Source: Burkholderiales bacterium Ga0074133 (lineage in GTDB: Bacteria; Pseudomonadota; Gammaproteobacteria; Burkholderiales; Burkholderiaceae_C). Taken from it: a stretch of 64,000 nucleotides of DNA. Within the stretch, counting starts at the first letter, position 1, and every line of letters begins with the position of its first letter. The stretch is from the NCBI GenBank assembly GCA_001464865.1, contig LNEG01000115.1, forward strand, positions 40,351-104,350, read 5' to 3'. The translations under genes were made by a program, and so were the position numbers. This document shows positions 1-64,000 of the stretch, in pieces. The notes below the pieces were generated by a model, which had not been told where the DNA came from, searched no databases, and worked only from the letters and a program-made list of their open reading frames with translations.

Positions 1-555
1 TTGCAGGATGGCCCCAGCGCCGATTTGACGGCTGCCCGCGCAGCCTGGCCGGGGTGCCGTGTCGCCATTGCCTACCGGTTTGCCGGCCCGTCGGCGTGCG
101 ACAGTTTCGCATCAACCGGGGCCCTGGTGGTGCGTGAACCGCTGGACGACCCCTCGCTCGGGGCGTGGCTGGCAACACTGGAGGCATCCCGGGCGGACCG
201 CGCAGGCCAGGCTGGTCTGGGCCAAGGGAGCAGCGGCCAGGGCGCTGGTGCGCAGATTGACCCTGCCATGAGCGGGCAGGCCACGGCGAGCCCGCCGCCG
301 CGCCGTTTCGACGATGCCACCCTGACGGAGTTTGCGGGCCTGTCGTCCGATGTGGCATGCGACTGCCCCGGCCACCTGGCCGAGCTGCTGCTGCAACTGG
401 CCAGTTTTGAAACCTACAGTGCCGAGTGCGCCAGTCGCAGTCCTGCCGACGCCGAGCTGCATGCCCAGCTCCACCACACCGCCGGAATGGCACGCGCCAT
501 GTTCGAAACCGCGCTGGAACGCGTGGCGTTGGCAGAAGGCTGGCCCTTGCCCTGA
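1..555 (+). CDS. C-terminal part of a probable MerR-family regulator (5' end outside window)
   Basis: The reading frame is open from base 1, so the N-terminus lies outside the window and the TTG at base 1 is not claimed as a start. About 184 residues are visible. The first 60 look like the end of a Rossmann-like or cobalamin-binding-like fold. A Gly/Ala/Gln-rich linker follows, then a conserved-looking helical tail with the motif CDCPGHLAELLLQLASFE. From memory, that tail resembles the C-terminus of Comamonadaceae MerR/B12-binding regulators of the LitR/CarH type. The DNA-binding domain is not visible, so the call is an inference. It could also be an unrelated sensor protein. Confidence 0.5.
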   Translation: MQDGPSADLTAARAAWPGCRVAIAYRFAGPSACDSFASTGALVVREPLDDPSLGAWLATLEASRADRAGQAGLGQGSSGQGAGAQIDPAMSGQATASPPPRRFDDATLTEFAGLSSDVACDCPGHLAELLLQLASFETYSAECASRSPADAELHAQLHHTAGMARAMFETALERVALAEGWPLP

Positions 556-641
556 CCATCGCCCCGCCTACACGCGGCCAACGGCCTGCACGCCGTTGCG
601 TCCCGGCCACCCACGATCCACCACCTTCGAGCTATCGCACC

Positions 642-1034
642 ATGACCCATGCCCTCGCTGTGCTCAGTACCGCCTTGCTTTTCGGCGGCATGGCCCTCTA
701 CTCGTTTGGGTTTGCTGCGTTCCTGTTCAGCGCCCTTCCTGCGGCGCAGGCCGGTGCAGCCCTGCGCCGCGCGTTCCCGTGGTTCTACAGCTTCGTGATC
801 GCGGTGGCGGGGATGGCGGCGTTGTTCTGGTGGCCGCACAACCCGACGATGGCCGCCGTGATGGCAGCCATCAGCGCCACCACCGTCCCGGTGCGCCAGC
901 TGCTGATGCCTGCGATCAACCGGGCGACCGATGCAGGGCAACGCCGGCGTTTTCAGTGGCTCCATGGCCTGTCGGTGCTGGTCACGCTGGGGCACATCGG
1001 CGCCAGCGGCTGGGTGCTGGCATCCCTGGCCTGA
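642..1034 (+). CDS. DUF4149-like small integral membrane protein
   Basis: A 130-residue protein with about four hydrophobic segments: residues near 5-27, 45-64, 68-85 and 108-128. It is predicted to sit in the inner membrane. The charged stretch NRATDAGQRRRFQWLHG before the last segment is typical of DUF4149-type proteins, whose function is unknown. The start is the ATG at 642, because the longer frame upstream has no membrane-like character and overlaps the preceding gene. It lies 86 bp after the regulator fragment and 20 bp before the next small gene, so the three may be co-transcribed. Confidence 0.6.
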   Translation: MTHALAVLSTALLFGGMALYSFGFAAFLFSALPAAQAGAALRRAFPWFYSFVIAVAGMAALFWWPHNPTMAAVMAAISATTVPVRQLLMPAINRATDAGQRRRFQWLHGLSVLVTLGHIGASGWVLASLA

Positions 1035-1054
1035 GCCAGGGTTTCGGTGGTGTC

Positions 1055-1291
1055 ATGACGCGACGCAACTCACCCCATCTCATCGAGGACCTGGACGACC
1101 TCAGTCATCTGGATGAGCTGGTGGAGGACAAGCGGCTGGGCCAGCGTTCTGCAGCCAAGAAAAACCGGCGCAACCGCCACTACGAAAAGCAGTTCATCCG
1201 CAACACCATGAGCCATCGCGCCACTCCGATTGCCGAGCCCACAGCAGGCATTACCGACCGCCGCAGCGAACCCACTGCCGCGCATCGCTGA
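1055..1291 (+). CDS. Small basic hypothetical protein
   Basis: A 78-residue protein, soluble and highly charged, with an acidic stretch (LIEDLDDLSHLDELVEDK) followed by a basic one (KKNRRNRHYEKQFIR). No domain is recognised. The ATG at 1055 lies 20 bp after the preceding membrane-protein gene, which suggests translation from the same message. The upstream extension in the ORF track (from 332) is out-of-frame noise over other genes. The Arg/Lys/Asn-rich part could bind nucleic acid or a membrane surface, but nothing proves this. Function unknown. Confidence 0.45.
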   Translation: MTRRNSPHLIEDLDDLSHLDELVEDKRLGQRSAAKKNRRNRHYEKQFIRNTMSHRATPIAEPTAGITDRRSEPTAAHR

Positions 1292-1485
1292 CACGCCTGG
1301 CGCCGCCCTGCATGCCTGCAGCGGCGCACTGCCGTTCACCAGAGCGGGCACATGCTGTTGCCAGCAGCACTTGCAGGTCTCTTTCCTCGGTCTGCCGTCC
1401 TGCGGCGCAACCACTGCGTCGCTAAACTGGCCGGGCAACCGGTGTCCGCAAGGCCACCTTCCCACTTTTTGCCTGGAGCCCCCGC

Positions 1486-2388
1486 ATGCCCGATTCAGTG
1501 ACCTACACCCCCCCCGCCATCTGGCAATGGAACAAGGAAAACGGCGGCCAGTTCGCCAGCATCAACCGGCCTGTTGCCGGGGCTACGCACGACAAGGAGC
1601 TGCCCGTAGGGCGCCACCCGCTGCAGCTGTATTCGCTGGGCACGCCCAACGGCGTGAAGGTGACCGTGATGCTGGAAGAGCTGCTGGCGCTGGGCCACAC
1701 CGGGGCGGAGTACGACGCGTGGCTGATCCGGATCAACGAGGGTGAGCAGTTTGGCAGCGGGTTCGTGTCTGTGAACCCCAATTCCAAGATCCCCGCGCTG
1801 CTGGACCGCACCGACCCGGCCAATCCGGTGCGGGTGTTCGAGTCCGGTGCCATCCTGATGTACTTGGCCGAGAAGTTCGGTAGCGCCTTTTTGCCCACCG
1901 GCGGCGCGGCGCGGGCCGAGTGCCTGTCGTGGCTGTTCTGGCAGATGGGCAGTGCGCCGTTTGTAGGGGGCGGGTTTGGGCATTTTTATGCCTACGCGCC
2001 GGTCAAGATCGAGTACGCGATTGACCGCTATGCCATGGAGGCCAAGCGCCAGCTGGATGTGCTGAACCAGCGCCTTGCCGTGACCGAGTACGTGGCGGGC
2101 GATGCGTACACGGTGGCCGACATCGCCATCTGGCCCTGGTACGGCCTGTTGGTGAAGGGGCAGGCGTACAACGCGGGCGAGTTCTTGCAGGTGCATGAAT
2201 ACACGCATGTGGTGCGCTGGGCCGAGCAGGTGGCCAGGCGCCCGGCGGTGCAGCGTGGGCGCAAGGTGAACCGTGTTCAGGGCGACCTGGCCAGCCAGTT
2301 GCGCGAGCGGCATGAGGCCAGCGACTTTGACACCAAGACGCAGGACAAGATCGAGGCGGCTGCGGCAGCTTCTTCACCCGCACGCTGA
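1486..2388 (+). CDS. yghU: Glutathione S-transferase family disulfide-bond oxidoreductase, YghU type
   Basis: A 300-residue cytoplasmic protein matching the YghU/YfcG nu-class GSTs, which use glutathione for disulfide reduction and peroxidase activity. The N-terminal segment TYTPPAIWQWNKENGGQFASINRP is typical of YghU. A thioredoxin-like domain (about 47-130) follows, with the cis-proline segment NPNSKIPAL and the gamma-Glu-binding ESGAILMYLAEKF. The helical C-terminal domain (about 140-270) contains the usual AGDAYTVADIAIWPW. Length and order fit the family. It starts at an ATG preceded by CTGGAG. The gene lies 21 bp upstream of a second GST gene, so the two probably form a transcription unit. 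Confidence 0.93.
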   Translation: MPDSVTYTPPAIWQWNKENGGQFASINRPVAGATHDKELPVGRHPLQLYSLGTPNGVKVTVMLEELLALGHTGAEYDAWLIRINEGEQFGSGFVSVNPNSKIPALLDRTDPANPVRVFESGAILMYLAEKFGSAFLPTGGAARAECLSWLFWQMGSAPFVGGGFGHFYAYAPVKIEYAIDRYAMEAKRQLDVLNQRLAVTEYVAGDAYTVADIAIWPWYGLLVKGQAYNAGEFLQVHEYTHVVRWAEQVARRPAVQRGRKVNRVQGDLASQLRERHEASDFDTKTQDKIEAAAAASSPAR

Positions 2389-2409
2389 GTGTTGTTGCAA
2401 GGCCCCGCC

Positions 2410-3045
2410 ATGATCACTTTGTACGACTGCGCCACCGCGCCCAGCCCGCGCCGCGCGCGCATCCTGCTGGCTGAAAAGGGCATTGCCCACCACACCGTGC
2501 AGGTGGATCTGCGCAGTGGTGAACAGCTGGGCGATGCCTACCGGCAGATCAACCCGCAGTGCACGGTGCCCGCACTGCGCGCGCAGGACGATGGTGCGCT
2601 GATGACCGACAACGCCGCCATCACTGCCTACGTGGAGGCGCGCTGGCCGCAGCCGCCGCTGCTGGGCGAGACACCTGCCGAAAAGGCCGAGATCGCCAGC
2701 TGGAACTGGCGCATGGAGTTCGAGGGGCTGCAGGCCATTGCCGAGGCGCTGCGCAACAGCGCGCCCGCCATGGCCAACCGGGCGCTGCCGGGCGCGGTGG
2801 ACTACCCGCAGATCCCGGCCCTGGCCGAGCGTGGGCTGGTGCGCGTGGGGCAGTTCTTTCAGCTGCTCAACGAGCGCCTGGCGGACCGCGACTTCATTGC
2901 TGCCAACCGGTTCAGCGTAGCCGACATCACGGCGGTGGTGGCGGTGGACTTTGCCCGCGTGGTCAAGCACAAGCCGGGCGAGCAGCACCCGCACCTGCTG
3001 CGCTGGCGCGCGGCGATGGCACAGCGGCCGTCGATGGCGTTGTAG
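2410..3045 (+). CDS. Glutathione S-transferase
   Basis: A 211-residue two-domain GST. The thioredoxin-like N-domain begins MITLYDCATAPSPRRARILLAEKG and has the cis-Pro segment INPQCTVPALRA and the DNAAITAYVEARW glutathione-site segment. The all-alpha C-domain carries RFSVADITAVVAVDFAR, the usual N-capping region. It is cytoplasmic, with probable detoxification or peroxide-related activity. The start at 2410 gives a normal GST N-terminus; the GTG at 2389 would only add a non-homologous tail. It lies 21 bp after yghU. The physiological substrate cannot be told from sequence. Confidence 0.9.
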   Translation: MITLYDCATAPSPRRARILLAEKGIAHHTVQVDLRSGEQLGDAYRQINPQCTVPALRAQDDGALMTDNAAITAYVEARWPQPPLLGETPAEKAEIASWNWRMEFEGLQAIAEALRNSAPAMANRALPGAVDYPQIPALAERGLVRVGQFFQLLNERLADRDFIAANRFSVADITAVVAVDFARVVKHKPGEQHPHLLRWRAAMAQRPSMAL

Positions 3046-3077
3046 CGTTGAGGGTGCAGACTGACGGCTGATGGATT

Positions 3078-3145
3078 GCTATTAAAATAATAGCTATCAG
3101 GCATTATTTCACCTGGGCTTGCAGCCTGTTTTTCTCGAAATCGTG
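3078..3145. repeat. Dispersed AT-rich repeat, family 1 copy
   Basis: It starts with the palindrome GCTATTAAAATAATAGC and continues through CACCTGGGCTTGCAGCC to TCTCGAAATCG. The same layout recurs near 14136, 29692, 32490 and 59525: palindrome, then CCTGGACTT or similar, then a TTGAAATC-like end. The AT-rich base composition stands out from the flanking GC-rich DNA. It lies just downstream of the second GST gene and could act in transcript ending, but no U-tract is present. Confidence 0.7.
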
Positions 3146-3304
3146 CATTTCGGGGCAGTTTGGGCTGCCTGCCGTGTTCCAGCGGCCCGGTGCACTGCTG
3201 TGCGCGTCAAAGACTTGTCCGGCCTGAGCCTGCGCAGGGCCGACACGGCCCGGCGATGCAATGGGCAGATTCAGCAATTGCGCCGTCGGCCCATTCCTTG
3301 CATC

Positions 3305-3580
3305 TTTAGAACCTGTTCAATGTCTTTTTGGGGATCGCATTGGAGTGCAATCGGGAGGAGTGGATGCTTCGGATGCGCTGCATGGGCTCGTGCCCATGCA
3401 AGCAGCCGGGGCGTTCAATCACCCGATTTCACTCCAACCCTTCGGGCAAGTGCCTTGTCGGGCGGTCTGCGGCGTTGCGGCGCTTGCCAATAGCCGAGCT
3501 ATTGGCCGCGCGCCGCGCCTAGCATCCCATCCCGGCAAGGCACTTGAGCGACCCAAAAAAGACATTGAACAGGTTCTTAG
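3305..3580. mobile_element. MITE-like element with ~26-bp terminal inverted repeats
   Basis: The left end reads AGAACCTGTTCAATGTCTTT (from 3308) and the right end, on the other strand, reads the same through AGAACCTGTTCAATGTC (to 3579). The arms are about 26 bp and almost perfect, including the TTTTTGGG run. A second nested inverted pair, CAAGTGCCTTGTCGGG and CCCGGCAAGGCACTTG, lies inside. The element is about 275 bp and has no convincing gene; the ORFs 3119-3493, 3261-3602 and 3328-3522 are chance frames. The right end stops 3 bp before the LysR start codon. Non-autonomous and mobilised in trans by inference only; a target-site duplication was not recognised. Confidence 0.65.
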
Positions 3581-3583
3581 CCC

Positions 3584-4510
3584 ATGCGTCTTCGCCACAT
3601 AGAAGTTTTCAACGCCGTCATGCTTACCGGCAGCGTGAGCGCGGCGGCCCGCCTCATCAACGTCACGCAGCCAGCGGTCAGCCGCATCCTGGCGCATGCC
3701 GAGCTGCAGCTGGGGTTCCCGCTGTTCCATCGGCTCAAAGGCAAGCTGGTGCCCACCACCGAGGCGCAAACCCTGTACCCGCACATCGAGCGCCTGTTCA
3801 CCCAGCTTGACGATGTGCAGCGCCTGGCCAAAAGCCTCAAGGGCGACCAGCGCGAGGGCGAGCTGCACATCCTGAGCGTGCTGGCACTCAGCTACGAGGT
3901 ACTGCCGCGTGCGCTGCGGTTTTTCCGCCAGAAGCATCCCGATGTGAAGATCACCATCGACGCACTGCATTCGCCGCAGATCGTGTCGGCCCTGGTGCTG
4001 CAGGAGGCCGACGTAGGCTTTGTGTTCAGCGCCATCGCGCACCCCGCGCTCACGCAGGAGCACCTGGCCGATGGCCGCATGGTGTGCGTGGCGCCCAAGG
4101 GCATGCTGGCTGCGGCGCTGGTGGATGCGGGCGTGCTGCACCTGGCGGACCTGGGCGACACGCCGGTGGTGCATCTGGATGTACGCGACCCCATCGGCAC
4201 GGTGGTCAGCCACGCCTGCCGCGAGGCCGGGGTGGGCCTGCAGACCGCCATCACCGTGCAGACCTACCACGCCGCGCTGGCGCTGGCGCACCACGGCCAT
4301 GCGGTGGCCGTGATCGATACCTGCACCGCGGCGTCTGCCGATCGCAGCAAGGTCGATGTGCTGGCGCTCGCGCCGCACATTGCGGTGCCCATCAAGTCCT
4401 TGCGCACCGTCAACCGCCCCAGCTCGCTGCTGGCCAGCGCCATGACGCAGTGCATGCGCCGCGCAGTGGTGGAGACGATGGAATCGGTAGGCCTGCGCGA
4501 CGCCGAGTAG
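3584..4510 (+). CDS. LysR-family transcriptional regulator (LTTR)
   Basis: A 308-residue LTTR. The winged HTH is at about residues 3-62, with recognition region GSVSAAARLINVTQPAVSRIL, followed by the LysR co-inducer domain to about 295. The N-terminus MRLRHIEVFNAVMLTGSVS is canonical, so the ATG at 3584 is probably right even though the MITE-like repeat ends just 3 bp upstream. The ribosome-binding region therefore lies inside the repeat. The gene faces the dadA-like gene and sits beside amino acid binding protein and racemase genes. A role in amino acid or D-amino acid metabolism is inferred. It resembles OccR/NocR-type regulators in its N-terminal third, but the effector is unknown. Confidence 0.9.
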   Translation: MRLRHIEVFNAVMLTGSVSAAARLINVTQPAVSRILAHAELQLGFPLFHRLKGKLVPTTEAQTLYPHIERLFTQLDDVQRLAKSLKGDQREGELHILSVLALSYEVLPRALRFFRQKHPDVKITIDALHSPQIVSALVLQEADVGFVFSAIAHPALTQEHLADGRMVCVAPKGMLAAALVDAGVLHLADLGDTPVVHLDVRDPIGTVVSHACREAGVGLQTAITVQTYHAALALAHHGHAVAVIDTCTAASADRSKVDVLALAPHIAVPIKSLRTVNRPSSLLASAMTQCMRRAVVETMESVGLRDAE

Positions 4511-4542
4511 GGCTTTGTTCGGGCGGGTTCAACAGGCCTTCA

Positions 4543-4613
4543 ACCGTTCACGCGGAGCTTGTCGAAGCGCCGCGCGAGGCTTCGACCTTTCGACAAGTCC
4601 AGTACGGGCGAGC
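4543..4613. repeat. REP-like palindromic repeat
   Basis: The sequence contains GAGCTTGTCGAAGC followed, after a GC-rich loop, by GGCTTCGACCTTTCGACAAG and AGTACGGGCGAGCGC. It folds into a hairpin of the AGCTTGTCGAAG/CTTCGACAAG kind, common as intergenic REP sequences in proteobacteria. It sits between the convergent LysR and dadA-like genes, a usual place for REP elements, where it may stabilise or end transcripts. Confidence 0.6.
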
Positions 4614-4686
4614 GCATCCCAAAGGGGGCGTCAAGCATCAAGGATGCCGGGTCAGCATCGCAGGCTGTCGCCCGCCTGCACCAGCG

Positions 4687-5916
4687 TCAAGCTGCGGTGG
4701 CCAGCAGCTCCACCACCTGCGCGGCCGTGCCGAAGGCCAGCGTAAATCCCAGCGCGCCGTGGCCGGTGTTGAGCAGCAGGTTGGCCGGTGCCCCGGGGTG
4801 CCGCCCCACCAGCGGCACGCCCGTGGGTGTGGCGGGGCGCATGCCCGTCCAGGGGTGCATCTCGGTGAACGTGCTGCAGCCCGGAAACAGCGCCTGGGTG
4901 GCCTCGCGCAGGCTGTGGATGCGTGCGGGCGGAATGCGGTCGTCGTGCCCCACCAGCTCGGCCATGCCCGCCACGCGCAGCCGCTGGCCGATGCGTGCAA
5001 ACACCACCTTGCGCGCGGCGTCGGTCACGTTGACGCGCGGCGCTGCGCCGGGTGCGCCGGTGGTGTCCAGCGTGATGCTGTAGCCCTTGAGCGGATAAAT
5101 CGGCAGCCGGAAACCCAGGGTCTGCGCCACCGCGTGGCTGGCGCTGCCCAGGGCCAGCACAAACTGCTGCGCCTCGATGTCGCCCACGCTGGTCCTGACG
5201 GCGGTGATGCGCTGCGCTGTGCCCACCAAGCCGTGTGCAAAGCCCAGCACGCGCGCCCCCAGCACAAAGCGCACGCCACGCGCCGCCAGCAGCTTTTGCA
5301 GGCCCTGGCATACCGCCAGGCAGTCGGCTGCGCATTCGCTGGGCGTGTAGATAGCGCCTGCAATGTGGGGCTGGTAGTGGGCCAACGCTGGTTCGATGTC
5401 TGCGCACTGCTGGGCCGATACGGCCTCTTGTGTGCTGCCCCAGGGGCGCTGCAGCTCCATCTGCCGGCGGGCGGCATCCAGGCCCGCGGCCGTGTCGTAC
5501 AGCACCAGCTTGCCGGTGCGCGAGAAGTCGCAGTCGATCTGCTCGGCCTGCAGCATGGCCTCAAAGCCGTGGCGGCTGAGCGCTGCCAGCGCCAGCAGGC
5601 GCTGTGTGCTGTGCTCCGACGTGCTCTGGTTGCAGGCCTGCAGAAACTCGATGCCCCAGCGCCACTGGTGGGTGTCCCACTGCGGGCGCAGCTTGAGGGG
5701 CGAGCGGGGCGACAGCAGCAGCTTGGGCAGCTGGCGCCAGATGCTGGCATCTGCCAGGGGCTGCACGTAGCTGTAGCTCAGCTGTGCGCCGTTGCCGCCG
5801 CTGGCGCCAGCGCCGGGCTGGGCCTGGTCGATCACGGTGACCTGCATGCCGCGCTGCGCAAGTGCGTACGCGGTGGCCAGGCCCACGATGCCTGCGCCGA
5901 GGACACATACCTGCAT
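4687..5916 (-). CDS. dadA: D-amino acid dehydrogenase (DadA-like FAD oxidoreductase)
   Basis: A 409-residue protein of the DAO superfamily. It begins MQVCVLGAGIVGLATAYALA, the dinucleotide-binding GxGxxG motif, which decides the start at 5916; the ORF-track extension to 6162 is not protein-like. The C-terminal block PWTGMRPATPTGVPLVGRHP and the NTGHGALGFTLAFG stretch match DadA small subunits, which oxidise D-amino acids to 2-oxo acids and pass electrons to quinones. It is predicted to be peripheral on the inner membrane. It is divergent from a GltI-like binding protein and an Asp/Glu racemase, a context that fits D-amino acid use. Substrate range cannot be read from sequence. Confidence 0.85.
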   Translation of the reverse strand: MQVCVLGAGIVGLATAYALAQRGMQVTVIDQAQPGAGASGGNGAQLSYSYVQPLADASIWRQLPKLLLSPRSPLKLRPQWDTHQWRWGIEFLQACNQSTSEHSTQRLLALAALSRHGFEAMLQAEQIDCDFSRTGKLVLYDTAAGLDAARRQMELQRPWGSTQEAVSAQQCADIEPALAHYQPHIAGAIYTPSECAADCLAVCQGLQKLLAARGVRFVLGARVLGFAHGLVGTAQRITAVRTSVGDIEAQQFVLALGSASHAVAQTLGFRLPIYPLKGYSITLDTTGAPGAAPRVNVTDAARKVVFARIGQRLRVAGMAELVGHDDRIPPARIHSLREATQALFPGCSTFTEMHPWTGMRPATPTGVPLVGRHPGAPANLLLNTGHGALGFTLAFGTAAQVVELLATAA

Positions 5917-6256
5917 GTTGTGATGGTGTGTTGTGGTTGGGGTGACACCCAATGTAGGGTGTGGGCAAGGCCTTGAACAATGCCAATGCAGTGCGTACCC
6001 ATGCCGCCAGGTTATGCCCGTGCACCGATGCATGGTGATGCATGGCCACGTGCCCAATGCGGCTGAAGGGAGTGCAGACCGCGATGGAGAAGGGCACCCT
6101 GCTGGTGCGACGGTGTGCACCAGATTGGCGGCATAACTTTTCGTCATGGATACCCCGTGCAAATGAATTGTTCAAGTGCGGCGCGAATTCCTACAGTGCC
6201 CCTGCGTTCCGGTTTTTCAGATCATCCACCTGCATTTTTTCCGCAAAGGGATTCGC
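5917..6256. other. Divergent intergenic regulatory region, dadA-like / GltI-like genes
   Basis: About 340 bp without a credible gene. It must hold the promoters for both divergent genes. A partial long-range inverted repeat is visible: GTTATGCC followed by GTGCACC near 6012-6026, and GTGTGCACC followed by GGCATAAC near 6113-6136. A tandem ATGCATGGTGATGCATGG lies near 6029-6046. These could be operator sites, perhaps for the nearby LysR protein, but neither the regulator nor the promoter boxes can be assigned. Confidence 0.35.
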
Positions 6257-7147
6257 ATGAAGCTCTCCGCCATCACCTCCGCCGCCATCGTTGCCACCGG
6301 CTTGCTGGCCAGCACCCTGGCCAGTGCCGACACCCTCAAGAAGATTGCCGAGTCCGGCAAGATCACGCTGGCCTACCGCGAGTCTTCGGTGCCGTTCAGC
6401 TACCTGTCGGGCCCCGGCGCGCCGGTGGGCTTTTCAGTCGATATCTCCAACGCGGTGGTGGATGCCGTGAAGAAGCGCCTCAACAATCCGGCCCTCAAGG
6501 TCGAGCTGCAGGCCGTCACGTCGGCAAACCGCATTCCGCTGCTGACCAACGGCACGATTGATCTGGAGTGCGGCTCCACCACCAACAACAGCGTGCGTGG
6601 CAAAGACGTGCAGTTCGCCATCAACCATTTCTACACCGGCACGCGTTTGCTCACCAAAAAGTCGTCGGGCGTGAAGAACTATGCCGACCTGGCCAAGAAG
6701 AAGGTGGCCAGCACCACGGGTACCACCAACGCGCAGGTGATCCGCAAGTACAACCGCGACAACAACCTGGACATGGACATCATCCTGGGCAAGGACCACG
6801 ACGACTCCCTGCTGCTGGTGGACAGTGGCCGTGCCGAGGCGTTCGCGATGGACGACATCCTGCTGTTTGGCCTGATGGGCAACGCCCGCAACCCGGCCGA
6901 CTGGGTGGTGGTGGGCGATTCCCTGCAGGTCGAGCCCTACGCCTGCATGATGCGCAAGGACGACCCGCAGTTCCAGGCGCTGGTCAATGGCGTGATCGGC
7001 GGGATGATGAAGTCGGGCGACTTCGAGAAGCTCTACAACAAGTGGTTCATGTCGCCCATTGCACCGCGCGGCCAGAACCTGAACCTGGCCATGAGCAAGG
7101 AGCTGCGCGAGAACCTGGCGGCGCAGAGCGACAAGCCTGCGCAGTAG
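6257..7147 (+). CDS. Amino acid ABC transporter substrate-binding protein, GltI-like
   Basis: A 296-residue periplasmic solute-binding protein. The signal peptide MKLSAITSAAIVATGLLASTLASA is cleaved before DTLKK. The PBP family-3 fold follows, with the GltI-type motifs ESSVPFSYL, DLECGSTTNN, ASTTGTTNAQVIRKYN and FAMDDILL. The family binds glutamate and aspartate for an ABC importer. The start at 6257 is preceded by AAAGGGATTCGC. It lies 12 bp upstream of the racemase gene, so co-transcription is likely. No permease or ATPase gene is nearby, so it must pair with a transporter elsewhere or act as a scavenging or sensing protein. Confidence 0.9.
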   Translation: MKLSAITSAAIVATGLLASTLASADTLKKIAESGKITLAYRESSVPFSYLSGPGAPVGFSVDISNAVVDAVKKRLNNPALKVELQAVTSANRIPLLTNGTIDLECGSTTNNSVRGKDVQFAINHFYTGTRLLTKKSSGVKNYADLAKKKVASTTGTTNAQVIRKYNRDNNLDMDIILGKDHDDSLLLVDSGRAEAFAMDDILLFGLMGNARNPADWVVVGDSLQVEPYACMMRKDDPQFQALVNGVIGGMMKSGDFEKLYNKWFMSPIAPRGQNLNLAMSKELRENLAAQSDKPAQ

Positions 7148-7159
7148 GCTGGGCGACAC

Positions 7160-7936
7160 ATGTCTGTTGCGACCGCAAGCCACCTGCCCACCCCGCAGGT
7201 GGTGGGAATCCTGGGCGGCATGGGCCCGGCAGCCGGGGCTGATTTTGTGCGCCTGTTCGTGCAGGCCTGCACGGCGCGCATGGAGGCGCTGGGCATTCCG
7301 GTGCACGACCAGGCCTACCCCGAGCACTGGCTGGCCCAGGTGCCCATCCCTGACCGCACCGCCGCGCTGCACGACACGCGTCCGGGTGCGCACCAGCCTG
7401 CAGACCCGATGCTGCAGGCCACCGGGCGGCTCGCAGCGCTGGGCGCACGCGTGGTGGCGATTGCCTGCAACACCGCGCACGCCTGGCACGGCATCCTGCA
7501 GCAGCGGTTTCCGCAGATGCTGGTGTTGCATGGCGTGCAGGAGGTGGTGGCGGATCTCGCAGCCCGCCAGGTGCGCGGGGTGGGCCTGCTGGCCACGCGT
7601 GGCGCGTACGACGCAGGCCTGTACCAGCGCGAGCTGGAGCACGCGCGCATCGACTGCTTTGTTCCGCAGGACCACGAGCAGGAGCAGCTGATGCAGGGCA
7701 TCTACGACGGCGTGAAGGCGGGTAACTACCCGCTGGCACGGGAGCGCTTCGAGGCGGTGTCCATTGCGCTGCGGGAGCGCTATGGCGTGACCACGCTGAT
7801 CATGGGGTGCACCGAGATCCCGCTGGCCCTGTCAGAGCAGCCACGGCTGCAGGGCCTGGCGCTGGTGAACCCGTCGGTGGTGCTGGCATCGGCCTTGGCA
7901 CGCCACGCTTACCGCAGCACGGTGCCATCGGCCTGA
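7160..7936 (+). CDS. Aspartate/glutamate racemase family protein
   Basis: A 258-residue cofactor-independent Asp/Glu racemase. It has GILGGMGPAAGADF at the N-terminus and the two catalytic cysteines in AIACNTAHAW (about residue 105) and LIMGCTEIPLAL (about residue 217). This class interconverts L- and D-aspartate or glutamate through Cys/Cys acid-base chemistry. It is cytoplasmic. The ATG at 7160 follows the binding protein gene by 12 bp. With the divergent DadA-like enzyme and two Glu/Asp-type binding proteins, it suggests conversion between acidic amino acid enantiomers. Asp versus Glu specificity is not decidable here. Confidence 0.9.
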   Translation: MSVATASHLPTPQVVGILGGMGPAAGADFVRLFVQACTARMEALGIPVHDQAYPEHWLAQVPIPDRTAALHDTRPGAHQPADPMLQATGRLAALGARVVAIACNTAHAWHGILQQRFPQMLVLHGVQEVVADLAARQVRGVGLLATRGAYDAGLYQRELEHARIDCFVPQDHEQEQLMQGIYDGVKAGNYPLARERFEAVSIALRERYGVTTLIMGCTEIPLALSEQPRLQGLALVNPSVVLASALARHAYRSTVPSA

Positions 7937-8063
7937 TGAGGCCTGCAGTGCGGCGTGCGCCCTGAGCCCTGAGCCAGGGTTGGGCAGCACCCGATCAGCT
8001 TGTTCAGCGTTGCCCCAGGCCCTCGAGATTCGGGCTGGCAACACATCCACAAAGGTGAGAGTC

Positions 8064-9017
8064 ATGACATTCGCAGTGAACCGGATGGAGCTGCGCGCGG
8101 GCGCTTGGGCGGTGGGGTTGTGGTGCGCTCTGGGTGGCGGACTGGTCTCTGCCTGGGGCCAGAGCGCGCCGCCTGTGCCGCCATCGTCTTCAGGCGGGGG
8201 CACCACGCTGCAGCGCATTCAGGCCAGCGGCGTGGTGGTCATTGGCCATCGCGAGTCGTCGCTGCCCATGTCCTATGTGGCCGATGGCGTGCCGATGGGC
8301 TACAGCGTGGATGTGTGCCAGGACATCGCCCAGGCGCTGGGCCGGCACCTCAAGCTGCGCGACGTGCGCACCACCTACCGCATGGTCACGTCCAGCACCC
8401 GCTTCGACGCCATTGAAAAGGGCGAGGTGGACCTGGAGTGTGGCTCCACCACCAACACCGCGGCGCGCCGCCAGCGCGTGGCGTTCACCATCCCGCACTT
8501 CATTGCGTCATCACGCATCGTGGTGCTCAGCGCCAAGCCGTACGAGCGCATCGAAGACCTCGAGGGCAAGGTGCTGGCATCTACCACCGGCACCACCAAC
8601 ATCGACTCGCTGGCGCGCGAGGCCGCCAACAAGTCGGTGCGCGTGCGCATCGAACCCGCCAAGGACCATGCCGAAGGCTTTGGCTGGGTGGTGAGCGGCA
8701 AGGCCGATGGTTTTGCGATGGACGATGTGCTGCTGTTCGGCCTGCGCGCCAGCCATTCGCGGCCCGAGGACCTGAAGGTCATCGGCAAACCCATGACGAT
8801 CGAGCCCTATGCAGTGGCGTTCGAGCGCAACAATGCGGAGCTGAAGGCGGTGGTGGATGCCGAGCTGCGCCGCCTGATCCAGACGCGCGAGTTGCACCGC
8901 CTGTATGACAAGTGGTTCACGCAGCCGATCCCGCCGCGGGGCATCAACCTGAGCATGCGCATGCCGCACCTGCTGGTGGATTCGCTCAAGTACCCGTCGG
9001 ACTACGTGCCGCAATAG
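8064..9017 (+). CDS. Second GltI-like amino acid substrate-binding protein
   Basis: A 317-residue exported protein paralogous to the one at 6257. It shares HRESSLPMSYV, DLECGSTTNTAARR, ASTTGTTNIDSLAREA, FAMDDVLLFGLR and a KWFTQPIPPRGINL tail. The N-terminus is hydrophobic (WAVGLWCALGGGLVSAWGQS), consistent with a signal peptide; a Pro/Ser/Gly linker follows. The start ATG at 8064 has GGTGAGAG upstream. It sits 127 bp after the racemase gene and, like its paralogue, has no permease partner nearby. The two copies probably arose by duplication and may differ in ligand. Confidence 0.88.
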   Translation: MTFAVNRMELRAGAWAVGLWCALGGGLVSAWGQSAPPVPPSSSGGGTTLQRIQASGVVVIGHRESSLPMSYVADGVPMGYSVDVCQDIAQALGRHLKLRDVRTTYRMVTSSTRFDAIEKGEVDLECGSTTNTAARRQRVAFTIPHFIASSRIVVLSAKPYERIEDLEGKVLASTTGTTNIDSLAREAANKSVRVRIEPAKDHAEGFGWVVSGKADGFAMDDVLLFGLRASHSRPEDLKVIGKPMTIEPYAVAFERNNAELKAVVDAELRRLIQTRELHRLYDKWFTQPIPPRGINLSMRMPHLLVDSLKYPSDYVPQ

Positions 9018-9053
9018 GGGCGGCAGCCGCAGGCCCGGTGCGCGGGCTGGCGC

Positions 9054-9944
9054 TTACCGCCAGGCGGTGGCCACCAGCTGGCTGTAATGCACGCCCTTGC
9101 GCCCCAGCAGTTGCTCGAACGCCGCCGGGTTGCCCACGTTGTCGCTGCCCAGCATGGTCAGCGTCTCGGTGCACCAGGGCACGCTGGGCACCATGTCGCC
9201 CATGCGGGCGCTGAGCCGGGTCAGCGGGTCGGGCAGGCGGAACACGGTGGCGGGGCTGCTGCCCAGCTGCTGGCGCAGGCTGGCAATGAAGGCACCCATG
9301 GGCAGCGCCTCGGGGCCCGTGCATTCGATGACGCCTTCGGTGGCCAGGTGCGGGCCCAGCAGGGCGGTGATGGCGGCCGCCAGGTCGTGCACCGACACGG
9401 GCTGCACGCGGGCCGTGAGCATGGGCCCGGGGAACAGCGCGAGCGGCAGGCGCGCCAGGTTCATGAACAGCGCGCTGCTGTCGCCGCCCCTGCCAAACAC
9501 CACGCTGGGGCGCAGCACGGCCGGGCTGATGGCTGCTCCCTGCGTGCGCAGGCCCAGCAGGTGCTCGTCGGCCGCGAGCTTGGTGCGGGCGTAGCGCGTG
9601 CCGCTGCCCACAATGCCCAGGGCCGACACATGCACCACCCGGCGCACGCCGGCCTGCACGCAGGCGTCAAACAGCGCAATGGGCGTGTGCTGGTGCACCG
9701 CGTCGATGGGGCGCGCGCGGGTGTCGCGCAGCACGCCCACGGTGTTGACCACGGCATCCACGCCCTCCAGCCGGGGCAGCCATGCGGCGGGTGTGGTGTC
9801 GCGGGCAAAGTCCACCGGCACGCGGTTGCCGCCTGCACCATGGCGGGGTGACACGCCTGCCACCACGGTGTGCCCGGCCTGCTGCAGTGCCTGGGTGACG
9901 GTCTTGCCGATGAAGCCGGCGGAGCCAGTAAGAAATACACGCAT
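9054..9944 (-). CDS. NAD-dependent epimerase/dehydratase family protein (NDUFA9-like SDR)
   Basis: A 296-residue extended/atypical SDR. The N-terminal nucleotide-binding motif MRVFLTGSAGFIGKTV (TGxxGxxG) fixes the start at 9944. DAVVNTVGVLRD and VHVSALGIVG follow, and TRYARTKLAADEHL gives a YxxxK-like pair. Such proteins resemble the complex I assembly-type NDUFA9 group and quinone-biosynthesis SDRs, binding NAD(P)(H). It is cytoplasmic or membrane-associated. The gene stands alone, divergent from a hydrolase gene across about 400 bp. The substrate is unknown. Confidence 0.78.
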   Translation of the reverse strand: MRVFLTGSAGFIGKTVTQALQQAGHTVVAGVSPRHGAGGNRVPVDFARDTTPAAWLPRLEGVDAVVNTVGVLRDTRARPIDAVHQHTPIALFDACVQAGVRRVVHVSALGIVGSGTRYARTKLAADEHLLGLRTQGAAISPAVLRPSVVFGRGGDSSALFMNLARLPLALFPGPMLTARVQPVSVHDLAAAITALLGPHLATEGVIECTGPEALPMGAFIASLRQQLGSSPATVFRLPDPLTRLSARMGDMVPSVPWCTETLTMLGSDNVGNPAAFEQLLGRKGVHYSQLVATAWR

Positions 9945-10346
9945 GTGAAAAAGCCTCGTGATAGGTGCCGTGGCGCAGCCTGGCGGGAGCGCCGGCGGCT
10001 GGCGCCAGGCCCCAGGGCAACCTGCCTGCCCGCCAAGCGGTGGGCCTGGCAGCCGCGGTGAAAGCCAGTGTGCCAGAGGGCTGGCGCGCAGCGGGGCGGC
10101 CGCGGCCAATATCCCCGCAGGGCCGTGCCTGAAGATCCTGGCTGGGGCCTGCGATGCCACGGGGGCTGCCGGTTCCGGCATACGTTGTGCTTGCCCGCCT
10201 GCTGCTGCGGTCATGGCTGCGCGAGAATGCCGGGCGGGCAGCGTGCGTGCCATGTCGCGGCTGCCCGCGCCGGGCGCGCGCCCACCCTGTCCTGCGCCCA
10301 CCTTGTCTGCCCCTGCCAGCCCATTCCTCTTTTTCGGAGAACTGCC
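9945..10346. other. Gene-free spacer between divergent genes
   Basis: About 400 bp, GC-rich, with no credible coding frame; the overlapping ORF-track entries are shadows or read-throughs. It must carry the promoters of the epimerase-like and dienelactone hydrolase genes. TTTTTCGGAGAACTGCC directly upstream of 10347 holds the ribosome-binding site GGAGA. No repeat, riboswitch or terminator was recognised. Confidence 0.4.
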
Positions 10347-11243
10347 ATGCTCGACCACGATCTTCATTCCGACGCCCGCGCGCTCCTGCCGGGCAGCACC
10401 ACGGAAGCGGGCCCCACGCGGCGCACGGCGCTGCAGGTGGCGCTGGGGGTGGGCTATGCGGCCGCGGCTGCACCCGTGATGGCGCAAACCGCCATTGCCA
10501 CGCCGGCCGACGGCCTGACGGCCGGAGAGGTGAGCTTCATGGTCAACGGCTTCAAGGTGCCGGCCTACCGCGCGGCGCCTGCGGGCAAGACCGGCCTGCC
10601 CGTGGTGCTGGTCATCCAGGAAATCTTTGGCGTGCATGAATACATTGCCGACACCTGCCGCCGGTTTGCCAAGGCCGGCTACCTTGCCATCGCGCCGCAG
10701 CTGTTCGCCCGCCAGGGCGACGCCGCCCAGTACACCGAGGTGGCCAAGCTGATGGCCGAGATCGTCTCGAAGGTGCCCGATGCGCAGGTGATGGCCGACC
10801 TGGACGCGACCGTGCAGTGGGCCGTGGCCAACGGCGGTGACGCCGCCCGCGTGGGCGTAACCGGCTTTTGCTGGGGTGGCCGCATCACCTGGCTGTATGC
10901 CGCCCACGGGCCGGTGAAGGCAGGGGTGGCCTGGTACGGCCGCCTGGTGGGGGCATCCACCGACCTCACGCCCAAGCACCCGGTAGACATCCCCCTGATC
11001 CTCAAGGCGCCCGTGCTGGGGTTGTACGGTGAAAAAGACACCGGCATACCCCTTGACACGGTTGATAAGATGAAAACAGCCTTGGCCAGCGGTTCGCCGC
11101 AGGCCAAAGTTTCGGAGTTTGTGGTGTACCCGGACGCGCCCCATGCGTTCCATGCCGACTACCGCCCAAGCTTTCGCAAGGAGCCCGCGGAAGACGGCTG
11201 GAAGCGGGCCCTGGCCTGGTTCAGGACGCACGGCGTGGGCTGA
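10347..11243 (+). CDS. Dienelactone hydrolase family protein with Tat-like leader
   Basis: A 298-residue alpha/beta hydrolase of the DLH family. The nucleophile is a cysteine in VGVTGFCWGGR. The acid is in LYGEKDTGIP, the histidine in DAPHAFHADYR, and the partner glutamate in VIQEIFGVHEY. Residues near 24-46 carry RRTALQVALGVGYAAAAAPVMAQ, a twin-arginine-like export signal, so the enzyme may be periplasmic. The family opens lactone rings (carboxymethylenebutenolidase), but no chloroaromatic pathway genes are near and the natural substrate is open. The start at 10347 follows a good GGAGA site. Confidence 0.85.
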   Translation: MLDHDLHSDARALLPGSTTEAGPTRRTALQVALGVGYAAAAAPVMAQTAIATPADGLTAGEVSFMVNGFKVPAYRAAPAGKTGLPVVLVIQEIFGVHEYIADTCRRFAKAGYLAIAPQLFARQGDAAQYTEVAKLMAEIVSKVPDAQVMADLDATVQWAVANGGDAARVGVTGFCWGGRITWLYAAHGPVKAGVAWYGRLVGASTDLTPKHPVDIPLILKAPVLGLYGEKDTGIPLDTVDKMKTALASGSPQAKVSEFVVYPDAPHAFHADYRPSFRKEPAEDGWKRALAWFRTHGVG

Positions 11244-11378
11244 TGCGGCGCTGCCTGGCCCGCGGCGGGGCCACGGCCCGGTGCCCGGTGCGGCGCGGTG
11301 TGGAACGGGTGTCCCGCTACCTGCGGGAAACCCATCAGGCCGAAACACAAGATCAACAATAAAAACGGCCTGTGCCGC

Positions 11379-11418
11379 ACTATTTATAAGCGCTTATAGC
11401 TATGACTTTAGTAGCAAT
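11379..11418. repeat. Dispersed repeat fragment spanning the ZIP gene start
   Basis: On the minus strand this reads GCTACTAAAGTCATAGCTATAAGCGCTTATAAATAG. It matches the GCTATTAAnnnnATAGCT plus AAGCGCTTAT design of the dispersed repeats in this window. It overlaps the start codon and first five codons (MTLVA) of the ZIP transporter gene. It is markedly AT-rich compared with the genes on both sides. Confidence 0.5.
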
Positions 11419-12244
11419 CATTCTGGCCACGCTGGCCGCGGGCATTGGCAGCGTGTGGCTGGCGGCCCTGCTCATGCGCCTGGGGATGGGCGGGCGGGAC
11501 GACAGCGCTGTGGGCCCACAGCACCTGCTGAGCCTGGCAGCTGGCGCGCTGCTGGCCACGGCGTTCATGCACCTGCTGCCCGAGGCGTTCGAGAGTTCGG
11601 CCGGGGCGCACGACCTGTTTGCCACCCTGCTGGTGGGGGTAGTGTTTTTCTTCCTGCTCGACAAGGCCGAGCTGTGGCACCACGGGCACGAGCACAGCCA
11701 CCCGGTGCCGGCGCCCCATGCGCACGGACATGACCACGGCCACGACCACGACCACGACCACGGCCACTCACACGGCCATGCTCACGCCCCGCGCGGGGGT
11801 GGCTGGTCGGTGCTCACGGGCGACAGCGTGCACTGCTTTGGCGACGGCATCCTGATCGCCTCGGCCTTCCTGGCCGACATGCGGCTGGGCGTGATCGCCG
11901 CGGTGTCGGTGCTGGCGCACGAGGTGCCGCACCACATGGGCGACCTGGTGGTCCTGCGCCAGTCCAGCCCCAACCGCCGCATGGCGTTCATCAAGGTGTC
12001 GCTGGCCGGCGCAGTGACGGCGCTGGGCGGTGTGGTGGGCTACTACCTGGTGGGGCAGCTGCAGGACTTTTTGCCGTACTTTCTGGTGGTGGCCTCCAGC
12101 AGCTTTGTGTATGTGGCGCTGGCCGATCTGATTCCGCAGCTGCAAAAGCGGCTCAGTGCGCGCGACACTGCCGTCCAGATCGCCTGGCTCGTCGCCGGCA
12201 TGGCGGTGGTCACCATGGTGAGTGGCGTGGCCCACGCGCACTGA
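11402..12244 (+). CDS. ZIP-family divalent metal transporter
   Basis: A 280-residue inner membrane protein with about eight transmembrane helices. The loop between helices III and IV (about residues 97-137) is extremely His-rich (HGHDHGHDHDHDHGHSHGHAH), as in ZIP metal transporters for zinc or other divalent ions. Conserved polar residues follow in SVHCFGDGILIASAF (helix IV) and LAHEVPHHMGDLVVL (helix V), the HxxxD/HExPHxxGD-like metal path of the family. The ATG at 11402 lies inside a dispersed repeat and lacks an obvious strong ribosome-binding site. Direction and metal are inferred from the family. Confidence 0.9.
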   Translation: MTLVAIILATLAAGIGSVWLAALLMRLGMGGRDDSAVGPQHLLSLAAGALLATAFMHLLPEAFESSAGAHDLFATLLVGVVFFFLLDKAELWHHGHEHSHPVPAPHAHGHDHGHDHDHDHGHSHGHAHAPRGGGWSVLTGDSVHCFGDGILIASAFLADMRLGVIAAVSVLAHEVPHHMGDLVVLRQSSPNRRMAFIKVSLAGAVTALGGVVGYYLVGQLQDFLPYFLVVASSSFVYVALADLIPQLQKRLSARDTAVQIAWLVAGMAVVTMVSGVAHAH

Positions 12245-12301
12245 TTTGCCGGGCTTGATGTAGCTCAAGGCCGCAGGTCCGCCACGTGCCATGCTGCAGG
12301 C

Positions 12302-14131
12302 ATGAACACGCTGCACACCGCACCCGCTTCGCTGGGCCTGCTGGCCCACCCCACCCGTTTTCTGTTTTTTACCGGCAAGGGCGGTGTGGGCAAGACCTCG
12401 CTGTCCACCGCCGCCGCCATCGCGCTGGCCGATGCGGGGCGCAAGGTGCTGCTGGTCAGCACCGATGCGGCCTCCAACCTGGATGAAATGCTGGGCGTGC
12501 CGCTGTCCAACCACCCCGTGGCCGTGCCCGGTGTGCCGGGGCTGCACATGCTCAACATTGACCCCGACACCGCCGCCGAGGCGTATCGGCAGCGGGTGAT
12601 CGCGCAGATGGAAGCCAGTGCCACGCAGCCCGAGCGCGACACCGTGCGCGAGCAGCTCTCCGGCGCGTGCACCACCGAGATCGCGGCGTTTGACGAGTTT
12701 GCCGCGCTGCTGGCCAGCGAGGGCGATGCACAGGGCCACGCGTTCGACCATGTGGTGTTTGACACCGCGCCCACCGGCCACACCCTGCGCCTGCTGAGCC
12801 TGCCCAAGGCCTGGACGGGGTTCCTGGCGGGCAACGACCGCGGCGCCTCGTGCCTGGGGCCGCACTCCGGGCTCAAGATGCAGGAGGCGCGCTTTAACGC
12901 GGCACTGGCGGCCCTCAGCGACCCGGCACTGACCACCGTGGTGCTGGTCACCCGCCCCGACCCGCGCCCCATGCAGGAGGCGGCACGCACCGCGCTGGAG
13001 CTGCGTGCGCTGGGCCTGGCCAATCAGCGCCTGGCCATCAACGGCGTGTTCCACGCCAGCCAGCCAGGGCACGACGCCGTGGCCGATGCCATCGAAGCCC
13101 TGGGCCGCGCGGCACTGGACTCCATGCCCGATGCGCTGGCGCAGCTGCCGCGCGACGAGGTGCCCTTGCGCGCCTTCGACACCGTGGGCCTGCCCGCGCT
13201 GCGGGCCTTGCTGGGCGGTGGCAATGTGCCAGCCGCCGCGCCTGCTGCGGCCCCCGGCTTTGCGCTGCAGGCCGAGTCGCTCTCGGCACTGGCCGATGCG
13301 CTGGCCGCCAAGGGCCACGGCCTGATCATGGTGATGGGCAAGGGCGGCGTGGGCAAAACCACGGTGGCCGCCGCGCTGGCCGTGGGCCTGGTGCAGCGCG
13401 GGCACAGCGTGCACCTGACCACCACCGACCCGGCGGCCCATGTGCAAAGCCAGCTCGATGGCAGTCTGCCCGGCCTGAAAGTGGGCCGCATCGATCCCCA
13501 GGCCGAAACCCGGGCCTACATCGACAAGATCATGGCCACGCGCGGCAAGGCGCTGGACGACGCGGGCCGCGCGTTGCTCCTGGAAGACCTGCAGTCGCCC
13601 TGCACCGAAGAGGTGGCTGTGTTCCACGCCTTCAGCCGCGTGGTGAACGAGGCCCGCAGCGCCTTTGTGGTGCTGGACACCGCGCCCACCGGCCACAGCC
13701 TGCTGCTGATGGACGCCACTGGCGCCTACCACCGGCAGATGACGCAGCAGTACGAAGGCAACGCCAATGCCAAACACATCATCACGCCGCTGATGCGCCT
13801 GCAGGACGCCGACATGACGCATGTGGTCATCGTCACGCTGCCCGAGGTCACGCCCGTCAGCCAGGCCGCCGCGCTGCAGGACGACCTGCGCCGCGCCCGC
13901 ATCGAGCCCTGGGCGTGGGTCATCAACAAGAGCGTGGCCGCTACCGGTACCACCGACCCGCTGCTGCAGGCCCGCCTGGCGGGCGAACGCCAGCAGACGG
14001 CGCGCATTGCCAATGGCCTCGCGCAGCGCACCTATGTGCTGCCCTGGCTGGCCACGCCGCCCGTGGGGGTGGATGCGCTGGGGCGGCTGGTGGCTGTGGC
14101 GCCGGGTGATGGCGTGCCCATCGCGGGCTAA
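12302..14131 (+). CDS. arsA: ArsA-type arsenite/anion pump-driving ATPase (two-domain)
   Basis: A 609-residue ATPase made of two homologous halves. Deviant Walker A motifs are GKGGVGKTSLSTA (about residue 25) and GKGGVGKTTVAAA (about residue 346), and switch motifs DTAPTGHTLRLL and DTAPTGHSLLLM follow. The three cysteines known to bind As(III)/Sb(III) in ArsA have counterparts: C123 (GACTTEIAAF), C184 (GASCLGPH) and C434 (SPCTEEVAVF). It is cytoplasmic, energising an ArsB-type pump in the classical system. No arsB, arsD, arsC or arsR is in the window, so this is an orphan copy with a complete metalloid site. Confidence 0.9.
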   Translation: MNTLHTAPASLGLLAHPTRFLFFTGKGGVGKTSLSTAAAIALADAGRKVLLVSTDAASNLDEMLGVPLSNHPVAVPGVPGLHMLNIDPDTAAEAYRQRVIAQMEASATQPERDTVREQLSGACTTEIAAFDEFAALLASEGDAQGHAFDHVVFDTAPTGHTLRLLSLPKAWTGFLAGNDRGASCLGPHSGLKMQEARFNAALAALSDPALTTVVLVTRPDPRPMQEAARTALELRALGLANQRLAINGVFHASQPGHDAVADAIEALGRAALDSMPDALAQLPRDEVPLRAFDTVGLPALRALLGGGNVPAAAPAAAPGFALQAESLSALADALAAKGHGLIMVMGKGGVGKTTVAAALAVGLVQRGHSVHLTTTDPAAHVQSQLDGSLPGLKVGRIDPQAETRAYIDKIMATRGKALDDAGRALLLEDLQSPCTEEVAVFHAFSRVVNEARSAFVVLDTAPTGHSLLLMDATGAYHRQMTQQYEGNANAKHIITPLMRLQDADMTHVVIVTLPEVTPVSQAAALQDDLRRARIEPWAWVINKSVAATGTTDPLLQARLAGERQQTARIANGLAQRTYVLPWLATPPVGVDALGRLVAVAPGDGVPIAG

Positions 14132-14135
14132 GTGC

Positions 14136-14200
14136 TATGTATTTAATAGCAATAGGGGCAATTAATACCTGGACCTGAGGCCCAAAACGCTTCAAATCGC
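14136..14200. repeat. Dispersed AT-rich repeat, family 1 copy
   Basis: It begins GCTATGTATTTAATAGC and continues through ATACCTGGACCTGAGGCCC to AAACGCTTCAAATCG, the same order of blocks as the copies at 3078, 32490 and 59525. It lies directly after the arsA stop codon, in the convergent gap with the LytTR regulator gene. Confidence 0.7.
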
Positions 14201-14212
14201 CGCCTGACAGCC

Positions 14213-14270
14213 CTTAGAACGTGTTTACGATCTTTTCGGGGCCCTGAAAAGATCGCAAACGCGTTCTTAG
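14213..14270. repeat. 25-bp inverted repeat, possible bidirectional terminator
   Basis: The arms CTTAGAACGTGTTTACGATC and, on the other strand, CTAAGAACGCGTTTGCGATC extend to TTTTC on both sides and flank an 8-bp loop GGGGCCCT. About four mismatches occur over 25 bp. It lies between the convergent arsA and LytTR genes, so a transcript from either side would form a long hairpin. The AGAAC ends resemble the termini of the MITE-like element at 3305-3580, so it may be a minimal relative of that element. Confidence 0.6.
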
Positions 14271-14306
14271 CGTGCCCCGCACCGGGTGGGGCAGGGCGCC
14301 CGCCGG

Positions 14307-15071
14307 TCAGCGCGCCAGCTCTTCCCGCACCGCCGCCACCTGCCGGCGCGACACGGCCAGCAGCTCGGTCGAGCCCTGCAGCCGCACGGCCCAGCCTTCG
14401 CCTTCTTCGGCGTCGTAGTGCTTTTCCAGCGCCCGCACGGCTCGGCGGGCCACCAGCGCATTGCGGTGAATGCGCAGAAAGCGTGGTGCAAAGCGCGTTT
14501 CCAGGTCGCTCAGCGCTCCATCGACGATGTAGCTACGCGTGGCGGTGCGCACCGTCACGTACTTCTGCTCGGCCTTGAAGTACAGCACCTCGGCCACGGG
14601 CAGCCGTTCGGTGCGGCCGCGGTCCTGGATGAGCAGGGTGTCACCCTCGGGCAGATCGATGCTGGGTGCAGGCGCCGGGGCGCGCGTGGTGCGCTGCACC
14701 TTGGCAATGGCCTGCAGCAGCCGCTCGCGGCGCACGGGTTTGGTGAGGTAATCCACCGCATCGAGCTCGAACGCGCTCACGGCGTGGTCGGCGTGGGCCG
14801 TGACGAACACGATGGCGGGGGGCTGGGGCAGCGCGTGCAGTGCATGCGCCATCGCCAGGCCATCCTGGCCGGGCATGTGGATGTCCAGCAGTACCAGATC
14901 GAACCCCTTGCCCCCGGTGGTACCGAGCAGCGCCAGCGCCTCGGCCGCGTTCGAGGCCTCGGCCACGGTGGTGCGCTGCTGCGGCGCGGGCAGTGCATCG
15001 CGGCAATCGGCCAGCAGGGTGCGCAGGCGGCTGCGGGCCAGGGCCTCGTCGTCAACGATCAGGATGTTCAT
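14307..15071 (-). CDS. LytTR-family response regulator
   Basis: A 254-residue response regulator. The receiver domain (1-125) has the acidic pair in IVDDEA, the phospho-acceptor Asp in LVLLDIHMPG and the lysine in DYLTKPV. The LytTR DNA-binding domain (about 150-250) has VLYFKAEQKYVTVRT and RFLRIHRNALV. It is AlgR/LytR-like and cytoplasmic. Its ATG overlaps the stop of the upstream histidine kinase gene by 4 bp (ATGA), so the two are translationally coupled and form a two-component system. Target genes are unknown; in relatives this type controls alginate, autolysis or motility functions. Confidence 0.92.
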   Translation of the reverse strand: MNILIVDDEALARSRLRTLLADCRDALPAPQQRTTVAEASNAAEALALLGTTGGKGFDLVLLDIHMPGQDGLAMAHALHALPQPPAIVFVTAHADHAVSAFELDAVDYLTKPVRRERLLQAIAKVQRTTRAPAPAPSIDLPEGDTLLIQDRGRTERLPVAEVLYFKAEQKYVTVRTATRSYIVDGALSDLETRFAPRFLRIHRNALVARRAVRALEKHYDAEEGEGWAVRLQGSTELLAVSRRQVAAVREELAR

Positions 15072-16282
15072 GGTTGATCTTCGGCGGGTGCTTGTGTGTC
15101 GGGGCGCAGGGCCTTGCGGCGGCTGCCCGTGGCGGTGCGGTCGCGCTGGCCGGCGGGGCGGCTGCGGGGCTCGCGCCCGGCGGGCCGGGTGTCGGGTGCG
15201 GGCAGGGTGATGCGCACTTCGTACAGGCCGTCGCGCACCCCTGCACTGAACTCGCCCTGCACATCGTGCAGCAGCGCCAGCCGCGCACGCACGTTGGCCA
15301 GCGCAATGCCGTGGCCGCGCGGGGCTGCATCGTCGCCCGCGCCCGGCTTGCCATCGCGCGTGGGCAGCGTGTTGGTGATGCGCACCACCACGCGGCTGCC
15401 GCGCAGCTCGGTCAGCACGCGCAGCCGGCCGCCGCGGTCACTGGGTTCCACACCGTGCTTCACGGCGTTTTCCACCAGGGGCTGCAGCAGCAGCGGGGGC
15501 AGGCGTGCAAGGTCGGTGCGGGTATCCAGGTTCCACTGCACCTGCAGGCGTTTACCAAAGCGCACCTCCTCGATGGCCAGGTAGCGGCGCGCCAGCGTGA
15601 TCTCTTCGGCCAGCGTGACGTACTCGCCCTGCTCGATCAGCGCATGGCGAAACAGGTCCGAGAGGTCTTCCAGCAGCGATTCGGCCTTGGCCGGTTCTTC
15701 GCGCACGAGGGCAATGGCACTGTTGAGGGTGTTGAACAAAAAGTGCGGCCGTATGCGCGACTGCAGCTCGGTCAGCCGCGCGGTGGTGGCCGCCGGCGTG
15801 CGCCCGCGGGCGCGCAGCACCAGTGCGGCCACCAGCAGGGCCGCCAGCAGTGCGCCCGTGGCCGCGCTGGCCACCCATGGCGGTGATGCGGTGGTGCCCA
15901 CCAAGGCCAGCATGCCGCAGGCATACGCGCCGGCCAGTGCGCCCAGCACCACGCCGGCGGCGTATTGCTGCGCCGTGGCCAGGCGCTGCAGCCAGGTCTT
16001 GAGGCTGCAGGCCGTGATCAGCCAGACCAGCGTGGCGGGCAGCGCACCGCCGGTGAGCAGCGCCAGCGTGGCCACCCATTCCATCGGGCTGGGCGACACA
16101 TACAGTGCGCCCACACCCAGGACGGCCTCGACAAAAAGCACGGCCCGCAGCACCACGCCCACATGGCAGGCATCGAACACCAGGGCCCGGCCGCGGGGCG
16201 GGCCGACATGCCGGTACGGCTTGCCCGGGGGGGGCAAATCGGGAGGCAGGGGCTGGGTCGATAAAATTTGGCTGTTATGCAT
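15068..16282 (-). CDS. LytS/AlgZ-type sensor histidine kinase
   Basis: A 404-residue membrane kinase. The N-terminal half (about 45-160) carries four or five transmembrane segments. A His_kinase domain of the LytS type follows, with the phospho-acceptor box [16 protein letters not shown], the N-box [14 protein letters not shown] and the G-box [13 protein letters not shown]. The C-terminal 45 residues are Arg/Pro-rich and not part of the domain. The start at 16282 (MHNSQILST) was chosen over 16447 because the longer form would run into argH. It is divergent from argH across 52 bp and coupled to the LytTR regulator. Confidence 0.9.
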
Positions 16283-16334
16283 TGCGGCATCCGGGCAGTC
16301 CGGGTGTCTGAACCTCCGGATTATTGCCCTCCTT

Positions 16335-17822
16335 ATGTCCAAAGCCCAAGCCACCGGCAACGCGCCTGCGCCGTCCCACAACCAGCTCGACACCAAGGCC
16401 CAGGCCTGGTCGGCGCTGTTCTCCGAGCCCATGAGCGACCTGGTCAAGCGCTACACATCGAGCGTGTTCTTCGACAAGCGCCTGTGGCAGGCCGATATTG
16501 CCGGCAGCCTGGCGCATGCCGAGATGCTGGCGGCGCAGGGCATCATCAGTGCCGACGACCACGCCTCCATCCAGCGCGGCATGGCGCAGATCACGTCCGA
16601 GATCGAGGCCGGCAGTTTTGAGTGGAAGCTGGACCTGGAAGACGTGCACCTGAACATCGAGGCCCGCCTGACGCAACTGGTGGGCGATGCCGGCAAGCGC
16701 CTGCACACGGGCCGCAGCCGCAACGACCAGGTGGCCACCGACGTGCGCCTGTGGCTGCGCGGCGAGATCGACCTGATTGCCGACCTGCTCCAGGAGCTGC
16801 AGGTATCGCTGGTGGATGTGGCCGAGCAGAACGTTGAAGTGATCCTGCCGGGCTTTACCCACCTGCAGGTGGCACAGCCGGTGAGCTTTGCCCACCACAT
16901 GCTGGCCTATGTGGAAATGTTTGCCCGCGATGCCGAGCGCATGGCGGATGTGCGCCGCCGCGTGAACGTGCTGCCCCTGGGCAGTGCGGCCCTGGCCGGC
17001 ACCACCTACCCGCTGGACCGCGAGCGCGTGGCGCGCACGCTGGGCATGGTCGATGCCCATGGGGCCGCCATGGTGTGCCAGAACAGCCTGGACGCCGTGA
17101 GCGACCGCGACTTCGCCATCGAGTTCACCGCGGCAGCGAGCCTGTGCATGGTGCACGTGAGCCGCCTCTCTGAAGAACTCATCATCTGGATGAGCCAGAA
17201 CTTCGGCTTCATCAAGATTGCCGACCGTTTCACCACCGGCTCGTCGATCATGCCGCAGAAGAAGAACCCTGACGTGCCTGAACTCGCGCGCGGCAAGACC
17301 GGCCGCGTGGTCGGCCACCTGATGGGCCTGATCACGCTGATGAAGGGCCAGCCCCTGGCCTACAACAAGGACAACCAGGAAGACAAGGAGCCGCTGTTCG
17401 ACACGGTGGATACGCTCAAGGACACGCTGCGCATCTTTGCCGAGATGGTGGGCGGCCAGCTGAACCCCGCCACCGGCCAAAAGGAAGGCGGCATCACCGT
17501 GAATGCGCCTGCCATGGAGCAGGCCGCGCTCAAGGGCTACGCCACCGCCACCGACCTGGCCGACTACCTGGTGAAAAAGGGCCTGCCCTTCCGCGATGCC
17601 CATGAAACGGTGGCCCACGCCGTGAAGGCCGCCACCACGCACGCGTGCGACCTGTCCGAGCTGCCCTTGGCCGTGCTGCAGGGTTTTCATCCGCAGATCG
17701 AAAAGGATGTGTATGAGTGCCTGAGCCTGCGCGGCTCGCTCAACGCGCGCAACACCCTGGGCGGCACCGCACCGGCCCAGGTGCGTGTACAGCTGGCGCG
17801 GCACCGTGCCCGACTGGCCTGA
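16335..17822 (+). CDS. argH: Argininosuccinate lyase
   Basis: A 495-residue fumarase/aspartase superfamily enzyme that splits argininosuccinate into arginine and fumarate, the last step of arginine synthesis. Signature segments include [19 protein letters not shown], the catalytic-loop signature [18 protein letters not shown], and [16 protein letters not shown] with the catalytic His. It is a cytoplasmic homotetramer. The N-terminus has about 25 extra residues before [20 protein letters not shown]. The start ATG at 16335 has no strong ribosome-binding site beyond CCTCCTT-like context. It is divergent from the sensor kinase gene. Confidence 0.96.
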
Positions 17823-17863
17823 CCCAGAAAACTTTCCACGTCCCCACGCCCCGGAGCCCGCCC

Positions 17864-18853
17864 ATGAAGAATTCCCGCCGCAGTCTGTTGTCCAACCTCT
17901 TGCGCGGCACGGCCGTGCTGGCCGCCGCGCTGACCCTGGGCACCGCCTTTGCGCAGTCTGGCAAGCCCATTCGTGTGCTGGTGGGCTTTCCGCCTGGTGG
18001 CGGCACCGACGCCATTGCGCGTGTGCTGTCGGAAAAGCTCAAGAGCGAACTGGGCGTGTCGGTGGTCGTGGAAAACCGCCCCGGTGCCGGCGGCCAGATT
18101 GCCGCCCAGGCCCTGAAGGCCGCAGCGCCGGACGGCACCACGCTGTTCCTCTCGCACGACCACACCATCTCCATCCTGCCCCAGGTGGTGAAGAACCCGG
18201 GCTTTGATCCGGTGCACGACTTTGTGCCTGTGGGCGGTTTTGCCACCTTCGTCAATGCGTTTGCCGTGTCGGGTGGCACACCGGCCAGGTCGTTCAACGA
18301 CTATGTGAGCTGGGTGCGCACCTCGAGCAGCGGCAAGGGCGCGGTGGGCGTTCCGGCACCGGCCTCCACGCCCGAGTTCCTGGTCAAGCTGGTGGGCCAG
18401 AAGTACCAGCTGGACCTGGTGGCTGCCCCGTACCGTGGCAGCGCCCCCATGATGGCCGACATGCTCGGCAACCAGATTGCGGCGGGCGTGGGCTCCGTGC
18501 CCGACTTCATCGAAAACCACAAGGCCGGCAAGGTGCGCGTGGTGGCCGTGCTGGGCAACAAACGCCAGGGCGCCATGCCCGATGTGCCCACCTTCGACGA
18601 ACTGGGCCTCAAGGGGTTTGACGATCTGCCGTACTACGGCATCTACGCCCCCGCCGGCACACCGCAGAAGTTCGTGACGGACTTTTCGGCAGCGCTTTCC
18701 CGCGTGGTGGCGATCCCTGAAGTGCGCGACCAGCTCACCGGCATGGGCCTCACCGTGGGCTACATGACGCCCGAGCAGCTGGGCACGCGCCAGGCGGCCT
18801 ACACCGAGGCCTGGTCGCGCATCATCAAGACCAGCGGCTTCGTCGCGCAGTAA
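17864..18853 (+). CDS. Bug-family (TctC) tripartite tricarboxylate transporter receptor
   Basis: A 329-residue periplasmic solute receptor. The leader MKNSRRSLLSNLLRGTAVLAAALTLGTAFA is cleaved before QSGKPIRVLVGFPPGGGTD. The beta-strand/loop motif GFPPGGGTDAIAR and VVENRPGAGGQIAAQAL are diagnostic of Bug proteins, which are very numerous in Burkholderiales. They deliver carboxylates or amides to TctAB transporters or act as sensors. No tctA or tctB gene is near. The start at 17864 follows CGGAGCCCGCCC; the upstream part of the ORF overlaps argH and is not exported-protein-like. The ligand is unknown. Confidence 0.93.
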   Translation: MKNSRRSLLSNLLRGTAVLAAALTLGTAFAQSGKPIRVLVGFPPGGGTDAIARVLSEKLKSELGVSVVVENRPGAGGQIAAQALKAAAPDGTTLFLSHDHTISILPQVVKNPGFDPVHDFVPVGGFATFVNAFAVSGGTPARSFNDYVSWVRTSSSGKGAVGVPAPASTPEFLVKLVGQKYQLDLVAAPYRGSAPMMADMLGNQIAAGVGSVPDFIENHKAGKVRVVAVLGNKRQGAMPDVPTFDELGLKGFDDLPYYGIYAPAGTPQKFVTDFSAALSRVVAIPEVRDQLTGMGLTVGYMTPEQLGTRQAAYTEAWSRIIKTSGFVAQ

Positions 18854-18873
18854 ACGGCTCGCTACGGAGCGCG

Positions 18874-21006
18874 TCAGGGCGCGGGCCGCATGGCGGCCTC
18901 GCGCTGCCACTGCCGCGTTTGCGCCGCGGCTACAAATCCCAGGGTATCGGCCGGGTCCAGCACCCCTGCATCGGGCTCGATGCCACCCGCCTTGAGGATC
19001 GCGTGCGAGCCGCGGCTGGCAGCAATGGCCTTCAGGTCCAGGAAGGCATCGCGAAACCAGTCCACCACGGCTCCATCGCGCGCCAGCGCCTCCCCCATCT
19101 CGGTCGTCATGACTGCGGCCACCGCATCAAACAGCACGGACGGCATGGTGCGGCAGGTCCCGTCTGCCGCCAGGTGGGTGCCGTCGCGCAGCACCGCGCC
19201 CGACACGCGGGGTGCCAGCACCTTGACTGCCGCGCCGGCCTTGTCCAGCGCCTTGCGCAGGTTGGCCACCGCCGCGCCATGGCTGCCGTCTGCGACCAGG
19301 ATGGCCACGCACCGACCCTGCAGCGTGGGCAGCATGCGGTCGATGGTGCGCAGCGCTGGCGATAGCGCCAAGTCTTGCACCGGCACTGCTGGCACCGGGG
19401 GCTCAGGCAGGGCCGGCAGGCCCAGGCCCTCGGCTACCTGCTCGGCCAACCCTTCATCCATTAATCGAAGGTGCGCCACCACCGCGTCGCGCACATGCGC
19501 GCTGCCCACGCACGACAGCTGGTGCACCAGGGCCTGCACGGTGTGCGCCTGCTCGGTGGCGCTCTGGCTGCGGTAGAACATGCGCGCCTGGCTGTAGTGG
19601 TCGGCAAAGCTCTCGGGGCGCGTACGGCCGCGGGCCTGTTCCGCTGCAGCTTCCGCCGCGGGGCGTACGGGACGTGTACCGGCAGACCGTGCGGCGCGGG
19701 GCGAATCGGGCTGCAGGCTGCTGGGCTCGTAGCTCACGCGGCCCCGGGGGGCGTTCACCAGCATTGACCCGCCCTGCAGCGCGTGGTGGTACGGGCACTG
19801 CGGCGCGTTGATGGGCAGCTGCGCATGGTTGGGCCCGCCCAGCCGGGCCAGGTGGGCGTCCAGGTAGGCAAACAGGCGGCCCTGCAGCAGCGGGTCGTTG
19901 CTGAAGTCGATGCCTGGCGGTACGTTGGCCGGGCTGAAGGCGACCTGCTCCGTGTCGGCAAAGAAGTTGTCGGGCCAGCGGTTGAGCACCATGCGGCCAA
20001 TGGGCTGCAGGGGCACCAGTTCTTCCGGGATGAGCTTGGTGGCATCGAGGTGGTCAAACGGAAACGCGGCGGCATCCTCTTCCGAAAAATGCTGCACGGA
20101 GAGCGTCCACTCCGGAAAGTCACCGGCCTCGATGGCCTCGAACAGGTCGCGGCGGTGGAAGTCGTTGTCGGCAGCCTGCAGCTTCACGGCTTCATCCCAC
20201 AGCGTGCATTGCAGCCCCAGCCGGGGCCGCCAGTGAAAGCGCGCGTACGTGCTTTCTCCCTGCGCGTTCACCAGCCGAAAGCTGTGCACGCCAAAGCCTT
20301 CCATCATGCGCAGGCTGCGGGGCAGGGCGCGGTCGCTCATCAGCCACATCACTCCGTGCAGGGCCTCTGGCATCAGCGACACGAAATCCCAGAAGGTGTC
20401 GTGCGCACTGGTCGCCTGCGGAAAGCCGCGGTCTGGTTCCATCTTGAGCGCATGGGCGAGGTCAGGGAACTTCATGGCGTCCTGCACCAGCGCCACGGGC
20501 ACGTTGCTACCCACCAGATCCCAGTTGCCCTCGCGGGTGTAGAACTTCACGGCAAAGCCGCGCAGGTCGCGCGGGGTGTCCACCGATCCTGCGCCGCCCG
20601 CCATGGTGGAAAAGCGTGCGAACACGGGCGTCTGCACGCCGGACTCGGTCAGTACGCGGGCCGTGGTGTGCTCGCGCAGCGAGCGTGTCAGCTCAAAGAA
20701 CCCATGGGCACCCGAGCCGCGGGCAAACACCACGCGTTCTGCCATGCGTTCGCGGTTGAAGTGCGCGAGCTTTTCGCGCAGCACAAAGTCTTCCAGCAGC
20801 GTCGGCCCCGGCGCACCTGCGCCGCGCAGGGAGTTCTGGTTGTCTGCTACCGGAATGCCCTGTGCCGTGGTCAGTACGGGGTGCCTCCCGCCGGCCTGCT
20901 GTTGCAGCTCGCCCGCGTAGCCACGGTAGGTGTCGGATGGAACGAGGGAGGCACCGGCCCCTGTGGACCGGTGAGCGGGGTTGCGCGGGGCGGGGGAGCG
21001 TGGCAT
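18874..21006 (-). CDS. katE: Large-subunit catalase-like protein (HPII/KatE type) with altered distal haem pocket
   Basis: A 710-residue protein with the HPII layout: catalase beta-barrel core (about 60-560) and a C-terminal class I amidotransferase-like domain (about 565-710). The proximal haem-ligand signature RLFAYLDAH (Tyr381) is intact, and so are RGFAVKFYT and SAHDTFWDF. Two key distal residues are not. The essential His expected in VVHARG is Phe94 ([12 protein letters not shown]), and the distal Asn expected in LVGNN is Ser167 (LVGSNVP). Both were checked at codon level. Classic catalase activity is therefore doubtful, though haem binding is plausible. The start at 21006 gives an HPII-like N-terminus; the longer ORF is not conserved-looking. 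It is divergent from the alpha-2-macroglobulin gene. Confidence 0.88.
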
Positions 21007-21222
21007 GAGGGTCGCGGTCCTGGCAGTCCGGCCGGTTACGGCCGTGAAATTGACGAAGCCTCCATGTTTGAGCCAGGTGCCTGCGACGGAGGTAGGACGC
21101 CGGCGCAATGTGCCGTGGTCGCCGCCTGGCGGTGGCGGCACGGGCAGACGTAAGCGCGTGCAACGCGCGCCCCGGCTCTGGGGCGTTTTGTTACGCTTGA
21201 CGCTTCCTGTGGAGGGGAAGCC

Positions 21223-24200
21223 GTGAACATAAAAAAATGGATGTGGAGCACCGGTATGGTGTTGCTCGCAACAGGCGCACACGCGCTGCAGATCACGGGC
21301 TTTTCGCCGCAGGGCGAAGTCGCTCGGGTGCGGCAGGTGGTGGCCAAGTTTGATGCCGCAGCGGTGAACTTCGGCGATCCCAAGGCGCCGGCGCCCCTGA
21401 CCGTGAGCTGTACCGATGCCAGTGCCAGCAAGGGCACCGGCCGCTGGACCAGCGAGCGCGAATGGGTGTTCGACTTTGAGAACGATCTGCCACCCGGCGT
21501 GCGCTGCACTGCCGTGGTCAAGCCCGGGTTCAAATCGCCCGCAGGGGCAGATCTGGTCGGGACCAAAAGCTTTCAGTTCAACAGCGGTGGCCCCTTTGTG
21601 CAGAACATGCGCCCGGGCACGTACGAGCGCATCGACGAAGAGCAGTTCTTCGTGCTGGAGCTCAACGGGCCGGCCACCCTGGAGAGCCTGCGCGCCAACG
21701 TGTGGTGCATGGCCGATGGCCTGGGCGAGCGCGTGCCCGTGCGCCTGATCGAGGGGGCGCAGCGCACCGACGTTCTCAAATCACAAGGTCTGGACAAGCG
21801 CGCCGCGCAGGCCCCGTTGCAGTTCGCCACGCTGACCTGCAACCGCCGCCTGGCCTCGGGCTCGCGCATGCAGCTGGTCTTTGGCAAAGGTGTGGCCACG
21901 CCCAGTGGCGTGCCCAATGCGGTGGAACGGCGCTTTGAATTCACCGTGCGCGAGCCGTTTGCGGCCGAGTTCAGCTGCGAGCGCGAGAACGCCCAGGCCG
22001 CGTGCCTGCCCATACGCCCGATGCAGCTGAGCTTCAACGCACCCGTGCCGCGCAAGCTGGCGGCGGGCATCCGCCTGAAGTCGGCCAAGGAAACCATCAA
22101 GCCCGTCATCGCGGGCGCCACCGAGGGCGCGCAGACCGATGCGCTGGTCAGCAGCGTGCAGTTTGCCGCGCCACTGGATGAGAACACCGCCTTCACGCTG
22201 GAGCTGCCGCGTGACCTGAAAGACGCCGCAGGCCGCACACTGCGCAACGCAGACAGCTTCCCGCTCAAGGTGGCTACCGGGGGCATGCCCCCCTTGGCCA
22301 AGTTTGCCGCCGCGCCCTTTGGCATCGTCGAGCGCTTTGCCGAGGGACCTGCCTCGGACAATCCTCCCGCGCTGCTGCCCGTGACCCTGCGCAACGTGGA
22401 AGCCGCCCTGCGCGTGCAGGGCCTGCAGGCCGGTGCGCCCTCTGCCGCAGCCGCGCAGCAGGGCAAGGTCAGCACCCTCAGGCCGCAATCTGACGCGGAC
22501 ATCATTGCGTGGTTTCGAAAGGTGCAGCGGTATGACAACTACCTGGTGGACCGTGGCCAGGCCCGCCGGGATGTGACGGGTCCGCTGCCCAAGCCCCTCG
22601 ACACGAACCGCGACCATGTGCAAACGCGCATGGTCTCGTTGCTGGCCGGCAAGCCCGGCGTCAGCACGCTGGAGTTGCCCAAGCCCGCCAGCAACGACCC
22701 GCGACCGTTCGAGGTGGTGGGCATTCCCCTGTCGCCCGGTTTCCATGTGGTGGAGATCGCATCGCAGCGGCTGGGCCAGTCGCTGCTGGACGAGCGCCAC
22801 GGCGACGCCCGCACGATGGTGGTGCGCACCTCGGCGCTGGTGACCAACCTGGGCGTGCATTTCAAGCTCGGCCGCGAGAACGCGCTGGTGTGGGTCACCT
22901 CGCTCGACAAGGGCCTGCCGGTGCAGGGCGCCACGGTGCGGGTGTCGGACTGCCGGGGCAAGGAACTGGCCCAGGCCCTGACGGATGCGCAGGGCGTGGC
23001 CCGTGTGGAAGGGCTCTCGTCCGAGCCGCCCGGCTGCAACAACACCACCGCCGAGGACGGCGGCCAGGCCTATTTTGTGAGTGCCCGCCACAAGGGTGCG
23101 GATGGTGTGGAGGACATGGCCTTCACCTGGAGCGACTGGCAGCGCGGCATCGAGCCCTGGCGCTTCAACGTGCCCACCAGCCGCATGCCGGTGCCGGACG
23201 AACGCGCCCACACCATCTTTGACCGCACGCTGTTCCGCGCGGGCGAAACCGTGTCGATGAAGCACCTGTTGCGCGCCGAAACGCGCCAGGGCTTTGCACT
23301 GCCGCGCTCGCGACCGGACCAGCTGGTCATCACCCACCTGGGCAGCGGCCAGCAGTTCACGCAGCCGCTGGCGTGGCGCGGCACGGCCACGGGCGGGCTC
23401 AGCGCGCAAAGCACGTTTGCCATACCCCCCGCTGCCAAGTTGGGCGTTTATCAGGTAGAGCTGGCGGGCAATGGCACGGTGAACGGCAGCTTCTCGTCCG
23501 GCATGTTCCGCGTGGAAGAGTTCCGCCTGCCGGTGCTGGAAGGCCGCATTGCGCCCGCCGACAAGAAGGCACTGGTCAGGGTGCGCTCGGTACCGACCGA
23601 CGTGCAGATCAACTATGTGTCGGGCGGCGGCGCCGCCAACCTGCCGGTGCGCGTGTCGGCCCTGGTGCGGGGCAAGTACCTGCAGTACGGCGACTACGAG
23701 ACCTTCAGCTTCAACCCGCCGCGCAATCGCGACCAGGGGAATGCCGGCAGCGATGACGAAGAGGCCGCGGCCAGCCAGGATGCGCGTGTGATCGCCGACA
23801 AGCTGCCGCTCACACTGAACAAGGACGGCGCGGGCAAGGTCACCATCGACAACGTGCCCGCCGCCCGCCAGCCGCAGGAGCTGCTGCTGGAGGCCACCTA
23901 CGCCGACCCCAATGGCGAGGTGCAGACCATCCGCAGCACACAGACACTGTGGCCCGCTGGCGTGGTAGCGGGCATCAAGACCGAAGGCTGGGTGTCGGCG
24001 CGGCAGAAGATCCGCTTTCAGGCGCTGGCGCTGCAGCACAGCGGCAAGCCTGCGGCCGACACCTCACTGCAGGTGCAGGCTGTGGCCCGCACCACCACCA
24101 GCACGCGCAAGCGCATGGTGGGTGGCTTCTACAGCTACGACAACCAGACCGAAACCAGGGATCTGGGCACGCTGTGCACCGGCAAGAGCGACACGCGCGG

Positions 24201-27200
24201 CCTGCTGCTGTGCGAGGCCAAACTCGACCAGCCGGGCGAAGTCGAGCTGGTGGTGACCGCCACCGACAAGGACGGCAACACCAGCGTGGCGGCCTCGTCG
24301 GTCTGGGTGACGCGCCAGGGAGAGCTGTGGTTTGGCGGCGAGGACCACGACCGCATGGACCTGCTGGCTGAAAAGAAGAGCTACCAGGCGGGCGAGACCG
24401 CCAAGTTCCAGGTGCGCATGCCGTTTCGCTACGCCACCGCCCTGGTGGCGGTGGAGCGCGAAGGCATCATCGATACACAGGTGGTGCAGCTCAACGGGCA
24501 AGATCCGACCGTGAGCCTGAAAGTGCAGCCCGACTGGGGGCCCAACGTGTACGTGAGCGTGCTGGCGCTGCGCGGCCGCCTGCGCGAGGTGCCGTGGTAC
24601 AGCTTCTTCACCTGGGGCTTCAAGGCCCCGCGCGAGTGGTGGACGTCCTTCTGGTACGAGGGCAAGGAATACCAGGCGCCCACCGCGCTGGTGGATTTGT
24701 CCAAGCCTGCCTTCCGCCTGGGCGTGGCCGAGATCCGCGTGGGCACCGAGGCCCACCGCATCGACGTGAAGGTGGCCACCGACAAGGAGAGCTACGCTGT
24801 GCGCGGCAAGGCGCAGGTCACCATCACCGCCACGCTTCCCGGGGGCAAGCCCGCTGCCAACGCCGAGGTGGCCGTGGCCGCGGTAGACCAGGCCCTGCTG
24901 GAGCTGATGCCCAACACCACCTGGAACCTGCTCGACGCCATGCTGCAGCGCCGCAGCTGGGGTGTGGAGACATCGACCGCGCAGATGGAAATCATCGGCC
25001 GCCGGCACTACGGCAAGAAGGCCGTGCCCGCGGGTGGTGGCGGGGGCAGGGCGCAGACGCGCGAGCTGCTCGACACCCTGCTGCTGTGGGAACCCGCGCT
25101 CAAGCTCGATGCCAATGGCCAGGCCAGGGTGACGGTGCCCCTGAACGACGCCCTCACCACGTTCAAGATCGTGGCTGTGGCCGATGCATCGATCGGGCTG
25201 TTTGGCACGGGCAGCGCCAGTATTCGCGCCACGCAAGATTTGCAGATCATCAGCGGCCTGCCACCGCTGGTGCGCGAGGACGACCAGTTCCGTGCCCAGC
25301 TCACCTTGCGCAACACCACCAAGGCGGCGATGAAGGTCGAGGTGGCCCCGCGCGCGACGCTGCTGGACTCGAGCGCCGCGCCGGGCCGCCCCAAGCAAGC
25401 GAACGCCCCCTCGGGGGGCAGCGATCCACGCGAAGCGGGAGAGCGTGGGGGCATGTTGTATTTGCAGACGGTGGAGATCCCCGCGGGCGAATCGCGCGAG
25501 GTGGCGTGGAACGTGACCGCACCGGCCCAGCTGGCGCAGACCCGCGCCCAGGCCATCCTGTGGGAGATCGAGGCCAAGGACACGGTGAGCGGCGCGCGCG
25601 ATGCCCTCAAGGCCAGCCAGCGGCTGATCCCGGCCGTGCCGCTGACCGTGCAGCAGGCCACGCTGGTGCAGGTGGATGGCAGCTACAACCTCGATGTGAA
25701 CCCCCCGGCCGACGCCTTGCCCGAATCTGGTGTAAAGCGTGGCGGCCTCAAGCTGTCGCTGCAGCCCAAGCTGGCCGAAGGCCTGCCGGGCGTGCGCGAC
25801 TGGTGGGCGCGTTACCCGTTTGCCTGCCTGGAGCAGCAATCGAGCAAGGCCGTCGGCCTGCGCGACCCTGCCCTGTGGCAAACCGTGATGGCGCAGCTGC
25901 CCACCTACCTCGACGCAGACGGGCTGGCCAGCTACTTCCCGCCGCGTGATGGCGATGCCAACCGCGGCAGCGACACGCTGACGGCCCACCTGCTGGCCGT
26001 GGCGCACGAGGCATCGGGCATCAACCCCGCGTTTGCGTTGCCCGATGCGGCCCGCGCCGCCATGGAGCGCGGCCTGGCCGCTTTTGTCGAGGGCCGCATT
26101 GAACGCAGCTTCTGGAGCCCCCGCAAGGATCTGGACATGCGCAAGGTGGCCGCGCTGGAAGCCCTGTCGCGCTACGGCAAGGCCCAGGGCCGCATGGCCA
26201 GCAGCATCACCATTGCGCCCAACCAGTGGCCCACGCACACGGTGATCGACTGGCTCAACGTGTTGAAGCGCGTGGCCGATGTGCCCGAACGCGACAAGCG
26301 CCTGGCCGAGGCCATGCAGATCCTGCGCGCCCGCCTGTCGTACCAGGGCACCAAGCTCATCTTCAGCACCGAGCAGGACGACTACTGGTGGTGGCTGATG
26401 CAAAGCGGCGACGTGAACACCGCCCGCCTGATGCTGGCCGTGATGGACGACCCCGCCTGGAAGGACGACATGGGCCGCGTGGCCAACGGCTTCATTGCGC
26501 GCCAGCAGGGCGGGGCGTGGCACACCACCACGGCCAACCTGTGGGGCTCGCTGGCGCTGGAGAAGTTCAGCGCCAAATTCGAAGCCACGCCGGTGTCGGG
26601 CACCACCCGGGCCGCGATGTCTGCGAACACTGCCAGCGTGGACTGGAGCAAGGTCGAGCGCATCAAGGCTGGCGACCCGGTGGGCGCCGCGCACCAGACC
26701 TCGTGGTTTGGTGCGCCGGCATCGCCCGGCAATTTCAGGAACAACACCATGTTCCTGCCCTGGGGCTCCGGTGCGGGCAAGGCGGGCGGCAAGGAGTCGC
26801 TGTCCGTCACGCACCAGGGCCCGGGCAAGCCCTGGCTCACGCTGCAGTCGGTGGCCGCCGTCCAGCTGAAGGCGCCGTTTGCAGCGGGTTACGCCATCAA
26901 GCGGACCATCACGCCCGTGGAGCAGGCCAACAAGAGCCTGCCCGCAGGCCAGTACACGCGCGGCGATGTGCTGCGCATCACGCTGGAGGTCAACGCCAGT
27001 GCCGACATGACCTGGGTGGCCATCACCGACCCGATCCCGGGCGGCGCCACCATCCTGGGCAGCGGCCTGGGCCGCGATTCAGAGATTGCCACGCAGGGCG
27101 AAAAGCGCAGCGGCGCCGGCTGGCCCGCGTTCGAGGAACGCAGTTTCGAATCCTTCCGCAGCTACTACGAGTACCTGCCCAAGGGCACGGTCAAGATGGA

Positions 27201-27327
27201 ATACACCGTGCGCCTGAACAACGTGGGCGATTTCGCCCTGCCGCCGAGCCGCGTGGAGGCGATGTACGCGCCCGAGATGTTTGGCGAGGTGCCGAATGCG
27301 CGGGTGAAGGTGGAGGCGGCGCGCTAG
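21223..27327 (+). CDS. yfhM: Bacterial alpha-2-macroglobulin (YfhM-like protease trap)
   Basis: A 2034-residue envelope protein. The GTG start at 21223 has a strong GGAGGGGAA site. A signal peptide (MNIKKWMWSTGMVLLATGAHA) is present without a lipobox, so it should be periplasmic rather than lipid-anchored. The thioester motif CLEQ is present at C1535 (RYPFACLEQQSS), followed by the helical TED region and a C-terminal receptor-like beta domain. Bacterial alpha-2-macroglobulins trap foreign proteases, guarding the cell when peptidoglycan is breached. The usual pairing with pbpC is kept, with one small gene in between. About 22 residues near 1390-1410 are encoded by a dispersed repeat (see that entry). 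Confidence 0.93.
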   Translation: MNIKKWMWSTGMVLLATGAHALQITGFSPQGEVARVRQVVAKFDAAAVNFGDPKAPAPLTVSCTDASASKGTGRWTSEREWVFDFENDLPPGVRCTAVVKPGFKSPAGADLVGTKSFQFNSGGPFVQNMRPGTYERIDEEQFFVLELNGPATLESLRANVWCMADGLGERVPVRLIEGAQRTDVLKSQGLDKRAAQAPLQFATLTCNRRLASGSRMQLVFGKGVATPSGVPNAVERRFEFTVREPFAAEFSCERENAQAACLPIRPMQLSFNAPVPRKLAAGIRLKSAKETIKPVIAGATEGAQTDALVSSVQFAAPLDENTAFTLELPRDLKDAAGRTLRNADSFPLKVATGGMPPLAKFAAAPFGIVERFAEGPASDNPPALLPVTLRNVEAALRVQGLQAGAPSAAAAQQGKVSTLRPQSDADIIAWFRKVQRYDNYLVDRGQARRDVTGPLPKPLDTNRDHVQTRMVSLLAGKPGVSTLELPKPASNDPRPFEVVGIPLSPGFHVVEIASQRLGQSLLDERHGDARTMVVRTSALVTNLGVHFKLGRENALVWVTSLDKGLPVQGATVRVSDCRGKELAQALTDAQGVARVEGLSSEPPGCNNTTAEDGGQAYFVSARHKGADGVEDMAFTWSDWQRGIEPWRFNVPTSRMPVPDERAHTIFDRTLFRAGETVSMKHLLRAETRQGFALPRSRPDQLVITHLGSGQQFTQPLAWRGTATGGLSAQSTFAIPPAAKLGVYQVELAGNGTVNGSFSSGMFRVEEFRLPVLEGRIAPADKKALVRVRSVPTDVQINYVSGGGAANLPVRVSALVRGKYLQYGDYETFSFNPPRNRDQGNAGSDDEEAAASQDARVIADKLPLTLNKDGAGKVTIDNVPAARQPQELLLEATYADPNGEVQTIRSTQTLWPAGVVAGIKTEGWVSARQKIRFQALALQHSGKPAADTSLQVQAVARTTTSTRKRMVGGFYSYDNQTETRDLGTLCTGKSDTRGLLLCEAKLDQPGEVELVVTATDKDGNTSVAASSVWVTRQGELWFGGEDHDRMDLLAEKKSYQAGETAKFQVRMPFRYATALVAVEREGIIDTQVVQLNGQDPTVSLKVQPDWGPNVYVSVLALRGRLREVPWYSFFTWGFKAPREWWTSFWYEGKEYQAPTALVDLSKPAFRLGVAEIRVGTEAHRIDVKVATDKESYAVRGKAQVTITATLPGGKPAANAEVAVAAVDQALLELMPNTTWNLLDAMLQRRSWGVETSTAQMEIIGRRHYGKKAVPAGGGGGRAQTRELLDTLLLWEPALKLDANGQARVTVPLNDALTTFKIVAVADASIGLFGTGSASIRATQDLQIISGLPPLVREDDQFRAQLTLRNTTKAAMKVEVAPRATLLDSSAAPGRPKQANAPSGGSDPREAGERGGMLYLQTVEIPAGESREVAWNVTAPAQLAQTRAQAILWEIEAKDTVSGARDALKASQRLIPAVPLTVQQATLVQVDGSYNLDVNPPADALPESGVKRGGLKLSLQPKLAEGLPGVRDWWARYPFACLEQQSSKAVGLRDPALWQTVMAQLPTYLDADGLASYFPPRDGDANRGSDTLTAHLLAVAHEASGINPAFALPDAARAAMERGLAAFVEGRIERSFWSPRKDLDMRKVAALEALSRYGKAQGRMASSITIAPNQWPTHTVIDWLNVLKRVADVPERDKRLAEAMQILRARLSYQGTKLIFSTEQDDYWWWLMQSGDVNTARLMLAVMDDPAWKDDMGRVANGFIARQQGGAWHTTTANLWGSLALEKFSAKFEATPVSGTTRAAMSANTASVDWSKVERIKAGDPVGAAHQTSWFGAPASPGNFRNNTMFLPWGSGAGKAGGKESLSVTHQGPGKPWLTLQSVAAVQLKAPFAAGYAIKRTITPVEQANKSLPAGQYTRGDVLRITLEVNASADMTWVAITDPIPGGATILGSGLGRDSEIATQGEKRSGAGWPAFEERSFESFRSYYEYLPKGTVKMEYTVRLNNVGDFALPPSRVEAMYAPEMFGEVPNARVKVEAAR
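25388..25452. repeat. REP-like repeat inserted in frame in the alpha-2-macroglobulin gene
   Basis: A roughly 65-bp segment, GCCCCAAGCAAGCGAACGCC then a GCCCCCTCGGGGGGC hairpin core then GCGTGGGGGC. It has the look of the GC-rich palindromic intergenic repeats of Comamonadaceae rather than of alpha-2-macroglobulin sequence. It encodes a Gly/Ser/Pro/Arg-rich stretch (QANAPSGGSDPREAGERGG) between beta-rich segments, in a probable surface loop. The frame is maintained on both sides. Confidence 0.6.
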
Positions 27328-27369
27328 GTGGCTGCGGCTCCGGCACTGCGTTGATGCAAGGACCAGCCC

Positions 27370-27738
27370 ATGAACAACAGTGTGTTTTTCGAGTTCCGTT
27401 TCTGGCTGCTGGTGGCGTTTTCGCTGGTGCTGCCGGTGGCCATCTACGTCGTGCTGCTGGCCACCCGGTCGATCTCAAGGCCGGCTGTGCTGGCGTTCGG
27501 CGTGGTGCTGGTGCTGATGGCCGGGGTGGATGTCTACCTGCTGCAGACGCTCAAATCCCTTGCGCATGCCAGCCCGTCGCTGGCGGACGACGCGCTGTTC
27601 AACACCGAGCTGTCGATCGCCCTGTATGTGCTGCCAGCGGTGTTTGGCGGCATTGGCGTGAACCTGATTTCGCATGTGCTGCTGCGCCACCTTGCCGAGG
27701 CGGAAGAGCGGTTTGACCGCGAGCATACGGATGAATAG
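27370..27738 (+). CDS. Small three-helix membrane protein of unknown function
   Basis: A 122-residue protein with hydrophobic segments at about 10-30, 37-58 and 80-105 and a charged C-terminal tail (LAEAEERFDREHTDE). The start ATG at 27370 follows AAGGACCAGCCC. It lies 42 bp after the alpha-2-macroglobulin gene and overlaps the pbpC start by 8 bp, so the three are almost certainly one operon with translational coupling. It may assist envelope placement of the neighbours, but no known family is recognised. Confidence 0.7.
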   Translation: MNNSVFFEFRFWLLVAFSLVLPVAIYVVLLATRSISRPAVLAFGVVLVLMAGVDVYLLQTLKSLAHASPSLADDALFNTELSIALYVLPAVFGGIGVNLISHVLLRHLAEAEERFDREHTDE

Positions 27739-30088
27739 GCGGGGGCGCTGTTGGCACGCCGCGCCCTGGGCCGTGGGCGCAGCCACGGTGCTGGCGTGCT
27801 GGGCACTGCCCGCTGCCGCGCTGCCCGCCTTTGACGAGGTGCGCGCAGACTTTCGCCCCTCCGACACCCTCATCCTCTCGCGCGAGGGCGAGGTGCTGCA
27901 GCGCCTGCGCACCAATGCCACTGTGCGGCGCGGCCAGTGGGTGCCGCTGGCCGATGTGTCGCCCGCGCTGCGCCAGGCGCTGGTGCTCAGCGAGGACAAG
28001 CGGTTTTTTGAGCACAGCGGCGTGGACTGGCGCGCGGCCACGGCCGCCGCGTGGGGCAACCTGTGGAACCAGCGCACGCGCGGGGCCAGCACCATCACCA
28101 TGCAGCTCGCGGGCCTGCTGGATGGCGACTGGCGCCAGGGGCCGGGCGGGCGCACCGTACCGCAAAAGCTGGGGCAGACCGTGGCCGCGCAGGTGCTGGA
28201 CCGGCGCTGGCGCAAGGACCAGATTCTGGAGGCGTACCTCAACCTGGTGCCGTTTCGTGGTGAGCTGGTGGGCATTGATGCGCTGAGCCGCACGCTGTTT
28301 GGCAAGGCCGCCCATGCGCTGGACGACCGCGAAGCCGCCGTGGCCGCCGCGCTGGTGCGTGCGCCCAATGCGCGCCCGGCGCTGGTGGCGCAGCGCGCCT
28401 GCGGGGTGCTGCGCGACATGCAGGCGCAACCCGGCCTGCCGACTGCGCGGGTGGACTGCGATGCGCTGGATGTGTTTGCCAGCGCTGCCCTGCAGCGCCG
28501 CGCGTTTGAAGCCAGCGAGGGCGTGGCGCCACACCTGGCGCGCTATGCGCTGCGACAGCGCTTGGCTGAGGGTGGTGCAGGCAGCACGGCGGGTGTGGTG
28601 CCTGAGCGCGTGCCCACCACGCTGCGCGCGCCGCTGCAGCGTTTTGCCGTGCAAAGCCTGCAGCAGCACCTGCGCGAGCTGCGGGGCCGCAATGTGGAAG
28701 ACGGCGCGGTGCTGGTGCTCGACAACGCCACAGGCGAGGTGCTGGCGTGGGTGGGTTCGTCGGGCCAGCTCAGCCAGGCCAGCGAGGTCGATGGCGTGCT
28801 GGCAGCGCGCCAGCCGGGCTCCACACTCAAGCCCTTTTTGTATGCGCAGGCCATGGCCGAGCGGCGCCTCACCGCCGCATCGCTGGTCGATGATTCGCCC
28901 GCGCAGATCAGCACCGCCAGCGGCCTGTACATCCCGCAGAACTACGACCGCCAGTTCAAGGGCTGGGTGTCGGTGCGCACGGCGCTGGCGGCGTCGCTCA
29001 ATGTGCCGGCAGTGCGCACGCTGGTCATGGTCACGCCCGACGCGTTCCACCGCCAGCTGGCGTCCACGGGCATGCCGCTGCGCGAAACCGGCGACTACTT
29101 TGGCTACAGCCTGGCCCTGGGCAGCCCCGAGGTGCCGCTGCTGCACCTGACCAACGCGTACCGCACGCTGGCCAACGGCGGGCGTGCCAGTCCGGTGGCG
29201 GCGTTGCCCGCCGCATCCAGGGTTGCGCGGGCAGGCGCTGCCCCGGCGACAGCGCCCCCACTCAACCGGGCGCTGGCCGCAGACGCAGCCTTCATCGTGG
29301 GCGATATCCTGGCTGACGGCAATGCGCGCGCCCGCACCTTCGGCACCGACAGCGTGCTGGCCACGCGCTTCTGGGCGGCCGTCAAGACGGGCACCAGCAA
29401 GGACATGCGCGACAACTGGGCGGTGGGCTGGTCGGCCCGCTACACGGTGGGCGTGTGGGTGGGCAATGCCAGCGGCGCAGCCATGCACGACGTGAGCGGC
29501 ACCAGCGGTGCAGCGCCTGTCTGGGCGGCGGTGATGGGTTTCTTGCATGCCCGTGAACCCAGCCGGGCGCCGCGGCCGCCCACGGGCCTGGTGCGGGCGC
29601 CGGTGCGCTTTGGCAGCGGCGCAGACAGCCCCCAGCCGCTGGAAGCAGCGCGTGACGAATGGTTTGTGCCGGGCACGCAGCAGGCACTATTTGCTATTGA
29701 TTCAATAGCTATACAGGATGATTCTGAAAGGACTGTATCCCTAAAACGCCTCAAAAATGGCCCCACGGCAACCGTTGCCGCCCCTGACGTGTCTGGCGCC
29801 CGCATCACGGCCCCCGCGGCGGGCAGCGTGATTGCGCTGGACCCTGACATCCCGCCAGCCAGCCAGCGTCTGCAGTTCGTGGCGGGTTCGGCCGCGGCCG
29901 GTGCAGACCTGCGCTGGCGCATCGGCGGCAAGCCGCTGGGCCGCGGCGCGCGGGTCGGTTGGCTGCCGTGGCCGGGCCGGCATGTGGTGCAGCTCACCGA
30001 TGGCCAGGGGAGGGTGCTGGACGAGATCCGCATCGAGGTGCGGGGTGCGGGGATAGCGGCACCCGGACTCAAGTCGGGACGGTCCTGA
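27731..30088 (+). CDS. pbpC: Penicillin-binding protein 1C (bifunctional peptidoglycan synthase)
   Basis: A 785-residue class A PBP. A signal anchor lies at about 10-32. The GT51 transglycosylase domain has LSEDKRFFEHSGVDW (catalytic Glu88), RGASTITMQLAG and RKDQILEAYLNLVPFRGE. The transpeptidase domain has GSTLK (Ser364), SLN and KTGTSKD. The C-terminal BiPBP_C domain begins near residue 675. It builds or repairs peptidoglycan in the periplasm. It is coupled by an 8-bp overlap to the small membrane protein gene downstream of the alpha-2-macroglobulin gene, the classic gene pair. A dispersed repeat supplies the linker before the C-terminal domain. Confidence 0.95.
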   Translation: MNRRGRCWHAAPWAVGAATVLACWALPAAALPAFDEVRADFRPSDTLILSREGEVLQRLRTNATVRRGQWVPLADVSPALRQALVLSEDKRFFEHSGVDWRAATAAAWGNLWNQRTRGASTITMQLAGLLDGDWRQGPGGRTVPQKLGQTVAAQVLDRRWRKDQILEAYLNLVPFRGELVGIDALSRTLFGKAAHALDDREAAVAAALVRAPNARPALVAQRACGVLRDMQAQPGLPTARVDCDALDVFASAALQRRAFEASEGVAPHLARYALRQRLAEGGAGSTAGVVPERVPTTLRAPLQRFAVQSLQQHLRELRGRNVEDGAVLVLDNATGEVLAWVGSSGQLSQASEVDGVLAARQPGSTLKPFLYAQAMAERRLTAASLVDDSPAQISTASGLYIPQNYDRQFKGWVSVRTALAASLNVPAVRTLVMVTPDAFHRQLASTGMPLRETGDYFGYSLALGSPEVPLLHLTNAYRTLANGGRASPVAALPAASRVARAGAAPATAPPLNRALAADAAFIVGDILADGNARARTFGTDSVLATRFWAAVKTGTSKDMRDNWAVGWSARYTVGVWVGNASGAAMHDVSGTSGAAPVWAAVMGFLHAREPSRAPRPPTGLVRAPVRFGSGADSPQPLEAARDEWFVPGTQQALFAIDSIAIQDDSERTVSLKRLKNGPTATVAAPDVSGARITAPAAGSVIALDPDIPPASQRLQFVAGSAAAGADLRWRIGGKPLGRGARVGWLPWPGRHVVQLTDGQGRVLDEIRIEVRGAGIAAPGLKSGRS
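29692..29762. repeat. Family 1 dispersed repeat inside the pbpC coding sequence
   Basis: It contains the near-perfect palindrome GCTATTGATTCAATAGC and continues to CCCTAAAACGCCTCAAAAAT, matching the block order and 3' end of the copy at 14136 (CCAAAACGCTTCAAATC). It is read in frame and gives the atypical peptide FAIDSIAIQDDSERTVSLKR, between the transpeptidase and C-terminal domains. The local AT content is sharply above that of the rest of the gene. Confidence 0.65.
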
Positions 30089-30167
30089 AAATGGCGTAAT
30101 CCCGGGGTGGCGCGGTGCCGCCCGCGAGCAGGGGTCGCATAAAATCGTTACAAATCATCTCCACCCT

Positions 30168-32483
30168 ATGCCGTCTTTGCGCCAGTTCTTCTCCCATCGG
30201 CTGATCTGGCTGGCACTGCTGGTTTCCGTGGGTATCGGTGCGCTTTTTGCCCAAGCCATCTGGACCATCCGCAACGACGAGTGGAACTACGCCGTCCAGA
30301 ACAACAACAACCTGGCGCGCACGCTGGAGCAGGGGCTGAGCTGGTCGCTGGGATCCATCGACAAGTCCCTGGAAGGGGTGGCCCGCGAAGCCGCACTCTC
30401 CGAGCTCTGGAGCCTGCGCCCCGACCTGCGCAACCGCCTGATATTCGACAACTCGCTGCGCGCTGGCGTCTCGGGCGACGTGTTCGTGCTGGATACCTCG
30501 GGTAACGTGGTGCTTTATTCGGGGAACATCGAACTGGGGCGCCGCAATTTCTCGGACACCGATTTTTTCCAGGCCTTTGCCGGCGGGGGCCACAAGGAGC
30601 TGTTCATCGGAAAGCCCGTGGTTGTCAGCGATGGGGGCCCCAAGGTGCTGCCGCTGGCTCGCAGTTCCTACACCGAGGACGGCCGCTTTGCTGGTGTGGT
30701 GGTGGCTGCCATCCGGTTGGGCTTTTTCAACGAGGTGTTCAGCACCCTCAACCTGGGCGACAAGAGCGGCATCAACCTCTTTCGGCAGGACGGGATCATC
30801 ATTTCGCGTTTTCCCTACGGCGATGCCGACGTGGGCAAGAACCTGGCCGGTACGCCGAACTTCACGCGGCTGCAAAAGGAGGGCACGGGTTCGTTCGTCG
30901 GCGTGGCCGCGATCGACAAGGTGGAGCGGCTGTACTCGTTTCGTCCCGTGGGCGACTACCCACTCATCATCAATGTGGCGCAGGCCACCGACACCATCCT
31001 GGCCCAGTGGTACCGCAGCGCATGGCTGCTGGGCAGCTTTGCCGGCGTGCTGATGGCGGCCTGCATCGGGCTGGCCGTGCTGTTCGTGCGTGAGCTGGGG
31101 TTGCGCCAGCGGGTGTCGGCCCGGCTGCGCGCGGCCGAGCATGACGTGCGCACCATCCTCAACAACATGCCATCCATGATCGGCTACTGGGATGCCGACC
31201 TGCGCAACCGCTTTGCCAACCAGGCCTATGTGGAATGGTTCGGCATGAACCCGGAGCGCCTGCGTGGCCTGCATGTGAGCGAGTTGCTGGGCCCCGAGCT
31301 GTACGAGCGCAACCGCCCGCTCCTGGAACGCGCGCTGCAGGGCGAGCCCCAGCTGTTCGAGCGCACCATCGTCGACACGCAGGGGCACGCACGCCACACC
31401 ATGATCTCCTACCACCCCGACCGCGACGAGGCCACGGGCGTGGTGCGGGGTATCTTTGCGCAGGCTACCGACATCTCCGAGCGCAAGCGCATGGAAGACG
31501 AGCTTTTTGATGAGAAGGAGCGCGTGCGCCTGACGCTGCAGGCCATTGGCGACGCGGTGGTGTGCTCTGACGCGCAAGGCCTTGTCACCTACCTGAACCC
31601 CGTGGCTGAAGGCCTGACCGGCTGGCAGGCCTTTGATGCAGCCGGGCACTTGATCGACGAGGTGCTGCGCCTGCGCAGCCCCCACAACGACAGCCCCATG
31701 GCCAGTGCCCTGCTGGCCGCCATACGCGACGGCACGAGCACCGGCGCAGAGCCGGTGAGCGGGGTGGTGGTGCACCGCATCTCCGGGCAGCGTTTCCAGG
31801 TGGCCAAGACGGTCAACCCCATCACCGACCGGCACGGCCGCATCACCGGCGCGGTGGCTGTGCTGCGCGACGTGACCGACGCCGTGGCCATGGCCGAGCG
31901 CATGGCGCACCTGGCCCAGTACGACGCGCTGACCGACCTGCCCAACCGCGTGCTGCTGCACGACCGCGCCGAACTGGGCATGGCGCAGGCCCGGCGCGAC
32001 GGCCGCATGCTGGCCGTGATGTATGTGGACCTCGATGGTTTCAAGCAGGTGAACGACCGCCTGGGCCACGACGCCGGAGACATGCTGCTGGTGCAGTTTG
32101 CCCAGCGGCTGAAGGCCGCGGTACGCGCCACCGACACCGTGTGCCGGCAAGGCGGCGACGAGTTTGTCGTGCTGCTGCCGGGGCTCGATGGCGCCGACGC
32201 GGCCTGTGCCGTCGCGCGCAAGATCCTGGCGGCGTGCGACGCACCGTTTGACCTGGGCACCGAGACATCGCGCATGTGCCTGAGTGGCGGCATCGCGCTG
32301 TACCCGCAGCACGGCGACACGTTTGATGTGCTTTCGCGCCACGCTGACGAGGCCATGTACGCGGCCAAGCGCGGCGGCCGCTGGCGCTTCATGCTTTACG
32401 CGCCACCGGACGCGCAACCACAAACGGTGCTGCCCGCGAACGCGGCGGCAGGCGCAGACCGGCAAGAAGCCGATGGCGCATGA
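30168..32483 (+). CDS. Membrane diguanylate cyclase with Cache and PAS domains
   Basis: A 771-residue inner membrane signalling protein. TM1 (about 12-32), a periplasmic Cache-type sensor domain (about 35-280) and TM2 (about 283-307) are followed by two PAS domains (about 325-440 and 450-570) and a GGDEF domain. The active site is GGDEF at 662-666, with an inhibitory I-site RATD five residues upstream (RATDTVCRQGGDEF). It should therefore make cyclic di-GMP from GTP with product feedback control. There is no EAL domain. The ATG at 30168 follows TAAAATCGTTAC, a possible -10 region. It is probably monocistronic. The ligand of the Cache domain is unknown. Confidence 0.92.
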   Translation: MPSLRQFFSHRLIWLALLVSVGIGALFAQAIWTIRNDEWNYAVQNNNNLARTLEQGLSWSLGSIDKSLEGVAREAALSELWSLRPDLRNRLIFDNSLRAGVSGDVFVLDTSGNVVLYSGNIELGRRNFSDTDFFQAFAGGGHKELFIGKPVVVSDGGPKVLPLARSSYTEDGRFAGVVVAAIRLGFFNEVFSTLNLGDKSGINLFRQDGIIISRFPYGDADVGKNLAGTPNFTRLQKEGTGSFVGVAAIDKVERLYSFRPVGDYPLIINVAQATDTILAQWYRSAWLLGSFAGVLMAACIGLAVLFVRELGLRQRVSARLRAAEHDVRTILNNMPSMIGYWDADLRNRFANQAYVEWFGMNPERLRGLHVSELLGPELYERNRPLLERALQGEPQLFERTIVDTQGHARHTMISYHPDRDEATGVVRGIFAQATDISERKRMEDELFDEKERVRLTLQAIGDAVVCSDAQGLVTYLNPVAEGLTGWQAFDAAGHLIDEVLRLRSPHNDSPMASALLAAIRDGTSTGAEPVSGVVVHRISGQRFQVAKTVNPITDRHGRITGAVAVLRDVTDAVAMAERMAHLAQYDALTDLPNRVLLHDRAELGMAQARRDGRMLAVMYVDLDGFKQVNDRLGHDAGDMLLVQFAQRLKAAVRATDTVCRQGGDEFVVLLPGLDGADAACAVARKILAACDAPFDLGTETSRMCLSGGIALYPQHGDTFDVLSRHADEAMYAAKRGGRWRFMLYAPPDAQPQTVLPANAAAGADRQEADGA

Positions 32484-32489
32484 AAGCGG

Positions 32490-32556
32490 TTTGCTATTAA
32501 ATACATAGCATTTCCGCCAATTAAAACCTGGACTTGCGGCGGTTTTGACTTGTTTT
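32490..32556. repeat. Dispersed AT-rich repeat, family 1 copy
   Basis: It starts GCTATTAAATACATAGC and continues through AAACCTGGACTTGCGGCGG to TTTTGACTTGTTTTC. It is one of the clearest family members and is immediately downstream of the diguanylate cyclase stop codon. Confidence 0.75.
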
Positions 32557-33008
32557 CTGCATCTGGGGGCCTTGAGGGGCTGGTCCTGGGCTCCGGCATC
32601 TCCTGTGCACGTGGTGTGGTGTGCGAGCCTCCGGCGAAACGTGCGCATGTGGGCCGCCACGGCGGGCCTGTGCGGCCCGGCACCGGTGCCGTCAGCGTGG
32701 CGGTGCAGGGTGGAAATTTGTTGCAGGACCGCGCAAATAAATTTGATGGCCCTCATGGCGACCAGCGCCTACCATCCCCCCGACTTGCCCTTGCAGCGCT
32801 GGGAGCCTGCGCGGCAGAAGGCATGGAAGCGAAACGGGCGAAAGCCGAGGATCGCGTGGTGCTACCGACAAGCCGAGGGTGGACCCCTGGGCGCAGGAGG
32901 TAGTGCTGCGCGAGACCGGTTTGTCGTTCGTTGCAGCCGATGATCCTTCTGCCGTGCAGGCTCCTGGCCTGCAGCGCCCGCCTGTTGATTTCAATTTCGG
33001 AGCCTCGC
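32557..33008. other. Gene-free spacer upstream of the lldD-like gene
   Basis: About 450 bp after the repeat. The short frames here (32545-32943, 32550-32903 and 32692-32994) look like chance ORFs: they lack ribosome-binding sites and protein-like composition. No riboswitch or RNA gene was recognised. It presumably contains the promoter of the FMN dehydrogenase gene, whose ribosome-binding site CGGAG lies just before 33009. Confidence 0.35.
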
Positions 33009-34181
33009 GTGCCCAACCTGTCCAAAATCACCTGCATCGAAGACCTGCGCCTCATTGCCAAGCGCCGCGTGCCGCGCATGTTCTACGACTATGCCGACTC
33101 GGGCTCGTACACCGAAGGCACGTACCGCGCCAACACGCAGGACTTCCAGTCCATCAAGCTGCGCCAGCGCGTGGCCGTCAACATGGAAGGCCGTACCACC
33201 CGCACCACCATGGTGGGCCAGGACGTGGCCATGCCCGTGGCCATTGCACCCACGGGCCTGACCGGCATGCAGCATGCCGACGGCGAGATTTTGGGCGCCA
33301 AGGCCGCCAAGGCGTTCGGCATCCCGTTCACGCTCTCGACCATGAGCATCTGCTCCATTGAAGACGTGGCCGAGCACACGGGCAACCACCCGTTCTGGTT
33401 CCAGGTGTATGTGATGCGCGACCGCGACTTCATCGAGCGCCTGATCGACCGCGCCAAGGCCGCCAACTGCTCTGCGCTGCAGCTCACGCTGGATTTGCAG
33501 ATCCTGGGCCAGCGCCACAAGGACATCAAGAACGGCCTGTCGGCCCCGCCCAAGCCCACCATCGCCAACCTCATCAACCTGGCCACCAAGCCGCGCTGGT
33601 GCCTGGGCATGCTGGGCACGCCACGCCGCAGCTTCGGCAACATCGTGGGCCATGCCAAGGGCGTGGGCGATTTGTCTTCGCTGTCATCTTGGACGGCCGA
33701 GCAGTTCGACCCGCAGCTCAACTGGGGCGATGTGGAGTGGATCAAGAAGCGCTGGGGCGGCAAGCTGATCCTGAAAGGCATCATGGACGCCGAAGACGCC
33801 CGCCTGGCCGTCAACAGCGGGGCCGACGCGCTCATCGTCAGCAACCACGGCGGCCGCCAGCTCGATGGCGCACCGTCGTCCATTGCAGCGCTGCCCGGCA
33901 TCAAGCAGGCGGTCGATCAGATGGGCGGCGGCATCGAAGTGTGGATGGACGGCGGCATCCGCAGCGGGCAAGACGTGCTCAAGGCCCGCGCGCTCGGTGC
34001 GCAAGGCACGCTGATCGGCCGCAGTTTTCTGTACGGGCTGGGTGCATATGGCGAGGCGGGTGTGACCCGTGCGCTTCAGATCATCCAGAAGGAGCTGGAC
34101 ATCACCATGGCGTTCTGCGGGCACACCAATATCAACACGGTGGATCAGTCGATCCTGCTGCCGGGGACCTATCCGGTGTGA
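33009..34181 (+). CDS. lldD: FMN-dependent L-lactate dehydrogenase / alpha-hydroxy acid dehydrogenase
   Basis: A 390-residue TIM-barrel flavoprotein. It has the N-terminal motif IAKRRVPRMFYDYADSGS, the FMN-site Pro/Thr segment IAPTGLTGMQH, and the active-site segment VSNHGGRQLDG with the catalytic His280 and substrate Arg. WMDGGIRSGQDVLKA and LIGRSFLYGLGAYGE bind the FMN phosphate. It oxidises L-lactate or a related 2-hydroxy acid and feeds electrons to quinones or oxygen. The start is taken as GTG 33009 because CGGAG lies 6 bp upstream and the residues before it are not conserved-looking. Glycolate or mandelate oxidation is possible instead. Confidence 0.9.
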   Translation: MPNLSKITCIEDLRLIAKRRVPRMFYDYADSGSYTEGTYRANTQDFQSIKLRQRVAVNMEGRTTRTTMVGQDVAMPVAIAPTGLTGMQHADGEILGAKAAKAFGIPFTLSTMSICSIEDVAEHTGNHPFWFQVYVMRDRDFIERLIDRAKAANCSALQLTLDLQILGQRHKDIKNGLSAPPKPTIANLINLATKPRWCLGMLGTPRRSFGNIVGHAKGVGDLSSLSSWTAEQFDPQLNWGDVEWIKKRWGGKLILKGIMDAEDARLAVNSGADALIVSNHGGRQLDGAPSSIAALPGIKQAVDQMGGGIEVWMDGGIRSGQDVLKARALGAQGTLIGRSFLYGLGAYGEAGVTRALQIIQKELDITMAFCGHTNINTVDQSILLPGTYPV

Positions 34182-34188
34182 GTCGAGG

Positions 34189-34228
34189 AGCCAGATTGAA
34201 TTGCGCGACTCGATCTGGCTTCGGTTTG
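34189..34228 (+). terminator. Possible terminator hairpin after the lldD-like gene
   Basis: Arms AGCCAGAT and ATCTGGCT are separated by 16 bp and followed by the weak T stretch TCGGTTTGTG. It starts 8 bp after the stop codon. An alternative pairing, GAGTCG with CGACTC, overlaps it. The long loop and weak U-tract make it only a probable terminator. Confidence 0.35.
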
Positions 34229-34293
34229 TGCGGGGTTGTCGATGTGGCTCGTCACCGACTGTTTTGGGCCCGAAGCAGCCGGTCACTACGCCA

Positions 34294-34638
34294 CTAACGC
34301 CCGTGCTTACCGGCAATGACTCCGTCGAAATCCCATTGAAACTGCGCTCTTGAGAAAGCCGATTTGAACGACATTTCTACCGAAGGCATATCTCGGTCGT
34401 ATACGCGGTCATCCGCCACCACGATGCGGCTCAGTTTTTCAAACTGAGCAAGCCTAGCCAAAAGCTGGTCAAGTGGCATCGCGCTGTACAAATCCGCCCC
34501 CACCCGCAGTAATGTTGGTTGAGCACGGCTTGCTCTCGCCTCAAACTCTTCCAGGGCTTGGAGATCCAACAGTTCCAGTTCCAGCTCGAGGTTGTGCTGA
34601 GAGTTGCTGGAGGCCAGATCTAGCAGTGTCGTCGTCAT
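34294..34638 (-). CDS. Hypothetical protein in a lower-GC island
   Basis: A 114-residue, mostly helical, acidic soluble protein with an ELELELLDLQALEEFEAR stretch; no signal or membrane segment. A GAGGAA ribosome-binding site lies just before the ATG, which supports a real gene. The domain is not recognised. Base composition is clearly less GC-rich than the flanking lldD-like and methionine synthase genes. It lies 42 bp downstream of a small membrane protein gene on the same strand. Size and setting recall immunity or effector-associated genes, but that is only a guess. Confidence 0.55.
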   Translation of the reverse strand: MTTTLLDLASSNSQHNLELELELLDLQALEEFEARASRAQPTLLRVGADLYSAMPLDQLLARLAQFEKLSRIVVADDRVYDRDMPSVEMSFKSAFSRAQFQWDFDGVIAGKHGR

Positions 34639-34680
34639 AACATTCCTCGTCTACGGATGACCGCTCCTGGCCGAACACCG

Positions 34681-34932
34681 TCATCTGCTCTTGTAGCGCA
34701 GCGTTCGAGCAATCAGTATGAGCAACACACCAAGTCCCATCGGTAGGGCTGCAATGAACCAGCTCTGCTCAGTGGGGACCACGCGGTAGTAATGCGTTGT
34801 CCCGGTGAAAAAATCGATCGGTAACCCTGCGCGCAACAGCACTAGAACTAAGCCAACCACCATCAACACATAGCCTGCTCGCACAAGCCATTGGAAGCGC
34901 GTCTGGTTGGGGCGTTGCTGGTCGGTTTTCAT
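34681..34932 (-). CDS. Small two-helix membrane protein, unknown function
   Basis: An 83-residue protein with hydrophobic helices at about 17-37 and 57-77 and a basic C-terminus (RTLRYKSR). The start at MKTDQQRPNQTRFQW was preferred over the ORF-track start at 35121, since the extra 63 residues overlap the divergent gene and an AGAGGA site lies upstream of the short form. It is low in GC relative to the neighbourhood and is followed on the same strand by the 114-residue hypothetical gene. No family recognised. Confidence 0.5.
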   Translation of the reverse strand: MKTDQQRPNQTRFQWLVRAGYVLMVVGLVLVLLRAGLPIDFFTGTTHYYRVVPTEQSWFIAALPMGLGVLLILIARTLRYKSR

Positions 34933-35047
34933 ACGGTTTGAAAGTCCTCTTTTGGCCGGATTCTGCTCCACGACGAGGGACGCTAGCGGGCCCATTGCTG
35001 CCGTTGCTACGATCACGGCTTCCGCCCTAAATGAACCGGAGAGAGAC

Positions 35048-35338
35048 ATGGATGGCGCGACGCAGGAACGCATGTTTCGGAACACAGTGACTTGCAAAGG
35101 CTTGGCAGAGGGTGAAATCACTGGGGCGGTCGTGGACTTGCTCTCAGAGTTCGCAGAGCGGCCATGGCATCAGTCAGTGTCTTGTGAATGGCAAGGCGGA
35201 GTTCTGAGATTGACCACGCAAAGCGAAGGTGACGCCAATGGTGTGGCGTTGCTAGACGAGTTCCAAGATGCTGTAGTCGCATACATAAACTTTTCCGGCA
35301 CTGTTCGTTTTGAAATAGAGGCTGTTGTAGCGCTATGA
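35048..35338 (+). CDS. Hypothetical protein in a lower-GC island
   Basis: A 96-residue soluble protein starting at the ATG at 35048, with a good GGAGAGAG ribosome-binding site. The alternating pattern (SVSCEWQGGVLRLTTQSEGD, GTVRFEIEAVVAL) suggests a small alpha/beta fold. No known motif is seen. It is divergent from the small membrane protein gene and has the same moderate GC content, so the island genes may have arrived together. Confidence 0.55.
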   Translation: MDGATQERMFRNTVTCKGLAEGEITGAVVDLLSEFAERPWHQSVSCEWQGGVLRLTTQSEGDANGVALLDEFQDAVVAYINFSGTVRFEIEAVVAL

Positions 35339-35403
35339 CTCAGCAGCTCGCTCAGCTCTTTCTATCGCAGCCGTCCCCTCTGACAGCTTTTGGTCGCTAT
35401 TGG

Positions 35404-35682
35404 TCATGCAGGAGATGCCGCCTCGATCCAAATCGTCTGCCCGGGGTGATGCTCTTCGATGGTGCTCAAAGCGTCATCCAGCAGAACTCGATCCCTTAAC
35501 TCGTGGACAAAACGAGTGCATTTCGACGCAGGTAACGCGGCCCACGCTGTCTCTGAAATCGCATCGGCACCACACCATACCGCGTCATCATTTCCTGCTA
35601 CATGCAGCGCTTGAGAGAGGCCCTCGGGGGTGATTGCAAGGTAGATCATATGAAGATTCGAATGTGTCGAGTCGGGCTTCAC
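35404..35682 (-). CDS. Hypothetical protein in a lower-GC island
   Basis: A 92-residue soluble protein. The first in-frame start is a GTG at 35682; an internal ATG (MIYLAITPEGL) 33 bp later would give 81 residues and is as likely. The mix of beta-like (MIYLAIT, QTIWIEAAS) and helical segments resembles a small single-domain protein. No family is recognised. It ends the lower-GC segment and lies about 70 bp from the end of the methionine synthase gene. Confidence 0.45.
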   Translation of the reverse strand: MKPDSTHSNLHMIYLAITPEGLSQALHVAGNDDAVWCGADAISETAWAALPASKCTRFVHELRDRVLLDDALSTIEEHHPGQTIWIEAASPA

Positions 35683-35754
35683 CTAAGACCGCTTCTGGCC
35701 GCTTGCAGTCTGTCACGAACACCGCGCAACCCACGGCGCGGCACCCGCTCGACG

Positions 35755-36780
35755 TCACGCCGTAGCGTACCGCTCCTTCGCCAGCCTCGTGCCCTCTGCC
35801 AAGGCCTTCAGCTTGCCCCAGGCCACGTCCCGGGCCATGGGCGCCAGGCCGCAGTTCGTGCACGGGAACAGCCGGTCCTTCGGTACGAACTCCAGTGCCC
35901 GGCCGATGGTGTCGGCCACTTCCTCGGGTGTCTCGATCACGTCGCTGGCCACATCGATCACGCCGACCATCACGTCTTTGCCTGCCAATAGCTTCATCAG
36001 GTCTGGCGGTACGTGGGAGTGGATGCATTCCAGGCTCACCTGGTCGATGCTGCTCTTGGCCAGCGCGGGAAACACCGCTTCGTACTGGCGCCATTCGTCG
36101 CCCAGGGTGCTCTTCCAGTCGGTGTTGGCCTTGATGCCGTAGCCGTAGCAGATGTGCACTGCGGTCGTGCAGGTCAGGCCCTGCGCTGCGCGCTCCAGCG
36201 CCTGCACGCCCCAGTCGGCGGCATCTTTCATGTAGACGTTGAACGCGGGTTCGTCGAACTGGATGATGTCCACGCCATCGGCCTGCAGCGCGAGCGCTTC
36301 CTGGTTGAGCAGCTCCGCAAACGCGAAGGCCATCTTGATCTTGTCGCCGTAGAAGCGGTCGGCCACGGTGTCGACGATGGTCATGGGGCCGGGCAGGGTG
36401 AACTTCAGCTTCTTCCTGGTGTGGGCGCGCGCCAGCTGTGCCTCAAAGGCGTGGACGCGGCCTTTCAGGCGCAGGGCCGACACCACCTGCGGGACCATGG
36501 CGTCGTAGCGGTTGTCGCGGATGCCCATCTTGACCTTGTGCTCGAAGTCGATGCCCTCGACCTGCTCCAGAAAGCCGTGCACGAAGTGCTGTCGCGATTG
36601 CTCGCCGTCACCCACGATGTCCAGGCCCGCGTCTTCCTGGGCCTTGATCCACAGCAGCGTTGCGTCGGCCTTGGCCTGGCGCAGCGCATCGCCTTCGGCC
36701 ATCCACTGGGGCCAGAGCTTGTTGGTTTCAGCCAGCCAGGCGGGCTTGGGCAAGCTGCCGGCGATGGAGGTTTCGAACAT
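35755..36780 (-). CDS. Core-MetE methionine synthase, MesD-like
   Basis: A 341-residue protein equal to only the C-terminal catalytic half of MetE. Zinc-site segments are VHICYGYGIKANTDWK and LFPCTNCGLAPM, and the substrate segment is IIQFDEPAFNVYMKD. N-terminal AGSLPKPAWLAET is the usual start of such short forms. From the family layout it best fits MesD, a folate-independent methionine synthase that needs the DUF1852 partner MesX. No DUF1852 gene is next to it here. It transfers a methyl group to homocysteine; the donor is uncertain. The start at 36780 has GGAGG 5 bp upstream; the ORF-track extension overlaps gene-free DNA. Confidence 0.85.
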   Translation of the reverse strand: MFETSIAGSLPKPAWLAETNKLWPQWMAEGDALRQAKADATLLWIKAQEDAGLDIVGDGEQSRQHFVHGFLEQVEGIDFEHKVKMGIRDNRYDAMVPQVVSALRLKGRVHAFEAQLARAHTRKKLKFTLPGPMTIVDTVADRFYGDKIKMAFAFAELLNQEALALQADGVDIIQFDEPAFNVYMKDAADWGVQALERAAQGLTCTTAVHICYGYGIKANTDWKSTLGDEWRQYEAVFPALAKSSIDQVSLECIHSHVPPDLMKLLAGKDVMVGVIDVASDVIETPEEVADTIGRALEFVPKDRLFPCTNCGLAPMARDVAWGKLKALAEGTRLAKERYATA

Positions 36781-36938
36781 CGGAGGATTCCTTTGAAGCA
36801 ACGGGGGAGGTGGCGAGCATACGTCGGTGCCGTTTTTCTTGCGCGGCCCAGGGCAGCGGCCTTCCTGCGCTTGTCCATACAGCGGTAGCAGCGATCCCAT
36901 GCGGTGCGCCACCTTTGCATGTGGGCACATGCGCTGTC

Positions 36939-37403
36939 TCAGCGCAGGCGTTTGAGCGTGGCGAGATATGCCACCACATCCTCGCGCTCGCGCTCGTCGT
37001 CCAGCAGGTAGTCCATGCCCTGGCCGGGGATCAGTGCCTCGGGGTTGGTCAGCCAGGCTTTCAGCGTGGCACGGGTCCACAAAATCTTGCTGTTGCGCAG
37101 CGCGGGTGAGTAGTCAAAGTCGGCCAGCGCCCCGGCACGCCGGCCCACCACGCCGCGGTGCGCGGGGCCGTCGCCGTGCACATCGGGGCTGTGGCAGCCG
37201 GCGCAATGCGCCTGGTACACCGCCCGCCCGCGCTCCACCGACTGCGCGGCAGCGGTGCCCGGTGTGCAGGCGGCCAGCAAAGCCAGGGTCATCGCCGCAA
37301 CACGCACGCGGTCCCCGATGCCGGTATGGCGCTGTGCGGGGCCCCGGGTCGGTGTGGCCGGGGCGGATGTGGGCGAAGCAGCGGGTGAGGCAGGGCGGTG
37401 CAT
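36939..37403 (-). CDS. Exported c-type cytochrome
   Basis: Up to 154 residues with one haem-attachment motif, CAGCH, and a likely Met ligand in GQGMDYLL. The fold and the PEALIPGQGM and DVVAYLATL segments are those of class I cytochromes. Export is indicated by MTLALLAACTPGTAAAQ. The true start may be the ATG at residue 38 (37292) or a GTG slightly upstream (VRVAAMTLALL), because the first 30 residues are Pro/Ala/Thr-rich and unlike a leader. The promoter of this gene, on the minus strand at 37488-37460, carries the ECF motif shared with the neighbouring operons. Confidence 0.85.
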   Translation of the reverse strand: MHRPASPAASPTSAPATPTRGPAQRHTGIGDRVRVAAMTLALLAACTPGTAAAQSVERGRAVYQAHCAGCHSPDVHGDGPAHRGVVGRRAGALADFDYSPALRNSKILWTRATLKAWLTNPEALIPGQGMDYLLDDEREREDVVAYLATLKRLR

Positions 37404-37459
37404 GGGCAGGGAACGGGTGCGGGGGCTTGATCACAGAGTGGGACACGGTGTAGCTGAAG

Positions 37460-37488
37460 AGTACGCGCTAAAGAGTCCAACGGATTCA
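37460..37488 (-). promoter_or_regulatory. Predicted ECF promoter for the c-type cytochrome
   Basis: On the minus strand the sequence is TGAATCC, a 16-bp spacer, then CGTACT. It is the same -35/-10 pair and spacer length as upstream of the sigma factor, DUF4331 and DUF3034 genes. The -10 box ends 57 bp before the annotated start. It lies back to back with the sigma factor promoter. Confidence 0.65.
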
Positions 37489-37647
37489 GGCCGATGCAAG
37501 CAGTGTGGCCGCAGTGCCCGCTGGTGCCAAGGGCTCGCTGCGCAACGCGGCGCATTCTCGGCGGCGCTTCCTTGCCCGCTGGCTCGCCCACCCAGCCGGG
37601 TCCATCCTGGCTGCAGTCAGCTTCCGGAGGTTTCTTTGCACCCGCTT

Positions 37648-37676
37648 TGCATCCAGAACGCTGTTTGTGGCGTATT
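37648..37676 (+). promoter_or_regulatory. Predicted autoregulatory ECF promoter
   Basis: TGCATCC, a 16-bp spacer, then CGTATT; the -10 box ends 57 bp before the sigma factor start codon. It is one of five matching sites, all upstream of neighbouring transcription units, and predicts positive autoregulation of the sigma/anti-sigma operon. Confidence 0.65.
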
Positions 37677-37733
37677 CCACTACAGCAAGTCCCTCACTTT
37701 CACGTGAGCGGATGTATCCCAGACAATGGATGC

Positions 37734-38312
37734 ATGAGCAGCACCCTTCACCCCGACAGCGAACTGATGAACCTCATAGACCGCATTGCCGAGCAGGATG
37801 ACTCCGCGCTCAAGGAGCTGTACCGGCGCACGTCTGCCCAGCTCTTTGGCCTGGCGATGCGCATCGTGCGGCACCGCGACACGGCCGAGGAGGTGCTGCA
37901 GGAGGCCTTTTTAAGCGTCTGGCGCGGTGCAGGTAGCTACCGGGGGGCGCTCAGCCCGCCCATGGCCTGGCTGGGCCTGATCGTGCGAAGCCGTGCGCTG
38001 GATGCGCTGCGCAAGCGCGCCTCTGACCGGACCGACATGATGAACGAGCTGGACGACGACATGGCGCAGGTGCTGGAGGGCGATTCGCCCAACCCCATGG
38101 ACACGGCCGATGCCAGCGAGCAGGCGTTTGCGCTGCACCACTGCCTGGGCCGGCTGGAGAACAAGCAGCGCGAGGTGGTCAGCCTGGCCTACCTGCGCGA
38201 CATGAGTCATGGCGAACTGGCCGAGCAGCTCAAGCTGCCGCTGGGCACCGTCAAGACATGGATCCGAAGGGGTCTGGAACAGCTGCGCACCTGCATGGCG
38301 CGTTATGCCTGA
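37734..38312 (+). CDS. ECF-type RNA polymerase sigma factor
   Basis: A 192-residue sigma-70 family protein with only regions 2 and 4. Region 2 covers LYRRTSAQLFGLAMRIVRHRDTAEEVLQEAFLSVWR, and the region 4 HTH is DMSHGELAEQLKLPLGTVKTWIRRGLEQLR. The ATG at 37734 gives a standard ECF N-terminus; the longer ORF to 37494 would include the promoter. It lies 24 bp upstream of the anti-sigma gene. It probably drives the five TGAATCC-N16-CGTA type promoters of this locus, including its own. The inducing signal is unknown. Confidence 0.92.
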   Translation: MSSTLHPDSELMNLIDRIAEQDDSALKELYRRTSAQLFGLAMRIVRHRDTAEEVLQEAFLSVWRGAGSYRGALSPPMAWLGLIVRSRALDALRKRASDRTDMMNELDDDMAQVLEGDSPNPMDTADASEQAFALHHCLGRLENKQREVVSLAYLRDMSHGELAEQLKLPLGTVKTWIRRGLEQLRTCMARYA

Positions 38313-38336
38313 ACAAGGCCTGAGGAACACGCCGTC

Positions 38337-39143
38337 ATGAACATTACCCAACACCCCGAACTGCTCGACCGCCTGGCGGTGAGCTATGCCCTGGGCACCC
38401 TGCGCGGTGGCGCACGCCGCCGCTTTGAAACCCTGGCCCGCGAACACGCCACCGTGCGTGCAGCCGCCCTGGTGTGGCAGACCCGCTGGTCGGGCCTGAC
38501 CGAGCTGCAGCCCGCGGTAGAGCCCGCGCCCGCCGTGTGGACGCGCATCGACAACCTGGTGCAGGCCGGCAAATCGCAGGCCGCCATGCAGGCCGCCCGC
38601 GCCGATGCAGCCCAGGCGGCAGCCCGCGAGCCAGCTGCAGGCGGCTGGTGGCGCAACCTGCTGGTGTGGCGTGGTGCGGCGGCCGCCGGTGCGGTGGCCA
38701 CGCTGGCCGCGGTGGTGGTGGGCGTGCAGGTCAATGGCGGCCTCAAGGCCACCACGGGCGCGCAGATCGCGTCGCTGCAGCAGCAACTGCAGGCCACGCC
38801 GCAGATCCAGTACGTGGCCGTGCTGGCCGACGCCAAGGCCGACGCATCGATGCTCGTCACCTTTGACCCCAAGAACAACCAGCTGGTGCTGCAACGTGTG
38901 GGTGGCTTCCAGGAGGGTGACGACAAATCCCTGCAGCTGTGGGCGCTGCCGCCTGCCGGTGGCCCGCGTTCGCTGGGCGTTCTGGGTGGCGACAAGCTGC
39001 TCAAGCTGACCGCGCAGGAGGGCGACGTGAAAGAGGTGCCCACGCTGGCCATCAGCCTGGAGCCACGCGGCGGCGTGCCCAGCGCCACCGGCCCCACAGG
39101 CCCTGTGCTGTTCAAGGGCGCACTCATCCGCAAGGCGACCTGA
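38337..39143 (+). CDS. RskA-type membrane anti-sigma factor
   Basis: A 268-residue bitopic membrane protein. The cytoplasmic N-terminal domain (LLDRLAVSYALGTLRGGARRRFETLAREH), about 80 residues, should bind the sigma factor. One transmembrane helix lies at about 117-135 (GAAAAGAVATLAAVVVGVQV). The periplasmic RskA C-terminal domain includes LQLWALPPAGGPRSLGVL and AISLEPRGGVPSATGPTGPVLFKG. It is encoded 24 bp downstream of the ECF gene and is followed by a strong terminator. By analogy with RskA proteins, release of sigma follows a periplasmic or membrane signal; the absence of a zinc-binding HxxxCxxC motif argues against a ZAS-type redox switch. Confidence 0.88.
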   Translation: MNITQHPELLDRLAVSYALGTLRGGARRRFETLAREHATVRAAALVWQTRWSGLTELQPAVEPAPAVWTRIDNLVQAGKSQAAMQAARADAAQAAAREPAAGGWWRNLLVWRGAAAAGAVATLAAVVVGVQVNGGLKATTGAQIASLQQQLQATPQIQYVAVLADAKADASMLVTFDPKNNQLVLQRVGGFQEGDDKSLQLWALPPAGGPRSLGVLGGDKLLKLTAQEGDVKEVPTLAISLEPRGGVPSATGPTGPVLFKGALIRKAT

Positions 39144-39177
39144 TCGCCTGCGCTGCTGCAGCGCTGCGTTGCCACGG

Positions 39178-39220
39178 GCCCCGTGCTGTGCCGTTTACCG
39201 GCCGCACGGGGCTTTTTCTT
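39178..39220 (+). terminator. Rho-independent terminator of the sigma/anti-sigma operon
   Basis: A perfect 9-bp stem, GCCCCGTGC with GCACGGGGC, and a 17-bp loop are followed directly by TTTTTCTT. It starts 35 bp after the anti-sigma stop codon and separates this operon from the DUF4331 operon. Confidence 0.85.
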
Positions 39221-39317
39221 GTGGTGTGCACAGGCGCGCACAACGGCAAGTCAGATCAGGGTGCGGCGCGGTTTTCAGTATTTTTCGCGCAGCGGCATGA
39301 ACTTTGTTGGGCGTCCC

Positions 39318-39346
39318 TGAATCCGGTGGCGCCGCCTCCGCGTATT
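39318..39346 (+). promoter_or_regulatory. Predicted ECF promoter for the DUF4331 operon
   Basis: TGAATCC, a 16-bp spacer, then CGTATT; the -10 ends 47 bp before the DUF4331 start. The -35 box is identical to those of the cytochrome and DUF3034 promoters, and the -10 box to that of the sigma factor promoter. Confidence 0.65.
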
Positions 39347-39393
39347 GAGGATGGGGCGCTCGGCTCCCCGCCACCACCTACGAGGAGATTTCC

Positions 39394-40947
39394 ATGCAAC
39401 TGAAGAAACTCAGCCTGGCCGTACTGGCCATGCTGGCAGCAGGTACCGCCGGCGTCAGCCTGGCGTCCAGCCACCGCGAAGCGCCATTCATCACCACCCA
39501 GCCCAAGGTCGACGGCGCAGACTTCTACATGTTCAACAGCTACGAGGCGGGCCGCTCGGGTTTTGTGACCATGATCGCCAACTACCTGCCCCTGCAGGAC
39601 GCGTACGGCGGCCCCAACTACTTCAGCCTGGACCCGAATGCGCTCTACGAGATCCACATCGACAACAACGGTGACGCGGCCGAAGACATCACCTTCCAGT
39701 TCCGCTTCAAGAACACCCTGAATAACGCGGGCGCCGGCATCACGCTCGACATCGGCCCCGATGGCGCGCGCAAGAAGGTGGCGATCCCGCTGCGCAACGC
39801 TGGCGGCATCACCGGCGCGGCGGCCGACCCGCTGGCCTACCGTGAAGAATATGAAATGTTCATCGTGCGCGGTGACCGCCGCACCGGCAAGCGAGAGCAG
39901 GTCACGCTGACCAGCGGTGGCACCACCTTCACCAAGCCCATCGACTACATCGGCGAGAAATCGCTGGGCAACGCTGCCGCCTACGACGCCTATGCCGGCC
40001 GCTACGTGTACGGCATCAACATCCCGGGCTGCAGCACGCCGGGCAAGGTGTTCGTGGGCCAGCGCCAGGACCCGTTCCCCGTGTCGCTGGGTACTATTTT
40101 CGACCTGGTCAACGCACCCGCAGCCGTCATCACCAGCGAGGCCAATGCCGCCGCTTTTGGCGCCGGGCAGATTGCCGACAAGAACGTGACCTCGCTGGCG
40201 GTGGAAGTGCCCACCAGCTGCGTCACGGCAGCGTCGGGCGAGAAGGTGATTGGCGGCTGGACCACCGCCAGCCTGCGCCAGGCGCGCGTGCTCAACGGAA
40301 AGCCCGATTCAGGCCTGCAGGCCAGCGAAAAGGCCGGCGGCGCATGGACGCAGGTCTCGCGCCTGGGCATGCCGCTGGTCAATGAAGTGGTCATCGGCCT
40401 CAAGGACAAGGACAAGTTCAATGCGTCCAGGCCCAAGGACGACGCGGCCAACTTTGCCGACTACGTGACGCACCCCACGCTGCCCGCGCTGATCGAGGTG
40501 CTGTTCGGCGCCAAGGCACCCACCAACTTCCCGCGCACCGACCTGATGACGGCCTTCCTGACCGGTCTGCCCACCGTGAACCGGCCGGGCAACATCACCG
40601 GCCTGGGTGCTGGCGGCCCGCTGTCCGAAATGCTGCGCCTGAACACGGGCATTGCTGCCACGGCAGCCAGCGCACAAAGCTCGCTGGGTGTGGTCGGTGG
40701 CGATGCCGCGGGCTTCCCCAACGGCCGCCGCCTGGGCGACGATGTGGTGGATGTGTCGCTGCGCGTGGCCATGGGTGCGCTGTGCAGCGTCACCGGCACC
40801 ACCGATGCGCTCAAGGTCGGCTGCAAGCCGTCGGATGCTCCCGCAGGCACCGTGCCCTTTGTGGACGGATCGCGCACCAAGGCCATCGACTACCGCACGG
40901 CCTTCCCGTATGTGAACCCGCCACTGCCCGGCGCCCGCAACTTCTGA
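39394..40947 (+). CDS. DUF4331 family exported protein
   Basis: A 517-residue protein. The signal peptide MQLKKLSLAVLAMLAAGTAGVSLA is followed at once by the DUF4331 hallmark SSHREAPFITTQPKVDGADFYMFNSYE. ALYEIHIDNNGDAAEDITFQFRF and the C-terminal RLGDDVVDVSLRVAMGAL also match the family. It is predicted periplasmic or surface-located. DUF4331 proteins have no proven function. A strong ribosome-binding site (AGGAGATTTCC) precedes the ATG. A small lipoprotein gene follows after 14 bp, and an ECF-type promoter lies upstream. The family often sits with TPR and HupE-like genes, as it does here. Confidence 0.9.
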   Translation: MQLKKLSLAVLAMLAAGTAGVSLASSHREAPFITTQPKVDGADFYMFNSYEAGRSGFVTMIANYLPLQDAYGGPNYFSLDPNALYEIHIDNNGDAAEDITFQFRFKNTLNNAGAGITLDIGPDGARKKVAIPLRNAGGITGAAADPLAYREEYEMFIVRGDRRTGKREQVTLTSGGTTFTKPIDYIGEKSLGNAAAYDAYAGRYVYGINIPGCSTPGKVFVGQRQDPFPVSLGTIFDLVNAPAAVITSEANAAAFGAGQIADKNVTSLAVEVPTSCVTAASGEKVIGGWTTASLRQARVLNGKPDSGLQASEKAGGAWTQVSRLGMPLVNEVVIGLKDKDKFNASRPKDDAANFADYVTHPTLPALIEVLFGAKAPTNFPRTDLMTAFLTGLPTVNRPGNITGLGAGGPLSEMLRLNTGIAATAASAQSSLGVVGGDAAGFPNGRRLGDDVVDVSLRVAMGALCSVTGTTDALKVGCKPSDAPAGTVPFVDGSRTKAIDYRTAFPYVNPPLPGARNF

Positions 40948-40961
40948 ACCGGGAGAAGAGC

Positions 40962-41213
40962 ATGAAAAACAAGGTTTCTCTTGCCCGCGTGCCGGTGGCG
41001 CTGGCCTGCGCTGCGGTGCTGGGCCTGGCAGGCTGCGGAGGCGGCGGCAGCGACAGCGCCGTCAGCCCTGAAACGGGTCCGGTGATGGTGGACGCCTTCA
41101 ACTACGTGGCGCCCATCGTGGGCATTGGCATGGCAGACATGACCGAGCCTCAGGACATCAGCCGCATCGTGCTGTCTACCACCGAGACCGAAGAGCCCGA
41201 TACACGGCTCTGA
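40962..41213 (+). CDS. Small putative lipoprotein
   Basis: An 83-residue protein with a lipoprotein signal: basic N-terminus, hydrophobic ALACAAVLGLAGC, and Cys at about residue 25 in the lipobox LAGC. The mature part is short and acidic (MTEPQDISRIVLSTTETEEPDTRL). A GGGAGAAGAG site precedes the ATG. It is in an operon with the DUF4331 gene (14-bp gap). The function is unknown; it may be a partner or anchor for the DUF4331 protein. Confidence 0.7.
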   Translation: MKNKVSLARVPVALACAAVLGLAGCGGGGSDSAVSPETGPVMVDAFNYVAPIVGIGMADMTEPQDISRIVLSTTETEEPDTRL

Positions 41214-41303
41214 ACCCGCACTGATGCGGACTGAAGGCCCTGGCTGGCGCGCCACGATAGCGCCAGCCAGGGCCCGCGGCAACGCTGCGCTGGATTGCGC
41301 GTG

Positions 41304-41332
41304 GCGTTCCGTGCCCCCCCCAAATACGTATC
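41304..41332 (+). promoter_or_regulatory. Predicted ECF promoter for the TPR/HupE operon (weaker -35)
   Basis: GCGTTCC, a 16-bp spacer that includes a run of C residues, then CGTATC. Only TCC of the -35 agrees with the other four sites, but the spacer length and the CGTAT box agree. The -10 ends 25 bp before the TPR start. It is the least certain of the five sites. Confidence 0.45.
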
Positions 41333-41357
41333 TCCTGATGCTCCTGCCGGAGTCACC

Positions 41358-42560
41358 ATGCACCCCTCTTTCTACCTGGCTCGCTGCGCCACATTGACCC
41401 GCTGCGCGCGGCCTGTGCTGGCTGCACTCGGACTGACTGTTGCCGCCGTGACGGCCCATGCCGCCGCGCCGCAGGACCTGCGCGCAGGCGCTGACGCCGA
41501 GGTGGTGGAACGCCTGCCCGAACGCGTGGGCGCGGCCCCCGCCACACCGCAGGCTGCGGCCACGGCGGCCCGCCGCTGGATCACGCTGTCGCGCGACATG
41601 GCCGACCCGCGCTACCTGGGCCGTGCCCAGGCGGCCCTGGCGCCCTGGTGGGGCCAGCCCGGTGCCCCGGCAGAGCTGTTGGTGCTGCAGGCCACGGTGG
41701 AGCAGGCCCGCCACGAATTCACGGCTGCCCGTGCCACGCTGGAACGGGCGCTGCAGGCCAACCCGGCTCAGGTGCAGGGCTGGCTTACGCTGGCCACGCT
41801 GGAACGTGTGGCCGCACGCTATCCCGCTGCCGAAAACGCCTGTCGCAATGTGGCCCGCCACGGCGCGACGATGTATGCCGCCGCCTGCACGCTGGAAACG
41901 CGTTCGCTGCAAGGCCAGCATGATGCAGCGCGCAGCGGGTTGACCGCCCTCGCGCAGCAGCTGGGGGCCGCGCCTGCGCAGCGCGCCTGGGTGGTGTCGC
42001 TGCTGGCCGAAAGCGAGGAGCGCGCCGGCCGCGATGACGCCGCCGAGGCCGCCTATCGCCGCAGTCTGGCCGACGTGGCCGATGGCTACACGGCACTGGC
42101 CTATGCCGACCATCTGCTTCGCCGCGGGCGCGCCAGTGCCGTGCTGGACGTGCTGCGTGGCCAGCCCGCCAGCGACGCGGTGCTGCTGCGGCGGGCTTAC
42201 GCCCTGCGGCTGCTGGGTGACGATGCGTGGCGGCCCGTGGCGGCCGAGGTGCAGGAGCGGTTTGCTGCCATTGCGCAGCGCGGCGAGGGGCTGGACGCCC
42301 ACGCCCGTGAACGTGCCCTGATGGCCCTGTGGCTGGATGCCCGGCCGGATGTGGCCTGGCAGGCCGCCCGTACCAACCTCACCCTGCAAAAAGAGCCACT
42401 TGACTGGTGGCTGGCACTGCAGGCATCCGAACAGTCGCGCGACACGGCGGCGCACCGCGCCGTGGTCCAGGCGCTGGCGCAGACAGGCCTGCAGGACGCG
42501 CGGCTGGCCCGCTGGCAGCCGCAGGCGGCTACCAAGACATCCGCACAGGAAGGCCAATGA
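41358..42560 (+). CDS. Exported tetratricopeptide-repeat protein
   Basis: A 400-residue protein with a leader (CARPVLAALGLTVAAVTAHAA) and several degenerate TPR-like helical pairs from about 90 to 330 (LERALQANPAQVQGWLTLATLE, AEAAYRRSLADVADGYTALAYADHLLRRG). It is probably a periplasmic scaffold. The start at 41358 has CCGGAG 7 bp upstream; the ORF-track start at 41295 would include the predicted -10 box. Its stop overlaps the ATG of the HupE-like gene by 4 bp (ATGA), so the pair is translationally coupled. The pairing suggests that the two products act together. Confidence 0.82.
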   Translation: MHPSFYLARCATLTRCARPVLAALGLTVAAVTAHAAAPQDLRAGADAEVVERLPERVGAAPATPQAAATAARRWITLSRDMADPRYLGRAQAALAPWWGQPGAPAELLVLQATVEQARHEFTAARATLERALQANPAQVQGWLTLATLERVAARYPAAENACRNVARHGATMYAAACTLETRSLQGQHDAARSGLTALAQQLGAAPAQRAWVVSLLAESEERAGRDDAAEAAYRRSLADVADGYTALAYADHLLRRGRASAVLDVLRGQPASDAVLLRRAYALRLLGDDAWRPVAAEVQERFAAIAQRGEGLDAHARERALMALWLDARPDVAWQAARTNLTLQKEPLDWWLALQASEQSRDTAAHRAVVQALAQTGLQDARLARWQPQAATKTSAQEGQ

Positions 42561-43894
42561 TGTTCCGCACTCCATTCACGCGCGCGGCCGTGCTGGGCGC
42601 CCTGTGCCTGGCACTGTCCGCCCCGGCCCACGCTCACAAGGCCAGTGATGCCTACCTGCGCATCACCGATGCTGCCGCGGCCACCGACACTGGCGCCGGC
42701 ATTTCCGGTGCGCAGCAGGCTGCCCCTGCAGCACCGCCTGATGCGACTTCTGCATCGTCAGTGGGTGCGCTTTCGCTGTCCCTCTCCATCGCGCTCAAGG
42801 ATGTGGATGCCGCGGTGGACCAGCTCGATGCCGATGCCGACCGCCTGCTGACCTGGGGCGAGGTGCGCCAGGCAGCGGGCGCCATCGCGCAGTGGGTGGG
42901 TGCGGGCGTGCAGTGGACGTGCGCGGGGGCCGCCGTGGCCCCGCCTGCGTGGCGCCTGGCGGCCCTGGAGCAGCGCAGCGATGGCCGTTACGCGCGCCTG
43001 CAGTCCACGCTGGACTGTGCACCGGGCCAGCCTCTGGCATTGGGCTACAGCCTGATGCAGGGTGTGGACCCCACGCACCGCCTGCTGGTGGCTGGCAGCC
43101 TGGGTGGCCAGCCCCTGGCCGCCGTGGTGGTGCCCGACGGGCGCTCCACCACCGATCTGCGCTCGGCAGCGCAGGCGGGTGCCAATGGAGATGGCGAGGC
43201 CCAGGGCCTGGCCGCTGGCGAGGCGTCGGCGACGCCGCGCGGCGGGTTCGCCACGCTGCTGCACTTTGTCAGCGAAGGCGTGCACCACATTCTGGAGGGC
43301 TACGACCATCTGGCGTTTCTGCTGGCGCTGCTGCTGCCCATTACCCTTTGGCCGCGTCAGGCAGGGCAGGGCGTGGCATCTGGGCCGATGTACCGTCAGC
43401 GGGTGTCTGCCAGCCACGCCAGCGGCGGGCGCTGGGCGGGCCTTCGGGCACTGTTTGTCACCGTCACCTGCTTCACGCTGGGGCATTCCGTTACGCTGGC
43501 GCTGGCGGGCCTTGGCATCGTGCAGGTGTCCGGCAACTGGGTGGAGCCCGCCATTGCCGTGAGCATCGGCATCTCTGCCTGGCTCAACCTGTACCCCGTA
43601 CGCGGGCTGCGCGGCAGCTGGCTGGCGCTGGGCTTCGGGCTGGTGCACGGGCTGGGGTTCTCGGGCGTGCTGGTCGAGGCGGGGGTATCCGGCGGCCTGC
43701 TGCTGTGGGCGCTGGCCGGGTTCAATCTGGGGGTGGAGGCAGGGCAGCTGGCTCTGGTGGCGCTGTGGTGCGTGGTGTCGGCAGTGCTGATGCGCTGGCG
43801 CCTTTACACCCCCGTGGTGGTGCGGGGCGGCTCCGCGGCGCTGGTGGCCCTTTCGGTGTACTGGACGGTGCAGCGCGTGGCGTTTGCGGGCTGA
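42557..43894 (+). CDS. HupE/UreJ-like membrane protein with periplasmic EF-hand-like domain
   Basis: A 445-residue protein. A signal peptide ends near AHAHK, followed by a periplasmic region of about 210 residues and then six or seven transmembrane helices (about 245-440) of the HupE/UreJ family. The membrane part includes EGVHHILEGYDHLAFLLALLLP, TCFTLGHSVTLALA and LVHGLGFSGVLVE, with the family's conserved His and Asp residues. The segment DADADRLLTWGE in the periplasmic part fits an EF-hand calcium loop at positions 1, 3, 5, 8 and 12. HupE/UreJ proteins are linked to nickel uptake in hydrogenase and urease systems, but no such genes are here, so the metal is unknown. Confidence 0.85.
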   Translation: MMFRTPFTRAAVLGALCLALSAPAHAHKASDAYLRITDAAAATDTGAGISGAQQAAPAAPPDATSASSVGALSLSLSIALKDVDAAVDQLDADADRLLTWGEVRQAAGAIAQWVGAGVQWTCAGAAVAPPAWRLAALEQRSDGRYARLQSTLDCAPGQPLALGYSLMQGVDPTHRLLVAGSLGGQPLAAVVVPDGRSTTDLRSAAQAGANGDGEAQGLAAGEASATPRGGFATLLHFVSEGVHHILEGYDHLAFLLALLLPITLWPRQAGQGVASGPMYRQRVSASHASGGRWAGLRALFVTVTCFTLGHSVTLALAGLGIVQVSGNWVEPAIAVSIGISAWLNLYPVRGLRGSWLALGFGLVHGLGFSGVLVEAGVSGGLLLWALAGFNLGVEAGQLALVALWCVVSAVLMRWRLYTPVVVRGGSAALVALSVYWTVQRVAFAG

Positions 43895-43948
43895 CGGGGC
43901 CGCGGCCGCGCCAAAAACCTTCAGCCGTGCTCCAGCATTTGAAATGGT

Positions 43949-43977
43949 TGAATCCAGCCAGTGCCGGTCATCGTAGT
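43949..43977 (+). promoter_or_regulatory. Predicted ECF promoter for the DUF3034/globin/cupredoxin operon
   Basis: TGAATCC, a 16-bp spacer, then CGTAGT; the -10 ends 41 bp before the DUF3034 start codon. It shares 11 fixed positions at the same spacing with the cytochrome and DUF4331 promoters. Confidence 0.65.
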
Positions 43978-44018
43978 CTGCATGGTCGAAGCAATTGCTA
44001 ACAAATACAGGAGTTCCG

Positions 44019-44957
44019 ATGAAGATGAAAACGATTCCGTCATTGGCATGGGTGGCAGGCCTTGCACTGGCTGCCGGCACCGTGCAGGCCGATACCGGCA
44101 AGCTGCTGCTCACAGGTGGGGTGAACACCATCGCCGGCTCTGCCGGCGGCGGGCTGACCCCCTGGGCTGTGATCGGCACCAACGCCACCCAAGGGGAGGT
44201 GGGCGTCAGCGGCTACGCCACCCGCGCAGCCACGCAGGACTACAGCCTGAACGGCTACGGCGTGGCCGTGGGGCTGTACGACCGGGTGGAGCTATCGCTG
44301 GCGCGCCAGGATTTCGATGCCTCTCCCGCCATCGCGCTCAACGGCATTGCGGCTTTTGGCGTCACGCCGGGCCAGCACATCAAGATGGACGTGGTGGGCA
44401 TCAAGGTGAAGGTGCTTGGTGATGCCGTGCTGGATGCCGACACCTGGGTGCCGCAAGTGGCGGTGGGTATCGAGCACAAGCGTACGCATCCCGGCAGCAT
44501 CGGATCGGTGCTGGACTTTCTGGGTACCAAAAGAAGCGGCACCGACGTGTACGTGAGCGCCACCAAGCTGCTGCTCGACAAGAGCCTGCTGCTCAACGGC
44601 ACCCTGCGCTACACCAACGCCAACCAGAACGGACTGCTGGGCTTTGGCTCGGCCGCGCCCGGCAAGAACAGCCGCAGTCTGCAGCCCGAGTTCTCGGTGG
44701 CCTACCTCCTCAACAAGAACCTGGCCGTGGGTGCCGAGTACCGCTTCAAGCCCAACAACCTGCAGGCCCTGGGTGCCGCGGCCGGCCTGGGCACCGCACT
44801 GCGCGAAGACGACTGGAAGGACATCTTCATTGCCTGGGCGCCCAGCAAGAACCTGTCGTTCACGCTGGCGTATGTGGACCTTGGCCGCATCGTGCCAGGC
44901 ATCACCAGCAACCGCCGGCAGACCGGCTACTACCTTTCGGCCCAGGTCGCCTTTTGA
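44019..44957 (+). CDS. DUF3034 family outer-membrane-like beta protein
   Basis: A 312-residue protein. A leader (MKMKTIPSLAWVAGLALAAGTVQA) is followed by an amphipathic beta-rich sequence ending in aromatic Phe (QTGYYLSAQVAF), the pattern of outer membrane beta-barrels. Motifs such as KLLLTGGVNTIAGSAGGGL and VGAEYRFKPNNLQ fit DUF3034. It is likely in the outer membrane, with unknown function. AGGAG lies 6 bp before the ATG at 44019. It is the first gene of an operon with an exported globin (10-bp gap) and a cupredoxin-like protein, under a predicted ECF promoter. Confidence 0.82.
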   Translation: MKMKTIPSLAWVAGLALAAGTVQADTGKLLLTGGVNTIAGSAGGGLTPWAVIGTNATQGEVGVSGYATRAATQDYSLNGYGVAVGLYDRVELSLARQDFDASPAIALNGIAAFGVTPGQHIKMDVVGIKVKVLGDAVLDADTWVPQVAVGIEHKRTHPGSIGSVLDFLGTKRSGTDVYVSATKLLLDKSLLLNGTLRYTNANQNGLLGFGSAAPGKNSRSLQPEFSVAYLLNKNLAVGAEYRFKPNNLQALGAAAGLGTALREDDWKDIFIAWAPSKNLSFTLAYVDLGRIVPGITSNRRQTGYYLSAQVAF

Positions 44958-44967
44958 GGAGAATTTC

Positions 44968-45435
44968 ATGACGCACCCCAAAACCCTCATGGCGCTTGCC
45001 GTGGCCCTGAGCGGCTTGCTGTCCGCCCCCGCGTTTGCCCAGCCTGCTGCGGCGCCAGCGGCGACCACCGCTGCCCCCGCCGGCCTGTACCAGGCGCTCG
45101 GCGAAAAGCCCGGCATCACCCGCCTCATGGATGATTTCGTCAATCGCTTGGTGAAAGACCCCCGTATCGGCAACCACTTCAAGGACACCAAGCCTGCCGC
45201 GCTGAAGGAAAGCCTGACCGATCAGGTCTGCCAGCTCAGTGGCGGCCCCTGCAAGTACGAGGGCGCCGACATGAAATCGGCCCATGCCGACATGGACATC
45301 AACAAGGGGCATTTCAATGCCCTCGTCGAGGTGCTGCAGGTCTCGATGGACGCGCAGGGCATCCCGTTTGTGCAGCAAAACCGACTGCTGGCGCTGCTGG
45401 CGCCCATGCACCGCGATGTGATCACCGTACGCTAA
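44968..45435 (+). CDS. Exported group 1 truncated haemoglobin
   Basis: A 155-residue protein. A signal peptide (MTHPKTLMALAVALSGLLSAPAFA) and an Ala/Pro linker precede a truncated globin domain (about 40-150). The proximal haem His is in MKSAHADMDI, and the family loop is CQLSGGPCKYEG. The B10 position, usually Tyr after Phe in FY, is Val here (DDFVNRL), which would alter oxygen or NO binding. Most truncated globins are cytoplasmic, so a leader is notable and suggests periplasmic gas or redox chemistry. A GAGGAG site precedes the ATG. It is in an operon with the DUF3034 and cupredoxin genes. Confidence 0.88.
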   Translation: MTHPKTLMALAVALSGLLSAPAFAQPAAAPAATTAAPAGLYQALGEKPGITRLMDDFVNRLVKDPRIGNHFKDTKPAALKESLTDQVCQLSGGPCKYEGADMKSAHADMDINKGHFNALVEVLQVSMDAQGIPFVQQNRLLALLAPMHRDVITVR

Positions 45436-45446
45436 GGCAGCACACC

Positions 45447-46205
45447 ATGAAAAACGCTATTTTTTTGATAGCTGCTACGGCATATGTTGCAAGCGCTAGC
45501 GCCGGAAATGTGCAAATTCAGGTGCTGGACCGCGACGGCAAGCCCGTTCCGGACGCCGTGGTGGTGCTGTACCCCGGCAGCGCGGCGGGCAGCCCGCCCA
45601 GCCTGCTGCAGGCCAGCCCCACCATCGACCAGGAAAAAATGCGCTTTGTCCCGGCCGTGACGGTGGTCGCGCCGGGCTCGACCGTGCGCTTTACCAATCA
45701 GGACCGCTGGGACCACCATGTGCGCGGCAACCCCTCGGGCGGCGCAGCCAGCACCCCGGCGGGCGGCGCGCAGGCCGCTGCCAGCGGTACGGCGGCTACG
45801 CCCAACTTCGAGTTGCGTCTGGCCGGCAAGGCCGATGGCAAGCCCGCCAACCACGCCGACGTGAAGCTCGACACCGCAGGCGTGGTGCTGCTGGGCTGCC
45901 ACCTGCACGGCTCCATGCGCGGCCACATCTTTGTCACCGATTCGGCCTGGACCCTCAAGACCGACAACGACGGCATCGCACGTTTCCCCGCCGTACCAGA
46001 TGGCGCGGCCCAGGTGCGCGTATGGCACGCCGAGCAACTGGTCGACCTGCCCCGCAAGGCCCTGACGGTAGTGCCGGGCCCGGTGCTCGACACCGTGCAG
46101 CTCAGCGTGGTGCCCCGCGTGCGCCGCGCCCCACCAGCCGCGCCAGCAGGTGGGCCCATGGGCTCCTACAGCCAGGCGCCCGCTGCGGCTACGCACGTCC
46201 ACTAG
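45447..46205 (+). CDS. Cupredoxin-like exported protein ('methylamine utilization protein' type)
   Basis: A 252-residue protein. A short leader (MKNAIFLIAATAYVASASA) is followed by a plastocyanin-like domain with candidate type 1 copper ligands: His in DRWDHHVRG, then Cys, His and Met in LLGCHLHGSMRGHI. An Ala/Gly/Thr-rich insertion lies between the two blocks, and a C-terminal beta domain (DNDGIARFPAVPDGAAQVRVWH) follows. Database names of this family mention methylamine, but no mau genes are present. It is probably a periplasmic copper or electron-transfer protein and the last gene of its operon. Its start and leader are encoded by a dispersed repeat. Confidence 0.8.
   Translation: MKNAIFLIAATAYVASASAGNVQIQVLDRDGKPVPDAVVVLYPGSAAGSPPSLLQASPTIDQEKMRFVPAVTVVAPGSTVRFTNQDRWDHHVRGNPSGGAASTPAGGAQAAASGTAATPNFELRLAGKADGKPANHADVKLDTAGVVLLGCHLHGSMRGHIFVTDSAWTLKTDNDGIARFPAVPDGAAQVRVWHAEQLVDLPRKALTVVPGPVLDTVQLSVVPRVRRAPPAAPAGGPMGSYSQAPAAATHVH
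45455..45503. repeat. Family 2 dispersed repeat forming the cupredoxin leader
   Basis: The segment CGCTATTTTTTTGATAGCTG then CTACGG...TTGCAAGCGCTAGCGCC has the layout GCTATT-n-GATAGCTGCT plus an AAGCGCTAG end. That layout is familiar from short intergenic repeats of this bacterial family. Here it is translated and supplies most of the signal peptide (NAIFLIAATAYVASASA). It is AT-rich relative to the rest of the gene. Confidence 0.5.
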
Positions 46206-46345
46206 CCGCTCTTGCACCGGCCGTCCAGTACCGCTCGCTGGCGGGCCCCTGGCGGCATCCCGCCCTTTCCCCACAGCCAGTCTGTCCAAAAAACCGGTCT
46301 TCACTTCGAATTTTTCCGGAGTGACGCCGGTCCTCGCACGCCATT

Positions 46346-46375
46346 TTGTTTAAGTTGATAAAAACGTATTAAAAT
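46346..46375 (+). promoter_or_regulatory. Probable AT-rich sigma-70 promoter for the receiver-GGDEF gene
   Basis: TTGTTT and TAAAAT are separated by 18 bp, in a strongly AT-rich stretch that runs to the start codon (TATGATAAATATATTTAA). It is unlike the GC-rich ECF sites of the locus. A CGTATT hexamer is present here, but the -35 TCC is not. Confidence 0.45.
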
Positions 46376-46392
46376 ATGATAAATATATTTAA

Positions 46393-47328
46393 ATGAGCGC
46401 TCCCAAGTCGCTGTCTCCCATGAAGACGAACATTCTTATCGTTGACGATAACGCCAGCATGATTCAGCTCGTGGCCCGGATGCTCAAGGGCGTCGCCCGG
46501 CTGCGTTTCGCCACAGGCGGGGCTGAGGCCTTGGAGCTGATGCGCCAGGAGCGCCCGGATCTGGTCCTGCTGGATGCGGAAATGCCTGGGATGAGTGGCT
46601 ATGAAGTGTGTGAAGCCATCCGGGCCGACGCTTTGCTCAGCACGGTGCCCGTGGTCTTCCTCACGGGCAATGGTGACACCGCTGCCGAGGTACGCGGGCT
46701 CGAGGCCGGGGCGGTGGACTTCATCACCAAGCCGGTCCATGAGGCGCTGTTGCTGGCGCGCGTGCGCACCCAGCTGCGCGTCAAGACCCTGTCGGACGAG
46801 CTGCGTCTGATGGCCTGCACGGACGGGCTGACCGGCGTGGCCAACCGCCGGCATTTTGACGAGATGCTCAACCTGGAATGGGTGCGCAATGCGCGCGAGG
46901 GAACGTCCCTGGCGCTGCTGATGGTCGACGTCGATCACTTCAAACGCTACAACGACTGCCACGGACATCCGGCGGGAGACGTTTGCCTGAAGGCCGTGGC
47001 CCGCGCGCTGGCTTCGGTGGCCAGGCGCCCTGCAGACCTGGTGGGTCGCGTGGGTGGCGAGGAGTTTGCGGTGCTGCTGCCCGGCACCGACCTGAAAGGC
47101 GCCCGTCGGGTGGCCCAGGAGGCCATTGAAGCAGTCCACGCGCTTGCGGTGCCACATGCCGACTCGCCCACCGCGCCGCAAGTGACTGCAAGCATCGGGG
47201 TGGCTGCGTGTTCGGACGCCGAGTTTGTCGACCGCGCGGCGTCATCGCTGGTGCGGGTCGCCGACGAAGCCCTGTACGCAGCAAAAAGCGCGGGCAGAAA
47301 CCGCTGGTGCACGGTGGAGAAAGGCTGA
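46393..47328 (+). CDS. Response regulator with GGDEF output (diguanylate cyclase)
   Basis: A 311-residue cytoplasmic protein. The receiver domain (about 10-130) has ILIVDDNAS, phospho-acceptor Asp61 in LVLLDAEMPG, and Lys in DFITKPV. The GGDEF domain (about 145-308) has an active GGEEF motif and the inhibitory I-site RPAD five residues before it. It is a PleD/WspR-like output that makes cyclic di-GMP when phosphorylated. Either the ATG at 46393 or the one at 46420 (MKTNILIVDD) could be used; the latter gives the typical receiver N-terminus. The hybrid kinase gene begins 3 bp after its stop, so they form one operon and probably one signalling chain. Confidence 0.92.
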   Translation: MSAPKSLSPMKTNILIVDDNASMIQLVARMLKGVARLRFATGGAEALELMRQERPDLVLLDAEMPGMSGYEVCEAIRADALLSTVPVVFLTGNGDTAAEVRGLEAGAVDFITKPVHEALLLARVRTQLRVKTLSDELRLMACTDGLTGVANRRHFDEMLNLEWVRNAREGTSLALLMVDVDHFKRYNDCHGHPAGDVCLKAVARALASVARRPADLVGRVGGEEFAVLLPGTDLKGARRVAQEAIEAVHALAVPHADSPTAPQVTASIGVAACSDAEFVDRAASSLVRVADEALYAAKSAGRNRWCTVEKG

Positions 47329-47331
47329 GCC

Positions 47332-51882
<4,551 letters not shown>

Positions 51883-52221
51883 GGCGATGGCGGGTGGATG
51901 GCGATGCAGGAGAGTGAGGCCGCTCCAGCGGCCCTGTGGACCGAACCGGCAGCTTGGTGAAGACCATCCCCGCTGAGGTGTGCATGGCCTCCAGGCCCGA
52001 AGATCGGCCTGCAAACCAGGCCGACTCAAAGAGTGCCGTACTGCCCTGTGCGCGTCATGCCCGCAAGACCACGCCTGCGGTTGGGGCCAAAAGGGCGTGC
52101 AGACAGGTATCGCCAGGCGCAGGGTATGTGCAATGAGCGGGCAGCGGCGCCGTACGCCGCAAGCGCACCAAAAAATGTTGGAACGCGTTCAGAGCGCTGA
52201 TTTCGTGTGGAAAATGTCCGG
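51883..52221. other. Gene-free spacer upstream of the FAD oxidoreductase gene
   Basis: About 340 bp. Short frames (51936-52136 and 51980-52225) have no ribosome-binding site and no recognisable composition. A GGCCGCTCCAGCGGCC hairpin near 51918-51933 could help end the kinase transcript, although it lacks a T-tract. The last 60 bp before 52222 are less GC-rich (AAAAAATGTTGGAACGCG) and may hold the promoter of the next operon. Confidence 0.35.
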
Positions 52222-53412
52222 ATGACTTCTCCACACCAGCCCATCGTCATCATTGGCGGTGGAGTCATCGGCAGCGCTATCGCCTATTTCCTCACGTTCC
52301 AGCAACCGGGCTGCGACGTGATCGTGGTCGAGCGCGACCCGACCTATGCGCGCGCATCGTCGGCGCTGTCGGCCAGCTCGATCCGCCAGCAGTTCTCCAC
52401 CGACATCAACATCCGGATATCGGCTTATGGCATCGGCTTTTTGCGCAATGCAGGCTCGCTGCTGGCCTGCGGCGGCGATGCGCCAGACATCGGCCTGCAC
52501 GAAGGGGGCTACCTGTATCTGGCCACGCATGCTGGCGCCGCTACGCTGCGCGAGAACCATGCGCTGCAAAGGCAGCATGGCGCCGATGTGGCGCTGCTGA
52601 GCCCGGCGCAGCTGGCCGAGCGGTTCCCGTGGCTGGCGCTGCAGGACGTGGCCCTGGGCTCTCTCGGCCTGTCGGGCGAGGGCTGGTTTGATGGTTACCT
52701 GCTGCTCACAGCCTTGCGCAAGAAGGCGCAGAGCCAGGGGGTGCGCTATGTGGCCGACGAGGCTGTAGGCCTGGACACGGTGGCCAGCGATGGCGTGTTG
52801 CATGTGAATGCGGTGCGCTTGCAAAGCGGCGCCGTGCTGCCCTGCCGCTACGCCGTGAACGCCGGTGGCCCCTGGGCCGCTGCCATTGCAGGCTGGGCGG
52901 GCATGGACCTGCCCGTGGTCGGCAAGCGGCGTACGGTGTTCCACATGGCCAGTCCGGCAGCGCTGCCCGGCTGCCCGCTGCTCATCGACACCAGCGGCAT
53001 CTGGTTGCGGCCTGAGGGGCAGGGCTACCTCTGCGGTTTTGCGCCCAGTCCGGAGAACGATGCCGACTTTGCACCGCTGGAGCCTGAATACGCCGCCTTC
53101 GAGGACCGGATCTGGCCCACGCTGGCCGGACGCATTCCGGGCTTTGAGGCGTTGCGCATGCAGGGCGCGTGGGCGGGCTACTACGAGATGAACACCTTTG
53201 ACCACAACGCCATCGTGGGCCTGCACCCGGCGTGCGACAACCTGGTGTTTGCCAACGGTTTTTCGGGCCATGGCCTGCAGCAGTGCCCGGCCGTGGGGCG
53301 CGGGCTGGCCGAGCTGATGCTGACGGGGCGGTACGAGACGCTGGACCTGTCGCCGCTGTCCATCGAGCGCATTGCACGCAAGGCGCCGCTGCTTGAGAAG
53401 AACGTGATCTGA
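52222..53412 (+). CDS. DAO-type FAD-dependent oxidoreductase (FOXRED1-like)
   Basis: A 396-residue flavoprotein. The N-terminal dinucleotide-binding motif is IVIIGGGVIGSAIAYFL, followed by VVERDPTYARASSALSASSIRQQFS and a C-terminal FAD contact, NLVFANGFSGHGLQQCPAVG. It belongs with sarcosine/D-amino acid oxidase-type enzymes and looks closest to the FOXRED1-like group. The ATG at 52222 gives MTSPHQPIVIIGGG, the usual distance to the GxGxxG motif; the GTG at 52207 adds only five residues. It lies 115 bp upstream of a ThDP enzyme gene on the same strand, perhaps a catabolic unit. The substrate, probably an amine or amino acid, is not known. Confidence 0.85.
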   Translation: MTSPHQPIVIIGGGVIGSAIAYFLTFQQPGCDVIVVERDPTYARASSALSASSIRQQFSTDINIRISAYGIGFLRNAGSLLACGGDAPDIGLHEGGYLYLATHAGAATLRENHALQRQHGADVALLSPAQLAERFPWLALQDVALGSLGLSGEGWFDGYLLLTALRKKAQSQGVRYVADEAVGLDTVASDGVLHVNAVRLQSGAVLPCRYAVNAGGPWAAAIAGWAGMDLPVVGKRRTVFHMASPAALPGCPLLIDTSGIWLRPEGQGYLCGFAPSPENDADFAPLEPEYAAFEDRIWPTLAGRIPGFEALRMQGAWAGYYEMNTFDHNAIVGLHPACDNLVFANGFSGHGLQQCPAVGRGLAELMLTGRYETLDLSPLSIERIARKAPLLEKNVI

Positions 53413-53527
53413 TGGAACCAATTCCCCATGCACCCCGTGGTTTCCGGGCCAGTACGGATCGGCGGGCTGATACCTCGCCTTACCGGTTAACTTCCCTTTC
53501 CATGACCTTTTGTTCTGGATGCCTGAC

Positions 53528-55225
53528 ATGACCAAGCCCTCCCTTCCTGACAGCAACGCCCCGCGTACCGGCGGCGAGATCCTGGTCCGGCAGCTCATCA
53601 CCCATGGTGTGCAGCAGCTCTTTTGCGTGCCTGGCGAAAGCTATCTGGCCGTGCTGGACGCCCTGCACGACGCCAGCATCGCCGTCACGGTGTGCCGCCA
53701 GGAAGGCGGCGCGGCCATGATGGCCGAGGCGCAAGGCAAGCTCACGGGGCAGCCCGGCATCTGCTTTGTGACGCGCGGGCCTGGTGCCACCAATGCGTCG
53801 GCCGGTGTGCACATCGCGCACCAGGACTCGACCCCCATGATCCTGTTCGTGGGCCAGGTGGCACGCGGTGCCATCGGGCGCGAGGCATTCCAGGAGCTGG
53901 ACTACAGCGCCGTGTTCGGCACCATGGCCAAGTGGGTGGTGCAGATTGACGACCCGGCCCGTGTGCCCGAGCTGATCTCGCGCGCCTTCCATGTGGCGAC
54001 CTCCGGCCGCCCCGGCCCCGTGGTGGTGGCGCTGCCCGAAGACATGCTGACCGAAGCAGCCACCGTGGCCGATGCGCTGCCCTATCAGGTGACCGAAACG
54101 CACCCCGGCCCCGCGCAGATGGCCGAGCTGGCCCAGCGCCTGAAGGCTGCGCACCAGCCCGTGGCCATCCTGGGCGGCAGCCGATGGTCCGAGCAGGCCG
54201 TGCGCGAGTTTGTCGCCTTTGCTTCAGATTGGTCGCTGCCGGTGTACTGCTCGTTCCGGCGGCAGATGCTGTTCCCGGCCAACCATGCGTGCTACGGCGG
54301 CGACCTGGGCCTGGGCGTGAACCCGCGCCTCCTGGCGCGGATACGCGACGCTGACCTGGTGCTGGTCGTGGGTGGGCGGCTGTCGGAGATCCCGTCGCAG
54401 GGTTACGAGCTGTTTGCCATTCCCAACCCTGCGCAGCCGCTGGTCCATGTGCATGCCGATGCCGATGAGCTGGGGCGGCTGTACCGCCCCGCGCAGGCCA
54501 TCCATGCCACACCGCAGGGGTTTGCAGCCGCTCTGGGCAGCGTTCGTCCCGATGGGCCGGTGGCCTGGCACGCCCATGCCGAGATGGCACGGTCTGAATA
54601 CATCCTGTGGAGCGACACCAACCCGATCCAGATTCCCGGTGCGCTGCAGATGGGACCGGTCATGCAGCACCTGAAATCCACGCTGCCCGCCAACACCATC
54701 TTCTGCAACGGCGCGGGCAACTTCGCCACCTGGGTGCACCGCTTCTGGCCGTTCACCACCTATGCCAGCCAGCTGGCACCCACCAGCGGCTCCATGGGCT
54801 ATGGGCTGCCGGCCGGGGTAGGCGCCAAGCGCCTGTGGCCTGAGCGCGAGGTGGTGGTATTTGCGGGCGATGGCGACTTCTTGATGCACGGGCAGGAATT
54901 CGCCACCGCCGTGCAGTATGGCCTGCCCATCATCGTGGTGCTGCTGGACAACGGCATGTACGGCACCATCCGCATGCATCAGGAGCGTGAGTACCCGGGC
55001 CGCATCAGCGCCACGCAGCTCAAAAACCCCGACTTCAAGGCCTATGCGCAGGCCTTTGGCGGCCATGGCGAGCGGGTCGAATGCACGGAAGACTTTGCCC
55101 CGGCCTTGGCCCGCGCGCGCGCGAGCGGCCTGCCCAGTGTGCTGCACTGCCTGATCGACCCTGAGGCCATCACGCCCACGGGCACGCTGCAGGGCATTCG
55201 CAGCGCGGCACTCTCCAAAAGGTAG
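53528..55225 (+). CDS. Thiamine-diphosphate-dependent enzyme, acetolactate synthase large-subunit-like
   Basis: A 565-residue ThDP enzyme with the three usual domains. The catalytic Glu is in VCRQEGGAAMMAEA (about residue 60) with GPGATNASAGV next to it. A central domain spans about 195-330, and the ThDP-binding motif is GDGDFLMHGQEFATAVQYG ending in LLDNGMYGTIR. It is related to AHAS large subunits, oxalyl-CoA decarboxylase and benzoylformate decarboxylase. No small regulatory subunit follows and FAD-site residues are not clear, so true acetolactate synthesis is doubtful. The ATG at 53528 was taken as start; 53519 is an alternative. The context of a FAD oxidoreductase upstream suggests a catabolic role. 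Confidence 0.85.
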   Translation: MTKPSLPDSNAPRTGGEILVRQLITHGVQQLFCVPGESYLAVLDALHDASIAVTVCRQEGGAAMMAEAQGKLTGQPGICFVTRGPGATNASAGVHIAHQDSTPMILFVGQVARGAIGREAFQELDYSAVFGTMAKWVVQIDDPARVPELISRAFHVATSGRPGPVVVALPEDMLTEAATVADALPYQVTETHPGPAQMAELAQRLKAAHQPVAILGGSRWSEQAVREFVAFASDWSLPVYCSFRRQMLFPANHACYGGDLGLGVNPRLLARIRDADLVLVVGGRLSEIPSQGYELFAIPNPAQPLVHVHADADELGRLYRPAQAIHATPQGFAAALGSVRPDGPVAWHAHAEMARSEYILWSDTNPIQIPGALQMGPVMQHLKSTLPANTIFCNGAGNFATWVHRFWPFTTYASQLAPTSGSMGYGLPAGVGAKRLWPEREVVVFAGDGDFLMHGQEFATAVQYGLPIIVVLLDNGMYGTIRMHQEREYPGRISATQLKNPDFKAYAQAFGGHGERVECTEDFAPALARARASGLPSVLHCLIDPEAITPTGTLQGIRSAALSKR

Positions 55226-55264
55226 GCGCCCGTTTTGTAAGCAGGCGCTTAGGCTCTTAGGCGC

Positions 55265-56158
55265 TCAGCCAGTCACGCGGGCGCCGCCCGACTGCCGCAG
55301 GGTCTGCACCAGCAGGTTCTGCAGGCTGTCCACCGCCTTGGAGCCGCGCGATGCGCGGCTGCGGTACACGGCCACCTCCATCGGGGCCAGCGGCCCCAGG
55401 CCGTGTTCGGTGCCGAGCACTTGCAGCTGCGGTGGCACGCTGCAGTGGGTGAGGGCTGCCACCGCCAGGCCGCTTTCCACCGCTGCAATTTGCCCGGCCA
55501 GGCTGGAGCTGTGATAGACCACCTTGTAGCGGCGCCCCTGCTGCGCCAGCGCGTGGATGGCGCCGCGCCGCGCCAGGCTGGCCGATTCGTACACCGCAAT
55601 CGGCAGCGGGTCCCGCCTCCACAACTCGAACTGCGCCGCCCCCGCCCACACCATGGGCTCATGGAACAGCAGCGTGCCCCGGCGAGCGTGGTCGCGCGAG
55701 ATCAGGGCCAGGTCCAGGTCACCATTGACCACGCGCGGGATGAGTGCGGTGGACTGTTCGCAGTCCAGCTCAATCTCCACCGCACTGTGCCGGGGCGCAA
55801 AGCGCTTGAGCACAGGCGTGAGGTAGCGCGCAGCGTAGTCATCCGGCACCCCCAGCCGCACCCGGCCTGTGAGGGCGTCGCCGTTCAGTGCGTCATGTGC
55901 TTCCGCATGCAGTTGCAGAATGCGGCGCGCATAGCCCAGCAGGGTTTCACCCTCGGGAGTGAGGTGCTGCTTGCGTGCATCGCGCTCCAGCAGTCGGTGG
56001 CCTACGGCGTCTTCGAGCTTTTTGAGCTGCATGCTGACCGCCGACTGGGACCGGTGCACCTCGGCTGCCGCGCCAGAGAGCGAGCCCGCATCCACCACAG
56101 CCACCAGGCAGTGGAGCCAATCGAATTGCAAATCGCGGTAGCTCATGGATTTTCCCAT
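55265..56158 (-). CDS. LysR-family transcriptional regulator
   Basis: A 297-residue LTTR. The HTH at about 15-75 has AGSLSGAAAEVHRSQSAVSMQLKKLED, followed by a periplasmic-binding-like effector domain. It starts at 56158 (MGKSMSYRDLQFDW) or at the second ATG at 56146. It is transcribed away from a DMT transporter gene, with an LTTR-style palindrome (ATTCGATGATCGAAT, T-N11-A) in the 80-bp gap. Control of that transporter gene and of itself is therefore likely. It converges with the ThDP enzyme gene. The co-inducer is unknown. Confidence 0.92.
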   Translation of the reverse strand: MGKSMSYRDLQFDWLHCLVAVVDAGSLSGAAAEVHRSQSAVSMQLKKLEDAVGHRLLERDARKQHLTPEGETLLGYARRILQLHAEAHDALNGDALTGRVRLGVPDDYAARYLTPVLKRFAPRHSAVEIELDCEQSTALIPRVVNGDLDLALISRDHARRGTLLFHEPMVWAGAAQFELWRRDPLPIAVYESASLARRGAIHALAQQGRRYKVVYHSSSLAGQIAAVESGLAVAALTHCSVPPQLQVLGTEHGLGPLAPMEVAVYRSRASRGSKAVDSLQNLLVQTLRQSGGARVTG

Positions 56159-56167
56159 TGATGATGT

Positions 56168-56182
56168 ATTCGATGATCGAAT
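56168..56182. promoter_or_regulatory. LysR-type operator between LysR and DMT transporter genes
   Basis: ATTCGATGATCGAAT is a 15-bp palindrome with a single unpaired centre and fits the LTTR box T-N11-A. It begins 10 bp upstream of the LysR start codon and lies before the AT-rich TTTAAATTAT (56191-56200), a probable -10 region for the transporter gene. Confidence 0.6.
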
Positions 56183-56239
56183 GGTTGGTGTTTAAATTAT
56201 GCGCTTTGGATGGCATGGACTGGCAGCCACACTGCGGGC

Positions 56240-57229
56240 ATGCAGCAGCCTTCCTCTACCGTTTCAGGCACATCCACACCCGTGGTTCCGGCGTCCGCTT
56301 CACCGGTGGCCGTTGCCCGCGTGCTGCCGGATGCCCGCCGGCTGGATGGCTGGGTCGCCTTCGTGCTGGGCAATGCGCTGCTGGGCACCATCGGCGTGTT
56401 TGTGCACGAGGCGCAGGTGGCGCCGTTGACCGTCACTTGGTTCCGGTGCGCGTTTGGCCTCATCGGGCTCACGTTGTGGATGGCGTGGCGCAACCAGTCT
56501 TGGTCGGGACTGCGGCGGGGGCTCTGGGTGGGCTGGGCTGCTTTGCCGTGGGTGTTGCTGCTTAGCGGGCTCAGGTTGGCGAGCTGGTGGCTGTTTTTCA
56601 CCGCAATCCAGCAGGTGCCCACCGGGGTGGCGGTGGTGCTGTTCCATGTGCAACCGCTGTGGGTGTTGCTGCTGGGGGCTTGGTGGTTGAAAGAGGCCGT
56701 GCCCCGGCAGCGCGTGGTGTCGGTGCTGGTCGCCATGGTGGGGCTGGTCCTGGCCACGGGCGTTGCCGAGGGGTTGGCTCCATGGGGCGGTAGCCACGCG
56801 CCAGGCTACTGGGTGGGCGTGGGCCTGTCCCTGATCGGTGCGCTGTGCACAGCCACCGTCACCGTGGTCGCCAAGCGCTTGGGGGCGCTGCCGCTGGGGA
56901 CCCTGGCGTGGTGGCAATGTGCGCTGGGTGCGACCGTGCTGTGGGTGGCACCCGTGGGACACGGTTGGCCTGCCTGGGGTGTCTCCTGGGCATGGCTGGC
57001 TGGGCTGGGGCTGATCCACACCGGATTGGCGTACACCCTGATGTACGCAGGGATGACCCGCCTGGCCACGACCCGGGTGGCGGTACTGCAGTTTGCTTAC
57101 CCCACAGTCGCCATCGTGGTGGACTGGTTGTACTTTCAGAACACTCTGGGCGCTTGGCAGATGGCGGGTGTGGTGCTGATGCTGGGGGCCATCGGGGCCG
57201 GGGAGCGCAGTGCGCGGCGCAATGGCTAA
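56240..57229 (+). CDS. DMT-superfamily (EamA) transporter
   Basis: A 329-residue inner membrane protein with ten predicted helices in two EamA repeats. The first begins at GWVAFVLGNALLGTIGVFVHEA, and the second begins near WVGVGLSLIGALCTATVTVVAK. EamA proteins usually export amino acids or other metabolites. The start at 56240 (MQQPSSTV) was preferred to 56210 because a likely -10 element (TTTAAATTAT) ends at 56200 and would leave almost no leader for the longer form. It is divergent from the LysR regulator, the classic arrangement for an effector-controlled exporter. The substrate is unknown. Confidence 0.85.
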   Translation: MQQPSSTVSGTSTPVVPASASPVAVARVLPDARRLDGWVAFVLGNALLGTIGVFVHEAQVAPLTVTWFRCAFGLIGLTLWMAWRNQSWSGLRRGLWVGWAALPWVLLLSGLRLASWWLFFTAIQQVPTGVAVVLFHVQPLWVLLLGAWWLKEAVPRQRVVSVLVAMVGLVLATGVAEGLAPWGGSHAPGYWVGVGLSLIGALCTATVTVVAKRLGALPLGTLAWWQCALGATVLWVAPVGHGWPAWGVSWAWLAGLGLIHTGLAYTLMYAGMTRLATTRVAVLQFAYPTVAIVVDWLYFQNTLGAWQMAGVVLMLGAIGAGERSARRNG

Positions 57230-57265
57230 TGCACCGCCTGCGCAGGGAGGGCGCCACCCTGCACA

Positions 57266-58606
57266 ATGTCGGGCGTGACCGCCACCGAGCCCGATTTTCC
57301 CGAGAAATCTCCCCCTGCACAGTCTGCCCCTTCCGGCAAGCTGCGCCGCATTGCCCACCTCGACATGGATGCGTTTTTTGCCTCGGTCGAGCTGCTCCGC
57401 TATCCCCAGCTCAAAGGTCTGCCGGTGGTCATTGGCGGCGGGCGCCGCAAGGTCGATGACCTGCTGCTGCAAAGCCCCGATGGAACGGGGCCGCGCGAGC
57501 CGTGCTTCATCCCGGTGGAAGACTTTCCGCTGCTCAGGGACTACGTCGGCCGCGGTGTGATCACCACGGCCACCTACCCCGCGCGGCAGTTTGGCGTGGG
57601 CTCGGCCATGGGCATGATGAAGGCGGCCAGGCTGTGCCCGCAGGCCATCGTGCTGCCGGTGGATTTTGACGAGGTGCGCAAGTATTCGCGCGCCTTCAAG
57701 GCCGCCATCCTGGAGATCGCGCCGGTGATGCAGGACCGCGGCGTGGACGAGGTCTACATCGATTTCACCGAGGTACCTGGCGGGCAGCGCGAGGGCGGCC
57801 GTGTGCTGGCGCGCCTCATTCAGAAAAGCATCTTCGACAAGACGGGGCTGACCTGCTCCATCGGCGTGGCACCCAACCGGCTGCTGGCCAAGATGGCCAG
57901 CGAGTTTGACAAGCCCAATGGCATCTCCATCGTGTACGAGGAGGACCTGCAGACGCGGATCTGGCCGCTGGGGGTGCGCAAGATCAACGGCATCGGGCCG
58001 AAGGCGGGCGAGAAGCTGGCGGGGCTGGGCATCCAGACCATCGGCGAGCTGGCCGCGCAAGACCCGCAGTGGCTCATTGCGAAGTTCGGCAAATCGACCG
58101 GCGCCTGGATGCACCGCGTGGCCTGGGGCCAGGATGAAAGCCCGGTGGTGACCGAGAGCGAGCCGGTGAGCATGAGCCGCGAGACCACGTTCGACCGCGA
58201 CCTGCACGCCGTACGCGACCGGGCCGAGCTGTCCCGCATCTTCACCGACCTGTGCGTGCGCGTGGCCCAGGACCTGGAGCGCAAGGGCTATGTGGCGCGG
58301 ACCATCGGCATCAAGCTGCGCTACGACGACTTCAGGATTGCCACGCGCGACCACACCGCCGAGGCGTACACCGCAGACGCGGCCACCATCCGGCAGCTGG
58401 CGGGGCAGTGCCTCAAGCGCGTGCCGCTGGACAGGCGCTTGCGGTTGCTGGGCGTGCGGGCCAGCGGGCTGGTGCGTGTGGGCGACGAGTCCGCCCCAAA
58501 GGTTGCGGCCGGGCCCGAGGGGCTGCCTCTGCGGGCAACCACCGGCATGGCGGCTCGCCGCCAGCGCAAGCAGATCGAAGCCATGGAAAACGGCGAGCTT
58601 TTCTGA
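57266..58606 (+). CDS. dinB: DNA polymerase IV, Y-family translesion polymerase
   Basis: A 446-residue polymerase. The palm catalytic residues are in IAHLDMDAFFASVE and RGVDEVYIDFTEV, the thumb has NGIGPKAGEKLAGLGIQTIGEL, and the little-finger domain is at the C-terminus (MSRETTFDRDLHAVRDRAEL). It copies damaged templates without proofreading. Compared with E. coli DinB it has an insertion of about 25 residues (DDLLLQSPDGTGPREPCFIP) after the VVIGGG strand in the finger/palm region, which also appears in relatives as far as I recall. No LexA box was recognised upstream. The ATG at 57266 lies 36 bp after the transporter gene. Confidence 0.95.
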   Translation: MSGVTATEPDFPEKSPPAQSAPSGKLRRIAHLDMDAFFASVELLRYPQLKGLPVVIGGGRRKVDDLLLQSPDGTGPREPCFIPVEDFPLLRDYVGRGVITTATYPARQFGVGSAMGMMKAARLCPQAIVLPVDFDEVRKYSRAFKAAILEIAPVMQDRGVDEVYIDFTEVPGGQREGGRVLARLIQKSIFDKTGLTCSIGVAPNRLLAKMASEFDKPNGISIVYEEDLQTRIWPLGVRKINGIGPKAGEKLAGLGIQTIGELAAQDPQWLIAKFGKSTGAWMHRVAWGQDESPVVTESEPVSMSRETTFDRDLHAVRDRAELSRIFTDLCVRVAQDLERKGYVARTIGIKLRYDDFRIATRDHTAEAYTADAATIRQLAGQCLKRVPLDRRLRLLGVRASGLVRVGDESAPKVAAGPEGLPLRATTGMAARRQRKQIEAMENGELF

Positions 58607-58661
58607 AGCGCCTGCAGAGGCCCTGCCGCAGGCCGGGCAGTTCCCCGCGTCCTGCCGCCGT

Positions 58662-59507
58662 TTACTGGCGTGCCGTGCGCACGTTGCGCGGCAGACCCTG
58701 CGGGTGGCTGGTGCGCAGCGGGTTGATGTCCAGCCCGCCGCGGCGTGTGTAGCGCGCGTACACCGTGAGCTTGATGGGCTTGCAGCGTGTCCACACGTCC
58801 ATGAAGATGCGTTCCACGCACTGCTCATGGAACTCGTTGTGGTTGCGAAAGCTCACCAGGTACTGCAGCAGGCCTTCCTGGTTGATCTGCGGGCCGCTGT
58901 AGGCGATCTGCACGCTGCCCCAGTCGGGCTGGCCGGTCACCAGGCAATTGCTCTTGAGCAGGTTGCTGGTCAGCACCTCCGACACCGGTGCCTGGTCAAA
59001 CTCGGCGGTCAGCAGATCCGGCGCAGGCTCGTAGCGTGTGCATTCCACGTCCAGGCGGTCCAGGCTCAGGCCGTCGAGTTCATGCACCGGCTCCTGGTCG
59101 AACAGGTCGGCTCCGATGAGCCTGACGCCCACCGTGGCCGCGTGCTCTGCACCGCGCCATGCGGCTTCGCTGATGTCGGCACGGATGCGCGCCTGCACCT
59201 CGGACGCGTCGGCAAAGCGCGTGTTGTTGAAGCTGTTGAGGTACAGCTTGAATGACTTGCTCTCGACGATGTTGGGGGTCTCGCACGGCACCGTGATGTG
59301 GGCCAGTGCCACCTGCGGTTTGCCGCGCAGGTTCAGCCACGACAGCTCGAACGCCGTCCACAGGTCGGCCCCGAAGAAGGGCGCTGCGCCAGCGATGCCG
59401 ATTTCGGCCCGCTTGCCAGCGCGGGGAATGGGGAACAGCAACGATGCGTCGTACTGGTCGACGTATGCCGACGCCTTGCCCAGTTGTGATTGTTCTGGCG
59501 TGTTCAT
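58662..59507 (-). CDS. queF: NADPH-dependent 7-cyano-7-deazaguanine reductase
   Basis: A 281-residue enzyme of the long, YqcD/E. coli-type QueF. It reduces preQ0 to preQ1 for queuosine tRNA modification. The catalytic Cys is in [21 protein letters not shown], the NADPH-binding QueF motif is in [13 protein letters not shown], and the substrate-binding Glu/His are in [19 protein letters not shown]. It is a cytoplasmic T-fold protein. The start at 59507 ([13 protein letters not shown]) fits family length. It converges with dinB. No preQ1 riboswitch is apparent upstream; the upstream gap instead contains a dispersed AT-rich repeat. Confidence 0.96.
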
Positions 59508-59524
59508 TGCCTATCCCTTGATTT

Positions 59525-59592
59525 TGCTATTAAAAGTATAGCTATAAGCCATTGTTTTGATTGGACTTCAGCCCGATTTGGCTTGAAATCAT
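59525..59592. repeat. Dispersed AT-rich repeat, family 1 copy
   Basis: It starts GCTATTAAAAGTATAGC and continues through TTGGACTTCAGCCC and GATTTGGCTTGAAATC. It fills nearly the whole gap between the queF start and the end of the oxygenase gene. It is the copy that best shows the full block order of the family. Confidence 0.75.
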
Positions 59593-59598
59593 GCCGAA

Positions 59599-60477
59599 TC
59601 AGGCGAATTCGCGCTCGCGCAGCCATTTGGTGGCGATCCACTTGTGCCCGGCGATCACCGGAGCACCGCCATGCAGCGTGCGTGTGCTGGGGTGGGGGCG
59701 TTCGTAGCTGAAGAACACCGCGTTGCCGCGCTGCGGTGCCACCTCCAGGTGCATATCGGGAAAGACGGTGCCGCCGCCCTTTTCAGGCGTATTCAGGTAC
59801 ATCACCAGGGTGCCCACGCGCTGCCCGCCGCGCCTGACGATGGTGGGCGTGCCCGGCTCGGCGGGGTCGAAATAATCGTAGTGCGGCTTGTACTCGGCGC
59901 CTGGACGGTAGTGCAGTACCTGCAGGCCTTCGCCGTTTTCCAGCGGCCACTGCAGCAATCGTGCAATGCGCTGCTCAATGCGCCGGATCAGGGGTGACTC
60001 GCCGCGCTGGAAGAACATGCCGTCGCTGGTGCGGTCGTCGTTGATCTCCTCGCCGCCGGTCTTGGTCGCCACCGTGAGCGAGCGCGCCATGCGGGGCTCG
60101 GCCGCGGCAATCAGCGCCTCGCATTCCTCGTCAGACAGCAGGTTGCCCAGCACCACGATGCGCGGTTGCGCCATGGCCAGCAGCACGCTGACCTGGCGGT
60201 CGCCGCCGTCGAGCAGGGCAGGCGATTCATCGAGCTGCGGTTCCGGCACGGGCACGGCGGCGGGCAACCCCTGCTGCACTGCAAGCTCGTTGAGGTGGTC
60301 GTGCAGCGTGGCTTCCAGTGCCTGGGCGGCCACGTCCTCGTCCCACCCCGCATCGCGCATCGACTGCAGCACCACCGGTGCGGCAAAGCCCGCCTGTGCC
60401 TGGTCGATGATCCAGCGCCGCAACTCGGGCGTGACGGACTGCGGGGCGGTACGGCTGGCTTGGGTGCTTGACGGCAT
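59599..60477 (-). CDS. 2-oxoglutarate/Fe(II) oxygenase, prolyl 4-hydroxylase-like
   Basis: A 292-residue protein. The C-terminal 190 residues form a P4H-type double-stranded beta-helix. Iron ligands are His and Asp in YKPHYDYFDP and His in RTLHGGAPV, and the 2-oxoglutarate-binding Lys is in GHKWIATKWLRE. The N-terminal about 90 residues are helical (WIIDQAQAGFAAPVVLQSMRDAGWDEDVAAQAL), possibly for substrate recognition. It is cytoplasmic. The family hydroxylates proline or related side chains, and bacterial targets include EF-Tu, but the target here is unknown. The start at 60477 has no competing upstream ATG. Confidence 0.9.
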   Translation of the reverse strand: MPSSTQASRTAPQSVTPELRRWIIDQAQAGFAAPVVLQSMRDAGWDEDVAAQALEATLHDHLNELAVQQGLPAAVPVPEPQLDESPALLDGGDRQVSVLLAMAQPRIVVLGNLLSDEECEALIAAAEPRMARSLTVATKTGGEEINDDRTSDGMFFQRGESPLIRRIEQRIARLLQWPLENGEGLQVLHYRPGAEYKPHYDYFDPAEPGTPTIVRRGGQRVGTLVMYLNTPEKGGGTVFPDMHLEVAPQRGNAVFFSYERPHPSTRTLHGGAPVIAGHKWIATKWLREREFA

Positions 60478-60620
60478 GGCGGAGTCTTCTGGGTTCCAGG
60501 CAGGAAGGTATCAGGGGCGCATTGTGATGATTTAGCGGTGCCGGGCCAACCGTCAGGCGTGCTGGTTGCAGCCTGATGCCGCTGCAGGCAGGGCTTGCAT
60601 GTGCCGGGCTCCTTGCGAGG

Positions 60621-61397
60621 CTAAGCCGCCTTTCGGCGAAACACCAGCCGCTCGGCTGTGGACGCGCCCGGTGCAAAGCCGTAACCATCGAGGTCAAAGG
60701 CCTCCAGCTGGTGGGGCGTGGCCACGCGGTGGGTAATGGCGAAGCGCGCCATCAGCCCACGGGCCCGCTTGGCATAAAAGCTGATGATCTTGTACTGGCC
60801 GCCCTTCCAGTCCTCGAACACACATTCAATCACCCGTGCCTTGAGCACCGACACATCGACCGCCTTGAAGTATTCCTGCGAAGCCAAGTTGACCACCACC
60901 GGCGTGGTGTCGGCGCGCAGGCGCGCATTGAGGTGATCGGCAATCTGGCGACCCCAGAACTGGTAGAGGTTGCTGCCTGCATCGGTTCCCAGGCGCGTGC
61001 CCATTTCGAGCCGGTAGGGCTGCATGCGATCGAGTGGGCGCAGCACGCCGTACAGCCCGCTCAGGACCGCCACATGCTGCTGGGCCCAGGCGAGATCCTG
61101 CGCATCGAGCGATCGTGCCTGCAGGCCGTCATACACATCGCCATCAAACGCCAGCAGGGCCTGCCGGGAGTTGCCAGCCGTGAAGCGGGGCGTCCAGGCG
61201 GCATAGCGCGCCACGTTCAGGGCCGCCAGCTTGTCGCTCAGCTCCATCAGCGAGGCGATCTCCTGTGGCGATTTCTGGCGCAGCACCTCGATCAGCGCCT
61301 TGGACTGCGGCACGAACTGCGGCGTGGTGTGCGGCAGGTCATCGGGCAGCGGCGTGTCGTAGTCGAGCGACTTGGCGGGAGACAGCAGGAAAAGCAT
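60621..61397 (-). CDS. yaaA: Peroxide stress protein YaaA (DUF328)
   Basis: A 258-residue protein. MLFLLSPAKSLDYDTPLP is the canonical YaaA start, so 61397 is preferred over the ORF-track start 61448. Further hallmarks are AWTPRFTAGNSRQALLAFDGDVYDGL, VLSGLYGVLRPLDRMQPYRLEMGT and NLASQEYFKAV. YaaA lowers damage by limiting free iron during hydrogen peroxide stress in E. coli and has a DNA-binding-like fold. It is cytoplasmic. It stands between the oxygenase and rne genes on the same strand but is separated from rne by a terminator. Confidence 0.95.
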   Translation of the reverse strand: MLFLLSPAKSLDYDTPLPDDLPHTTPQFVPQSKALIEVLRQKSPQEIASLMELSDKLAALNVARYAAWTPRFTAGNSRQALLAFDGDVYDGLQARSLDAQDLAWAQQHVAVLSGLYGVLRPLDRMQPYRLEMGTRLGTDAGSNLYQFWGRQIADHLNARLRADTTPVVVNLASQEYFKAVDVSVLKARVIECVFEDWKGGQYKIISFYAKRARGLMARFAITHRVATPHQLEAFDLDGYGFAPGASTAERLVFRRKAA

Positions 61398-61707
61398 GGC
61401 GATGACAACGCATGAGGAAGGAGAAAGGACCAGCAGGTAAACGGACAAACCTGCAGGCCGGCGACGATGGCTACCAGCCGCGCAGTATTGCGGCAGGGTG
61501 TTGGCGAACCGGGCTGTCGGTGGTGCCGCAGCCCATGGCTTCTGACGGTGCCCGAACGCCGCCGGGGCGCCGAGATGGTACCGGCTGCCCTGCAGGCCAC
61601 CGGATCACGGGGTTTTGCCCGCCGTGCGGCGTGCAAACAAAAATGGCGGCCGAGGCCGCCTTTTTGTGCTGCGCCCAGTGCCGGAGCACCGGGCGCGACT
61701 GCCGGGA
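61398..61707. other. Spacer between yaaA and rne
   Basis: About 310 bp. It holds the rne terminator (61638-61667) and presumably the yaaA promoter on the minus strand. Short frames here are chance ORFs. No other structure was recognised. Confidence 0.4.
61638..61667 (-). terminator. Bidirectional Rho-independent terminator downstream of rne
   Basis: The stem GGCGGC/GCCGCC with loop CGAG is flanked by AAACAAAAAT on one side and TTTTTGT on the other. It works on paper in both directions and is placed 40 bp after the rne stop codon, upstream of the yaaA gene. Confidence 0.85.
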
Positions 61708-64000
61708 TCAGGCGGCCGGTGGCTGCTCAAACGGCAGCTTCATGGCCGAGAGATCGCGGCGTGTCTCCACCAGCACCAGCGGACCTTCGTCGATGACGAC
61801 GGCTGGAGGGCGCTCGCGGGGCACGCGCACCGGCTGTGGCTCGGCGGCGATGGATGCCTGCACCGCGGCCACCTTGGCGGCGTCGGAGTTCACCCATTGC
61901 AGACCGGAGGACGCTGCCACCTGGTGCAGCGCATCGAGGGGCAGTTCAAAGCCCTGGACCTTGGGCATGCCGTTGCCTGCCGCGCTGGAAGCTGCCGATG
62001 GGGCTGGCGCTGCCGGTGAAACGACCGGCGCGGGCGCTGGCACAGGAGCCTGCACGGGGGCTGCAGGAGCCGGTGCCGCCACCACAGGGGCTGCTACTGC
62101 GACCGCGGGGGCGGATGCCACCGGAGCCGCGACTGCCGCGGGCACATGGACGGCAGAGGCCGTTTGTGCCGAAGGCTGAGCCTGCGCTGAAGCCGCTTCA
62201 CCGGGGGCCGTTGCTGCGGTGTTGAAGTAGCTGCGGCGTGGGGCTTCATCCTGTGCCGGTTCCGCTGCGCGGTCTGCGCTGGCGGCCACCGTCGGGTCAA
62301 AGTCCATCATCGCAGGGGCAGCCGCGCCAGCGCTATCGCGCGCCCCGCGTTCGCGGCGGTCACGGCCGTAGCGGTCGCGGGAGCGGCGCTCGCGGCGCTG
62401 CTCTTCGCTGCCGGCGTTGCCGGTGCTCACTTCATTGCCGGAGAGGTCCAGGTCAGGCAGGCTGGCCAGCGGTGCTGTGTCCACAAAGTCTGCGGGGCCG
62501 TTCGCAGGTGCTGCGTTGGTCGCGTCCTGGCCTTCGGCCGAGCGGGGTGCCCGGTCGCCGCGCTCGGTGCGCTCGCCACGGCCACCGCGTTCGCCGCGTT
62601 CACGGCGGGGGCCGCGTTCGCCGCGGGGCTGCTGTGCAGCACCGGCATCCGTCGCCACTGCGTTGCTGCCTGGCATTTCGACCTGGCCCTGCGCGCCAGC
62701 TTCGCCGTTCAGCGATGCAGCCTGGTGGTTGCGGGGCTCGGCATCCCGGCGGCCACGGCCACCTTCGCGGCCACCCTCGCGGCCATTTCGGCCTTCACGG
62801 GGCTCACGCGGCTCGCGTGGTTCACGGGCTTCGCTGCCCTCGGGGCGGCGATCACCATCGCGGGGTGCGCGACCTTCGGTCGAACGCTCGCCACGGCGGC
62901 CGCGTCCTTCTGCAGGTGCGCCGCCTTCACGCTGGGCATCCCTCGGGGCGCCGTCACGGTTGCCATCGCGGCCACCGCGGCGGCCACGGCCTTCGCTGTT
63001 GCGGCCATCACGGCGGGGCTCGCCCCGACCGGTGGTTTCGGGTGTGGCAGCAGGGGCCGGTGCAGCCACCGGTGCGGGTGCCGCGGCGGGGGCGCTGCCG
63101 CCACCGAACAGGCTCTTGATCCAGCCGAAGAAGCCTTGCTCCTGCGGAGCAGCCACAGGAGCGGGTGCGGGTGCCGCCACGGGGGCAGGGGCAGCTGCGG
63201 CGGGTGCCGGGCGCTGGCCTGCGCGCGGTGGTCGTGCAGCGCCTTCGGGACGGGGCTCGGCGACCGGAGCCGGTGCGTCGGGCAGTACGCCCTTGATCAC
63301 GGGCGTCTGCTTGTTGGTAGGCTCCTGCGAGCGGCGCGTCACGGCGGTGGGGTCTTCCACGTCTTCGGCGAGCTTGTAGCTGGCCTCGATGTGGTCGAGG
63401 CGCGGGTCGTCGTGCTTGAGGCGTTCCAGACGGTAGTTCGGGGTTTCCAGCGTCTTGTTGGGAACCATCAGCACGGCCACGCGCTGCTTGAGTTCGATCT
63501 TCGCGATCTCGGTACGCTTTTCGTTGAGCAGGAACGAAGCCACTTCCACGGGCACCTGGCAGTGCACGGCGGCCGTGTTGTCCTTCATGGACTCTTCCTG
63601 GATGATTCGCAGGATCTGCAGTGCCGACGATTCGGTGTCGCGGATGTGGCCTGCGCCGCCGCAGCGGGGGCAGGGGATGGACGAGCCTTCCGAGAGGGCG
63701 GGCTTGAGGCGCTGGCGGCTCATTTCCATCAGGCCGAACTTGCTGATGGTGCCGAACTGCACGCGGGCGCGGTCCTGGCGCAGCGCATCGCGCAGGCGGT
63801 TTTCCACTTCGCGGCGGTTCTTCGACTCTTCCATGTCGATGAAGTCAATCACGATCAGGCCGCCGAGGTCGCGCAGGCGCATCTGGCGCGCCACTTCGTC
63901 AGCGGCTTCCAGGTTGGTACGGGTGGCGGTTTCCTCGATGTCGCCGCCCTTGATGGCGCGGGCCGAGTTCACGTCCACCGACACCAGCGCTTCGGTGTGG
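61708..64000 (-). CDS. rne: Ribonuclease E, C-terminal part (5' end outside window)
   Basis: The frame runs off the window edge, leaving about 763 residues. The catalytic DNase I-like subdomain is visible with both metal-binding aspartates, in [11 protein letters not shown] and [11 protein letters not shown]. The zinc-link CPRCGGAG and the small domain ([17 protein letters not shown]) follow. The rest, about 520 residues, is low complexity: Ala/Pro-rich blocks and a long Arg/Gly/Glu-rich region ([19 protein letters not shown]). This is the unstructured RNA- and degradosome-binding arm. RNase E starts mRNA decay and processes rRNA and tRNA at the inner membrane face. A terminator follows the stop codon. 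Confidence 0.95.

What the first reader, a model, noticed from the sequence alone, without database searches (positions are those of the whole stretch)
44968..45435. Truncated haemoglobin with a signal peptide in an ECF-controlled operon
The globin carries a clear leader and sits between an outer-membrane-like protein and a cupredoxin-like protein. The residue after Phe in helix B, usually Tyr, is Val. Exported truncated globins are less usual than cytoplasmic ones. A periplasmic haem/copper pair plus a cytochrome c suggests gas (NO, O2, CO) sensing or detoxification, or electron transfer, outside the cytoplasm.
Basis: partly seen in the sequence, partly recalled or inferred. Interest (0 to 1): 0.5.

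Follow-up and report, generated by a model that had tools for sequence, protein, structure and literature searches.

The report
Exported haemoglobin in a sigma-factor stress cassette
This Acidovorax-like bacterium makes a small haemoglobin that is sent out of the cytoplasm together with a blue-copper protein and an outer-membrane barrel, under a stress-type sigma factor; relatives wire the same set to a c-di-GMP sensor instead, which hints at a little-studied envelope gas or redox sensing module.

Summary
Window 44968-45435 encodes a group 1 truncated haemoglobin (TrHb1) with an N-terminal export leader. It lies between an outer-membrane beta-barrel (DUF3034) and a type-1 copper cupredoxin. 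B10 is Val where M. tuberculosis HbN has Tyr. DUF3034-globin is adjacent in nearly all relatives, usually with the cupredoxin. ECF control is supported by sequence: GAATCC-N16-CGTATT-type sites precede the sigma factor, DUF4331 and DUF3034, and only six such sites exist in the genome. The sigma/anti-sigma pair is SigK/RskA-like, and the wider predicted regulon is exported proteins (cytochrome c, fasciclin, DUF4148-like, DUF3455).

(1) Export is not rare: 9 of 22 sampled TrHbs in this class carry a leader. They share an apolar distal pocket (B10, E7, E11) and a Cys pair that cytosolic TrHbs lack. (2) The Tyr/Gln dyad of HbN NO dioxygenase is missing. (3) In seven other families the same genes sit with a dCache-HAMP-GGDEF-EAL protein instead of an ECF pair.

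My best mechanism is a periplasmic gas-binding haem protein, O2-discriminating and NO/CO-preferring, redox-coupled to the cupredoxin. It is inferred, not shown. Verdict: new variant of a known kind.

The parts
44968..45435 (+). exported group 1 truncated haemoglobin (GLB); leader residues 1-24, Ala/Pro linker, globin domain ~38-152; B10 V58, CD1 F71, E7 L79, E11 L83, F8 H106, Cys88/Cys95
44019..44957 (+). DUF3034 (PF11231), outer-membrane beta-barrel with leader and terminal Phe
45447..46205 (+). exported cupredoxin with type-1 copper ligands His90, Cys151, His154, Met157
37734..38312 (+). ECF sigma factor, SigK-like (Cys137, Cys187)
38337..39143 (+). anti-sigma factor, RskA_C (PF10099)
37649..37676 (+). 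predicted ECF promoter GCATCC-N16-CGTATT before the sigma gene
39319..39346 (+). predicted ECF promoter GAATCC-N16-CGTATT before DUF4331
43950..43977 (+). predicted ECF promoter GAATCC-N16-CGTAGT before DUF3034-GLB-CUP
39394..40947 (+). DUF4331 exported protein; first gene of an optional inserted module
40962..41213 (+). small lipoprotein-like ORF of the optional module
41358..42560 (+). exported TPR protein of the optional module (start codon uncertain)
42560..43894 (+). HupE/UreJ_2 membrane protein of the optional module
36939..37403 (-). class I cytochrome c, divergent; has the same promoter motif in several relatives
46393..47328 (+). response regulator-GGDEF; neighbour here, directly upstream of the trio in L044/L046; membership uncertain
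47332..51882 (+). CHASE-PAS hybrid histidine kinase next to the GGDEF gene; membership uncertain

Best explanation
The gene encodes a periplasmic group 1 truncated haemoglobin. It is expressed with an outer-membrane barrel and a periplasmic blue-copper protein under a SigK/RskA-type ECF system that responds to an envelope (probably redox) stress. Its pocket has no hydrogen-bond donor at B10, E7 or E11, so it should hold O2 poorly and bind NO or CO preferentially, as O2-excluding haem sensors do. I propose that it is a gas- and redox-responsive haem protein whose iron is kept ferrous by electron exchange with the cupredoxin, and whose state is read by the envelope signalling device encoded with it: the ECF pair in Comamonadaceae, a dCache-HAMP-GGDEF-EAL protein in other Gammaproteobacteria. 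Supported here by sequence: identity, export leader, pocket residues, Cys pair, neighbours, conserved promoter motif. Inferred: location in the periplasm, haem binding, ligand preference, cupredoxin as partner, signal read-out.
For: Globin identity and F8 His/CD1 Phe. Leader in 72/72 homologues. Apolar B10/E7/E11 in all cassette homologues, and Cys88/Cys95 invariant in 73 exported sequences, the second Cys absent in cytosolic ones (sample). DUF3034-GLB gap median 25 bases. CUP-GGDEF/EAL-DUF3034-GLB in one order in seven genomes, and as divergent or reduced versions in three more. dCache_3-HAMP-GGDEF-EAL domains. Promoter motif 3 sites against 0.02 expected in the window, 6 against 0 control in the genome, kept upstream of DUF3034 even where the ECF pair has moved or flipped. 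Both SigK cysteines in 62/62.
Against: No ligand, redox or localisation data exist. The gene is a predicted target of the ECF, so it may be an effector rather than a sensor. GGDEF-EAL is absent from the trio in most Comamonadaceae, so the c-di-GMP link is not universal. Neighbourhood shows association, not interaction. The promoter pattern was first read off the three window sites, so the within-window count is not independent; the genus-wide and displaced-locus results are the real test. Disulfide formation is not tested.
Confidence: 0.35

Rival explanations
1. Periplasmic NO (or reactive nitrogen) detoxification: the globin turns NO over with O2, or reduces it, and the cupredoxin re-reduces the haem.
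For: TrHb1 relatives such as HbN are NO dioxygenases (general knowledge); a cupredoxin donor sits next door.
Against: Tyr B10 and Gln E11 are replaced by apolar residues in every homologue. The window's genome shows no strong nirS or nirK hit, and in the genus the cassette is not enriched with nirS.
Confidence: 0.2
2. Envelope oxidative or photo-oxidative stress protection: the SigK-like regulon makes a set of secreted protective proteins, and the globin binds stray haem or shuttles electrons to peroxide or O2 with the cupredoxin and cytochrome c.
For: Regulon of exported proteins including fasciclin, cytochrome c and DUF3455 genes, and a ferritin-like gene beside the ECF pair in one relative. 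A fasciclin (MPT83)-SigK-RskA cassette is known, also in Gram-negatives (PMC7509140). A fasciclin gene is listed among photo-oxidative stress genes of R. sphaeroides (PMC7074977).
Against: An apolar distal pocket is poor for peroxidase chemistry. It does not explain the GGDEF-EAL partner in other families.
Confidence: 0.25
3. Respiratory or extracellular electron transfer: barrel, cupredoxin, globin and cytochrome c form a route across the periplasm, as proposed for the globin-fused cytochromes of cable bacteria.
For: Metalloprotein set plus outer-membrane barrel. Cable bacteria carry pentahaem cytochromes fused to truncated haemoglobins, proposed as a periplasmic terminal oxidase (PMC11976967).
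Against: No multihaem protein in the locus. A 12-strand barrel is small for a conduit. The cytochrome c is not part of the trio in distant lineages.
Confidence: 0.12
4. The globin is a conserved passenger or structural protein without ligand chemistry.
For: DUF3034 occurs without a recognised adjacent globin in 5 of 17 evaluable genomes.
Against: F8 His is invariant, CD1 Phe nearly so, and the globin domain is strongly conserved while the linker is not.
Confidence: 0.08

Closest known systems
Group 1 truncated haemoglobin, M. tuberculosis HbN (1IDR)
   Same: Fold family, length, CD1 Phe, E7 Leu, F8 His; ungapped alignment over 117 residues
   Different: Exported; B10 Val for Tyr, E11 Leu for Gln; conserved Cys pair at HbN positions 63 and 70; metalloprotein operon
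Cable-bacteria pentahaem cytochrome-truncated haemoglobin fusions (PMC11976967)
   Same: Truncated haemoglobin domain outside the cytoplasm, paired with redox proteins
   Different: There fused to a multihaem cytochrome; here a stand-alone protein beside a cupredoxin and a barrel
SigK-RskA-MPT83 cassette, ECF18/ECF19 (PMC7509140)
   Same: SigK-like ECF with two conserved cysteines 50 residues apart, RskA anti-sigma, fasciclin target, conserved promoter
   Different: The Comamonadaceae regulon adds the DUF3034-globin-cupredoxin trio, cytochrome c, DUF4148-like, DUF3455 and sometimes DUF4331-HupE
H-NOX/c-di-GMP gas-sensing operons (from memory, not tested)
   Same: A haem protein without a distal H-bond donor encoded beside a GGDEF-EAL enzyme (distant lineages)
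   Different: Here the haem protein is a truncated globin outside the cytoplasm and the enzyme has a periplasmic dCache input domain

Membership tests
Group 1 truncated haemoglobin | PF01152 match above cut-off and group 1 nearest solved structures | tested here: met
   43.4 bits against 21; 1DLY, 1IDR, 3AQ5 and others
Group 1 truncated haemoglobin | Proximal F8 His and CD1 Phe | tested here: met
   F8 His in every row; CD1 Phe in all 34 genus and 28 Comamonadaceae-type rows, 6/7 distant
HbN-type NO dioxygenase | Tyr B10 / Gln E11 distal dyad | tested here: not met
   V58 and L83; never Tyr/Gln in homologues
Exported (Sec) protein | n/h/c leader with signal peptidase site | tested here: met
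   Heuristic only, 72/72; no SignalP available
SigK/RskA ECF pair (ECF18/19) | ECF regions 2 and 4, two conserved Cys 50 residues apart, adjacent RskA_C anti-sigma | tested here: met
   compared with PMC7509140
SigK/RskA ECF pair (ECF18/19) | Placement in the ECF18/19 clade by phylogeny | not tested
   No tree of ECF factors was built
Cupredoxin (type-1 copper) | His, Cys, His, Met ligands | tested here: met
   Invariant in 22/22
Cupredoxin (type-1 copper) | Cupredoxin fold | tested here: met
   pLDDT 84; plastocyanin/amicyanin TM (target) ~0.7
Outer-membrane beta-barrel | Barrel of even strand number with C-terminal aromatic | tested here: met
   12 strands, terminal Phe, FapF/OmpG/NanC matches

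The most novel reading that the evidence does not exclude
A periplasmic globin/blue-copper sensory module: an exported, O2-excluding truncated haemoglobin with a cupredoxin and a barrel forms an extracytoplasmic gas/redox sensor that is plugged into either c-di-GMP (dCache-GGDEF-EAL) or an ECF sigma factor, as an envelope counterpart of cytoplasmic H-NOX signalling.
Probability: 0.2. Interest if true: 0.75.

Novelty: new variant of a known kind. Interest (0 to 1): 0.5.

Why it matters
Bacterial truncated haemoglobins are mostly discussed as cytoplasmic. Here a large exported branch has its own signature (apolar distal pocket plus an invariant Cys pair) and a conserved set of partners that no paper found in the searched library describes. 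It gives DUF3034 a fold and a context, and offers a testable case of haem-based sensing or chemistry on the outer side of the inner membrane.

Tried and rejected
Association with own-source NO: nirS is not enriched with the cassette (9/27 against 6/10, Fisher p 0.26) and the nirK hits in the genus are sub-threshold cupredoxin matches. DUF4331-LP-TPR-HupE as part of the core: rejected, absent between ASF and DUF3034 in most genus genomes, though it reappears with the trio in L059. The upstream GGDEF genes of other Acidovorax (30-37% identity) as the dCache-GGDEF-EAL orthologue: rejected, the match is to the GGDEF domain only. A single clean clade of all exported TrHbs: not shown; one lineage (L203) groups elsewhere, the others as one clade are not rejected (p-AU 0.36). 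Literature searches for exported or periplasmic globins, DUF3034 and DUF4331 gave only cable-bacteria papers or nothing relevant.

Full report
WHAT IS THERE. The ORF at 44968-45435 has an ATG preceded by GAGGAG, 10 bases after the DUF3034 stop. It is a Bac_globin whose best solved relatives are group 1 truncated haemoglobins. The alignment to HbN is ungapped over residues 36-152, which fixes the pocket: B10 V58, CD1 F71, E7 L79, E11 L83, F8 H106. The leader is MTHPKTLMALAVALSGLLSAPAFA|Q. All 72 distinct homologues checked have a leader, eleven with a lipobox by a simple rule, three after moving to an upstream start codon.

NEIGHBOURS. DUF3034 (PF11231, 313 bits) is predicted as a 12-strand barrel ending in Phe and matches FapF, OmpG and NanC. 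The downstream protein is a cupredoxin by fold, with His90, Cys151, His154 and Met157 invariant in 22 of 22. Upstream are an ECF sigma factor and an RskA_C anti-sigma factor, and a divergent cytochrome c.

CONSERVATION. In the genus, 27 of 37 genomes have the full-length globin, always next to DUF3034 and the cupredoxin in the loci fetched. In 54 genome-contig loci, DUF3034 is adjacent wherever the contig reaches; the cupredoxin was not found by similarity in about a dozen Paracidovorax, Curvibacter, Aquabacterium and similar loci. The ECF pair is near but moves and flips. DUF4331-lipoprotein-TPR-HupE is an optional insertion, yet DUF4331, HupE and TPR reappear with the trio in an unrelated family (L059). 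Of 18 class genomes with DUF3034 in 369 searched, 12 of 17 evaluable have an adjacent globin.

ALTERNATIVE WIRING. Outside Comamonadaceae the order cupredoxin - dCache_3-HAMP-GGDEF-EAL - DUF3034 - globin occurs in seven genomes (L054, L055, L056, L057, L060, L216, L217), with L042 and L059 as divergent forms and L058 lacking the globin. Counting the forms with a globin this is seven families. Domains were scanned for three of these proteins; the others were matched by similarity. Reading frames abut or overlap, for example in L217. No ECF pair or motif was found there.

REGULATION. I read GAATCC-N16-CGTATT by eye before three window genes; the pattern has 3 matches against 0.02 expected, and 6 in the whole genome against 0 for the reversed control. 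Two of the others precede a fasciclin gene and a DUF4148-like gene (the DUF4148 name is mine, not scanned). In twelve congeners the sites precede cytochrome c, sigma, DUF4331, DUF3034, fasciclin, DUF4148-like and DUF3455 genes. A matrix trained on sites not at DUF3034 finds the motif about 45 bases before DUF3034 in most Comamonadaceae loci, including those where the ECF pair lies elsewhere (L046, L061, L092, L100, L101, L106, L115; L044 has an exact site further upstream). The sigma factor has both cysteines that PMC7509140 describes for SigK, 62 of 62. That paper also describes a fasciclin(MPT83)-SigK-RskA cassette reaching into Gram-negatives. ECF control is therefore well supported by sequence, not by experiment.

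EXPORTED TrHb1 BRANCH. A 60-gene sample from a 150-genome search of the phylum gave 11 with leaders; 9 of the 22 from this class (a heuristic call: the script flagged 14, of which four hydrophobic N-termini were judged false by eye, and L212, whose frame lacks a start in the stretch and is cut by a stop, was added). Cys88 and Cys95 are invariant in all 73 exported rows and the second is absent in the cytosolic rows; 9 of the 11 sampled exported proteins show the pair in full, one is cut by a stop before the second Cys, and one (L203) lacks it. B10, E7 and E11 are apolar in the rows; in the sample one exported protein (L201) may have Asn at B10. The exported and cytosolic labels are strongly clustered on the tree (2 changes against 17 for shuffles) and one origin is not rejected if L203 is left out. 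A disulfide is likely but untested.

FUNCTION. Without Tyr B10 and Gln E11, HbN-type NO dioxygenase chemistry is unlikely, and nirS shows no positive link. General knowledge of haem sensors suggests that lack of a distal donor favours NO/CO over O2. Together with two different transmembrane signalling partners, I favour a periplasmic gas/redox-responsive haem protein with the cupredoxin as electron partner (0.35), above photo-oxidative or oxidative envelope protection (0.25) and NO turnover (0.2).

Noticed in passing
window 39394-43894; L059:9388-13403: DUF4331-TPR-HupE/UreJ_2 module, optional within Acidovorax, recurs beside DUF3034-globin-cupredoxin in an unrelated family, so it is probably a functional partner module.
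   Followed up: partly
L123, L136, L139, L144, L151: Small secreted DUF4148-like genes with near-identical SigK-type promoters occur in several copies per Acidovorax genome.
   Followed up: no
L092:11543-12130: A ferritin-like exported protein (Ferritin_2) sits between the ECF pair and cytochrome c in a Comamonadaceae relative.
   Followed up: no
window 46393-51882: RR-GGDEF and CHASE-PAS hybrid kinase lie downstream of the trio here but directly upstream of it in L044 and L046.
   Followed up: partly
window 34294-35121: Two minus-strand ORFs with markedly lower third-position GC than the surroundings, possibly foreign DNA.
   Followed up: no
L062, L063, L219, L220: DUF3034 genes without globin or cupredoxin partners found nearby.
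   Followed up: no
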